The translations under genes were made by a program, and so were the position numbers. Below the pieces are notes generated by a model, which saw nothing but the letters and a program-made list of their open reading frames with translations, did no database searches and was not told the origin of the DNA. From Candidatus Cacconaster scatequi (lineage in GTDB: Bacteria; Bacteroidota; Bacteroidia; Bacteroidales; UBA932), in contig JAGHTO010000002.1 in the NCBI GenBank assembly GCA_018065305.1, forward strand, positions 1 to 43,019: a stretch of 43,019 bases of DNA. The letters are read 5' to 3'. Shown here piece after piece: positions 1 to 43,019 of the stretch; the first letter of the stretch is position 1, and every line of letters begins with the position of its first letter.

Positions 1-2435
1 AAAAAATCTCACTTCTGGTTGCTGAACAGCCCGCCATCGAACGCCTGGGCATCCCCGCTTTCGAATGGGGCAACGAGGCATGCCACGGCATACGCCAGAA
101 GGGCGCAACCGTGTTCCCTCAATCGATAGCCCTCGCCGCGACCTTCGACAAGGAGCAGAACCTCGAGGTATTCTCGGCCATATCCGACGAAGCCCGCGCA
201 GCATGGAACATGGGCTTTGGCGGAATCAGTTTCTGGACACCCAACATCAACATAGTCCGCGACCCCAGATGGGGACGCAGCCAGGAAACCTACGGCGAGG
301 ACCCGTACCTCACCGGAGTCATGGGCAGTGCCGTGGTGAACGGCCTGCAGGGTAACGACAGCCACTATCTCAAGACCGCGGCCTGCGCGAAGCACTACGC
401 CGTGCACAGCGGCCCGGAGCCTCTCCGCCACAGATACAATCCTTCCGTGTCCGACCGCGACCTCTGGGACACTTACCTTCCAGCATTCAAGACTCTTGTA
501 CAGAAGGCCGGCGTATCTGAAGTGATGTGCGCATACACCCGCTTCGAGGGCAAGCCCTGCTGCGCCAGCGACAAGCTCCTTACCGGGATCCTGCGCGACC
601 AGTGGGGGTTCAAGGGCATAGTTGTGACCGACTGCGGAGCCATAGGCGACTTCTATGAATATAACCACCACATGACCCATAAGGACGGCGTCGACGCTGG
701 CGCAGACGCAATCTTGAGCGGCACGAACATCGAATGCGGAACCATTGGAGGCACCAACGCCTTCGTCAACCTCGGCAAGAGCCTCGAGCAGGGTCTCGTG
801 GGGGAAGAGGACATCGACAGGGTCCTCCGCGGTGCGCTCCTTCTTAGGATAAAGCTTGGAACATTTGACCCCGTGGAAATGCTTCCATGGAAGGATCTTA
901 GCAAAGAAACGATGAGTTCCGAGGAACATCACCAACTTGCATTGAAGGCCGCCAGGGAATCGATGACCCTCCTTGCCAACGACGGGACCCTTCCTCTGAA
1001 GAAGGACCTTAGGAAGATACTCGTAGTCGGCCCTAATGCCGATGCTGCTGACATGCACCTCGGCAACTACAATGGAACCCCTACCGAGGAACACACACAG
1101 TCCATTCTGTCCGCAATACGGGAGGCCGTGCCAGGTACCGAGGTCCGCTACGTGAAGGGCTGCGGATATGCCCAGACAGAAGGCTCGACCTTCTATTTCG
1201 GCACGCATCGCCTCAAGGCGGAATACTTCGATGGCGAGACCTTCTCCGGAAAGCCAATAGGCACAGGCGAGGCCGGATACGTCAACATGAACCCTGACAC
1301 CCCGCTGCCGGAGTTCCTGAAAGGTCACGACTCGTATTCCATCCGCTACACCGGCGAGGTCGAGGTCGACACACCGTCGACCCTGCTCTACGTCATCAGG
1401 AGCAACATGCCTTTCTCCTTGAAGGTGAACGGACGTGAGGTCGCAGGGCAGAAGGAAGTGCACAGCGAAATCGGATACGATTCAGTGCCCGACATGGATT
1501 CCATAATCGAAGTGGATCCTGGAAAGAAGTACGGATTCGTGCTCGAGTTCGTACATCCCGAAGGAGAATCGGCCCACCTGTATTTCGACCTTGCCGAGCA
1601 GCACCCCGCTCCCGCAGAAAAGGTTGAAGTGGCCGACGAGGACGCCATCATTTTCATAGGTGGACTTAACTCCAACCTCGAGGGTGAACAGGCCTGCATA
1701 CTTGCCGAAGGCTTCCTCGGCGGCGACCGCACCAAGGTCGAGCTTCCCGTCGAACAGCAGGATCTCATCAGGAAGATGCATGCCACCGGCAAGCCCGTGG
1801 TGGTAGTGAACTGTTCCGGCAGCGCCATCACATTCACGGAAATCGAAGATCAGTACAATGCGCTTCTGCAGGCATTCTACGGCGGCGAGGCCATGGGCCA
1901 GGCAGTTGCGGACGTCCTGTTCGGAAACTACAATCCCGCCGGCAGGCTGCCAGTGACTGTATATGCATCGACAGAGCAGCTTCCCGAGTTCAAGGACTAC
2001 AACATGGAGGGCCGCACATACAGGTATCTCCGTGGCGAAGAGCCTGAATTCTATTTCGGTTACGGTCTGAGCTACACAACATTCGAGTACGGCCAGGCAA
2101 CGCTTTCAGCAAGCTCAGTCACGGCCGGCAAGGGCGTTGACGTGACCATACCCGTGACCAACACCGGATCGCTTGCCGGCGACGAGGTAGTCCAGGTTTA
2201 CATCAAGAGTCTCGACGATCCAACCGCTCCCGTCAAGGAACTCAAGGGCTTCGAGAGAGTCAGCCTCGAGCCAGGCCGGACGGCGCAGGTCAAGATAAGC
2301 ATTGAAGCCGATGCATTCGAGAGATTCGACCTTGAACTCGGCAAGGTCGCCGTGCACAAGGGCCGCTACCAGATCCTATATGGTCCTTCTTCCCGCGATT
2401 GCGACCTCTCGTCTCTCGAATTTACTATACTGTAG
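1..2435 (+). CDS. Glycoside hydrolase family 3 beta-glycosidase (5' end cut by window)
   Basis: Reading is open from base 3, so the start lies before the window and perhaps 40-60 N-terminal residues (with any signal peptide) are missing. The first visible residues include IERLGIPAFEWGNEACHG, the usual start of the GH3 TIM barrel. The barrel continues through DPRWGRSQETYGEDPYL and KHYAVHSG. The nucleophile Asp sits in IVVTDCGAI (codon 630-632). The GH3 C-terminal alpha/beta sandwich begins near base 900 (ESMTLLANDGTLPLK) and is interrupted by a PA14-like domain at about 1200-1560. A fibronectin III-like domain closes the protein from about 2085. This GH3-PA14-FnIII plan is common in Bacteroidota beta-glucosidases and beta-xylosidases; the exact sugar cannot be read from sequence. 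It probably acts in the periplasm or at the cell surface and converges on the GH43 gene 13 bases away. Confidence 0.93.
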   Translation, partial: KISLLVAEQPAIERLGIPAFEWGNEACHGIRQKGATVFPQSIALAATFDKEQNLEVFSAISDEARAAWNMGFGGISFWTPNINIVRDPRWGRSQETYGEDPYLTGVMGSAVVNGLQGNDSHYLKTAACAKHYAVHSGPEPLRHRYNPSVSDRDLWDTYLPAFKTLVQKAGVSEVMCAYTRFEGKPCCASDKLLTGILRDQWGFKGIVVTDCGAIGDFYEYNHHMTHKDGVDAGADAILSGTNIECGTIGGTNAFVNLGKSLEQGLVGEEDIDRVLRGALLLRIKLGTFDPVEMLPWKDLSKETMSSEEHHQLALKAARESMTLLANDGTLPLKKDLRKILVVGPNADAADMHLGNYNGTPTEEHTQSILSAIREAVPGTEVRYVKGCGYAQTEGSTFYFGTHRLKAEYFDGETFSGKPIGTGEAGYVNMNPDTPLPEFLKGHDSYSIRYTGEVEVDTPSTLLYVIRSNMPFSLKVNGREVAGQKEVHSEIGYDSVPDMDSIIEVDPGKKYGFVLEFVHPEGESAHLYFDLAEQHPAPAEKVEVADEDAIIFIGGLNSNLEGEQACILAEGFLGGDRTKVELPVEQQDLIRKMHATGKPVVVVNCSGSAITFTEIEDQYNALLQAFYGGEAMGQAVADVLFGNYNPAGRLPVTVYASTEQLPEFKDYNMEGRTYRYLRGEEPEFYFGYGLSYTTFEYGQATLSASSVTAGKGVDVTIPVTNTGSLAGDEVVQVYIKSLDDPTAPVKELKGFERVSLEPGRTAQVKISIEADAFERFDLELGKVAVHKGRYQILYGPSSRDCDLSSLEFTIL

Positions 2436-2452
2436 GGCATCTGATTGCCTAC
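2432..2452. terminator. Possible weak bidirectional terminator between GH3 and GH43 genes
   Basis: GTAGG-g-CA pairs with TGCCTAC around a short loop, with one bulged G, and overlaps both stop codons. A short T run follows on the plus strand. The stem is short, so this is only a candidate. Confidence 0.3.
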
Positions 2453-4488
2453 TTTGACGTAGCGAGCGCAATGCCGCGCTCTCCCTTTTCATTCACAGCA
2501 CAATAGAAGTGGTATGTCACATCATTCCAGCGGATGACGTAACTTTTGTGTGCATACAGATTGTCGTAGTACTTTGAGGGGTACATCAGGTCAGCGCCTT
2601 TCCACTCGACCCAAAGGGTGAGGTCGCGGCTGCAGGCGAAACTGTTGTATGCCTGATATGCCCTGTCGGGGTCGAAAGCGCGGAAGTAGAACATCACGTA
2701 GATGTCGCCTATCTTCTGGATCTGCGGATCTCCAGTGATGGTGCCGGGATCCTCGAATCCGTAAATAGGATTGCCGCTGTACCGCTCCCAGTTCAGAAGG
2801 TCGTCGGAGAAGGCCATTCCTATGCGCTCGGCCTTGTATCCGTTGATCGGATTGGTCCCGCAGGCGTTGTAGAACATCACGAATCTGTGACCGGTAAGGT
2901 TCTCCTTGTCCTCGATAATGCAACTTTTGTATTGGCTGTAGTCCTCGAACCACTGGCATTTTTCATCATTCGGGGAGAGTATGGGCTCATTGCCGCATTC
3001 CCATTCCACTGCCTCTCCCAGAGTTTCGCTGGAAGCCAGTCCTATGGAAAGGGGTGCGGTCTCATAGCCCGGATTGCTGCCGCCCAGATAACTCATCCAG
3101 TATTTTCCCTGATACTGCTCCATTTCGTAGCTGCCGCCCCATTGAATATCCTGAAGCGCCACGTATCCTGCTTTCTGGAATTTGTCCCAGCCATTTCCGC
3201 CGCTGCTCATAATTTTACCGAGGGTGTTCCAATGGATGAGGTCATCGCTGTCTGACAACCAGGTTTCATATCCCTTGCCGTCAAATTGAATCCAGGTCAT
3301 ATACCACTTGCCGTTGTGCCTGAAAACACTCGGGCTGTCGGCCAGATATTCCGGATTTGAAGGGCGCAAAACGAATCCGTGCTTTATCGGAGTGGCCACC
3401 TGTTCATAGATTTTCGCCATTTCATCCGGAGTGACCCTCTGATGCTTCTTTTTCAGGCGGAGCTTTCTCACGGCTTTTTTGAACTTGCACTCGTTTCTGG
3501 TGGTAATAACCTGTCTGATGGTGCCGTCGGGATTGTAGTAGAGTTTGTCTGCGCACATGCTGCGACGGTGGAACGCTTCTTCCCCCGCCCCTGCGGCGAT
3601 GCTGACATAGGGGTTGTGGTAGAATACCCACCACTGGCCCTTGAATTCCACGATGGTGTGTTCGTTGGTGTAGTTGTCCATCGATTCCATAAACTTGCCC
3701 TTGTATTCATAAGGCCCGAGGGGGTTGTCACCCATACAATAGTGAAGTTCGTATGCAGGATAGTCCAGATAGGAGGTTGCGTATGAGAGATAGTACTTGC
3801 CGTTGTACTTGTGGCAGCATATTCCCTCGAAGAAATGGGGGGCGTCTATGTGGTAAACTCCGGTCTCGTTGCCGTTCCCGTCGAGCACGCCGCCACTGTG
3901 GTCATAGGATATCATGTCATCGTTCAACTTGACGACATTCACTATGTTCTGCCCCATGAAGAGGTATGCCTGCCCGTCGTCATCGATAAAGCAATGGGGG
4001 TCTATGAAATCGCGGTTCATGGCTATGCCGGGGGTTTCCGGCGTAAACATGGGCTTATCAAGAGGGTCCTTGAAGGGGCCGAAGGGGGAGTCGCTGACCG
4101 CAACGCCTATCTGATTTGTGTTGGCCGAATAATAGAAGAAATACCTCATCACCATGGTGGAGTCCGATTCACTCTTCGGTACCATCTTTCTCACACACTG
4201 AGGCCCCCAGGCATTTGCCTTGGCCCAGGTTGTCTGCTCGAGTGGCCTGAAAATCACTCCGCCATCCTTGAAATGCTTCATGTCGGTGGTGTAGTAACAG
4301 TGATAATCCTTCATGTCGAAACCGTGACTGGCTGTCTGGTCGTGACTGGGATAGACAAACAGTGTGTCACCGAACACAATTGCCGAGGGGTCAGCAGCGT
4401 AGCTGTCTGTGAGTATTGGGTTTATGCTTTCGCTGCATCCTGCAAGCACCGAGAGCATCGCCATCAAAAATATTGCCTGTTTTTTCAT
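2449..4488 (-). CDS. Two-module GH43-type glycosidase lipoprotein
   Basis: Probable secreted beta-xylosidase or alpha-L-arabinofuranosidase of 679 residues. The start at 4488 is chosen because it opens a lipoprotein signal (MKKQAIFLMAMLSVLAGC, Cys18); a longer in-frame reading upstream has no signal. The N-terminal module (about 25-330) has GH43 landmarks: base Asp33 in ADPSAIVF, pKa-modulating Asp163 in DFIDPHCF, and acid Glu221 in APHFFEG. A second five-bladed-propeller-like module (about 370-679) starts at HGFVLRPSNPEYLADSPSVF and contains YLADSP, WFEDYSQYKSC and GDPQIQKIGDIYVMFY, resembling GH43/GH130-like glycosidases. Two catalytic-type modules in one lipoprotein suggest action on a branched hemicellulose, in keeping with the neighbouring GH3 enzyme. 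Substrate is inferred only. Confidence 0.85.
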   Translation of the reverse strand: MKKQAIFLMAMLSVLAGCSESINPILTDSYAADPSAIVFGDTLFVYPSHDQTASHGFDMKDYHCYYTTDMKHFKDGGVIFRPLEQTTWAKANAWGPQCVRKMVPKSESDSTMVMRYFFYYSANTNQIGVAVSDSPFGPFKDPLDKPMFTPETPGIAMNRDFIDPHCFIDDDGQAYLFMGQNIVNVVKLNDDMISYDHSGGVLDGNGNETGVYHIDAPHFFEGICCHKYNGKYYLSYATSYLDYPAYELHYCMGDNPLGPYEYKGKFMESMDNYTNEHTIVEFKGQWWVFYHNPYVSIAAGAGEEAFHRRSMCADKLYYNPDGTIRQVITTRNECKFKKAVRKLRLKKKHQRVTPDEMAKIYEQVATPIKHGFVLRPSNPEYLADSPSVFRHNGKWYMTWIQFDGKGYETWLSDSDDLIHWNTLGKIMSSGGNGWDKFQKAGYVALQDIQWGGSYEMEQYQGKYWMSYLGGSNPGYETAPLSIGLASSETLGEAVEWECGNEPILSPNDEKCQWFEDYSQYKSCIIEDKENLTGHRFVMFYNACGTNPINGYKAERIGMAFSDDLLNWERYSGNPIYGFEDPGTITGDPQIQKIGDIYVMFYFRAFDPDRAYQAYNSFACSRDLTLWVEWKGADLMYPSKYYDNLYAHKSYVIRWNDVTYHFYCAVNEKGERGIALATSK

Positions 4489-4508
4489 AAAATGATTTGA
4501 TTTGGACG

Positions 4509-4541
4509 TAAAGTTAATCATTTCAAAACAGCTGATACAAA
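4509..4541 (-). promoter_or_regulatory. Bacteroidota-type promoter of the GH43 gene
   Basis: On the minus strand TTTG (4538-4541) is followed after 21 bases by TAACTTTA (4509-4516), one mismatch from TAnnTTTG. Transcription would begin about 15 bases before the ATG at 4488. The spacer and part of the -7 box form one copy of the 22-base repeat described separately. Confidence 0.55.
4511..4532. repeat. 22-base dispersed repeat, copy 1
   Basis: This 22-mer is identical to 40788-40809, and its 15-base core ATCATTTCAAAACAG also occurs at 21579-21593. Here it lies just upstream of the GH43 gene and overlaps its likely promoter. Confidence 0.75.
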
Positions 4542-4592
4542 AGAGAGGCATATTAAAAATTCCAAGGTCGGCAAATACCGCAAGGCCAGGCA

Positions 4593-5858
4593 TCAGATGT
4601 GAATGGTAAGCAGATCGTTGATATCCGTAAGATAATTTCCGCTCTTGTGCTCACTTTTCACTTTCCATGGTTCTGACTTCTCCCCTTCAACCGCGAGCCG
4701 AACGGTCTTAAGGCCGTATTTCTGATTCAGACGGTCAAGCTGGAAAGAGAGCCGCAGTCTTTCTTCACGTTTGTCTATGGGATCGAAAAGTACATTCTGA
4801 ATACATCCTGAAGTAATATCACCAATCATTACTCCGGATTTCTTGTATCTGATTCCCGGCTTGTAGATTTCATCTACGATATGCATCGCCGCATCGGTTA
4901 TTTCGAGAGTATCGGCTGTCGGAACCTCGAACTTATAGGATCCGGCATTGAAATACTGCTCCAGGTCCTTCCGGAAGAAATTGCTGCAAAGAAATACCGT
5001 CACCACTCCGGCAGAGGACCCCTGACCACGAAGTTTGTTGGCGCAGCTGGCCGCGAAGGTGGCCACCGATGCCTTCACCTGCTCGATGGTGGTTATCATC
5101 TCACCGAAACTTCGGCTGGTCGTGATATTCTGTCTTTGCAGAATCTCTGTCGTATCGATGCAGGGAAATCCGTTCAGTTCCTTCCAGGTCTGAACTCCGG
5201 GCTTGTGGAAGTGTCTTGCAACCCAGTCTCCGCTCTTGTCGGCAAACTCCAGCGGCGTGTGAACACCGAGGCTCATCAGCTTTTCATACGTCCTTCGGCC
5301 AATGCCCCACACGTCGTCAAGTTCGAAAAGGGACAGCGCCTTGCGTCTCTTCTGATCATTGTCAATCGCACAGACGCTGCGGTATCCGGGATATTTCTTG
5401 GCGAACTTGCTGCCTATCTTGGCCAGAGTCTTCGTGGGAGCTATCCCGACGCTTACAGGGATATCTGTCCAAAGCTTGATTCTGTCAGCCACTCCCCTCA
5501 TATATTCCTCAAGGTTGTAGTGGCTTTCGTACCCTGACAGGTCGGCAAAACATTCGTCAACAGAGTACTGATCCACCCTGTCAACTGACTGCCTGATGAT
5601 ACCGGCGACACGTTTGGACATCGCGGCATAGAGCATCATATTCGTAGAGAAGACAGCGACATTATAACGGTTGACAATATCCTTGACCTTGAAGATCGGG
5701 TCTCCCCTATGAAGTCCTATGGCTTTTGATTCAGGTGTAAGGGCTACGATGATTCCGTCGTTGCTCGAAAGAACGACAACAGGCTTCCCCCTCAGGCCGG
5801 GATGGAAGACCTTCTCCACACTTGCGAAGAAGCTGTTGGCATCGACGAGCGCCCACAT
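4593..5858 (-). CDS. umuC: Y-family DNA polymerase, UmuC-like (Pol V catalytic subunit)
   Basis: Error-prone translesion polymerase of 421 residues, the usual UmuC length. The Y-family palm is clear: Asp6 in MWALVDANSFFASVEKVF and the Asp101-Glu102 pair in QYSVDECFADL are the metal-binding carboxylates. A helix-hairpin-helix region follows (ELDDVWGIGRRTYEKLMSLG), then the little-finger domain and the UmuC-type tail (TSGCIQNVLFDP, LNQKYGLKTVRLA). It lies 4 bases downstream of the umuD-like gene and is surely co-transcribed with it. In the cell it would work with cleaved UmuD and RecA during the DNA damage response. The 3' end lies 104 bases from the start of the GH43 gene. Confidence 0.95.
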   Translation of the reverse strand: MWALVDANSFFASVEKVFHPGLRGKPVVVLSSNDGIIVALTPESKAIGLHRGDPIFKVKDIVNRYNVAVFSTNMMLYAAMSKRVAGIIRQSVDRVDQYSVDECFADLSGYESHYNLEEYMRGVADRIKLWTDIPVSVGIAPTKTLAKIGSKFAKKYPGYRSVCAIDNDQKRRKALSLFELDDVWGIGRRTYEKLMSLGVHTPLEFADKSGDWVARHFHKPGVQTWKELNGFPCIDTTEILQRQNITTSRSFGEMITTIEQVKASVATFAASCANKLRGQGSSAGVVTVFLCSNFFRKDLEQYFNAGSYKFEVPTADTLEITDAAMHIVDEIYKPGIRYKKSGVMIGDITSGCIQNVLFDPIDKREERLRLSFQLDRLNQKYGLKTVRLAVEGEKSEPWKVKSEHKSGNYLTDINDLLTIHI

Positions 5859-5862
5859 AGCT

Positions 5863-6489
5863 CTAGTCCCGTGCTTTGTGGATGATATATGTGACGGTTC
5901 CCCAGATGCTGAAATCGTCTTCCTCCTTTATCTGAAATCGAGGATAATCCGGATTGGCGGGCACGAGCCAGCCCTGCCCGTCCTCTTCCACGAAATGCTT
6001 CAGGGTATATTCCCCGTTAAGCTCACAGACTGCTATCTCTTTTGAGGTGGGATTGCGGTTGCTCTTGTCAACGATGACGATATCTCCTGAGAGAATCCCG
6101 GCATCAATCATCGAATCCCCCACCACGCGGATGAGATAGGATGATTCCGGATGAGGGCAGAGCATAGTCAGGATTTCAACATCCTGAGCCCGCTCGTCAT
6201 TGTCCAGAGGCACGGGAAAACCAGCTCTCACACGTATATCGAAGTACGGCAGACGCATCGGCTTCACTATGGTTGCTGTCGTTACACTTCCTATGGAATC
6301 AGGGACACGGGGCTCCGCTGCCAGCGCCTTGGAAAGGCTGTCGCGGATGAATGCGGTCCTATTCCGCTTCTCATCGAGGCTTCGGGCCATATCGCCCGAA
6401 CATCTGAACGTGAACAGCTTGCTGTCCCCTTTCGGACGGCCGGCCCCCTTGCGGGCACCTCCCCGTCCCCTGTTTATTACCTTGTCCAT
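5863..6489 (-). CDS. umuD: UmuD/LexA-like S24 peptidase with N-terminal basic extension
   Basis: Self-cleaving partner of UmuC. The C-terminal part matches UmuD: Ala89-Gly90 in VRAGFPVPLD is the likely cleavage site, Ser126 in VVGDSMIDAG is the nucleophile and Lys164 in EYTLKHF is the general base. Spacing (36 and 38 residues) is close to that of E. coli UmuD. At 208 residues it is about 70 longer than E. coli UmuD. The extra N-terminus has an AT-hook-like RGGARKGAGRPKG stretch and a short helical region (FTFRCSGDMARSLDEKRNR), which may bind DNA. The ATG at 6489 is preferred over one 13 codons upstream because it lies just after a promoter -7 box. Role of the extension is inferred. Confidence 0.88.
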   Translation of the reverse strand: MDKVINRGRGGARKGAGRPKGDSKLFTFRCSGDMARSLDEKRNRTAFIRDSLSKALAAEPRVPDSIGSVTTATIVKPMRLPYFDIRVRAGFPVPLDNDERAQDVEILTMLCPHPESSYLIRVVGDSMIDAGILSGDIVIVDKSNRNPTSKEIAVCELNGEYTLKHFVEEDGQGWLVPANPDYPRFQIKEEDDFSIWGTVTYIIHKARD

Positions 6490-6514
6490 CTTTATATTCG
6501 CCTGCTGACGGGCA

Positions 6515-6522
6515 CAAAGATA
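6515..6522 (-). promoter_or_regulatory. -7 box of the umuDC operon
   Basis: The minus strand reads TATCTTTG, a perfect TAnnTTTG box, about 26 bases before the ATG at 6489. The expected -33 position falls on the palindrome CGTATTACG (6541-6549), a possible damage-response operator. No clear TTTG -33 box is visible. Confidence 0.55.
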
Positions 6523-6777
6523 TAACAAGTTTTTGAAAATCGTATTACGTTATTCAAATATTGGCAATTTTAACCCAAAACATCCAAAAATGATTTCGGC
6601 AGGGCAAAAAATACCAGCTCACAACTGAAACAACACTAATGATTGCAATGTTGGTTAACAATCAGACATCGGTATGGGCGGATGAGTTTCTCGGCGAGAA
6701 AGGCGGCAGCATGAGCAGATTGTCGGATTCCACTTCGGAAAAGTGTCTGGTTTGTTTTTTGTTTCACTCAAATCAAC

Positions 6778-6785
6778 TAATTTTG
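6778..6785 (+). promoter_or_regulatory. -7 box for the TPR-envC-ybhN-pfkB run
   Basis: TAATTTTG matches TAnnTTTG exactly, 19 bases before the ATG at 6805. TTTG sequences upstream (6751-6754 and 6758-6761) could serve as -33, though neither spacing is ideal. Confidence 0.55.
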
Positions 6786-6804
6786 CATTTATATCGGAAA
6801 ACTT

Positions 6805-8448
6805 ATGAAAATAGTGAACAAATTCAATCATATCATCCTCACAATCTGCATTTTATTCCTGCTGGCGACCTCGGCTTCCGGTCAGACAAGCGATTTCATC
6901 AGAGCTTTGAGCGCATATCAGAGCGATGATCTGGAAAATGCGGAAGCCTTGTTCAAGAAGGAACTGGAGCAGAATCCTGACAACGACGCCGCCTGGTATT
7001 ACTCCGGCAGCATCAAGTCCAGACTGCACAGGGACTACGCAGCGGCCGAGGAATGCCTGAAAAAAGCCGTCTCATTGGATTCCACCAACTACTGGTACCG
7101 GTACAATCTGGCGCTGCTGTACGGCGCGACCGACCGTATGGAACTTTGCGTTGGCCTGATGGAGAAATTACTCGAGGAGAATCCGAAAAAGACGGATTTG
7201 TGTTTTGACATAATCCAGTCATATATGAATCTCGGCGACATTCCGAATGCTATGGCGACGCTTGACAAGATAGAGGCCAGAATGGGGAAAGCCGAGATGT
7301 TCGCCCTTGCAAGAGTCGAGCTCCTCTCAAAGCAGCCAGAAACCACAGCCGACAGCATATTCAACTTCCTTTCAAACTATTACAAGGAGTGCAAGACTCC
7401 CCGGCTGGCGACTATGCTGGGTGACTACTGCGTCAGGCTCTACCGGGATTCTTCCGCACTCGGATATTACGACGAGGCGATATTGCTTGACGACAGCTAT
7501 ACGGCGGCATACTACGGTAAAGCCTCGGTAAATCAGATGCTCAGGCAGTATGGCAGTTATTTCGCCAACATATCCCATTTCATCAAGGACCGCAACCTGG
7601 ACCCGAAGGTGAAAGCGGAATATCTGACGTCAGTTATGGGGAACCCCCAATTCGTGCGCACCTTCTCTGCGGAAATGGACTCCCTGATGCTGGATCTGCG
7701 CGCCACCCATCCGTCGGACTCGGTCGTCAATTCCCTGCTTGCCAGCTATTATTACAGCACGGAAAGGCCGCATCTGTCAATAGAACTGCTCAGACAAAGT
7801 GCAATCGACAATCCGGAAAGTTACAATGCGGCTTTCGAATATCTGATTATCCTGTATTACACGGAAAACTGGAACACTCTGGAGCAGGAAGCAACGGGGT
7901 ATCTCCCGAAATTCGACTGGCGCAACGACTTTCTTCAGCTGAGAGCCATTGCCCGCACAAACCTGCAGAAAAACAGGGAGGCAATCGAAGATTATCTGGC
8001 CATACTTGAGAAGAAACCGCGGGACACCACTGTCCTTGTAGTCACCCACTCTTCCCTCGGAAGCCTGTATCACGATGAAGGTGACAGCAGGAATGCATTC
8101 AAGCACTATGAGAAGGCCTTGAAGATAAAACCGGACAACAACCTCGTCCTCAACAACTACGCCTACTATCTTGCGCTTGCCGGCAAACAGTTGAAGAAAG
8201 CGCGCGAGATGAGCAGGAAAACGATTGAAAGCGAACCTGACAATCCGACATATCTCGACACATACGCCTGGATACTCCATCTTCTCGGGCAGGACGTGGA
8301 GGCCAAGGCGATATACAAGCACGCACTTCTCTACGGAGGAAAGGAGCACCCCGACATACTTGAACACTATGCAGAAGTACTGCAGGTTCTGGGAGAAAAG
8401 GATTTGTCGAACATTTACCGCAATCAGGCACGTGCTATGCAGAAATAA
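6805..8448 (+). CDS. Secreted tetratricopeptide-repeat protein
   Basis: A 547-residue protein with a Sec signal peptide (hydrophobic HIILTICILFLLATSASG, cut probably near residue 26) followed by helical TPR units over almost the whole length. Clear TPR units include ALSAYQSDDLENAEALFKKE, the unit around YYSGSIKSRLHRDYAAAEE, HYEKALKIKPDNN and LAGKQLKKAREMSRKT. TPR domains mediate protein-protein contact; no catalytic motif is visible. Its stop overlaps the start of the EnvC-like gene by one base (TAATG), so the two are probably translationally coupled. That pairing suggests a periplasmic scaffold role in envelope or cell-division peptidoglycan work, which is inference from context. Confidence 0.85.
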   Translation: MKIVNKFNHIILTICILFLLATSASGQTSDFIRALSAYQSDDLENAEALFKKELEQNPDNDAAWYYSGSIKSRLHRDYAAAEECLKKAVSLDSTNYWYRYNLALLYGATDRMELCVGLMEKLLEENPKKTDLCFDIIQSYMNLGDIPNAMATLDKIEARMGKAEMFALARVELLSKQPETTADSIFNFLSNYYKECKTPRLATMLGDYCVRLYRDSSALGYYDEAILLDDSYTAAYYGKASVNQMLRQYGSYFANISHFIKDRNLDPKVKAEYLTSVMGNPQFVRTFSAEMDSLMLDLRATHPSDSVVNSLLASYYYSTERPHLSIELLRQSAIDNPESYNAAFEYLIILYYTENWNTLEQEATGYLPKFDWRNDFLQLRAIARTNLQKNREAIEDYLAILEKKPRDTTVLVVTHSSLGSLYHDEGDSRNAFKHYEKALKIKPDNNLVLNNYAYYLALAGKQLKKAREMSRKTIESEPDNPTYLDTYAWILHLLGQDVEAKAIYKHALLYGGKEHPDILEHYAEVLQVLGEKDLSNIYRNQARAMQK

Positions 8449-9617
8449 TGAGGAAAGCCTTACTCATATTCCTGCTGGTTCTCGTCCAGTTTGCCGCATC
8501 CTCCCAGAATCTGTCGGAGCAGAAAGAGCGCAAGCAAAAGGCCGAGAAGGAGATAGAGTTCATCAACAGCCAGTTGAAGACAATCTCTTCCAAAAAGAAA
8601 GCCAGCACCGAACAACTCTCCCTGATTCAAAAGAAGCTGACGACAAGAAAAGCCCTTCTGAAGGAGACGGACGACAGAATAAAGGGGATTGAGGCAAAGA
8701 TTGCCGCCAAAAACAGGGAGATATCCCGTCTCAACGCCGAGCTGGACACTCTGAAATCATATTACAGCAATCTGGTTTACAGCACCTACAGGAACAGGGA
8801 CACCCGTGTATGGTTCATGTATGTGCTTGCGAGCCAGGATATAGGGCAGGGATACCGGCGGTTCTCCTACTTCAAGGACCTTGCGGAGCAGGTGGGCACG
8901 CAGAAGACAGCCATTTCTGAGAAGCAGGCCGTTCTTGAATGCGAGAGGGACACCCTTGCGGAAATGAAGCGGGAGGCTGTCAGGATGAGAGAGGAACGTA
9001 AAAAGGAATACAATCAACTGACGAACGAAGAAAACCAGTACAAGAAAACGGTCAAATCTCTCACAAAGACACAGGACCAATACCGCAAGGAACTCGCGAA
9101 AAAGAAAAAAGAGGTGGAACGGCTCAATCGTGAAATTGAGAAAATGGTCAGCAACACGATAAAGAGCCAGAAATCAAGCAAAAAAGAGGTCGATTACGCC
9201 CTTAGCGGAAGCTTCGAGCAGAACCGCGGCAAACTCCCCTGGCCCGTGAAACAGGGAGTGATAATCGAACGGTTCGGAGTTCACAGCCACCCGGTCTATA
9301 AAAATCTCAAGATGCCCCAGAGCAACGGGGTGACCTTCCGGACGGGAAAGAACGCGAATGTCTTCTGCGTTTTCGACGGAGTGGTCAGCAACATCGCCGT
9401 GATCCCGGGGTACAGCCAGTGCGTTCTGGTACAGCACGGCACATATTTCACCTTCTATTGCAAATTGTCGTCAGTGAACGTGAAGAGCGGGCAGAAGGTC
9501 AAGGCGGGAGACTGTCTCGGCACTCTGGACTCCGACGAAAGCAACGGATCGTCCCTGCACTTCCAGATATGGAAGGGAACGGAAAAGCACAATCCGGAGA
9601 AATGGCTTCGCAAATGA
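8448..9617 (+). CDS. EnvC-like murein hydrolase activator (degenerate LytM/M23 domain)
   Basis: The 389-residue protein has a signal peptide (ALLIFLLVLVQFAASSQ), a long coiled coil (about 22-250, rich in Lys/Glu heptads such as LSEQKERKQKAEKEIEF) and a C-terminal LytM domain (about 262-389). In active M23 peptidases the domain carries HxxxD and HxH zinc motifs. Here the first region reads MPQSNGVTFRTGKNANV, with no His or Asp in place, and the second is SSLHFQIW, with only one His. That matches EnvC-type proteins, which do not cut peptidoglycan but activate amidases at the division site. Start coupled to the upstream TPR gene. Confidence 0.9.
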   Translation: MRKALLIFLLVLVQFAASSQNLSEQKERKQKAEKEIEFINSQLKTISSKKKASTEQLSLIQKKLTTRKALLKETDDRIKGIEAKIAAKNREISRLNAELDTLKSYYSNLVYSTYRNRDTRVWFMYVLASQDIGQGYRRFSYFKDLAEQVGTQKTAISEKQAVLECERDTLAEMKREAVRMREERKKEYNQLTNEENQYKKTVKSLTKTQDQYRKELAKKKKEVERLNREIEKMVSNTIKSQKSSKKEVDYALSGSFEQNRGKLPWPVKQGVIIERFGVHSHPVYKNLKMPQSNGVTFRTGKNANVFCVFDGVVSNIAVIPGYSQCVLVQHGTYFTFYCKLSSVNVKSGQKVKAGDCLGTLDSDESNGSSLHFQIWKGTEKHNPEKWLRK

Positions 9618-9627
9618 TGAAAATTTG

Positions 9628-9635
9628 TAAATTTG
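9628..9635 (+). promoter_or_regulatory. Possible internal promoter box before the ybhN-like gene
   Basis: TAAATTTG fits TAnnTTTG in the 36-base gap between the EnvC-like and YbhN-like genes, 19 bases before the ATG at 9654. No convincing -33 box was found. Confidence 0.35.
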
Positions 9636-9653
9636 CAAAGCAGTAAGAATCGT

Positions 9654-10655
9654 ATGGATACCAAGGTCAAGAAAGCCCTCACCTTCACGTTGGCACTTGC
9701 AGGAGCCGTTGTCCTGCTCTATTTCGCATTCAGGAACATTGACTGGAGGAATTTCTATGACAATTTGACAAAATGCGATTTCAAGCTCATAATAGGCGTG
9801 ATTGCCATACAGTGGTTCATCACCTATCTCCGCGGCAACAGATGGAAGGTGATGATGAATCCTCTCAGCCCGAAAATCACAAGGCGCGAGACCTATGATG
9901 CCTACGCAATCTGCTATCTGGCCAACATCGTCTTCCCACGCTCCGGTGAAGTGGTACGCTGCGGATTGATTGCGGACACGAAAAAGACCTCCTTCGAGGG
10001 CTCTCTGGGCACGGTTGTCATCGAACGCACCTGGGACATTGTCTGCGTTTTCATCGCCTGCATACCTCTCTTCTTCTTCGGCAGTTTCAGAGATTTCCTG
10101 ATGGAAAAGATGTTCAGACCCGCTGCGGACAGTATGCAACTGAGCCTGGTATGGATTGCGGTTGCAGCAATTGCGGTCATCGCAGCCATTGTCCTTATCA
10201 TAAGGGCCAACAGGGAGAGGATAGGAAAAAGCAAAGCCGGGGCCGCCTTCCTCCGATTCGCGAAAGGCCTTGGAAACGGCATCGCCGCCGGATTCAGAAT
10301 GGAGCGGAAATGGGTGTTCTTCGGATATACTCTGGTGATATGGGTCCTCTACTGGCTCTGCAGCCTGATGACGCTCAAGGCGTTTCCTGATGCAGCTTCA
10401 ATGGGTGGAATGGACGCCCTGTTCCTGATGGTGATAGGTTCTCTCGGCTGGATGGTTCCCGTCCAGGGAGGTTTCGGGGCATACCATTTCATCGTGGCAA
10501 TGGCCCTTGTCCCGATTTATTCATTCTCCTATGACACCGGGTTGATATTTGCGACTCTGTCGCACGAATCCCAGATAGTCCAGATGCTTCTTTGCGGTAT
10601 AATCTCAATGGCAAGCTGGGCACACTACAAACGTCACTCACTAAAAAAAGCATAA
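9654..10655 (+). CDS. YbhN/LPG-synthase-type transmembrane protein
   Basis: Integral membrane protein of 333 residues, of the lysylphosphatidylglycerol synthase transmembrane (flippase-like) family. It has about eight hydrophobic helices, for example ALTFTLALAGAVVLLYFAF near the N-terminus and LSLVWIAVAAIAVIAAIVLI in the middle. Family landmarks are YLRGNRWKVMM, YAICYLANIVFPRSGEVVRC and the glycine-rich GSLGWMVPVQGGFGAYHF near the end. The soluble catalytic domain of MprF is absent, as usual for this subfamily, so the substrate is unknown; lipid movement is only an inference. The ATG at 9654 is chosen over a TTG seven codons upstream. Its stop overlaps the next start by one base. Confidence 0.85.
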   Translation: MDTKVKKALTFTLALAGAVVLLYFAFRNIDWRNFYDNLTKCDFKLIIGVIAIQWFITYLRGNRWKVMMNPLSPKITRRETYDAYAICYLANIVFPRSGEVVRCGLIADTKKTSFEGSLGTVVIERTWDIVCVFIACIPLFFFGSFRDFLMEKMFRPAADSMQLSLVWIAVAAIAVIAAIVLIIRANRERIGKSKAGAAFLRFAKGLGNGIAAGFRMERKWVFFGYTLVIWVLYWLCSLMTLKAFPDAASMGGMDALFLMVIGSLGWMVPVQGGFGAYHFIVAMALVPIYSFSYDTGLIFATLSHESQIVQMLLCGIISMASWAHYKRHSLKKA

Positions 10656-11647
10656 TGAAATCAATTCTCGGTATCGGTAATGCCCTGACGGACATTCTCG
10701 CCGTCCTTCCCGACGATTCACTTCTTCAGAAATACAATCTTCCGCTCGGAAGCATGCAGCACGTGGATGCAACGACAGGCAACAAAATCTGGGCTGAACT
10801 GAAAAAAAACGGGGTACAGTATGTTGCCGGCGGATCCGCCGCCAATACAATTTCCTGCACTTCTATATTCGGAATGCCCTCCAGCTTCATCGGAAAAGTG
10901 GGTGACGATGAACTGGGCTCCCTGTTCCGCCAGGCACAGCAACAGAACGGCATCAAATCCAACCTGCTTCTTGGCACTGCCGCTTCAGGAAGGGCAATGG
11001 TGTTCATCACCGCCCCGAATGCGGACCGCACTTTCGCCACATATCTCGGGGCGGCGTTGCAACTGGAGCCGGATGACCTGAAACCCGAATATTTCGAGGG
11101 CTACGATTATCTGCATATCGAAGGCTATCTTGTACAGAACCAGCGTCTCTTCCGCCGTGCGCTCGAACTGGGGAAGAAACAGGGAATGACCATCTCCCTT
11201 GATATGGCCTCCTACAATGTAGTGGAGTCCAACAACGCCTTCCTGCAGGATGTCGTGAAGAACTACATAGACATCGTTTTCGCAAATGAAACCGAAGCCA
11301 AGGCCTTCACCCACAAAGAGCCGGATGAAGCGCTGGAAGCCATTTCACAAATGTGCGAAATCGCCGTGGTCAAGATAGGCAAGGACGGTTCCCTCGTAAA
11401 ACGCGGTGACGAGAAATACATGATAGAGGCCTGGCCGGCAGCCACCATCGACGCCACCGGAGCTGGGGACTCCTATGCCGCCGGATTCCTTTATGCCCAC
11501 GCTTTGGGTATGCCGCTCAAGACTTGCGGAGAAGTGGGGTCGATACTCGCCGCAAAAGTGGTGGAAGTGATTGGAACGAAAATAGACATTCCCCGCTGGA
11601 AGGCGGCGAAGACCGAAATCCGTCAGCTCCTCGGGGTATCAGAATAG
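10655..11647 (+). CDS. PfkB-family carbohydrate/nucleoside kinase (adenosine-kinase-like)
   Basis: Cytosolic ATP-dependent kinase of 330 residues. PfkB signature 1 is seen as YVAGGSAANTISC with SFIGKVGDDELG, and signature 2 as TIDATGAGDSYAAGFLYA, which contains the catalytic Asp and anion hole. Bacteroidota members of this type are usually annotated as adenosine kinase or sugar kinase. The sequence does not decide between ribokinase, fructokinase and adenosine kinase activity. The ATG at 10655 overlaps the previous stop (TAATG). The last 9 bases overlap the 3' end of the convergent deoxynucleoside kinase gene, leaving no room for a separate terminator. Confidence 0.9.
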   Translation: MKSILGIGNALTDILAVLPDDSLLQKYNLPLGSMQHVDATTGNKIWAELKKNGVQYVAGGSAANTISCTSIFGMPSSFIGKVGDDELGSLFRQAQQQNGIKSNLLLGTAASGRAMVFITAPNADRTFATYLGAALQLEPDDLKPEYFEGYDYLHIEGYLVQNQRLFRRALELGKKQGMTISLDMASYNVVESNNAFLQDVVKNYIDIVFANETEAKAFTHKEPDEALEAISQMCEIAVVKIGKDGSLVKRGDEKYMIEAWPAATIDATGAGDSYAAGFLYAHALGMPLKTCGEVGSILAAKVVEVIGTKIDIPRWKAAKTEIRQLLGVSE

Positions 11648-12253
11648 ACCGTTTAGAACGGCATCTATCTTGTCCGTGATGGAGGCGAAATCCTCGGGAA
11701 TTTCTTCAAAATTCAATTTATCGACGTCGATGACAAGCAGGCGGCCCTCCTTGTAGCCGCTTATCCATTCCTCATACCTGTCATTGAGGCCCTTCAGATA
11801 ATCAAGCCGGATGCTGCTCTCATACTCACGTCCGCGCTTCTGGATGTTGGCCACCAGGTGCGGAATGGATGAGCGCAAATATATCAGCAGGTCAGGCGGC
11901 TGCACAAGCGAGACCATCAGGGAGAAGAGAGAGCTGTAGTTTTCGAAATCCCTGGTGGACATAAGGCCCATATCGTGAAGGTTCGGTGCAAAGATGCAGG
12001 CATCCTCGTATATGCTCCGGTCCTGTATGACGTTCATATCCGACTTGCGGATGTCCACTATGTCAAGGAAACGGCGGTTCAGAAAATATATCTGGATATT
12101 GAAAGACCATCTTTCCATATCATTGTAGAAATCGGCAAGATACGGATTGAATTCCACAGATTCGAACTTCGACACCCAGTTGTAATGCTGGGCAAGCATT
12201 CTGGAAAGGGTTGTTTTTCCGCTGCCTATATTTCCTGATACGGCTACGTGCAT
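11639..12253 (-). CDS. Deoxynucleoside kinase (dGK/dCK/TK2 family)
   Basis: Cytosolic salvage kinase of 204 residues, the normal length of bacterial deoxyadenosine/deoxyguanosine kinases. It opens with the P-loop MHVAVSGNIGSGKTTLSRML. The DRS motif in VIQDRSIYEDACIFA supplies the catalytic acid region, and the lid region holds arginines (KRGREYESSIRLDYL). It phosphorylates deoxynucleosides to 5'-monophosphates; which base is preferred cannot be read. It is transcribed divergently from the metallo-hydrolase gene. Confidence 0.9.
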   Translation of the reverse strand: MHVAVSGNIGSGKTTLSRMLAQHYNWVSKFESVEFNPYLADFYNDMERWSFNIQIYFLNRRFLDIVDIRKSDMNVIQDRSIYEDACIFAPNLHDMGLMSTRDFENYSSLFSLMVSLVQPPDLLIYLRSSIPHLVANIQKRGREYESSIRLDYLKGLNDRYEEWISGYKEGRLLVIDVDKLNFEEIPEDFASITDKIDAVLNGLF

Positions 12254-12278
12254 ACTCTCATTTTTTAATTTTGATATA

Positions 12279-12307
12279 CAAAGTTACAACTTTCTTTAGT
12301 AACTTTG
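12279..12307. promoter_or_regulatory. Mirror-image divergent promoters between dNK and MBL genes
   Basis: CAAAGTTAC (12279-12287) and GTAACTTTG (12299-12307) form a perfect 9-base inverted repeat with an 11-base spacer. Each arm contains TAACTTTG, a TAnnTTTG -7 box, one on each strand. The left box serves the kinase gene (start 12253) and the right box the hydrolase gene (start 12330). The symmetry could also bind a regulator. Confidence 0.6.
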
Positions 12308-12329
12308 GCATCGGTTACAAGGAAAACGA

Positions 12330-12964
12330 ATGGAAATAAAGTCTTTATATTTCAACGGGCTCAGGGAATGTTGCTATGTGGTATGGGACGAAAGCCTCGA
12401 ATGTGTCATCATCGACCCGGGTTTCAGCAACGGAAACGAGTTTGAAAGACTGAAGAAATTCATAAACGACAAGAATCTCACCCCGGTAAAGATTCTTCTG
12501 ACGCATTGTCATTTCGACCACGTGCTCGGATTGGAGGACGCCAGGCTGTACTGGAATCTGCCCGTCTATTTCGACCATAAGGAATCCGACCAGCTGGAGA
12601 GGGCCCCGAGGTACAGCACGATGCTCGGCATCGAGACAAAACCTTTCTCCGGAGAGGCAATCGATATAAAAGACGGTGACATCATCCGGTTCGGAAGCAC
12701 GCAGCTGCAGGTTATCTCAACCCCCGGCCACACGGAAGGTGGAGTATGCTACTACTGCAGGGAGCAGGAAGCAATATTCACAGGCGACACCCTGTTCGCC
12801 GGCAGCATCGGACGCACAGACCATCTGGGAGGCAATCTCGAGCAACTGATGAACAGCATCACCACCAAGCTTATGACTCTCGACGGACAGGTCAGAGTCT
12901 ACCCGGGCCACGGTTCAAAGAGTGATATCGCCTACGAAAGGGCTACAAATCCCTTCCTCCAATA

Positions 12965-12965
<1 letters not shown>
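12330..12965 (+). CDS. Metallo-beta-lactamase-fold hydrolase (glyoxalase II-like)
   Basis: Cytosolic zinc hydrolase of 211 residues. The HxHxDH metal motif is [11 protein letters not shown], followed by the downstream histidines and aspartate in [22 protein letters not shown] and VYPGHGSKS. This arrangement is that of the short YcbL-type glyoxalase II-like group; thioester hydrolysis is likely but the natural substrate is not known. First gene of an operon: its TAA overlaps the uvrA ATG by one base. Confidence 0.88.
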
Positions 12966-15762
<2,797 letters not shown>

Positions 15763-15766
<4 letters not shown>

Positions 15767-16740
15767 TAAAGAACCTGTCCCTCTGGCGCTCCCTTCAGCG
15801 CGACAACAACACGAAAGTGCTGAACACCTTCATAACCGAAGGTCTCTCCAGATATGTCATCTATCTGTCGGAAGCGCTGCACGAACGCCGTTTCTATCAG
15901 ATTTCGGAAGAGATAGCAGCAAAGGAGAAGGTCAAGCTGATCCTGATTGCCGGCCCTTCCAGCAGCGGAAAGACCACGTCTGCAAAACGTCTTGCCATTC
16001 AACTGCGGCTTACCGGACTCAATCCTCTGGTGATATCTCTTGACGACTATTTTGTCAACAGGGTGGATACGCCCAGAGACGAGAACGGAGAGTATGATTT
16101 CGAATGTCTTGAGGCTCTGGACCTGCCTCTGCTCAACAGTAATCTGACAGACCTCTTCGAAGGAAGGGAGGTGGAGATGCCCCGGTATGACTTCGTAACC
16201 GGGGAACGCTTCCATACGGGGAACAAACTGAGGTTGAACGATGGAGATGTCCTTATTATGGAGGGAATCCACGGTCTCAACCCCAAACTGACACAATCGA
16301 TTCCGGACGATTTGAAGCACAAACTGTTCGTCTCCGTCCTCACCCCCATTTCCATCAGCGAAGAGGTGACCGTGGAGGCCGCCGATTATCGCCTTCTCCG
16401 CAGGACTGTCAGAGACAACCGTACCCGCAATTCAAACGCTGAATCCACGATTCTCAGGTGGCCGTCAGTAAGGAGAGGAGAAGCAAAACACATCAACCCG
16501 TTCCGGGAACTGGCGGACGATGAAATCAACTCCGCCCTGATGTACGAGCTCCCTCTGTTGAAATGTTATGCCGAACCGGTTCTTCAGGCTGTCAAGGCCG
16601 ACTCCCCCGCATACGCAGAGGCCCGGCGTCTTATCGAAATTCTTCACGAAATCGTTGCCCTCACTCCCTCGGAGCTCAAGCACATCCCTCCCACATCCCT
16701 CATCCGGGAATTCATCGGCGACTCCAGCTTCACTTATTGA
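15763..16740 (+). CDS. Uridine-kinase-like nucleoside kinase (short form)
   Basis: P-loop kinase of 325 residues. Walker A is IAGPSSSGKTTSAKRL (about 63-78), followed by SLDDYFVNRVDTPRDENG and the MEGIHGLNP region typical of uridine-kinase/phosphoribulokinase-like proteins. Most Bacteroidota homologues I know are about 550 residues, with N-terminal TGS and tRNA-synthetase-SAD-like domains. Here the protein begins only about 60 residues before the P-loop, so those domains are missing. The overlap of its ATG with the uvrA stop (ATGA) supports this start as genuine rather than a mis-call. Substrate is probably a nucleoside, but unproven. Confidence 0.85.
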
Positions 16741-16784
16741 GAAGTTGCGCAATACGCGGGTGCACTCGCGTATTGCGCAACTTT
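16741..16784. terminator. Strong bidirectional hairpin terminator
   Basis: A perfect 17-base-pair stem (16742-16758 with 16767-16783, beginning AAGTTGCGCAATACGCG) closes an 8-base loop. It sits directly after the nucleoside kinase stop and before the convergent symporter gene, so it can end both transcripts. Confidence 0.8.
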
Positions 16785-16804
16785 CATTCACAGGGTTTGC
16801 AGTT

Positions 16805-18757
16805 CTACCAAAGAATTACGTACAGAATTGCTACTATTACAATTATAAACGCTCCTCCGACTGCATATCCGCGGCTGGTGTGGAAGAGGCTCAAGTCCAC
16901 TTCCAGAGCCTTGGCATCCCTGTATGTGTCATTGGCATTGCTGTGGAGCCATATCGATGAGCATCCCACAAGAACGCCGAAGAAGAAGAATGTCTGGAAG
17001 CCGATGTCGTTCAGATAGGCGATCAGATTCGTCTCGGGTGAAGTGCCTTCCGGCAGACATGCGCCCCATATCACCACCACTGCGGCAAGCAATATGAAGA
17101 ACAATCCGCTCAGCCCGAGAATCTTGCTCCATTTCATCATTCTTGCGCGGTCATATTCGGACGGCAGGGTGCACTGTTCGCTGTTCCTGTTGTCTATGAC
17201 GGATATGATTACGAACATCGCCATAAGTATCATAAAGATGTAGCCGGCCCTGAACTGGAACGGGACGTCTCCCATAAACACCTTGAACAGGACACCGAGG
17301 GGAATCGTGGCAATCGCCGTCCACACGGCGGCACGGCCGGAAGCCCTCTTCCACAGAAGGCCCATTCCGAACACGGTGATGATGCCGGGATATATGAAAC
17401 CCGAATACTCCTGAATGTACTGGAATGCCTGGTCAAGTCCTCCGAGCAGAGGCTTCACCGCGATGGCTGCAATCACGAGGGCGCAGAGCGAGGTGATGCG
17501 TCCCACCGCCACAAGATTGCGGTCTCCCGCCCCCTTATTGATGTACTTCTTGTAGATATCCATCGTGAAGAGCGTCGAGGTGCTGTTGAACATCGAGGCC
17601 AGGGAGGAGATGATGGCGGCGGCAAGCGCGGCGAACGTCAGGCCCTTCACGCCCGTAGGGGTGAAGTTCCTCACAAGCCACGGATATGCGTCATCAGCAA
17701 CATTGATGCTCCCCTGAAGATTTGACACGATTTCCGGGTGTATCGAGATATAGTATGCGCAGACACCGGGAAGAACCACGATGAAGGGAATCAATATCTT
17801 GAGGAATCCGGCGAAGATGAGGCCCTTCTGCGCCTCCTGGGTACTCTTCGCCGCAAGTCCCTTCTGGGTGATGTACTGGTTGAAGCCCCAGTAGCCGAGG
17901 TTCGTCAGCCACACACCGCCCACAACGGCGGCGATGCCGGGAACGTTCGCGAAGGCGCTCTCACCGTGGCTGCGCTGGATGACAAGATGAAGATGGCTGT
18001 CGTGCAGATGCTCCCCTGTCGTCAGGTCAGTAAAGATATTGTTCAGACCTGCAAGGACGCCTTCTCCCCCGCCCACGGCGGTAAGAGCGAACCACGCGGT
18101 CACAAGGCCGCCTCCTACCAGGAAGGTGACCTGAAGCACGTCAGTCCAGGCCACGGAAGCCAGACCGCCGTAGATTGAATAGATACCCGCGATGATGAAA
18201 AGCATCAGTATTATTATCATCCTCATCGAAACCGTATATCCTCCCAGAGCCACGGAAACGCCCTGCAGTCCGAGAATCTGTTCGATTGCCAGTGCTCCCA
18301 GCCAGGCCACGGAAGTGAGATTCACAAAGACATACAGGAAGAGCCAGAGGATTGAGAACGCCAGTCCCACGCCGTCATTGTAACGCTCGCGGAGGAACTG
18401 CGGTATCGTGAATATCTTCCGTTTCAGCATTATCGGCAGGAGGAACTTGCCTATCACCACGAGGGTGACTGCCGCCATAAGCTCGTATGCGGCGGTGGCG
18501 ATGCCGTCGGCATAGCTCGTCCCAGACATTCCGATGAACTGCTCCGCGGAGATGTTGGCCGCGATGAGGGATGCTCCCACGGCCCACCAGGTCAGGGTAT
18601 TTCCCGCGAGGAAGTAATCCCCGGCACTCTTCTCCTGCCCTTTCTTCGTCCGGCCGAAGAACAGGCCGAGGCAGATGAGAAGCAACAGATATGCAATGAC
18701 GATTACAAGGTCTACGACTCTGAATCCCGATGCTTCGATATAATCCAAAACATTCAT
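16805..18757 (-). CDS. Sodium:solute symporter (SGLT-type sugar transporter)
   Basis: Inner-membrane Na+/solute cotransporter of the SSS family, 650 residues, with about 14 hydrophobic helices. The first is VVDLVIVIAYLLLLICLGLF, and the last sits at the extreme C-terminus (GGAFIIVIVAILYVILW). Conserved pieces include SAGDYFLAGNTLTWWAVG, SLIAANISAEQFIGMSG and the loop FTLDIYKKY-like MDIYKKYIN. The extended length and a terminal helix resemble the SGLT branch rather than the proline branch. As last gene of the operon with GH51 arabinofuranosidase and aldose epimerase (11-base gap), it probably imports the released pentose; arabinose is the inferred substrate. Confidence 0.9.
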   Translation of the reverse strand: MNVLDYIEASGFRVVDLVIVIAYLLLLICLGLFFGRTKKGQEKSAGDYFLAGNTLTWWAVGASLIAANISAEQFIGMSGTSYADGIATAAYELMAAVTLVVIGKFLLPIMLKRKIFTIPQFLRERYNDGVGLAFSILWLFLYVFVNLTSVAWLGALAIEQILGLQGVSVALGGYTVSMRMIIILMLFIIAGIYSIYGGLASVAWTDVLQVTFLVGGGLVTAWFALTAVGGGEGVLAGLNNIFTDLTTGEHLHDSHLHLVIQRSHGESAFANVPGIAAVVGGVWLTNLGYWGFNQYITQKGLAAKSTQEAQKGLIFAGFLKILIPFIVVLPGVCAYYISIHPEIVSNLQGSINVADDAYPWLVRNFTPTGVKGLTFAALAAAIISSLASMFNSTSTLFTMDIYKKYINKGAGDRNLVAVGRITSLCALVIAAIAVKPLLGGLDQAFQYIQEYSGFIYPGIITVFGMGLLWKRASGRAAVWTAIATIPLGVLFKVFMGDVPFQFRAGYIFMILMAMFVIISVIDNRNSEQCTLPSEYDRARMMKWSKILGLSGLFFILLAAVVVIWGACLPEGTSPETNLIAYLNDIGFQTFFFFGVLVGCSSIWLHSNANDTYRDAKALEVDLSLFHTSRGYAVGGAFIIVIVAILYVILW

Positions 18758-18768
18758 GACTGCAAGTT

Positions 18769-19911
18769 TTATTTCACTACGTCAAAAACGAAAATGCATC
18801 GGCTCGTGTACTTCTCGCCGGGGCGGAGGACCACCGAAGGCCACTGCTCCTTGTTGGGACTGTCAGGATAGTGCTGGCTCTCGATGCAGATGGCTGTTCT
18901 GCGGTTGTAGGTGACACCCTTCTTTCCGGTGATTGTCCCGTTGAGGAAATTGCCGGTATATACCTGGACTCCGGGTTCGCTGGTGTATTCGGTCAGACGG
19001 ATGCCGGTGCGGGGGCTCACGAGAACCACTGCGGGCTGTTCGATGTTCCCCTTGCTGTCAAGCACCCAGTTATGGTCATATCCGCCGGCAAGGGCGAGGG
19101 GTTCGAAAGATGTCTGCTCTATCCTCTCCCCGATTCTGGTGGGAGTGCGGAAATCGAGAGGCGTACCTTCGACAGATACGATTTCACCCGTGGGAATCAG
19201 ACCCGCATCGGTAGGTGTGAAGCAGCTTGCATTGACCTGGAGGATATCATCCAGGACGTCGTAAGTCCCGGGTTCTCCGGAGAGGTTGAAGTAACTGTGG
19301 TTCGTCATATTGATGACGGTGGGGGCATCGGTGACGGCCTCATACTGTATGTCAATCATATTGTCGGCAGTAAGAGTGAAGGTCACAGTCGCGTTGACGG
19401 TACCGGGAAAACCGTTGTCACCGTCCTTTGACTCAAGGGCGATCTTCAGGTGTGTGGCATTGCTCTCAACCACGTCGAAAACGCGGTTGTCCCAACTGAG
19501 GGGACCGCCATGAAGACAGTTCTCGCCATCGTTTGCAGGCAGGTTGTATTCCTTGCCGTCAAGAGTGAACTTCGCCTTGCCGATACGGTTCGCATAGCGG
19601 CCGATAGTAGCACCGAAGTTGTTGTCGTTGTTCTCGGGGAAATATTCGCTGACGGAACCGAACCCGTGGACCACGTCGCGATACTTCCCATCCTTGTCAG
19701 GAACCATCACGGAAACGATTCTGCCACCGAAATTGGTGATGCAGACTTCCATTCCGGATTCATTGGTGAGCGTGTAGAGGGCCGTCGCCTTGCCGTTGTA
19801 CTGACCTTCGAAAGCCTTGGGATCAAGCCCTGATTTGGTAAGGGCGGAAGGAGCGGTCGCGCAGGACACTGTCAGAACTGCCGCCGCAAGAAATGAGAAT
19901 AGCTGTTTCAT
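18769..19911 (-). CDS. galM: Aldose 1-epimerase, exported lipoprotein form
   Basis: Interconverts alpha and beta anomers of free sugars. The 380-residue protein starts with a lipoprotein signal (SFLAAAVLTVSC, Cys17), so it acts in the periplasm rather than the cytosol. GalM landmarks are IGRYANRIGKAKF, NCLHGG, the catalytic-His region INMTNHSYFNLSG and the catalytic-Glu region YTSEPGVQVYTGNF. Its place between a secreted arabinofuranosidase (8-base gap) and a sugar symporter suggests it supplies the anomer the transporter takes up. Confidence 0.93.
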   Translation of the reverse strand: MKQLFSFLAAAVLTVSCATAPSALTKSGLDPKAFEGQYNGKATALYTLTNESGMEVCITNFGGRIVSVMVPDKDGKYRDVVHGFGSVSEYFPENNDNNFGATIGRYANRIGKAKFTLDGKEYNLPANDGENCLHGGPLSWDNRVFDVVESNATHLKIALESKDGDNGFPGTVNATVTFTLTADNMIDIQYEAVTDAPTVINMTNHSYFNLSGEPGTYDVLDDILQVNASCFTPTDAGLIPTGEIVSVEGTPLDFRTPTRIGERIEQTSFEPLALAGGYDHNWVLDSKGNIEQPAVVLVSPRTGIRLTEYTSEPGVQVYTGNFLNGTITGKKGVTYNRRTAICIESQHYPDSPNKEQWPSVVLRPGEKYTSRCIFVFDVVK

Positions 19912-19919
19912 ATAGAAGA

Positions 19920-21470
19920 TTATTTGATTTCCAATACTATCACTGATGCTTTGGGCATTTTTATCTCAACGCCCTGAGATGTCTTTTTCATATCCTTGAA
20001 CTCCTTGGGAGCAATCTTGGGAGCCACACCGAAGTCGTTGAAATCGTGTACGTCGGCAGTATTGAGGATAGTACCCGTAATCCTGGCCTTCTTGTCGGAC
20101 TTGAATGCGTCCCAGTCGAGAAGCACCGTATGTTCCTCATCCTTTGAGGGGTTGACGATTGAAACGTGCATCACACCCTCCTTCCTTGAGGCGGAAACAC
20201 TGAGGGACGGAACATCACCCTTGGAAGTCCACTGGATGGGATTGACTTCATATTCGGAAGGTATGAACTCCGCATCCTGATGAACCTTGTACATATTGAA
20301 GATATGATATGTCGGGGTGAGAACCATCTGGTTCCCTTTCGTGAGCACCATTGCCTGAAGCACGTTGACCACCTGGGCGATATTGGCCATCTTGATACGT
20401 CTGGTGTATTTATGGAAAATGTTAAAAGTGAGGGCGGCCACCATCGCATCCCTCATAGTGTTCTGCTGGAAGAGATGTCCGGGGTTCGTACCGGGTTCCA
20501 CAGCCCACCAGGTCCCCCACTCATCCACGAAGAGATCCACGACTCCTTCAGGATCATAGCGGTCAATTATATCGATATGACGCTGCAGGCAGGGTTCGAT
20601 GCCGCAGGCCTTTGACAGGACATTGTAATATCCGTAGTCATCGAAATCGGCAGCTGTGCCGTCGCCGCTTCTCTCCACTCCAGAATAGTAGTGGACGGCG
20701 ATGGCAGACATCCTGCCGCCAATCATCTTCATACAGGTCTCTGTCCAGTCGTAGTCATAGTCACTGGCACCGGAAGCAATCTTCCACAGAGGGAATTTCG
20801 GATTATAACTGCGCGTATATGTGGTATATCTGCGGAACAGGTCGGAATAGTATTCGGGAGTCATATTGCCTCCGCAACCCCAGGCCTCGTTGCCGATGCC
20901 GAAATATTTCACGTTCCAGGGTTTCTCCCTTCCGTTGGCACGGCGCATATCCGCCACGGTGCTCTGACTGTCGGAAGTCATATATTCCACCCATTTGGCC
21001 ATCTCTTCGGGAGTGCCGCTGCCCACGTTGCCGCTGACGTACGGCTCACATCCCAGCATCTCGCACAGGTTGAGAAACTCGTGCGTACCGAAACTGTTGT
21101 CCTCCATCGTGCCGCCCCAGTTGTTGTTGCTGATTTTGGTCCTCTTTTCCTGAGGGCCGATGCCGTCCATCCAGTGGTAGTCATCGGCAAAGCATCCGCC
21201 CGGCCATCTGAGGACAGGTATCTGAAGTTCCTTCAGAGCTTCGAAAACGTCCTTGCGATAACCGTTGATGTTGGGGATTTCAGAGTCGGGGCCAACCCAG
21301 AGGCCGCCGTAGATGCAGCTTCCGAGATGTTCGGAGAATTGTCCGTAAATCTCCTTGGGAATCATTGTCCCGTCGGCATTGTTTTCGTGCAGATGCACGG
21401 CAGTCTTGAGCTGCGCAGATGCAAGCAGGCTGGTTGCCAGTGCAATGGTTAGGATGAAGATCTTTTTCAT
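19920..21470 (-). CDS. Secreted GH51 alpha-L-arabinofuranosidase
   Basis: Removes terminal alpha-L-arabinofuranosyl groups from arabinan or arabinoxylan. The 516-residue protein has a Sec signal ([19 protein letters not shown]). The GH51 TIM barrel shows the acid/base Glu195 in [12 protein letters not shown] and nucleophile Glu317 in [10 protein letters not shown]. Other family pieces are [18 protein letters not shown] and [16 protein letters not shown]; a beta-sandwich closes the C-terminus. It is the first gene of a three-gene operon with the epimerase and the symporter. The upstream region also contains a copy of the dispersed 15-base core. Confidence 0.94.
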
Positions 21471-21495
21471 ATATAGGTCAATTTGATTCGATTAT

Positions 21496-21503
21496 CAAAG
21501 ATA
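21496..21503 (-). promoter_or_regulatory. -7 box of the arabinose-type operon
   Basis: The minus strand reads TATCTTTG, a perfect TAnnTTTG, 26 bases before the GH51 ATG. No clear -33 TTTG is seen at the normal distance, which may mean an activator is needed. Confidence 0.5.
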
Positions 21504-21574
21504 ATCAAAAAACCGAAAAAAGCCATTGAAGTCTGCAATCGTGCGGCAAAGATTGCAAAAGAGAAGCGGTAATA

Positions 21575-21606
21575 TTGCATCATTTCAAAACAGATTCGTA
21601 AATTTG
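21575..21606 (+). promoter_or_regulatory. Promoter of the GH3-C-domain gene
   Basis: TTG (21575-21577), a 21-base spacer and TAAATTTG (21599-21606) fit the Bacteroidota promoter pattern, 21 bases before the ATG at 21628. The spacer contains the 15-base repeat core. Confidence 0.55.
21579..21593. repeat. Dispersed repeat core, copy 2
   Basis: ATCATTTCAAAACAG is identical to the core of the 22-base repeats at 4511-4532 and 40788-40809. It lies in the 157-base divergent region between the GH51 gene and the GH3-C-domain gene. Confidence 0.7.
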
Positions 21607-21627
21607 CCCGACAAATCGATTCCGAGT

Positions 21628-22347
21628 ATGAAGAAGACAGTTTTGGCGCTGTTTGCGGTATTGACGGCCTGTATCGCGACGGCACAGGAAAATACAGATT
21701 ATCCGGGAGCACTCCAGATTTCGGCCCTGAGAGACAAGGCGCTGTTGCAACGTATTGCAAGTTCTGAAAAACCATCTGCCGAAACACCTGAATACGAGGC
21801 GCTTATGCAGGAAATTGCAGACAAGTCGCTGACCGCTGTCAGACGCGACCACAATCTGCCTCTCAAGAAATTTGAGAAAAGTGCGTTTCTGGCATTCAAT
21901 GCGAATGAGAATACGAAGTATATCGCGGACAGGCTGGCGGAAAAAGGGGTGGAAGTATTCCTGTTTCCGGAAGGCACGCCTGACGAAGTGTTCTATAATG
22001 TCCGCTACAAGTTGAACGATTACAACAAAATAGTCGTCTGTTACCACGCAGGGGATTCCCTGTGTGCAGATAAAACCCGGCGTGCCAAGACAAAGCCCGA
22101 GATGCTTCAGTTCAAGATGTACGCCTCCCTCGGTGTCCGTCACGGCAATATCGGGGTCTATTTCGGCGACCCCACCGATCTGGATGCGTTCGACAGGGAT
22201 TTGCGGGACTTTGACGTGCTGATAGTGGGATATGAGGATACGGAGTACAACTGCAAGGCGGCGGCAAAGATAATATTGGGAGAAATAAAACCCGAAGGAG
22301 TCCTTCCGGTCGAAACCAAGCATTTCAGAAAAGGTACCTCGAAATAA
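21628..22347 (+). CDS. Exported stand-alone GH3 C-terminal-domain-like protein
   Basis: A 239-residue protein with a Sec signal (KKTVLALFAVLTACIATAQ). The ATG at 21628 is chosen because it opens this signal and follows a promoter box. The rest resembles the C-terminal alpha/beta sandwich of GH3 enzymes of the NagZ type. IADKSLTAVRRDHNLPLKKF parallels the usual start of that domain, and VGYEDTEYNCKAAAKIILG plus GEIKPEGVLPVETK parallels its end. The catalytic TIM barrel is absent, and the gene has its own promoter, so this is not a simple frame break. It may be non-catalytic, perhaps a sugar- or muropeptide-binding protein; function unknown. The next gene starts 1 base after the stop. Confidence 0.72.
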   Translation: MKKTVLALFAVLTACIATAQENTDYPGALQISALRDKALLQRIASSEKPSAETPEYEALMQEIADKSLTAVRRDHNLPLKKFEKSAFLAFNANENTKYIADRLAEKGVEVFLFPEGTPDEVFYNVRYKLNDYNKIVVCYHAGDSLCADKTRRAKTKPEMLQFKMYASLGVRHGNIGVYFGDPTDLDAFDRDLRDFDVLIVGYEDTEYNCKAAAKIILGEIKPEGVLPVETKHFRKGTSK

Positions 22348-22348
22348 T

Positions 22349-24172
22349 ATGGAAAACAAATATGCTTCAAGAGTGGCTCTTCTGCAATCCGCTATGGCGG
22401 AGAAGGGCATCGACGCTCTTATAATATCGAATACCGACCCCCACTCAAGCGAGTACCCGGCCGGCAGATGGTGTCAGGTCGAATGGGTGAGCGGCTTTAC
22501 CGGAGAGGCGGCCGAAATTGTGATAACCGCGAATCATTCCGGATTGTGGACAGATACGAGATATTTCATTCAGGCAGGCATACAGCTTAAGGGAACGGGC
22601 ATTGCACTGCACAAGACCAGAGTGCCGGACCAAGTCCTCATCCCCGAATATCTTGCGACGGCCTTGAAAGAAATCCCCTCCCACCCGGTGAGGATTGCAT
22701 ACGACGGACTGTGCCAGAGTGTGGAAAGGATAAAGGAACTCAGGGATGCACTGAGTGCCGCCTACGGAGCGGACGGATATCGTCTGGTCGATTTGCCGGA
22801 CTTCCTTTCCGAGTTCTGGAAGGACCGTCCCGCAATTCCCGCCACTCCCGTAACATGGCCGGACCAGAAACTGTTCGGAGAGACTAGAGCCGAAAAACTG
22901 GAGTGGCTGAGAAAGGAAGTGGCTTCCAGAGGATGCCGGTATATGCTTGTTACGGCGCTGGATGAGATAGCCTGGCTGCTGAATGTCCGCGGGGAGGATA
23001 TAGATTACAACCCCTACGTAATATCATATCTTGTGGTTTCAGACAATGGCTCCTGCTGGTTTGTCCGTGATGCGGACAACGTGCCCCGCGTACCGGAGGT
23101 CTCCGTAACCGGCTACGGGGCTCTTGGGACTGGCCTTGAATCAATGGCCGGAGAGGGAGGCTCGCTGCTTGTCGACCCTTCCACCCTCAACGGCAACGTC
23201 TACGACCTTCTTGAAAGGACCTTCACTTCCGGTCGGATTGTCTTCGGCACGTCTCCTATAATCGTAAGGAAGGCCGTCAGGAACCGCACGGAAATCACGA
23301 ACCTCAGGAAAGCACACCTGATGGACGGTCTGGCGATGGAGAAATTCCTCCACTGGGTGGAGCTCAACGTCAAATCGCGCGAGCCGATCACGGAATGGGA
23401 CGCCTCGGTCAAACTGACGGAATTGCGCTCTGAAACGGAAGGTTACCACGGCAACAGTTTCGAGAATATCTCCGCATACGGGGAGAATGCCGCTCTTCCG
23501 CACTATTCCACTCCCGTCTCCGGCTCAGCCGTCATTGAGAAGAGAGGGCTCTATCTCGTAGATTCCGGAGGACAGTATGATTTCGGAACCACCGACATTA
23601 CGCGTACGGTACCGATGGGGAGATGCTCACGGAAGGAGAAGGAAGACTACACCCTCGTCCTGAAAGGGATGATAGACCTGGCTATGGCTGTCTTTCCGAA
23701 AGGGACCGCCGGGTGTCAAATAGATGCTCTCGCCCGGGAACCGCTATGGAAAAATCACAGAAGTTTCGGTCACGGCACGGGGCACGGCATAGGCCATTAT
23801 CTCGGAGTTCACGAAGGTCCTCAGAGCATCCGGCAGAATTTCAACAGGCAGCCGCTTCTTCCTGGTATGGTGACATCCGACGAGCCGGGCCTTTACCGTG
23901 AGGGCAAATACGGCATCAGGCACGAAAATGTGCTCCTGTGCGTTGAGGACGGTGACAACGAGTTCGCATCGTGGCTCAAATTCGAGACGCTGACCCTGTG
24001 CCACATAGACACGAAGCCGGTGAGAACAAGACTCCTGACAGACGAGGAACTCTCCTGGCTCAACAGCTACAACAAGCGCGTATACAAGACTCTTTCCCCT
24101 TACCTTGACCCCGAAACCAGGCTGTGGCTTAAGAAAAAGTGTCGCAAATTGTCCCGCGGATGGTTTGAATGA
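22349..24172 (+). CDS. Xaa-Pro aminopeptidase (M24B, aminopeptidase P)
   Basis: Removes N-terminal residues that precede proline. The 607-residue length matches the long aminopeptidase P form, with two creatinase-like N-terminal domains (about 1-310) and a C-terminal pita-bread catalytic domain. All five metal ligands are visible: Asp405 and Asp416 in LVDSGGQYDFGTTDITRT, His483 in GHGIGHYLGVHE, Glu512 in SDEPGLY and Glu526 in RHENVLL. No signal peptide, so cytosolic. It follows the GH3-C-domain gene with a single base between, so the two are an operon although no shared function is obvious. Confidence 0.95.
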   Translation: MENKYASRVALLQSAMAEKGIDALIISNTDPHSSEYPAGRWCQVEWVSGFTGEAAEIVITANHSGLWTDTRYFIQAGIQLKGTGIALHKTRVPDQVLIPEYLATALKEIPSHPVRIAYDGLCQSVERIKELRDALSAAYGADGYRLVDLPDFLSEFWKDRPAIPATPVTWPDQKLFGETRAEKLEWLRKEVASRGCRYMLVTALDEIAWLLNVRGEDIDYNPYVISYLVVSDNGSCWFVRDADNVPRVPEVSVTGYGALGTGLESMAGEGGSLLVDPSTLNGNVYDLLERTFTSGRIVFGTSPIIVRKAVRNRTEITNLRKAHLMDGLAMEKFLHWVELNVKSREPITEWDASVKLTELRSETEGYHGNSFENISAYGENAALPHYSTPVSGSAVIEKRGLYLVDSGGQYDFGTTDITRTVPMGRCSRKEKEDYTLVLKGMIDLAMAVFPKGTAGCQIDALAREPLWKNHRSFGHGTGHGIGHYLGVHEGPQSIRQNFNRQPLLPGMVTSDEPGLYREGKYGIRHENVLLCVEDGDNEFASWLKFETLTLCHIDTKPVRTRLLTDEELSWLNSYNKRVYKTLSPYLDPETRLWLKKKCRKLSRGWFE

Positions 24173-24182
24173 CGGATAAAAC

Positions 24183-24212
24183 TGACAATCTGTCATACTT
24201 GCCCGAATGGCA
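24183..24212 (+). promoter_or_regulatory. Chaperone-type composite element upstream of dnaK
   Basis: Perfect inverted repeat TGACA-ATC-TGTCA (24183-24195), then 12 bases, then TGGCA (24208-24212). The same layout precedes htpG (34064-34093) and grpE (39552-39522 on the minus strand). It lies about 80-110 bases before the dnaK ATG. A TTG inside the 12-base gap could be a -33 box. Confidence 0.65.
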
Positions 24213-24292
24213 TAATCTTCGATATGATTGAGGCGTCGGCCCGGAAGGACCGGCGCTTTGATTTGTAACAAATTTAAAAAGGAGATAAAATT

Positions 24293-26218
24293 ATGGGAAA
24301 AATTATCGGTATTGACCTCGGAACCACCAACTCTTGTGTGGCTGTAATGGAAGGCAATGAGCCTACGGTCATAATCAACAGCGAAGGAAAGCGCACAACC
24401 CCTTCGGTAGTGGCATTCGCGGAAGGCGGAGAGCGCAAAATCGGCGATCCCGCAAAACGTCAGGCAATCACCAACCCCTTGAAGACAATCTTCTCCATAA
24501 AGAGATTTATGGGAGAGACGTTCGACAGGGTTACCAAAGAGACTGATCGTGTTTCCTACAAAGTGGTTCGCGGCGACAACAACACCCCCAGGGTGGACAT
24601 AGACGGCAAGCTTTATTCCCCTCAGGAAATCAGCGCAATGGTTCTTCAGAAGATGAAGAAGACTGCTGAAGATTACCTCGGACAGGAGGTCCGCGAGGCT
24701 GTAATCACAGTTCCCGCATACTTCAGCGATTCGCAGCGTCAGGCTACCAAGGAGGCGGGTGAAATTGCCGGCTTGAACGTGAAACGTATCATCAACGAGC
24801 CTACTGCGGCCGCTCTCGCATACGGTCTCGACAAAAAGAACAAGGATATGAAGGTTGCTGTCTTCGACCTCGGCGGCGGTACTTTCGATATCTCCATCCT
24901 CGAACTCGGTGACGGTGTGTTTGAAGTGAAGTCAACCAACGGTGACACTCACCTCGGCGGTGACGACTTCGACCACAAAATCATCGACTGGCTGGCCGAC
25001 GAATTTGCAAAGGACAATGACGGAATGGATCTGCGCAAGGACCCTATGGCCCTCCAGCGTCTCAAGGAGGCTGCCGAGAAGGCAAAAATCGAGCTCTCCA
25101 ACCAGACCTCAAGCGAAATCAATCTTCCTTATATCACTGCCGTGGGAGGCGTTCCCAGACACCTTGTAAAGACTCTGAGCCGCGCGAAGTTCGAAGCTCT
25201 CTGCGACGACCTGATTCAGGCTACCATCGAGCCTTGCCGCAAGGCCCTCAGCGATGCCGGATATCAGACATCAGACATTGACGAAGTTCTTCTTGTGGGT
25301 GGTTCAACACGTATTCCCGCAGTTCAGGCGATTGTCGAGAAATTCTTCGGAAAGGCGCCCAACAAGGGTGTCAACCCCGACGAAGTGGTGGCTGTCGGAG
25401 CATCCATCCAGGGCGGCGTACTGGCAGGTGACGTAAAGGACGTGCTTCTTCTCGACGTGACTCCTCTCAGCCTCGGTATCGAGACTCTGGGCGGTGTGAT
25501 GACAAAACTCATAGATGCCAACACAACCATCCCTACCAGAAAGAGCGAGGTATTCTCGACTGCCGCTGACAACCAGCCTTCAGTTGAAATACACGTGCTT
25601 CAGGGAGAACGCTCGATGGCCCGCGACAACAAGACCATCGGCAATTTCCACCTTGACGGCATCACCCCCGCTCCGCGCGGCGTGCCCCAGATTGAAGTCA
25701 CCTTCGACATCGACGCAAACGGCATACTCAACGTTTCCGCAAAGGACAAGGCGACCGGCAAGGAGCAGAAGATACGTATCGAAGCCTCTTCAGGACTCAG
25801 CGATGATGAAATCAAACGCATGAGGGACGAAGCCAAGGCAAACGAAGCCGCTGACAAGGCCGAGAAGGAGCGTATCGACAAAATCAACGGTGCTGACGCT
25901 ATGATATTCCAGTCCGAAAAGAATCTGAAGGAATACGGGGACAAGATTCCCGCTGACAAGAAAGGCGCTATCGAGACAGCTCTTAATCAGCTCAAGGAGG
26001 CCCACAAGAGCCAGGACATCAACGCGATTGACAAGGCTATGGAAAGCCTGAACAATGCTTGGCACGCGGCATCCGAGGATATGGCGAAGGCTGCTCAGGC
26101 GGCTGGTGCCCAGGGTGCCAACCCAGGAGACGGATTCAATCCCGGAGCACAGCCCGGCAACAACGGCGGACAGGACGCCGGCGCCCCCGAAGATGTCGAC
26201 TTCGAAGAGGTGAAGTAG
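24293..26218 (+). CDS. dnaK: Chaperone DnaK (Hsp70)
   Basis: ATP-driven protein-folding chaperone, 641 residues, full length. Hsp70 signatures are [32 protein letters not shown] and [20 protein letters not shown]. The substrate-binding domain follows, then a Gly/Ala/Gln-rich tail ending EDVDFEEVK. Unusually for this window it has a clear Shine-Dalgarno (AAAGGAG, 11 bases before the ATG), in keeping with high expression. dnaJ and grpE are elsewhere in the window (37815-39471), so the three-part machine is split over two loci that share an upstream element. Confidence 0.98.
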
Positions 26219-26241
26219 GCTGAGACAGTCAATAATAAAAT

Positions 26242-26276
26242 CAAATCCGTGCAGCCCAATAAACTGCACGGATTTG
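26242..26276 (+). terminator. Terminator of dnaK
   Basis: A perfect 13-base-pair stem (26242-26254 with 26264-26276, left arm CAAATCCGTGCAG) and a 9-base loop begin 24 bases after the dnaK stop. The 3' side ends GATTTG, without a long T run. Confidence 0.75.
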
Positions 26277-26328
26277 TCGTATTATGACGGTTGCCGATTG
26301 TTATCTGTTAAATTCGCCTCTCTTTTGC

Positions 26329-26336
26329 TATCTTTG
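26329..26336 (+). promoter_or_regulatory. -7 box of the amidase-like gene
   Basis: TATCTTTG is a perfect TAnnTTTG, 23 bases before the ATG at 26359. No clear -33 box at the normal spacing. Confidence 0.5.
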
Positions 26337-26358
26337 CTGCACGAAGTTTACCCGAAAG

Positions 26359-29300
26359 ATGAGAAAATTCCTTCAGTTAGCTCTATGTGTGGCCATACTC
26401 GCCGCCTCTTCCACGGAATATCAGACATTTGCAGCAGGCAAAGGCGACCCCAAGACAATAAAGCTGTTCCAGACCGTTTCCGATTCGGTCACCAGCTACC
26501 TGAAAATCTCGACGACCGTCGATTCCAAAACCAGAATAGAGAGAGCCGTCCCGTCGGGAGAGAAACTGAAATTGTATTTTGACAAAAATCTGAAGGATTA
26601 TCCCTTAAGAAAGGAGGTTATCAGCTCAATACTCTCCATAATCGACGGACTGATGCCCTCTCCCTATACAAAATATGAAGGCAATGTCATCCTGTTTGCG
26701 GATGACGTCAACGTTGAACTGCTGGAAAGCCGTTTCTACTCCGGGAAGAAGTCCGACAACCTTGTCAGCGAACACCTGAAGAAAGTTGCGCAAGACAGGG
26801 AAAATCTCGTCCCCCTGATTACGAATGAGTCCAGACCATACACCATAACGGCCGGCCTCCAGAACAGGCATCTTGCGATATGGCAGAGCCACGGCAGGTT
26901 CTACGATCAGACCTCATTGATGTGGAAATGGCAGCGCAGCAGATTTTTCGAGACAGTGGAGGACCTCTTCACTCAAAGTTATGTGCTCCCCTACCTCGTC
27001 CCTATGCTGGAGAATGCCGGAGCAGTGGTATTACTCCCCAGAGAGAGGGATTTCCAGAAAAACGAAGCGATAGTGGACAATGATGCGGGAAACGGTTTCT
27101 ACAGCGAAACCGGCCCCTGGGCAAATTCGGGAAAACCGGGATTTGCCTTGCCGACGACAGCATACATCACAACCGAGAACCCATTCAATATGGGCCTGGC
27201 CCGTATGTGCAGCACCTCCGAAACGGAGACCGCATCCGTAAGATGGACTCCGGATATCCCCGAAGCCGGAAGATACGGAGTATATGTGTCATACCAGACC
27301 GTGTCCAACAGCGCCCCAGATGCCAGATACACAGTTTTCCACAAAGGAGGTCGCACCACTTTCAAAATCAATCAGCAGATGGGCGGCGGGACCTGGATTT
27401 TTCTGGGATATTTCGATTTTGACAAAGGAGTGTCCCCCGACCAGTATGTCCTTCTGACCAACGAATCCGCACAACCTGGCACGATAGTCAGCGCGGACGC
27501 AATCAGATTCGGCGGCGGAATGGGAAACATCGCCCGACGTCCCGACAAACCGGCATACAGGGTTGAACCGGAAGTTTCAGGCGATCCCCGTTTCGCGGAA
27601 GGGGCGAGATACTATCTTCAATGGGCCGGATTCGTGGACTCCGTCTATACACATACCGAGGGTGAAAGCGACTATCGCGACGACATCTGGGCGAGATGCC
27701 ATTGGGTGAACGCTCTCACCGGAGGCTCCTACGTCAACCCGTCCGCAGACGGATACAACATCCCTCTCGACCTGTGCCTTGGCCTCCACAGCGATGCGGG
27801 ATTTTCTCAGACCGATTCCATCGTCGGGACTCTGGCCATCTATACACCCAAATCCGCTGACGACAGAAAAGAGTTCCTCAACGGAGAAAGCCGCATATCG
27901 AGCCGCGAATTCGCCGACATAGTACAGACCTCCGTCGTAAACGATATCCGGGCCCAATACGAACCGCTATGGAGCCGTCGCGAACTCTGGAGCCGCAACT
28001 ATGCCGAATCCAGAGAGCCGGAGATTCCCTCCCTGCTGCTGGAGATGCTCTCGCATCAGAATCTGGCCGATATGCGTTACGGAATTGACCCCTCATTCCA
28101 ATTCACCGTTTCACGGGCAATCTACAAGGGAATCCTGAAATTCCTCTCCTATCTGAATGGGTTCGACTCTGTCGTGCAGCCTCTGCCGATACGGAACATC
28201 TCTTCAGAACTTGAAAGGAAGAATGACAAACTTGTGGCAAAGCTTGAATGGAAACCCGCACTGGATTCCCTGGAGCAGGGAGCGGTGCCCGACAGCTACG
28301 TTCTTTACACCAGGATTGACGGCAAGGCTTTTGACGGGGGAATGATGACCAATGACTGTTCCGCCATAATACCTCTGGAACTCGGACATATCTACAGTTT
28401 CAGAGTGACGGCCGTCAATGCCGGCGGCGAAAGTTTCCCCAGCGAAACCATATCGGTGGGCGCCGTCTCCTCATCTGCACCGACAGCGCTGATTGTCAAC
28501 AATTTCGACCGTGTTTCCGCACCTACGTCCTTTGCCTCCCCGGATTCGACAATCGGAGGATTTGCCGACAACCTGGACTCCGGAGTCCCTTATATGAGAA
28601 ATGTCGCATACGTCGGGGCGCAACACGATTTCAGACGGAGTTCAATATGGCTCAATGATGACAATCCCGGGTTTGGGGCGTCCGACTCGAATTATGAGAC
28701 GATGCTGGTTGCTGGCAATACGTTCGATTACCCTTTCGTACACGGCAAGGCATTGATGGCGGCAGGATACAGTTTCGTATCCCAAAGCAGGGAGGCTTTA
28801 TGCGAAAATGAAATCCCCGCTTCAAAATACGAAATGCTCGATCTGATATGCGGAAAACAGAAGACGACGGTTGTCGGCAGGGAAGGTTCCAATCCCGCCA
28901 AATACACAGTCTTCACCCCGGAGATTCAGGAAAAAATAGCCAAATATGCAACCTCCGGTGGAAACATTCTGATATCAGGCTCCTACGTCGCTTCTGACAA
29001 CGGCATCCAGTCCGCTGTCAAGTTCGCGTACAGAGTTCTTAAATATAAGACACTTACGGGAAATGCTTCCGCTACCGGCATTGCGAAAGGGACGCAGAAT
29101 CCTCTCGGATTCAAATTCAGCGGAAAACTGAGTTTCAGGACAAGGCCCAATGAAAAGTGCTATTCCGTGGAATCGCCGGATGCTCTGACTCCCGTAGGAA
29201 AGAGCGCGCACGTCATACTCCGGTATGATGATTCCAACACGGCGGCAGGTATAGCATATAATGGTGTCGATTACAAGGCTGTTACATTCGGATTTCCGAT

Positions 29301-29373
29301 AGAAGTTCTTGATGACGAAAGCCAGATTGTGGAGGTGATGAAGCAGGTAACCGGATTTTTCGGTAAAAAGTAG
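26359..29373 (+). CDS. Large secreted amidase_3-like protein with golvesin/xanthan-lyase-like insert
   Basis: A 1004-residue exported protein; the ATG at 26359 opens the signal peptide (KFLQLALCVAILAASS). It looks like an N-acetylmuramoyl-L-alanine amidase split in two. The first half has His178 in AIWQSHGRFYD and Glu201 in ETVEDLFTQSYVLPYLVP; the second has His477 in LGLHSDAGF and Glu562 in SLLLEMLSHQN, the expected H-E-H-E zinc pattern. Between them, about residues 250-400, is a beta-rich golvesin C-terminal / xanthan-lyase-like domain (SVRWTPDIPEAGRYGVYVSY, FDFDKG). A fibronectin III-like segment follows near 620-735, then an alpha/beta domain of unknown role (TALIVNNFDRVSAP). Homologues are often labelled xanthan lyase; I infer a peptidoglycan or polysaccharide target. 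Confidence 0.75.
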   Translation: MRKFLQLALCVAILAASSTEYQTFAAGKGDPKTIKLFQTVSDSVTSYLKISTTVDSKTRIERAVPSGEKLKLYFDKNLKDYPLRKEVISSILSIIDGLMPSPYTKYEGNVILFADDVNVELLESRFYSGKKSDNLVSEHLKKVAQDRENLVPLITNESRPYTITAGLQNRHLAIWQSHGRFYDQTSLMWKWQRSRFFETVEDLFTQSYVLPYLVPMLENAGAVVLLPRERDFQKNEAIVDNDAGNGFYSETGPWANSGKPGFALPTTAYITTENPFNMGLARMCSTSETETASVRWTPDIPEAGRYGVYVSYQTVSNSAPDARYTVFHKGGRTTFKINQQMGGGTWIFLGYFDFDKGVSPDQYVLLTNESAQPGTIVSADAIRFGGGMGNIARRPDKPAYRVEPEVSGDPRFAEGARYYLQWAGFVDSVYTHTEGESDYRDDIWARCHWVNALTGGSYVNPSADGYNIPLDLCLGLHSDAGFSQTDSIVGTLAIYTPKSADDRKEFLNGESRISSREFADIVQTSVVNDIRAQYEPLWSRRELWSRNYAESREPEIPSLLLEMLSHQNLADMRYGIDPSFQFTVSRAIYKGILKFLSYLNGFDSVVQPLPIRNISSELERKNDKLVAKLEWKPALDSLEQGAVPDSYVLYTRIDGKAFDGGMMTNDCSAIIPLELGHIYSFRVTAVNAGGESFPSETISVGAVSSSAPTALIVNNFDRVSAPTSFASPDSTIGGFADNLDSGVPYMRNVAYVGAQHDFRRSSIWLNDDNPGFGASDSNYETMLVAGNTFDYPFVHGKALMAAGYSFVSQSREALCENEIPASKYEMLDLICGKQKTTVVGREGSNPAKYTVFTPEIQEKIAKYATSGGNILISGSYVASDNGIQSAVKFAYRVLKYKTLTGNASATGIAKGTQNPLGFKFSGKLSFRTRPNEKCYSVESPDALTPVGKSAHVILRYDDSNTAAGIAYNGVDYKAVTFGFPIEVLDDESQIVEVMKQVTGFFGKK

Positions 29374-29390
29374 TCATACACGCGATTTTT

Positions 29391-29420
29391 TTTGTTTTAA
29401 TAAAAATATGTCTATATTTG
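29391..29420 (+). promoter_or_regulatory. Promoter of tRNA-Val
   Basis: TTTG (29391-29394), 18 bases, then TATATTTG (29413-29420). It ends 16 bases before the tRNA 5' end. Confidence 0.65.
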
Positions 29421-29436
29421 CAGTCCCAAATAAAAC

Positions 29437-29511
29437 GGGAGCATAGCTCAGCTGGTTCAGAGCACCTGCCTTACAAGCAGGGGGTCATAGGTTCGAATCC
29501 TATTACTCCCA
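29437..29511 (+). tRNA. tRNA-Val (anticodon TAC)
   Basis: A full cloverleaf of 75 bases. The D stem is GCTC/GAGC, the anticodon stem CCTGC/GCAGG with loop CTTACAA, and the T arm ATAGG-TTCGAAT-CCTAT. The acceptor GGGAGCA pairs with TACTCCC except for one C-A mismatch at the sixth pair. The discriminator is A and the genome continues CC but not CCA. Confidence 0.93.
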
Positions 29512-29517
29512 CCGAAG

Positions 29518-29557
29518 AAACTCCGGAATGGACTAGATGTCAGTTCGGAGTTTTTTT
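29518..29557 (+). terminator. Terminator between tRNA-Val and cstA
   Basis: AAACTCCG (29518-29525) pairs with CGGAGTTT (29546-29553), followed by a run of T. It ends only 23 bases before the cstA start. Confidence 0.7.
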
Positions 29558-29580
29558 ATTGGGGAAAAGTTCAATACTAT

Positions 29581-31074
29581 ATGTTTTCATTTCTGATCAG
29601 CCTTGTCGCACTTATCGTCGGCTACATCTTCTATGGCCGTCTGGTAGAGAAGTGTTTCGTTCCCGATTCATCCAATCCCACCCCCGCCATAATCAAAAAA
29701 GATGGTGTGGACTATGTTCCGATGCCTGCCTGGAAGGTATTTATGATACAGTTCCTCAACATCGCAGGAACAGGGCCTGTCTTCGGAGCCATAATGGGGG
29801 CCAAATTCGGGCCAGCCTGTTACCTTTGGATTGTTCTGGGAAGTATTTTTGCGGGAGGTGTCCACGATTATCTGAGCGGGATGCTTTCCATCCGCCACAA
29901 AGGTGCGGTAGCTCCCGACATCGTAGGCCACTATCTGGGCCGGGGATCAAAGACAACGATGCTTGTCTTCTCAATGGTACTTCTTCTGCTTGTCGGAGTG
30001 GTGTTCGTTTACAGCCCCGCTCTTATTCTCGGGGACATCGCCGGTTTCATGGAGACGGAGAAACTTTCCATAATGAGTTGGGTGCTGATCATTTTCCTTT
30101 ACTACATTTTTGCGACAATCCTCCCGATAGACAAACTGATCGGACGTCTTTACCCCATATTTGCATTCGCCCTGCTGTTTATGGCCGCAAGCCTGTGCGT
30201 CTGCCTTGTCATAAAATGGCCCTCAATCCCGGAATTCTGGGACGGGCTGCAGAACAGAGGCCCCTCTGTCGGGCTTGAGGGCCAGCCGATATATCCCTGC
30301 CTCTTCATAACCGTTGCGTGCGGAGCTATCAGCGGATTCCACTCCACCCAAAGTCCCTTGATGGCACGTTGCCTTCAGAATGAAAAACAAGGGCGTCCGG
30401 TATTCTACGGAGCAATGATAACGGAAGGCGTTGTCGCCCTTATCTGGGCAGCCGTTTCCTCATATTTCTTCTTTGACGGAGGAATGCAGGCTCTGGGTGC
30501 CGATTCCAGTCAGGCTCCGGAAGTCGTTTCATCGGTAGCAAAAGGATGGCTCGGTGTCGTCGGAGGTCTTCTGGCCATAATCGGTGTGGTGGTAGCCCCC
30601 ATCACCAGCGGAGACACGGCCTTCCGCTGCGCCCGACTGATTATTGCAGATTTCATTCATCTTGACCAGAAAAGCAAGAGAAACAGGTTCATTATTGCCA
30701 TCCCGCTGTTTGCCGCAGCCTCACTGCTTCTATGGTACAACATTGCTGACGAGCAGGGATTCAATACGATATGGCGATATTTCGGCCTTGCCAACCAGGC
30801 CCTGGCCGCTTTCGTATTATGGACGATGACCGCATTCCTGAGCAGGAAAAGCCCACGCAGGCTATATTATATGATAACACTCATCCCCGCCTGCTTCATG
30901 ACTTCGGTTTGCGCGACATACATCTGTGTCGACAAATGGGGACTGAACCTCTCCAACGAACTGATACCGCGTGTCGGAATAGGAATTTTCATCACCTTCT
31001 TCATCCTCTACTATTTTGCAAGAAGTGGAGGTCGTCCGTCATATGCCCCGGAACAGAAGGAAAATCGCCGTTAA
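29581..31074 (+). CDS. cstA: Carbon starvation protein CstA family transporter (short form)
   Basis: Inner-membrane protein of 497 residues with about 12-14 hydrophobic helices. CstA landmarks include QFLNIAGTGPVFGAIMGAKFG, GGVHDYLSGMLSIRHKG and TVACGAISGFHSTQSPLMA. Members take up peptides or pyruvate in other bacteria; the short Bacteroidota form is not characterised as far as I know. The gene starts just after the tRNA-Val terminator with no promoter box between. It overlaps the 3' end of the convergent VanZ-like gene by 36 bases. Confidence 0.92.
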   Translation: MFSFLISLVALIVGYIFYGRLVEKCFVPDSSNPTPAIIKKDGVDYVPMPAWKVFMIQFLNIAGTGPVFGAIMGAKFGPACYLWIVLGSIFAGGVHDYLSGMLSIRHKGAVAPDIVGHYLGRGSKTTMLVFSMVLLLLVGVVFVYSPALILGDIAGFMETEKLSIMSWVLIIFLYYIFATILPIDKLIGRLYPIFAFALLFMAASLCVCLVIKWPSIPEFWDGLQNRGPSVGLEGQPIYPCLFITVACGAISGFHSTQSPLMARCLQNEKQGRPVFYGAMITEGVVALIWAAVSSYFFFDGGMQALGADSSQAPEVVSSVAKGWLGVVGGLLAIIGVVVAPITSGDTAFRCARLIIADFIHLDQKSKRNRFIIAIPLFAAASLLLWYNIADEQGFNTIWRYFGLANQALAAFVLWTMTAFLSRKSPRRLYYMITLIPACFMTSVCATYICVDKWGLNLSNELIPRVGIGIFITFFILYYFARSGGRPSYAPEQKENRR

Positions 31075-31410
31075 CAGACCTCCGGTCGCAATTGCCGCCA
31101 TATTGGCGACAAGATCCCATATATCAGTCATGCGGTAGTCTGTCAGAAAACTTTGGAGCAGCTCGATTGAGGTGGCGACCACTATGCCGGCAATAAGGGA
31201 AAATGAGAGAATCCGCCAGGGTTTCTTCCGGGAAAACGCCAACGTGCAGAATATGGGAAACGGCAGAAACATCCCGAAATGAGCGCACTTGTCAATCGGT
31301 ATACCCCACAGAAATTTCGGCAGTTCCTCGTCAACCGATATACGGCCGAAACAAAGATAAATCACCGTCAGGAAATAGAGGACAAAAACAATGCAACTGA
31401 ACTTTTTCAT
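31039..31410 (-). CDS. VanZ-like small membrane protein
   Basis: A 123-residue membrane protein with about four helices: CIVFVLYFLTVIYLCFG, CAHFGMFLPFPIFCTLAF, ILSFSLIAGIVVATSIELLQ and a C-terminal ATGGLLTAIFLLF. The VanZ-family core is KCAHFGMF with ATSIELLQSFLTDYRMTDIWDLVANMAA. The family includes the teicoplanin-resistance accessory protein VanZ, but most members have no known role, and nothing here points to resistance. The start overlaps the HAD gene stop (ATGA), so the two are coupled. Confidence 0.85.
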   Translation of the reverse strand: MKKFSCIVFVLYFLTVIYLCFGRISVDEELPKFLWGIPIDKCAHFGMFLPFPIFCTLAFSRKKPWRILSFSLIAGIVVATSIELLQSFLTDYRMTDIWDLVANMAAIATGGLLTAIFLLFRGI

Positions 31411-32264
31411 ATCCGGCTCTTTCTATTGGAACGCTGAAGCCGGAAGAAATCGTATTCCGCCCTTATCTTGCCGATAACAGTCGTCACAACGTTGTATATC
31501 TCCCCTCCCTCACGGTAATCGGCCTTGCAGGCAAAATTCACGCGGTCCTGCTTCAACAACTTGCGGGCCTGCTCCTCCTTGTCAGCCCTTTCAGGATTGA
31601 ACACGGCAATGGAGTTACCCCCGAACATCTTGACAATCTTCATACAGGGCACATCCGTCTCCCCGTCCCCGAAATATATCATATGGGAAAACGGTATCGG
31701 TTTGCTGTCATCCTCAAGGCTCGCGTTGACCTGGACATTATCCGCGATGTCCATTATTCCCTTGGAAATCTTGAACAGGAACTGGGTCTTTCCCGTATAA
31801 TCCACTGCGACTGCCGGCCAAACCGCCTTCTTGTCCTCTCCGTACCAGAAAGAACAGGCGAAAATCTTCTTGAATTCACCGGCAATGGGAGTCCCCTCGA
31901 TCAGTTCCGTCTGCCCGGAAGAGTTGATGTAGTGCTCAATCTCGACTCCGTGTTCCTTCCCATATCTGTTGATCAGGGAAAACCACTCCATAACACCCTC
32001 AAAAAGCGGAATGTGTTTTCCGAACGAGACGAAAGACTCTCTGGTCAGATCTATATTGTTCTTTCTGGCCTCATCAATCATCAGTTTCATATATGCAAGG
32101 ATTCCGCTCACCTCCTGACCTCCGGGGGCCTTGTTGCTGGCCTCCCAAAACTCCGCCGGAGTCTTCCCGATAGCCTGAATGAATCCGAATTCCTGCATGT
32201 TGCCGGGAGACAAAGTCCCGTCAAAATCATAAATCAGCGCAATTGTAGGTTTGTCCTTAATCAT
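31407..32264 (-). CDS. HAD-superfamily phosphatase
   Basis: Cytosolic haloacid-dehalogenase-type hydrolase of 285 residues. The ATG at 32264 is chosen because motif I follows at once: Asp13 and Asp15 in IYDFDGTLSPGN. Motif II is probably HYINSSGQTELIEG, and motif IV is IYFGDGETDVPCMKIV. The cap looks like the phosphoserine-phosphatase-like group. Substrate unknown. First gene of a two-gene operon with the VanZ-like protein; its leader of about 80 bases contains an 8-base-pair hairpin (32302-32323). Confidence 0.85.
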   Translation of the reverse strand: MIKDKPTIALIYDFDGTLSPGNMQEFGFIQAIGKTPAEFWEASNKAPGGQEVSGILAYMKLMIDEARKNNIDLTRESFVSFGKHIPLFEGVMEWFSLINRYGKEHGVEIEHYINSSGQTELIEGTPIAGEFKKIFACSFWYGEDKKAVWPAVAVDYTGKTQFLFKISKGIMDIADNVQVNASLEDDSKPIPFSHMIYFGDGETDVPCMKIVKMFGGNSIAVFNPERADKEEQARKLLKQDRVNFACKADYREGGEIYNVVTTVIGKIRAEYDFFRLQRSNRKSRI

Positions 32265-32301
32265 AACTTCACCCCTTATTTCGGGATTTTGGCACAATAA
32301 T

Positions 32302-32323
32302 CCGGTTTTTATCCCAAAACCGG
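32302..32323 (-). promoter_or_regulatory. Leader hairpin of the HAD-VanZ operon
   Basis: CCGGTTTT (32302-32309) and AAAACCGG (32316-32323) form a perfect 8-base-pair stem with a 6-base loop, within the likely 5' leader of the minus-strand operon. Role unknown. Confidence 0.4.
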
Positions 32324-32348
32324 CCTCGTCACACCTTTTATTTCCCTG

Positions 32349-32372
32349 CAAAGATACTCAATTCTATTTTTG
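32349..32372. promoter_or_regulatory. Divergent promoters, HAD operon and acyl-CoA synthetase
   Basis: TATCTTTG on the minus strand (32349-32356) and TATTTTTG on the plus strand (32365-32372) are both perfect TAnnTTTG boxes, 8 bases apart and pointing away from each other. Their -33 regions must therefore overlap the opposite -7 region or lie beyond it. Confidence 0.6.
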
Positions 32373-32391
32373 TATATATAACCAATCTGCA

Positions 32392-34041
32392 ATGGACTAC
32401 AAAAACTTCCTGACCTACATCCAGGACGGCATCCGGAACAACTGGAACCGCGAGGCGATGACCGACATCGGAGGAGAGACAATCACATACGCCATCCTCG
32501 CCGAAAGAATCGAGAAGATACATATATTATTTGAGCGCGCAGGTATAAAACCTCAGGACAAAGTGTGCATCTACGCCAAGAATTGCGTCAACTGGGGTGT
32601 GGCTTTTCTCGGGGCCTCCACATATGAGGCGACGGCCGTCCCTCTTCTGAGCGACTTCACGCCGGAAAGTGCCTCCCATCTCACTGGTCACTCGGACAGC
32701 GTCGTCCTTTTCACGGACTCTGCACGATTCAGCAAGATGGACCTATCAAAAATGCCGAAACTCAAGATTGTTTTGGACATCAAGGACTTCAGTCCCCTTT
32801 TCAACACCCTCGGAGATGATTTCGCCAGTGCTGTCGAGAACATTGACGCCCTTTTTCTGGACAAGTTCTTCGCGTTCGGTCCGAAAGACATAAACTACCC
32901 CTGTGACAACTTTGACAAGATTGCCCTGATAAACTATACTTCCGGGACCTCAAGCGATCCCAAGGGGGTGATGCTTTCATATCGGAACGTCAGTTCCAAT
33001 ATGGAATTCGGTCATTGGGCCGTCCGCAACACACCTGAAGACTGCATTGTGTCGATGCTGCCTCTGGCCCATATGTACGGGATGATATGGGAATTCCTCT
33101 ATCAGCTGCACGGGGGAAGCCATATATTCTTCCTTGGCAAGGTCCCGTCTCCAAAAGTACTGCTGAACTCGTTTGCAAGAGTCAAGCCTTATATGGTGAT
33201 TACCGTTCCGCTGGTGATTGAGAAAATCTTCAAGAACTCGATATTTCCGGTTGTCAAGAAGCCGTATATGAAAGCGTTACTCAACATTCCCATCGTCGCG
33301 CATATCATCAAGAAACGGATAAGGGCCAAACTGATGGATGCATTCGGAGGGAACTTGCAGTATATGTTCATCGGCGGGGCAGCGATAACAAAGGAGGTGG
33401 AAGACTGGATGAAGGCTCTGAAGATGCCTTACAGCGTGGGATACGGAATGACCGAATGCGCCCCTCTGATAGGATACAGCGACTGGCGGACCTATAAAAA
33501 AGGTTCCTGCGGCAGAGTCGTGGACAGGCTGGAAATACGTGTGGATTCCGAGGATCCGGAGCATATCGTTGGAGAGCTTCAGGTTCGTGGAGACAATGTA
33601 ATGGTGGGATATTTCAAGAACGAGGAGGCGACAAAAGCAAGCTTCACGGAGGACGGATGGATGAAAACCGGGGATCTCGGCCTGATTGATGAAAACGGGA
33701 ACATCTACATCAAGGGACGTTCAAAGAATATGATTCTCTCGGCAAACGGACAGAACATCTATCCCGAGGAGATCGAAGACAAACTCAACAACCAGCCCTA
33801 TATTGTGGAATCCGTCGTAGTTGAAAGGGACAAGAAAATCGTGGCCCTCGTATATCCCGACTATGACAGAGTCTCCCAGGAATCTCTTGATGACAATGCT
33901 CTTGCCCGGCTGATGGACAGCAACAGGATAAATCTCAACCTGCTGCTCCCGAAGTACAGCCAGATTGCAAGAATCGAACTGAGGAAGGAGGAATTCGAGA
34001 AAACCCCCAAACGTTCGATAAAGAGATTCAAATACAAATAG
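32392..34041 (+). CDS. AMP-dependent long-chain acyl-CoA synthetase
   Basis: Activates fatty acids (or related acids) to acyl-CoA through an acyl-AMP intermediate. The 549-residue protein has the ANL-family core: P-loop INYTSGTSSDPKGVMLSY, the YGMTECAPLIGY motif, and GWMKTGDLGLIDENGNIYIKGRSKNMI with NGQNIYPEEIED near the end. The ATG at 32392 lies 19 bases after a -7 box; a longer in-frame reading upstream would overlap the divergent promoter and the HAD leader. Chain length preference cannot be read. Confidence 0.92.
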   Translation: MDYKNFLTYIQDGIRNNWNREAMTDIGGETITYAILAERIEKIHILFERAGIKPQDKVCIYAKNCVNWGVAFLGASTYEATAVPLLSDFTPESASHLTGHSDSVVLFTDSARFSKMDLSKMPKLKIVLDIKDFSPLFNTLGDDFASAVENIDALFLDKFFAFGPKDINYPCDNFDKIALINYTSGTSSDPKGVMLSYRNVSSNMEFGHWAVRNTPEDCIVSMLPLAHMYGMIWEFLYQLHGGSHIFFLGKVPSPKVLLNSFARVKPYMVITVPLVIEKIFKNSIFPVVKKPYMKALLNIPIVAHIIKKRIRAKLMDAFGGNLQYMFIGGAAITKEVEDWMKALKMPYSVGYGMTECAPLIGYSDWRTYKKGSCGRVVDRLEIRVDSEDPEHIVGELQVRGDNVMVGYFKNEEATKASFTEDGWMKTGDLGLIDENGNIYIKGRSKNMILSANGQNIYPEEIEDKLNNQPYIVESVVVERDKKIVALVYPDYDRVSQESLDDNALARLMDSNRINLNLLLPKYSQIARIELRKEEFEKTPKRSIKRFKYK

Positions 34042-34063
34042 GAAGCTGTCAGACCGACGAATC

Positions 34064-34093
34064 TGCCATTTTGTCGCTTTGTCCGGGATGGTA
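34064..34093 (+). promoter_or_regulatory. Chaperone-type composite element upstream of htpG
   Basis: TGCCA-TTT-TGTCG (34064-34076), then 12 bases, then TGGTA (34089-34093), the same layout as upstream of dnaK and grpE. TATCTTTT overlaps its right end and is one base off a -7 box. The element lies about 48-77 bases before the htpG ATG. Confidence 0.6.
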
Positions 34094-34140
34094 TCTTTTT
34101 TGATTTTCCCTCCCGCAGAATCTAAAAACGACAAAATATT

Positions 34141-36003
34141 ATGGCAAAAGGAAAAATTGGTGTAACAACGGAGAACATTTTCCCTGTTATCAAGGAATTC
34201 TTATACTCTGACCACGATATCTTCATCCGTGAACTTGTGGCGAACGCCGTCGATGCCACCCAGAAACTGAAGGCGCTCAGTGGCACGGGCGAAGTCAGCG
34301 GAGAACTCGGAGACCTCACCATCCACGTCGACGTGGACAAGGACAAGAAGACAATAAAGATTACCGACTGCGGTATCGGAATGACCGAAGATGAGGTTGA
34401 CAGATACATCAACCAGATTGCCTTCTCCTCCGCCGGCGAATTTCTGGACAAGTACAAGGACAAGGCGGGCAATATCATAGGTCACTTCGGACTGGGCTTC
34501 TACTCAGCTTTTATGGTATCAGAGAAGGTCACCATCGAAACCCTCTCATACAAGGAGGGTTCCGAAGCTGTCAAATGGAGCTGCAACGGAGACCCTGACT
34601 TCACAATGACGAAAAGCAAGAAGTCCACGCGAGGCACCGTCATCACCCTCCATCTTGACGGCGACAGCACCGAATTCGCCGAAGAGTCGAAGATTGGAGC
34701 CCTTCTCAACAAATACTGCAAATTCATGCCGGTTCCCATCGCAATGGGTATGCAGAAGGAGTGGAAAGACGGCAAATATGTGGACACCGACAAGGAGAAC
34801 ATAATCAACGACACTGAGCCGCTGTGGACGCGCAAACCCTCAGAGCTGAAGGACGAGAACTATCTGACCTTCTACAACAAATTGTACCCGATGCAGGAAG
34901 ACCCCCTCTTCCATATCCATCTCAACGTGGATTATCCCTTCAACCTGACTGGAATCCTCTATTTCCCAAAAATCAAGAACCAGGTCGAAATCTCGCGCAA
35001 CAAGATTCAGCTCTTCTGCAACCAGATGTTCGTGACCGACAGTGTGGAGAACATCGTGCCCGAGTTCCTGACACTTCTTCACGGAGTAATCGATTCCCCC
35101 GACATTCCGCTCAACGTCTCGCGCAGCTATCTTCAGGAAGATGCAAACGTCAAGAAAATCTCGACATACATCACGAAGAAGGTCGCCGACAGGCTTGAGG
35201 AAATTGCGAAGAACAATGCTTCCGAATTCGAGAGCAAGTGGGACAATCTGAAACTCTTCATCGAATACGGAATGATTACGGACGAGAAGTTCTGCGAGAA
35301 GGCGCTCAAGTTCGCCCTGCTCAAGAACACTGAAGGCAAATTCTTCAAGGTTGAAGATTACCGCAAGGCGATTGAGGAGAACCAGAAGGACAAGGACGGA
35401 AAGACCGTCTTCCTGTACTGCACCGATGCCACGGCACAATACAAATATGTGGAGGCGGCAAAATCCAAGGGTTATGACGTGCTTGTTTTCGACTGCCCTC
35501 TCGATGCCCATTACATAGGTCTGCTTGAGTCAAAGACAAAGGACAGTATCTTCAAGAGAGTGGATTCGGATGCGGCGGACAGGCTGATTGCCAAGGAAGA
35601 GGCGTCCAAATACGAAATCTCCGAGGAGGACTCCAAGAAAGTGACTTCAGTGTTTGAAGAGATTCTTCCCAAGGAGTACAAATACACCGTAACTGTCGAG
35701 AATCTCGGTCAGAGCGAGGCTCCGGTAGTCATCACGCAGAGTGAGTTTATGCGCCGATACCGCGATATGGCGGCCCTCGGAGGCGGGATGAATTTCTATG
35801 GGGAGATGCCTGAGTCCTACAACATCACCGTCAATGCGCAAAGTCCGATAATCGCAAAGATTGCGGGTGATGCCGGAATCGCTTCCGTAACTGCCGACAA
35901 CAAACTTCTCAAACAGGTGGTGGATCTGGCCCTGCTCTCCAACAATATGCTGAAAGGCAAGGCCCTCGCCGACTTCATCAAACGAAGCGAAGAACTGCTG
36001 TAG
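34141..36003 (+). CDS. htpG: Chaperone HtpG (Hsp90)
   Basis: ATP-dependent chaperone of 620 residues, typical for bacterial Hsp90. The GHKL ATP site is intact: ELVANAVDATQKL, ITDCGIGMTEDEV and GHFGLGFYSAFMVSEKV. The middle domain contains YPFNLTGILYFPKI and DIPLNVSRSYLQED. It lacks a signal peptide. It has its own promoter with the shared chaperone element and converges on the grpE-dnaJ-M23 operon. Confidence 0.97.
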   Translation: MAKGKIGVTTENIFPVIKEFLYSDHDIFIRELVANAVDATQKLKALSGTGEVSGELGDLTIHVDVDKDKKTIKITDCGIGMTEDEVDRYINQIAFSSAGEFLDKYKDKAGNIIGHFGLGFYSAFMVSEKVTIETLSYKEGSEAVKWSCNGDPDFTMTKSKKSTRGTVITLHLDGDSTEFAEESKIGALLNKYCKFMPVPIAMGMQKEWKDGKYVDTDKENIINDTEPLWTRKPSELKDENYLTFYNKLYPMQEDPLFHIHLNVDYPFNLTGILYFPKIKNQVEISRNKIQLFCNQMFVTDSVENIVPEFLTLLHGVIDSPDIPLNVSRSYLQEDANVKKISTYITKKVADRLEEIAKNNASEFESKWDNLKLFIEYGMITDEKFCEKALKFALLKNTEGKFFKVEDYRKAIEENQKDKDGKTVFLYCTDATAQYKYVEAAKSKGYDVLVFDCPLDAHYIGLLESKTKDSIFKRVDSDAADRLIAKEEASKYEISEEDSKKVTSVFEEILPKEYKYTVTVENLGQSEAPVVITQSEFMRRYRDMAALGGGMNFYGEMPESYNITVNAQSPIIAKIAGDAGIASVTADNKLLKQVVDLALLSNNMLKGKALADFIKRSEELL

Positions 36004-36189
36004 CGCATTGGGTATATGCTGGCAGGCAACTTTGGCTCCCGAAGAGGGAGGGGACCCACCCGACAATACGGGGCGCTGCCCCGAAACCCCGCCGCTTCGG
36101 GCATCTATTCCGCAGGCTTACCCTGCCAGCCCTCCGCTAACGCCTGATGGCGTTTCGATTAAGCGCGGCCGCGAACAAAGAAAGCGGAA
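36004..36189. repeat. GC-rich structured intergenic element
   Basis: 186 bases between the convergent htpG and M23 genes. It contains GCTGGCAGG (36018-36026) complementary to CCTGCCAGC (36122-36130), enclosing a small hairpin CGGGGC-gct-GCCCCG (36069-36083). A second hairpin AACGCC-tgat-GGCGTT follows (36139-36154), then a CCGC...GCGG pair. Base content and hairpin density differ from flanking intergenic DNA. It may be a dispersed repeat, a structured RNA or a complex terminator. Confidence 0.45.
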
Positions 36190-37812
36190 TTACTGCGACA
36201 ATGTTCCGAAAAATTCGGAGACATTGCCGCAGTTGTCTTTTGCGGTTATTGTCAATCTGTGCTTTCCGCGGGAGATTGAACCGCGGTCGAGAATGGTGAG
36301 AACGCCTCTGTAGAACTTGAAAAGATGCCACTGTCCGTCTATCTCCAGAGAGACTTCGGAGACTCCGCTGCAGTCATCCTTGATTGTATAATTGCCACCC
36401 CTTCCTGAACTTATCTGCGGAGCCTGCGTGTCCACGGCCATGCAATACCGCCCGGGTCCGACCTTCGACCCGGCCCAGGAGAGACGTCCGACAGGTGACA
36501 CCGAGGCCAGAAAAGTCTTTGAAGCAAGACTGTCAGGCACGGAGGACTCTATCTCCAGAATCCCTCCCTTCATAAGCGCGGTACCGGGAGAAGAAATCTC
36601 CCACACATCGGAACAGGCCTCCTCAATTCTGTCGCGGGGAGTTATTTTCCTGAAAGAGAAAACGGCATTGTCGCAAAGAGCTCCCGACGGCAGGATATAT
36701 GTCATTCCCTCTTCTCGGACAATATTCGGAGCATACCACACGAACTCCCTTCTGATCGCCGTGGTGTCCATTGTGGGGAGAGGTTCCTTCGAATCTTCCC
36801 TGCGTACCTTGAAAGTCAGGGAGGAACTGTTGCCGCAGATATCCTTCACCTCAATCCTCAACTGATGGATGTCATAATCTTCCAACAGAATGATTCCGCC
36901 ATCCTCCACATCGGACTTGCACTGAAGCAAATTGCCCGGATCCATCCGGCTCTTGACCAGGTCAGGCCCTGAAACCCCCTGCTGGACAAGGCTCTTGATA
37001 TAGGGCCCTTCGGTGTACGACACGTCTCCTACGGTAAAGTTGAAAATTGTGCGTCCGTCCAGAATGACCTTGTAGTTCTCTATGGCCAGTTTCCCCGTCG
37101 TTCCGTTCTGAGTGTCGTATGCATCTATGGCTACGTAACTCTTATGAGGGAGAGATACGACGGATTTGTACCTTTCAGGATTTCTTATCGACGATATCTG
37201 TTTTGCAGAAGGCACCGCGGTCGAATCCAGACCATAGAAGGCAACTCTTCTGAACACAGGGGACATATTGTCCTCCGGGGAATAATACCCCATAGCGATG
37301 TAGTTCAGCGGGAGATCTTTCTCTGTATCCCTGACTTCCATATGGAGATGAGGACCGGCGGATGCACCGGTATTCCCCACCCTGCCGAAGACTTCTCCCT
37401 GCTTCAAGGGAAATTCGTCCGGCTCAAGCAAAAAATTTACAATGAAACTCTTCTGCGAATACTGTTCCTCCTTCACCCTTGCCGCAATGTCACTCCTGAA
37501 AGAGAGCATATGCCCATAAACGGAATATGTACCGTCCGGATGATTGATATAGACGGCATTCCCATATCCGGTGGGAGATACGCTTATTCTGGAGACATAT
37601 CCGCTTTTGATTGCGTGTATCGGGTCGCCTACTTTTCCTCCTACCCTCCAGTCAAGCCCCTGATGGAAATGATTGTGTCTCAATTCACCGTAATTGCCCG
37701 CAAATGACATCGGCAGGTCGATGGGCTTTATAGGTTTTTCCTGAGCAGGCAAGTCCTGACAGAGAAAAAGGGCGGCCATAACGGCAACGCCCCGGAGGAT
37801 GTATCTTTTCAT
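36190..37812 (-). CDS. Secreted M23-family metallopeptidase
   Basis: Probable peptidoglycan endopeptidase, 540 residues. The ATG at 37812 opens a signal peptide (ILRGVAVMAALFLCQDLPAQ). The LytM domain (about 35-165) is intact: His50/Asp54 in HNHFHQGLDW and His155/His157 in SAGPHLHMEV. About 375 further residues follow, with beta-rich segments (for example IRVEDG-type repeats such as LRIEVKDICGNSSSL and LTITAKDNCGNVSEF) that look like Ig-like or sandwich domains. The gene starts 2 bases after the dnaJ stop, so a cell-wall hydrolase is transcribed together with the Hsp70 co-chaperones. Confidence 0.9.
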   Translation of the reverse strand: MKRYILRGVAVMAALFLCQDLPAQEKPIKPIDLPMSFAGNYGELRHNHFHQGLDWRVGGKVGDPIHAIKSGYVSRISVSPTGYGNAVYINHPDGTYSVYGHMLSFRSDIAARVKEEQYSQKSFIVNFLLEPDEFPLKQGEVFGRVGNTGASAGPHLHMEVRDTEKDLPLNYIAMGYYSPEDNMSPVFRRVAFYGLDSTAVPSAKQISSIRNPERYKSVVSLPHKSYVAIDAYDTQNGTTGKLAIENYKVILDGRTIFNFTVGDVSYTEGPYIKSLVQQGVSGPDLVKSRMDPGNLLQCKSDVEDGGIILLEDYDIHQLRIEVKDICGNSSSLTFKVRREDSKEPLPTMDTTAIRREFVWYAPNIVREEGMTYILPSGALCDNAVFSFRKITPRDRIEEACSDVWEISSPGTALMKGGILEIESSVPDSLASKTFLASVSPVGRLSWAGSKVGPGRYCMAVDTQAPQISSGRGGNYTIKDDCSGVSEVSLEIDGQWHLFKFYRGVLTILDRGSISRGKHRLTITAKDNCGNVSEFFGTLSQ

Positions 37813-37814
37813 AT

Positions 37815-38978
37815 TCAACTGAACATTTTTCTAATCCGTTCAAAGAAATTCCGGTCCTCCTTCTCAGGAGCGGGAGCAAATGATGGAGAATTTTTGAACT
37901 TCTCGAAGAGAGCCCTCTCCTCCTTGTCCAGTTTCTTTGGAATCCATACTTGGACATAGACCAAAAGGTCACCTGACGTATATCCGTTCACGTCCATTAT
38001 ACCCTTTCCACGGATTCTGAGTACCTTGCCAGGCTGTGTGCCCGGCTCTATCTTGATTTTCAACTTGCCGTCGACGGAAGGAATCTCCGCAGTGCATCCC
38101 TGTATGGCATCCGGTACAGATATATACAATGTGTAGATAAGGTCGTTGCCGTCACGCTGGAGCAAAGCATCCTCCTCCTCTTCAATCACCACCAGAAGAT
38201 TTCCGTTGACGCCTCCGCTCTTTGCCGCATTGCCCTTGCCCTGTATGGTGAGCTGCATTCCTGACTGAACTCCTGCTGGAATCTTGAAAGTAATCTCCTC
38301 GGCCTGCTTCACAAGTCCGCTTCCGCTGCACTTTTTGCAGGGATTCGTTATTTTCTTCCCTTCTCCGCCGCAATAGGGACAGGGAGAGGAGGTCTGCATC
38401 TGGCCGAGAATCGTCTGGGTCACCTTGGTAACCATTCCCGTGCCGTGACAGTGGTCACAGGTTTTGATATCGGCTGAACTGACAGCGCCTTTCCCGTTGC
38501 AGTCGGGGCACTGGACAAGTTTGTTTATCTTAACTGTCTTCTCGACTCCGTGCGCTATCTCCGCAAGATTGAGCTTGACCTTTATGCGGATATCACTTCC
38601 TCTGGGTACGCGGCGCTGGGAGCGCCCGCCGCCGAATCCACCGAACCCGCTGAAGCCGCCGAATCCACCGAACCCGCCTCCGAAGATATCCCCGAACTGC
38701 GAGAATATGTCCTCCATTGAGAATCCGCCGGCATTGAATCCTCCCGCACCTCCCATACCTGCGTGGCCGAACTGGTCATAACGCGCCTTCTTCTGAGGGT
38801 CGGACAGGACATCATATGCCTCGGCGGCCTCCTTGAATTTCTCTTCGGCAACCTTGTCACCGGGATTCTTGTCCGGGTGGTACTGGATAGCCTTCTTGCG
38901 GTAGGCCTTCTTTATCTCGTCGGCACTGGCATTCTTGTCCACGCCAAGCACCTCGTAATAATCTCTTTTCTCTGCCAT
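37815..38978 (-). CDS. dnaJ: Co-chaperone DnaJ (Hsp40)
   Basis: Stimulates DnaK ATPase and delivers unfolded substrates. The 387-residue type I protein has a J domain with HPD ([10 protein letters not shown]) and a Gly/Phe-rich linker ([16 protein letters not shown]). Four CxxCxGxG zinc repeats follow ([32 protein letters not shown]), then the C-terminal substrate-binding domain. The ATG at 38978 ([13 protein letters not shown]) is preferred to a GTG seven codons upstream. It follows grpE by 10 bases. Confidence 0.97.
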
Positions 38979-38988
38979 AACTGTTTTT

Positions 38989-39471
38989 CTATACGCCAAC
39001 CACTACTTTGGCAAATCGGATTACGTTGCCCTTGAGGGTGTAGCCCTCCTGAGTGACATCGATGACCCTGTTCTTCTGAGCCTCGTCCTGCACGGGAATC
39101 TGTGCGACCGCCTCGTGAAGATCCGTATTGAACACTTCGCCCACGGCGTTGATTTTCTCGACGCCGCGTTGTGAAAGGAAACTTGACAACTTGTTCAGGA
39201 TAAGCTCCGTACCTTCTATGGCGGCAGCTTCGGCCTTGGATTCCCTAAGGACCTGAAGGGCCCTCATACAATCATCCATCACAGGCAGGAACCCGGTAAG
39301 GATATCCTTCCCTGCACTGTCAATCAGTTCCAGCCTCTCCTTTGCCTTGTTTCGGCGGAAATTGTCGAATTCCGCCATCAGGCGGACATACTGGTCCTTC
39401 TGCTGCTCCAGTTCTGCCTGCAAGTCAGCCACTTTGGGTTTGGATTGTTTATTTTTTTTATTGTCGTTCAT
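38989..39471 (-). CDS. grpE: Nucleotide exchange factor GrpE
   Basis: Releases ADP from DnaK. 160 residues: a Lys-rich N-terminus, a long coiled coil ([20 protein letters not shown]) and the GrpE C-terminal beta domain ([35 protein letters not shown]). First gene of grpE-dnaJ-M23. Transcription probably starts from the region carrying the chaperone element at 39522-39552. Confidence 0.96.
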
Positions 39472-39521
39472 ATGTCTCCGATTTTGATTTGAGTTCCGGT
39501 CGCAAAACTACTCAAAATATT

Positions 39522-39552
39522 TGCCACCCGCAAAATAATGGACATTTTGTCA
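39522..39552 (-). promoter_or_regulatory. Chaperone-type composite element upstream of grpE
   Basis: Minus strand: TGACA-AAA-TGTCC (39552-39540), 13 bases, then TGGCA (39526-39522). It matches the dnaK and htpG elements in order and almost in spacing. It sits about 50-80 bases before the grpE ATG. Confidence 0.62.
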
Positions 39553-39593
39553 TATCCTTAGCAGTGTTGTCAGTGGGTGACGACAAAAAAATT

Positions 39594-39625
39594 TTTGGAA
39601 AGTCAAAAAAAGCAGAGTATCTTTG
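39594..39625 (+). promoter_or_regulatory. Promoter of tRNA-Glu
   Basis: TTTG (39594-39597), 20 bases, TATCTTTG (39618-39625): the best match to the Bacteroidota promoter pattern in the window, 16 bases before the tRNA. Confidence 0.75.
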
Positions 39626-39641
39626 CAGGGATATAAGGAAC

Positions 39642-39714
39642 GGCGCTATCGAATAAGGGTTCAGTTCGCGGCCCTCTCAAGGCTGAAATACGGGTTCGAA
39701 TCCCGTTAGCGCTA
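39642..39714 (+). tRNA. tRNA-Glu (anticodon CTC)
   Basis: 73 bases. The acceptor GGCGCTA pairs with TAGCGCT (first pair G-T), the anticodon stem is CGGCC/GGCTG with loop CTCTCAA, and the T arm is ACGGG-TTCGAAT-CCCGT. The D stem GAAT/GTTC has a T-G pair and the variable loop is only 4 bases, so the fold is slightly irregular. No CCA is encoded. Confidence 0.85.
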
Positions 39715-39719
39715 CACAA

Positions 39720-39755
39720 AACAAGGAGGCAGACCAAATGGTTTGCCTCCTTGTT
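39720..39755 (+). terminator. Terminator of tRNA-Glu
   Basis: A 16-base-pair stem (39720-39735 with 39740-39755; AACAAGGAGGCA pairs with TGCCTCCTTGTT) around an AAAT loop, 6 bases after the tRNA. Confidence 0.8.
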
Positions 39756-39780
39756 CATTTGTTTGTATAGCGCCTCCACG

Positions 39781-39981
39781 TACAAAGGCATTGCTAGCCT
39801 TGCGAAACATCTTCTGAAAGATATCAATGCTGTACGAAACGCAATTATGTTTGATTACTCAAACGGAATCGCAGAGGGCTTCAATAACAAAATCAAGGCA
39901 ATTAAGAGGGAAATGTACGGGCGTGCTGGAAAGGACCTACTGGAGAAAAAACATAAAGCCTCGGCACGAGCCCAGGTGTAA
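39781..39981 (+). pseudogene. Relic of an ISL3-type transposase C-terminus
   Basis: About 66 codons. YSNGIAEGFNNKIKAIKREM with YGRAG matches the conserved end of ISL3-family DDE transposases, including the usual Glu in the NGxxEGxNNKIK motif. Everything upstream of this piece is missing, there is no start codon in context, and the last residues (KASARAQV) do not look like the normal tail. No inverted repeats were found around it. An old insertion next to tRNA-Glu that has since decayed is the likeliest story. Confidence 0.7.
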
Positions 39982-40024
39982 CGAATTTGACGAAGAACCT
40001 GAAAACATATAAGTCTTGTCGGCT

Positions 40025-40327
40025 CTATTTGTCATCCTTCCGCAGTTTCTCCTTGTATTTCTTGTCATAGGCTTCACCTCTCGGAACAAGGTACTTGAAG
40101 AAAACGCAATCATCAATAATCTGTATGTGGAAGATGAAGAACGCACGGAGACTTCCTATGCGGATACGGTAAACGTTGTCATAGCCGACAAGCTTCTTGC
40201 AGTCGGTGATCTCATCCAGGCATGAAGCATTCTTGACCTCAAGGATGGTGTTCCTGACAGAATTCAGGGTCTCGCCGGACAACTTGCGGACTGATTTCTC
40301 AAAATCCTTCGAGTACTTCGTTTTCAT
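40025..40327 (-). CDS. RelE/ParE-family toxin
   Basis: A small basic protein of 100 residues. The RelE/ParE fold is suggested by MKTKYSKDFEKSVRKLS at the start, the CKKLVGYDNVYRIRIGSLRAFF strand region (LVG-YRIRIG is typical) and a short C-terminal RGEAYDKKYK. Such toxins either cleave mRNA at the ribosome or poison gyrase; the residues here do not separate these. Its ATG overlaps the antitoxin stop by 4 bases. Confidence 0.82.
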   Translation of the reverse strand: MKTKYSKDFEKSVRKLSGETLNSVRNTILEVKNASCLDEITDCKKLVGYDNVYRIRIGSLRAFFIFHIQIIDDCVFFKYLVPRGEAYDKKYKEKLRKDDK

Positions 40328-40575
40328 AGTCCCAGCCAGTTCTCAAAGTCCTTGGCCTCTTCTTCGGAAAGTTCAACGTCTCCGTCTGGACGGACATTGC
40401 ACAGATACTGGTAGGTCGCCGCCTCGTTCATATCTTCCACTTCTTTCTCGAGGAGTGCTTCGATGTAGCTCTTGAGGTTCGTGCCGGATGCGGCAGCCTT
40501 GATGGAAAGGAAGCGGTATACATCTTCACGGATGTCTATGTTCTTTCTTTTTGTCTGAACTGCTGCAGTATTCAT
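40324..40575 (-). CDS. Antitoxin of the RelE/ParE-type module
   Basis: An 83-residue protein. A ribbon-helix-helix-like N-terminus (KRKNIDIREDVYRFLSIKAA) is followed by an acidic C-terminus (DGDVELSEEEAKDFENWLGL) that would wrap the toxin. Gene order, size and the 4-base overlap with the toxin are those of a type II module. The complex probably represses its own promoter through the inverted repeat at 40573-40598. Confidence 0.8.
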   Translation of the reverse strand: MNTAAVQTKRKNIDIREDVYRFLSIKAAASGTNLKSYIEALLEKEVEDMNEAATYQYLCNVRPDGDVELSEEEAKDFENWLGL

Positions 40576-40598
40576 AATGCGTAACTTTTTGTATTATG
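40573..40598. promoter_or_regulatory. Candidate operator of the toxin-antitoxin module
   Basis: CATAAT (40573-40578) and ATTATG (40593-40598) form a perfect inverted repeat with a 14-base spacer. The left arm contains the antitoxin start codon, so bound repressor would block both transcription and initiation. Confidence 0.45.
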
Positions 40599-40600
40599 TG

Positions 40601-40631
40601 CAAATATATATAAGATATTTGAAAAATACAA
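40601..40631 (-). promoter_or_regulatory. Promoter of the toxin-antitoxin module
   Basis: Minus strand: TTG (40631-40629), 20 bases, TATATTTG (40608-40601), 26 bases before the antitoxin ATG. Confidence 0.55.
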
Positions 40632-40938
40632 TATATCACTTTCAATTTGTATTTAGATATTCGGGATATACTATATACATTATACAAAGTTATTATGAAG
40701 CTGGTTTGAAATGGCTCACAAAAATTATTATAGTTTATTTTCGATGAAAATTATCGGAAAATACGCGGAAAAGAAGCATAAGTATTGAAGTTAATCATTT
40801 CAAAACAGCCTCAAAACGTATGGGAAATCAGATGCCACGTTTGCCATATTCGGAAATGCTTGTGACATCAAAGGTGGTGAGATTTGTGCGATTGACCAAT
40901 GATAATGAAGACGAAGCCGTCGAGCCATTCTTCCTTCG
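40632..40938. other. Gene-poor AT-rich stretch
   Basis: About 300 bases with no convincing gene. It contains the third copy of the dispersed repeat (40788-40809) and a 40-codon plus-strand open frame (40820-40942) that resembles nothing I know. The AT-rich left half (to about 40780) could hold further regulatory sites. Low GC compared with the rest of the window suggests acquired DNA. Confidence 0.5.
40788..40809. repeat. 22-base dispersed repeat, copy 3
   Basis: Identical over 22 bases to 4511-4532. Read on the minus strand it also sits in a promoter-like setting: TTTG (40815-40812), 18 bases, TAACTTCA (40793-40786). No gene starts directly downstream; the antitoxin start is more than 200 bases away. 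Confidence 0.75.
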
Positions 40939-41322
40939 CTAATCCTCAAAGTAATCTCTGATTTCGTTGTAGTCAATGTCTGCGTGCTCGCCATCAAGAC
41001 CATCATAGTAGTCAGAATAGTCGTAGTAATCCTCTCCGTTCAATTTGTCAATCATCTTGTTTTCCTCGCTCTGTACAGGCGTAATGGAACGTTTTGTGGC
41101 AGTTCCTGTATTTTCGATAGGACGGTGTTGGTAAATGTCTTCCGTTCTGTACGGTGGAGGTGCCGGCCTACTTTTGCTGTCTCTGTCCCGGCACTCACTG
41201 ATACCGATGCAACAAAGGAAAAATAAGACAATCCATAGCGGAATGCCGACAAGTCCTATGCCCTTCAGCCAATCGACTAAGGTTTCCTTTTCCTGTTGCT
41301 CTCCTTGTGCCGGCTTTTTCAT
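40939..41322 (-). CDS. Small single-helix membrane protein, function unknown
   Basis: 127 residues. One transmembrane helix (GLVGIPLWIVLFFLCCIGI, about 26-45) follows a charged N-terminus. A long acidic, Tyr/Asp-rich tail (YYDYSDYYDGLDGEHADI) probably lies outside or is disordered. No family recognised. The ATG at 41322 is three bases after the stop of the DNA glycosylase gene, so it belongs to the same operon. The tail has low complexity, so confidence that it is a real gene rests mainly on context and the clear helix. Confidence 0.6.
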   Translation of the reverse strand: MKKPAQGEQQEKETLVDWLKGIGLVGIPLWIVLFFLCCIGISECRDRDSKSRPAPPPYRTEDIYQHRPIENTGTATKRSITPVQSEENKMIDKLNGEDYYDYSDYYDGLDGEHADIDYNEIRDYFED

Positions 41323-41325
41323 CAA

Positions 41326-41820
41326 TTATAAGATTTTGCGCCACTGATTTATGAGCCGCTCAAGATTCCATCCGGCGCAAATGCTCATCGGACTTGTGCT
41401 TGCACAGTGACATATCCTCTTTCCTGTGACGGAAGGATTCCGGCGGAGGTATTTCATGAAGGACTTCTCTGCCTTTCCTCCGTTTGTGGCAATGACTTCA
41501 ATGGATGGGTTGGCTGCAAGTAGCCCGGCAATGTCATTGAATTCTTCGTTCCTTATATTCGCATCCAAACTCCCCTCCCTTTCGGCAGCGTGAAGAACAT
41601 CCCATAATGCGATGCCGTGACGTTTCAAGTACTCGACCTTCTCAGAATACAGCACCGGGACTTTATCGCCGAGTACGCCGCTCATTACGTTCCAGAACAT
41701 ATTTCTGGGATTGCCATAGTATTCCTGCTTCCTCAATGACTCGCCCCCAGGCAAAGAACCGAGAATGAGAACCTTGGGGTTGGTGCCGATGAGGGGACGT
41801 AGTCCTTCCTTATAATCCAT
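41326..41820 (-). CDS. Deoxyinosine-type DNA glycosylase (uracil-DNA glycosylase superfamily)
   Basis: Probable base-excision enzyme removing hypoxanthine or uracil from DNA. Motifs of the UDG superfamily are visible: VLILGSLPGGESL near the N-terminus (GSxPG water-activating region), YYGNPRNMFWNVM (the conserved Asn-Met-Phe-Trp stretch of the hypoxanthine-DNA glycosylase group) and ASTSPM near the C-terminus. The start at 41820 gives a 164-residue protein, normal for the group. In-frame ATGs at 41838 and 41889 are also possible, and no Shine-Dalgarno decides. A 7-base-pair hairpin (41903-41923) lies upstream. Confidence 0.85.
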   Translation of the reverse strand: MDYKEGLRPLIGTNPKVLILGSLPGGESLRKQEYYGNPRNMFWNVMSGVLGDKVPVLYSEKVEYLKRHGIALWDVLHAAEREGSLDANIRNEEFNDIAGLLAANPSIEVIATNGGKAEKSFMKYLRRNPSVTGKRICHCASTSPMSICAGWNLERLINQWRKIL

Positions 41821-41902
41821 ATTGCTTGTACATTTCATTAATGACACTGTCTTCTGCGCCGGACAATTTGCTGCCCTTATAAACTTCATAATCTTGCTTG
41901 AA

Positions 41903-41923
41903 CTCCCGTTTATCTCACGGGAG
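41903..41923 (-). promoter_or_regulatory. Hairpin between the 50-codon ORF and the DNA glycosylase gene
   Basis: CTCCCGT (41903-41909) pairs perfectly with ACGGGAG (41917-41923) around a 7-base loop. It overlaps the end of the 50-codon ORF and has no T run on the minus strand, so it could be an attenuator or mRNA processing site. Confidence 0.4.
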
Positions 41924-42067
41924 AATCACTGATCCATTATTATGGTACTTGGATGTCTTGATATAATCCAGTACATGGTCCAATGCATTCTTTCTTCTAG
42001 ATGGTTGAGCTAAAGGTCTTGAATCAAGTTCTGCGAAAACTTTGTTTCGAATTTCGGTTATTGTCAT
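41915..42067 (-). CDS. Short ORF (50 codons), function unknown
   Basis: An intact frame starting MTITEIRNKVFAELDSRPL and ending HNNGSVILP. It begins 13 bases after the stop of the HARE-HTH gene, on the same strand, and ends before the DNA glycosylase gene. The content is largely helical and charged (PSRRKNALDHVLDYIKTSKY). No family recognised. Spacing supports a real gene; length makes it uncertain. Confidence 0.45.
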   Translation of the reverse strand: MTITEIRNKVFAELDSRPLAQPSRRKNALDHVLDYIKTSKYHNNGSVILP

Positions 42068-42080
42068 AATTGTAATGTGA

Positions 42081-42782
42081 TTATCTGTTGGTTACTGTGT
42101 GTGGATTGTCATTTTCATTCACGTCGAACAACTGCGGATAACTCTTTACCCTGGCGGAGATCTGACTGGCCGGAACAGACTGGCCATCTTTGCGAGAATA
42201 GAGCTCCTGCGCGTTGATCTGCTTCGCAATTTCTGTAAATGTGAGAGGATGCCCACTTTGGCGGATTACATCTTGAATTGCTTCGTGCAGTTTCATCGTG
42301 CTCTTGGGGATGATAGGCTTCTCGATGTCATCGTCCGGGTTCTCCTCGCCCCAGCCTGCGTTCAGCAAATCTACAAGCGCACATCCTGCCTTTGCCTTGT
42401 CAATGCGCAGCTTCTCCAGATACTTCTTTGATTGCTCACGTTCGTCGGAAGATAGGTCATCATATTTGCGCTCGAACTCGTCACGTGCCTTGTCTTCATC
42501 CCTCACTGCGTAGAAGAAATCTGTCGCAGCTTCAAGCAACATATTGTAATCGTGATCAGGACTGAGAACGGGCAATTCCCCCTTCGTACAATAATCAATG
42601 TTCAGGTCGAAGTCTGTGCTGAAACGGACGGCAGAGAACAAAGACAGATACTCTTTGCCGTTAAGCAGGGCGTACAACTGTGTCGGCGTGATGTTCTTTT
42701 CTTGCGCATACGCATTCAGGTTGCCGTATTTCTGTTTGATAATTTCCTTGATGGAGGCTGCTACTTGTTCGGGTGTATGCAT
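42081..42782 (-). CDS. HARE-HTH domain protein with N-terminal helix-turn-helix-like region
   Basis: 233 residues. The C-terminal part (about 160-225; KLHEAIQDVIRQSGHPLTFT, EIAKQINAQELY, VPASQISARVKSYPQLFDV) is a HARE-HTH winged-helix domain, known from RNA polymerase delta, restriction-type enzymes and chromatin proteins. The N-terminus (about 5-65; IIKQKYGNLNAYAQEKNITP) looks like an XRE-type helix-turn-helix, and an acidic helical linker joins them. The ATG at 42782 is preferred over one 11 codons upstream. Probable DNA-binding regulator or targeting protein; it leads an operon with a DNA glycosylase. Function is not established. Confidence 0.75.
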   Translation of the reverse strand: MHTPEQVAASIKEIIKQKYGNLNAYAQEKNITPTQLYALLNGKEYLSLFSAVRFSTDFDLNIDYCTKGELPVLSPDHDYNMLLEAATDFFYAVRDEDKARDEFERKYDDLSSDEREQSKKYLEKLRIDKAKAGCALVDLLNAGWGEENPDDDIEKPIIPKSTMKLHEAIQDVIRQSGHPLTFTEIAKQINAQELYSRKDGQSVPASQISARVKSYPQLFDVNENDNPHTVTNR

Positions 42783-42894
42783 GTTTGCTCTAAATTTTCT
42801 GCAAATATGCAACAAAAATTCGATAATACAAATAGAAACATTATATTTATTATATCCTTTCGCTCAATAAATCCAAAATTAGATATAAGTTTTA

Positions 42895-43019
42895 TTATTT
42901 CTCGTTCAACTTCTCCCGCACCGGAAATCCTCCCTCTTCGGCTTCCTTGAATAGTTCCTGTGCCGTCTCCAAATCCTTATCAACTCCACGCCCGAAATAA
43001 TAACATCTGCCAAGATTAT
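42895..43019 (-). CDS. Sel1-repeat protein, C-terminal end (5' part outside window)
   Basis: The last 41 codons of a gene entering from the right edge. NLGRCYYFGRGVDKDLETA with QELFKEAEEGGFP follows the Sel1-like repeat pattern (LGxxYxxGxGVxxDxxxAxxxxxxAxExG). Tandem TAA TAA ends it. Sel1 repeats form helical solenoids for protein binding. Nothing can be said about the rest. Confidence 0.7.
   Translation of the reverse strand, partial: NLGRCYYFGRGVDKDLETAQELFKEAEEGGFPVREKLNEK

Follow-up and report, generated by a model that had tools for sequence, protein, structure and literature searches.

A putative activator-dependent sigma-54 promoter set at core heat-shock genes of Bacteroidia

The element that precedes dnaK, htpG and grpE-dnaJ in a 43,019-nucleotide stretch of Candidatus Cacconaster scatequi (the window) looks, from its sequence, like part of an activator-dependent sigma-54 promoter set that recurs at core heat-shock genes across many members of the class Bacteroidia. 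We consider it probable, at roughly three chances in four for the account as a whole, that a bacterial enhancer-binding protein (bEBP) of the type of P0002, encoded in the same genome, acts at the inverted repeat TGNCA-N3-TGNCA and drives the sigma-54 promoters of the chaperone genes. The promoter boxes, the site and its helical phasing, the membership of the regulon, the linkage of the genes and the finding of just one typical bEBP with an HTH in the genome all come from computation.

Promoter boxes and inverted repeat at the chaperone genes

At dnaK (Hsp70, 641 aa; 24293..26218, plus strand), the proposed activator site (UAS), TGACA-ATC-TGTCA at 24183..24195, is centred 19 bp above the −24 box of a predicted sigma-54 promoter at 24208..24221 (−24 TGGCA, −12 TTCG), both on the plus strand. 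htpG (Hsp90, 620 aa; 34141..36003), also on the plus strand, is preceded by a proposed UAS, TGCCA-TTT-TGTCG at 34064..34076, again centred 19 bp above the −24 box, and by a predicted promoter at 34089..34102 (−24 TGGTA, −12 TTTG). On the minus strand, the proposed UAS of grpE-dnaJ, TGACA-AAA-TGTCC at 39540..39552, is centred 20 bp above the −24 box of the predicted promoter at 39513..39526 (−24 TGGCA, −12 TTTG), and grpE (160 aa; 38989..39471) and dnaJ (37815..38999, an ORF listed with a TTG start and overlapping grpE by 11 bp) are presumably on the same transcript. The first-pass annotation had placed the three strings correctly (dnaK 24183-24212 and htpG 34064-34093, both with N12, and grpE 39552-39522 on the minus strand with N13) and had missed a second conserved box, the G of (T/C)G that lies 12 bp past the first G of TGGYA. 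The right-hand box TGGYA thus looks like a sigma-54 −24 box, followed at the canonical distance by a −12 box. Two other readings, an ECF-type −35/−10 promoter in TGTCA-N12-TGGCA and a third repeat unit in the terminal TGGCA, were dropped on account of the constant (T/C)G below GG. RpoN is encoded in the genome (L013), with AID, CBD and DBD domains.

A −24 (T)GGCA and a −12 TG(C) with their first Gs 12 bp apart are found at the sites of this genome and in a set of 218 upstream regions. Among genomes of the order, such strings lie upstream of dnaK in 68/69 cases and of groES in 80/90, and, for the best 30 loci of 94 and 95, respectively, upstream of htpG in 27/30 and of grpE in 25/29, with 1–2 in shuffles for each gene. 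The set comprises groES from 90 of 98 genomes with a match, dnaK from 69 of 93 and the best 30 for htpG and grpE, 29 being kept for grpE; upstreams whose tblastn pieces fell below set bit scores or began past residue 25 were dropped, as were duplicates, and the counts of −24/−12 strings and of phasing omit loci from whole contigs, loci fetched by pattern and upstreams of less than 150 bp. On the opposite strand, a loose −24/−12 string occurs in 24/218, above shuffles, an excess perhaps due to TGCCA half-sites, which read as TGGCA there.

By itself the bare palindrome is weak evidence, and the composite is the rare part. The window holds 4 copies of TGACAN3TGTCA with at most one mismatch where 1.35 would be expected, a count that 4 of 100 shuffles attain; of 19 sigma-54-like strings on both strands of the window, only those of dnaK, htpG and grpE have a repeat in the 160 bp above them, at distances of 19, 19 and 20 bp. 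In the whole 1.9 Mb genome, the originally proposed pattern has 6 matches against 0 for the reversed control, four of them directly upstream of chaperone operons (dnaK, htpG, grpE and groES, the last at G000:C57:34538) and two inside ORFs (window position 14281, in uvrA, and C44:83776). The earlier observation that no copy stands before other genes is thus true for the window, as the two non-chaperone matches are inside ORFs. Elsewhere in the genome, groESL is preceded by the same element and a clpB-like gene by one with a weaker right-hand box. Several −24 boxes are off consensus (TGGTT at the clpB-like gene, TGGTA at htpG and groES), and dnaK has CG at −12.

Across 99 genomes of the order, the same pattern is enriched but only twofold (135 matches against 69 for the reversed control, of which 32 come from one genome, G041) and is therefore only moderately specific. 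Once the −12 box, which the original pattern omits, is added and the right half-site is loosened, the count is 127 against 7, and a concentration before chaperones, which the first-pass annotation had proposed to look for, emerges, with 71 of the 127 matches just upstream of grpE, htpG, groES or dnaK. In 134 genomes from outside the class, the composite does not rise above noise (18 matches against 11 for the control).

The inverted repeat behaves like a putative activator site. Its centre is 18–21 bp from the −24 box on the upstream side or displaced upstream from there, for the most part by whole helical turns, with a period of 10.7 bp over about 100 bp, so that the dyad keeps to one side of the helix with respect to the promoter, as a UAS should; 16 of the 106 repeats do not fit this grid. 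This count leaves out promoters with less than 60 bp above the −24 box, and its statistics overstate independence because orthologous promoters share a common ancestry. For dnaK, a recognisable repeat lies within 160 bp in just 18 of 68 promoters. The proposed site is centred near −45, closer than the −80 to −150 or so that is usual for bEBP sites, and this counts against the activator reading.

P0002 as the candidate activator

The candidate bEBP, the little-studied P0002 (L008:895-2034, minus strand), combines an AAA+ domain (PF00158 at 12-178) with a Fis-type HTH (HTH_8 at 341-376) and lacks an N-terminal sensor domain. Its GAFTGA-type loop reads GSFTGA, conserved in 110 aligned rows, and it thus has the AAA+ domain, loop and HTH that mark the bEBP family. 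No other typical sigma-54 activator with a DNA-binding domain was detected in this genome, the second bEBP, P0003, being a REC-AAA+ protein without HTH. Of the 99 genomes of the order, 95 yielded an orthologue; across classes, the E-value threshold lets in further bEBPs, and the 169/178 obtained there is not an orthologue count. Linkage to groES, which the orthologue precedes by about 2 kb, is seen in 47/93 genomes of the order, a count that omits G010 and G094, whose sole groES match is weak, and in 16/54 of a named set; in our genome, some 32 kb separate the two genes, which lie on opposite strands.

In three genomes (G001, G002 and G024), the P0002 search detects no bEBP besides the orthologue, and these genomes retain −24/−12 strings, several of which have TGNCA half-sites above them, while the 531 bp around the groES start of G024 (L341) hold no such string. 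The orthologue was not found in G030, G048 and G050. Despite this, the composite precedes grpE in G030 and G048; in G050 the refined composite has no match. G048 has no groES either, which suggests a gap, an explanation that does not extend to G030 and G050. Within the class, a comparison of presence and absence of bEBP and site has no power, since nearly every genome has the bEBP. Sigma-54 autoregulation of the bEBP gene is not supported, the string occurring in its own upstream in 9/111 cases with about 4 expected from shuffles.

Competing explanations

First of all, the sigma-54 promoters could be real and the repeat bound by another protein, either a repressor or a non-bEBP activator, with the bEBP acting from solution and independently of this site. 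The unusual nearness of the site to the promoter would fit, and P0003 shows that HTH-less activators are present; phasing sustained across roughly 100 bp, on the other hand, is more in keeping with contact between an activator and polymerase than with a blocking repressor, and the strings and half-sites kept where the P0002 orthologue is the sole bEBP detected also argue against this explanation, which we regard as unlikely. Second, a P0003-type response regulator or other bEBPs could drive the promoters, the tie between P0002 and groESL being one of gene order only, and P0002 might control lptE or envelope stress. In line with this, lptE follows the P0002 gene in 8/8 tested cases and several bEBPs occur in many genomes of the order; against it, P0003 has no HTH, and no bEBP other than the orthologue was detected in G001, G002 and G024. 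This too we hold to be improbable.

Third, the first-pass annotation had pictured the repeat as an operator just above the −33 region of what would be ordinary sigma-A promoters (−33 TTTG, −7 TAnnTTTG). TTTG is indeed frequent in these AT-rich upstreams, and grpE of this genome has one sigma-A-like TAGTTTTG. The Bacteroidota −7 box TAnnTTTG is, however, not enriched over shuffles, either upstream of dnaK (6/69 against 6.4) and groES (9/90 against 11.1) or, in the best 30 of 94 and 95, of htpG (4/30 against 3.4) and grpE (2/29 against 1.6), and it is absent from the scanned stretches before our dnaK and htpG, whereas −24/−12 strings are near-universal. This reading was rejected as very improbable, and the −33 placement falls with it; the wider suggestion of an alternative promoter or regulator for a chaperone regulon survives in the shared element, the sigma-54 strings and, probably, a dedicated regulator. 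Finally, chance resemblance or functionless repeats, which the mild enrichment of the palindrome in the window and the twofold excess of the first pattern might have suggested, are already refuted by the 127 matches against 7, 71 of them before four gene families, together with the −24/−12 counts and the helical phasing, and have a negligible probability.

Proposed mechanism and relation to known systems

In the favoured account, RNA polymerase with sigma-54 (RpoN) would sit at TGGYA (−24) and (T/C)G (−12), and P0002, most likely the bEBP concerned, would bind TGNCA-N3-TGNCA at about −45 on one face of the helix. Upon protein damage, the bound bEBP would hydrolyse ATP and open the dnaK, grpE-dnaJ, groESL, htpG and clpB promoters together. 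We infer the binding of P0002 to the site, heat as the trigger and the mode of sensing; as P0002 has no sensor domain, the heat or damage signal probably reaches it through release from an inhibitor. A more far-reaching and tentative version, which we think rather unlikely to hold, is that this sensor-less bEBP, encoded near groESL in many genomes and acting from a one-face site just above the −24 box of the core chaperone genes, is the master heat-shock activator of Bacteroidia. Free DnaK or GroE bound to a conserved linker would keep it off, and unfolded protein would free it by titrating the chaperone; the system would then be the counterpart, positively acting and driven by ATP, to control by HrcA and sigma-32.

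Bacteroidota are a dominant phylum of the human gut, and to our knowledge their heat-shock switching is not well understood. The question is now reduced to one gene and one site, with a named candidate activator, a defined DNA site and a spacing rule. If true, the account would add a heat-shock strategy that works by sigma-54 activation and not by a dedicated sigma factor or repressor, with an enhancer site placed against its own promoter in helical phase.

Whether the element had been described was left open in the first-pass annotation. In Flavobacterium psychrophilum, sigma-54 (SM4) −24/−12 promoters with mapped starts are reported at groESL, dnaK, grpE-dnaJ, htpG and clpB, and also at lon and genes for a rhomboid and a thioredoxin family protein (PMC9723704); in the literature consulted, starts are mapped for these homologues only. 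Table 2 of that paper also has a 'probable sigma-54-dependent transcriptional regulator', entered solely as a gene with an SM5 promoter; LptE comes next (THC0290_0733-0732), and groES (0729) is four locus tags away. The available part of its text mentions three PF00158 proteins and neither describes an upstream repeat nor assigns a bEBP (PMC9723704). Carrera-Reyna et al. (2025) found Bacteroidota chaperone COGs enriched behind predicted sigma-54 promoters and, citing other work, state sigma-54 dependence for B. thetaiotaomicron grpE and groES; in its available part, this in silico regulon names neither an activator site nor a particular bEBP for chaperones (PMC12316311). In the available main text of three B. 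thetaiotaomicron papers (PMC10994844, PMC12596196, PMC7366714), 'sigma54' and 'rpon' do not occur. Sigma-54 control of chaperones is thus known, and in the literature searched we found neither the phased site nor the activator assignment.

PspF, a bEBP with AAA+ and HTH and no N-terminal sensor domain, controls a stress regulon and is inhibited by PspA. P0002 shares its architecture and, as proposed here, the link to a stress regulon, but at 263 bits on TIGR02974 (cut-off 443.55) it is not a PspF; its regulon differs, and its proposed site abuts the promoter. A similar chaperone set is under coordinate control by HrcA/CIRCE, HspR/HAIR, CtsR or sigma-32 in other systems. Against the consensus sequences of these sites, the best matches in the 218 chaperone upstreams have 6/18 mismatches for CIRCE (TTAGCACTC-N9-GAGTGCTAA), which upholds the initial impression that the element is not HrcA/CIRCE, 4 mismatches for HAIR and 3, on one strand only, for CtsR, none of them a good match. 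Site matches thus set the element apart from CIRCE, HAIR and CtsR, and in place of these systems we propose positive control through sigma-54.

Predicted sigma-54 promoters and an upstream repeat at chaperone genes

The three elements that the first-pass annotation had placed upstream of dnaK, htpG and grpE-dnaJ were found as described, and the pattern drawn from them, TGNCA-N3-TGTCN-N(11-14)-TGGYA, has six matches in the draft assembly of Candidatus Cacconaster scatequi (1.9 Mb, 63 contigs, 96% complete; the window is contig C16) against none for its reversed control. Chaperone operons lie directly 3' of four of these, namely dnaK, htpG, grpE-dnaJ and, as a new member, groES (locus L006), and the other two fall within open reading frames (ORFs). 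The bare palindrome is unimpressive alone, with four copies seen in the window and 1.35 expected; only three of the window's 19 sigma-54-like strings carry the repeat, and these are the three chaperone ones. A clpB-like gene in the same genome (L009) is preceded by a perfect copy of the repeat, TGACA-AAT-TGTCA, which stands 20 bp above TGGTT-N7-TG; this site escaped the patterns because of the TT in TGGTT. The gene itself (L009:154-2238) covers model positions 150-852, starting from the first AAA+ module, and reads as a ClpB without the N-domain. Near grpE, a tRNA-Glu (window 39642-39715) is divergent from the gene and about 90 bp from its repeat, and TTTG-N20-TAGTTTTG (39503-39534, minus strand) may form an additional sigma-A promoter that overlaps the predicted sigma-54 promoter.

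Alignment of the four sites reveals that TGGYA is followed by a second box, (T/C)G, whose G stands 12 bp downstream of the initial G in TGGYA. This spacing is that of sigma-54 −24/−12 promoters, and the genome encodes RpoN with the activator-interacting, core-binding and DNA-binding domains all present. The sigma-54 promoter is given as TGGCAC-N5-7-TTGCT in PMC12316311. We gathered the upstream regions of the four chaperone genes from 99 genomes of the order (98 family labels) and scored TGG[CT]A-N7-[TC]G in the final 260 bp before each gene. The string occurs before dnaK in 68 of 69 cases (shuffles 1.8, opposite strand 6), groES in 80 of 90 (2.4 and 11), htpG in 27 of 30 (1.4 and 5) and grpE in 25 of 29 (0.9 and 2), and upstream of the gene for the bacterial enhancer-binding protein (bEBP) discussed below in 9 of 111. 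The consensus is ttTGGCAtAAt.aTTGA for dnaK promoters and tTTGGCAcAaAaTaTGa for groES promoters. In the same upstream regions, sigma-A −7 boxes are no commoner than in shuffles, and neither CIRCE, which the first-pass annotation had likewise not recognised in the element, nor HAIR or CtsR sites have a good match.

The regulon in the order and the class

Scanning the 99 genomes with the original pattern did recover an excess, 135 matches against 69 for the reversed control, but one of just twofold; 32 of the 69 control matches come from one genome. Adding the −12 box and relaxing the right half-site gives a refined composite, TGNCA-N3-TGNCN-N9..13-TGGCA-N7-TG, with 127 matches against 7 for the reversed pattern. 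Tied to genes by position, 71 of the 127, in 60 genomes, lie on the same strand 33-364 bp above a chaperone gene (grpE 53, htpG 12, groES 4, dnaK 2). The other 56 were retrieved; 30 lie within an ORF (at least 100 aa, either strand) and 26 outside, and genes downstream were identified by Pfam. These comprise five Clp ATPases, which we read from their sequences as four clpB and one clpC, five hsp20, four thioredoxins, thioredoxin-reductase fusions or thioredoxin-reductase-like proteins, two zinc metallopeptidases, and one each of secA, rhomboid, OsmC, a glutaredoxin-domain protein and a META-domain protein. Two targets (clpB-like in L321, reductase in L296) belong to the 30 ORF-covered matches, and the remaining intragenic matches look like noise. 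Six matches outside ORFs have no identifiable target, and a further one, at L304, possibly precedes a grpE truncated by the contig end, with no Pfam match. Altogether, dnaK, grpE, groES, htpG, a Clp ATPase or hsp20 lies downstream of 81 of the 127.

In a phylum sample of 178 genomes, the 44 of the class (our genome included) hold 59 composite matches against 7 for the control, in 37 genomes, and the 134 of other classes are at noise level (18 against 11). Among 20 of the 58 class matches from other genomes, picked by eye and thus non-random, 19 sit above grpE (13), dnaK (5) or htpG (1), and one has none of these chaperone genes downstream.

A candidate activator and its linkage to groES

Six proteins of the genome match PF00158, of which two are typical bEBPs (above 230 bits, the others below 38). 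P0002 (L008:895-2034, minus strand) consists of AAA+ (12-178), lid and HTH_8 (341-376), with no sensor domain, only 11 residues preceding AAA+. P0003 is REC-AAA+ with no HTH match in the domain search; in P0003 (L007:1048-2250), GSFTSA replaces the usual GAFTGA loop, and the flanking genes read like cmk and der. P0002 falls below every cut-off among the 25 NCBIfam families listed out of 27, and its closest named relatives are Bacteroidales MAGs (up to 75% identity). Its relatives are alike in length (111 sequences, 372-426 aa), and their alignment (110 rows) shows a partly conserved linker segment followed by a strongly conserved HTH. P0002 or a relative of at least 54% identity occurs in all 44 class genomes, and an orthologue (at least 55%) in 95 of the 99 of the order. 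None was found in G030 and G050, including in stretches around groES. G048 yields neither an orthologue nor groES, a joint absence that suggests an assembly gap; sigma-54-like boxes still precede its dnaK, htpG and grpE (L346-L348). Beyond the 95, a further copy lies upstream of groES in G089 (L332:7132-8173); its match is split in two pieces, and its reading frame is therefore interrupted, through assembly error or in reality.

Searching with P0002 returned one match each in G001, G002 and G024, the orthologue, and likewise one in G048, a non-orthologue. −24/−12 strings precede dnaK, grpE, groES and htpG in G002, dnaK, grpE and htpG in G024 (none was found at its groES), and groES, grpE and htpG in G001 (dnaK unrecovered), with TGNCA half-sites visible above several of them. 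Sigma-54 requires a bEBP, and the P0002 orthologue is therefore the only visible candidate in these three genomes. This requirement is also stated in PMC9723704.

Both genes could be placed in 93 genomes. In 47 of these, the bEBP gene is followed in tandem by groES at a distance of no more than 7 kb (1.7-6.0 kb, median 2.2 kb); of the others, 41 have the two on separate contigs, uninformative in drafts, and five have another arrangement on one contig. Among 80 named bEBP loci, groES lies downstream in 16 of the 54 holding at least 5 kb of downstream sequence. The next gene downstream of the bEBP gene is lptE both in our genome, where bEBP and groES are ~32 kb apart on one contig, and in 7 of 7 linked genomes checked (Pfam).

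Proposed mechanism and comparison with known systems

At the level of sequence, the predicted promoter class, the regulon, the site, its spacing rule and a candidate activator with its linkage are established. P0002 would bind the repeat, and the trigger would be heat or misfolding. Because it has no sensor domain, P0002 is probably kept off by an inhibitor, by analogy with PspF, which is restrained by PspA; the simplest inhibitor would be a chaperone. In several genomes (L050, L052, L057, L058, L060, L064, L066, L067, L072), the groES repeat reads as part of a hairpin-like sequence, for example TGTCAGAATGTCA-N-TTCTGACATTTTTTT, followed by a T-run, and thus the activator site may double there as the terminator of the preceding operon.

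Transcription start mapping in F. psychrophilum gives sigma-54 promoters for groESL, dnaK, grpE-dnaJ, htpG and clpB, as well as for lon and the genes of a rhomboid protease and of a thioredoxin family protein; the same study counts three PF00158 proteins and suggests that distinct activators might serve distinct clusters (PMC9723704). In Bacteroidota, chaperone COGs are enriched among predicted sigma-54 promoters, and B. thetaiotaomicron grpE and groES are said to be sigma-54-dependent (PMC12316311); the accessible part of that account names neither site nor activator. Neither repeat nor activator is named in the titles and abstract openings covered by a literature search thin on subscription journals. 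A table in PMC9723704 places a sigma-54-dependent regulator and then LptE (THC0290_0733-0732) near groES (0729) and groEL (0728), a gene order resembling that of the P0002-lptE-groES genomes, but the accessible text draws no link between this regulator and the chaperones. Sigma-54 control of these chaperones is therefore already known, and the phased site and the activator assignment appear to be new.
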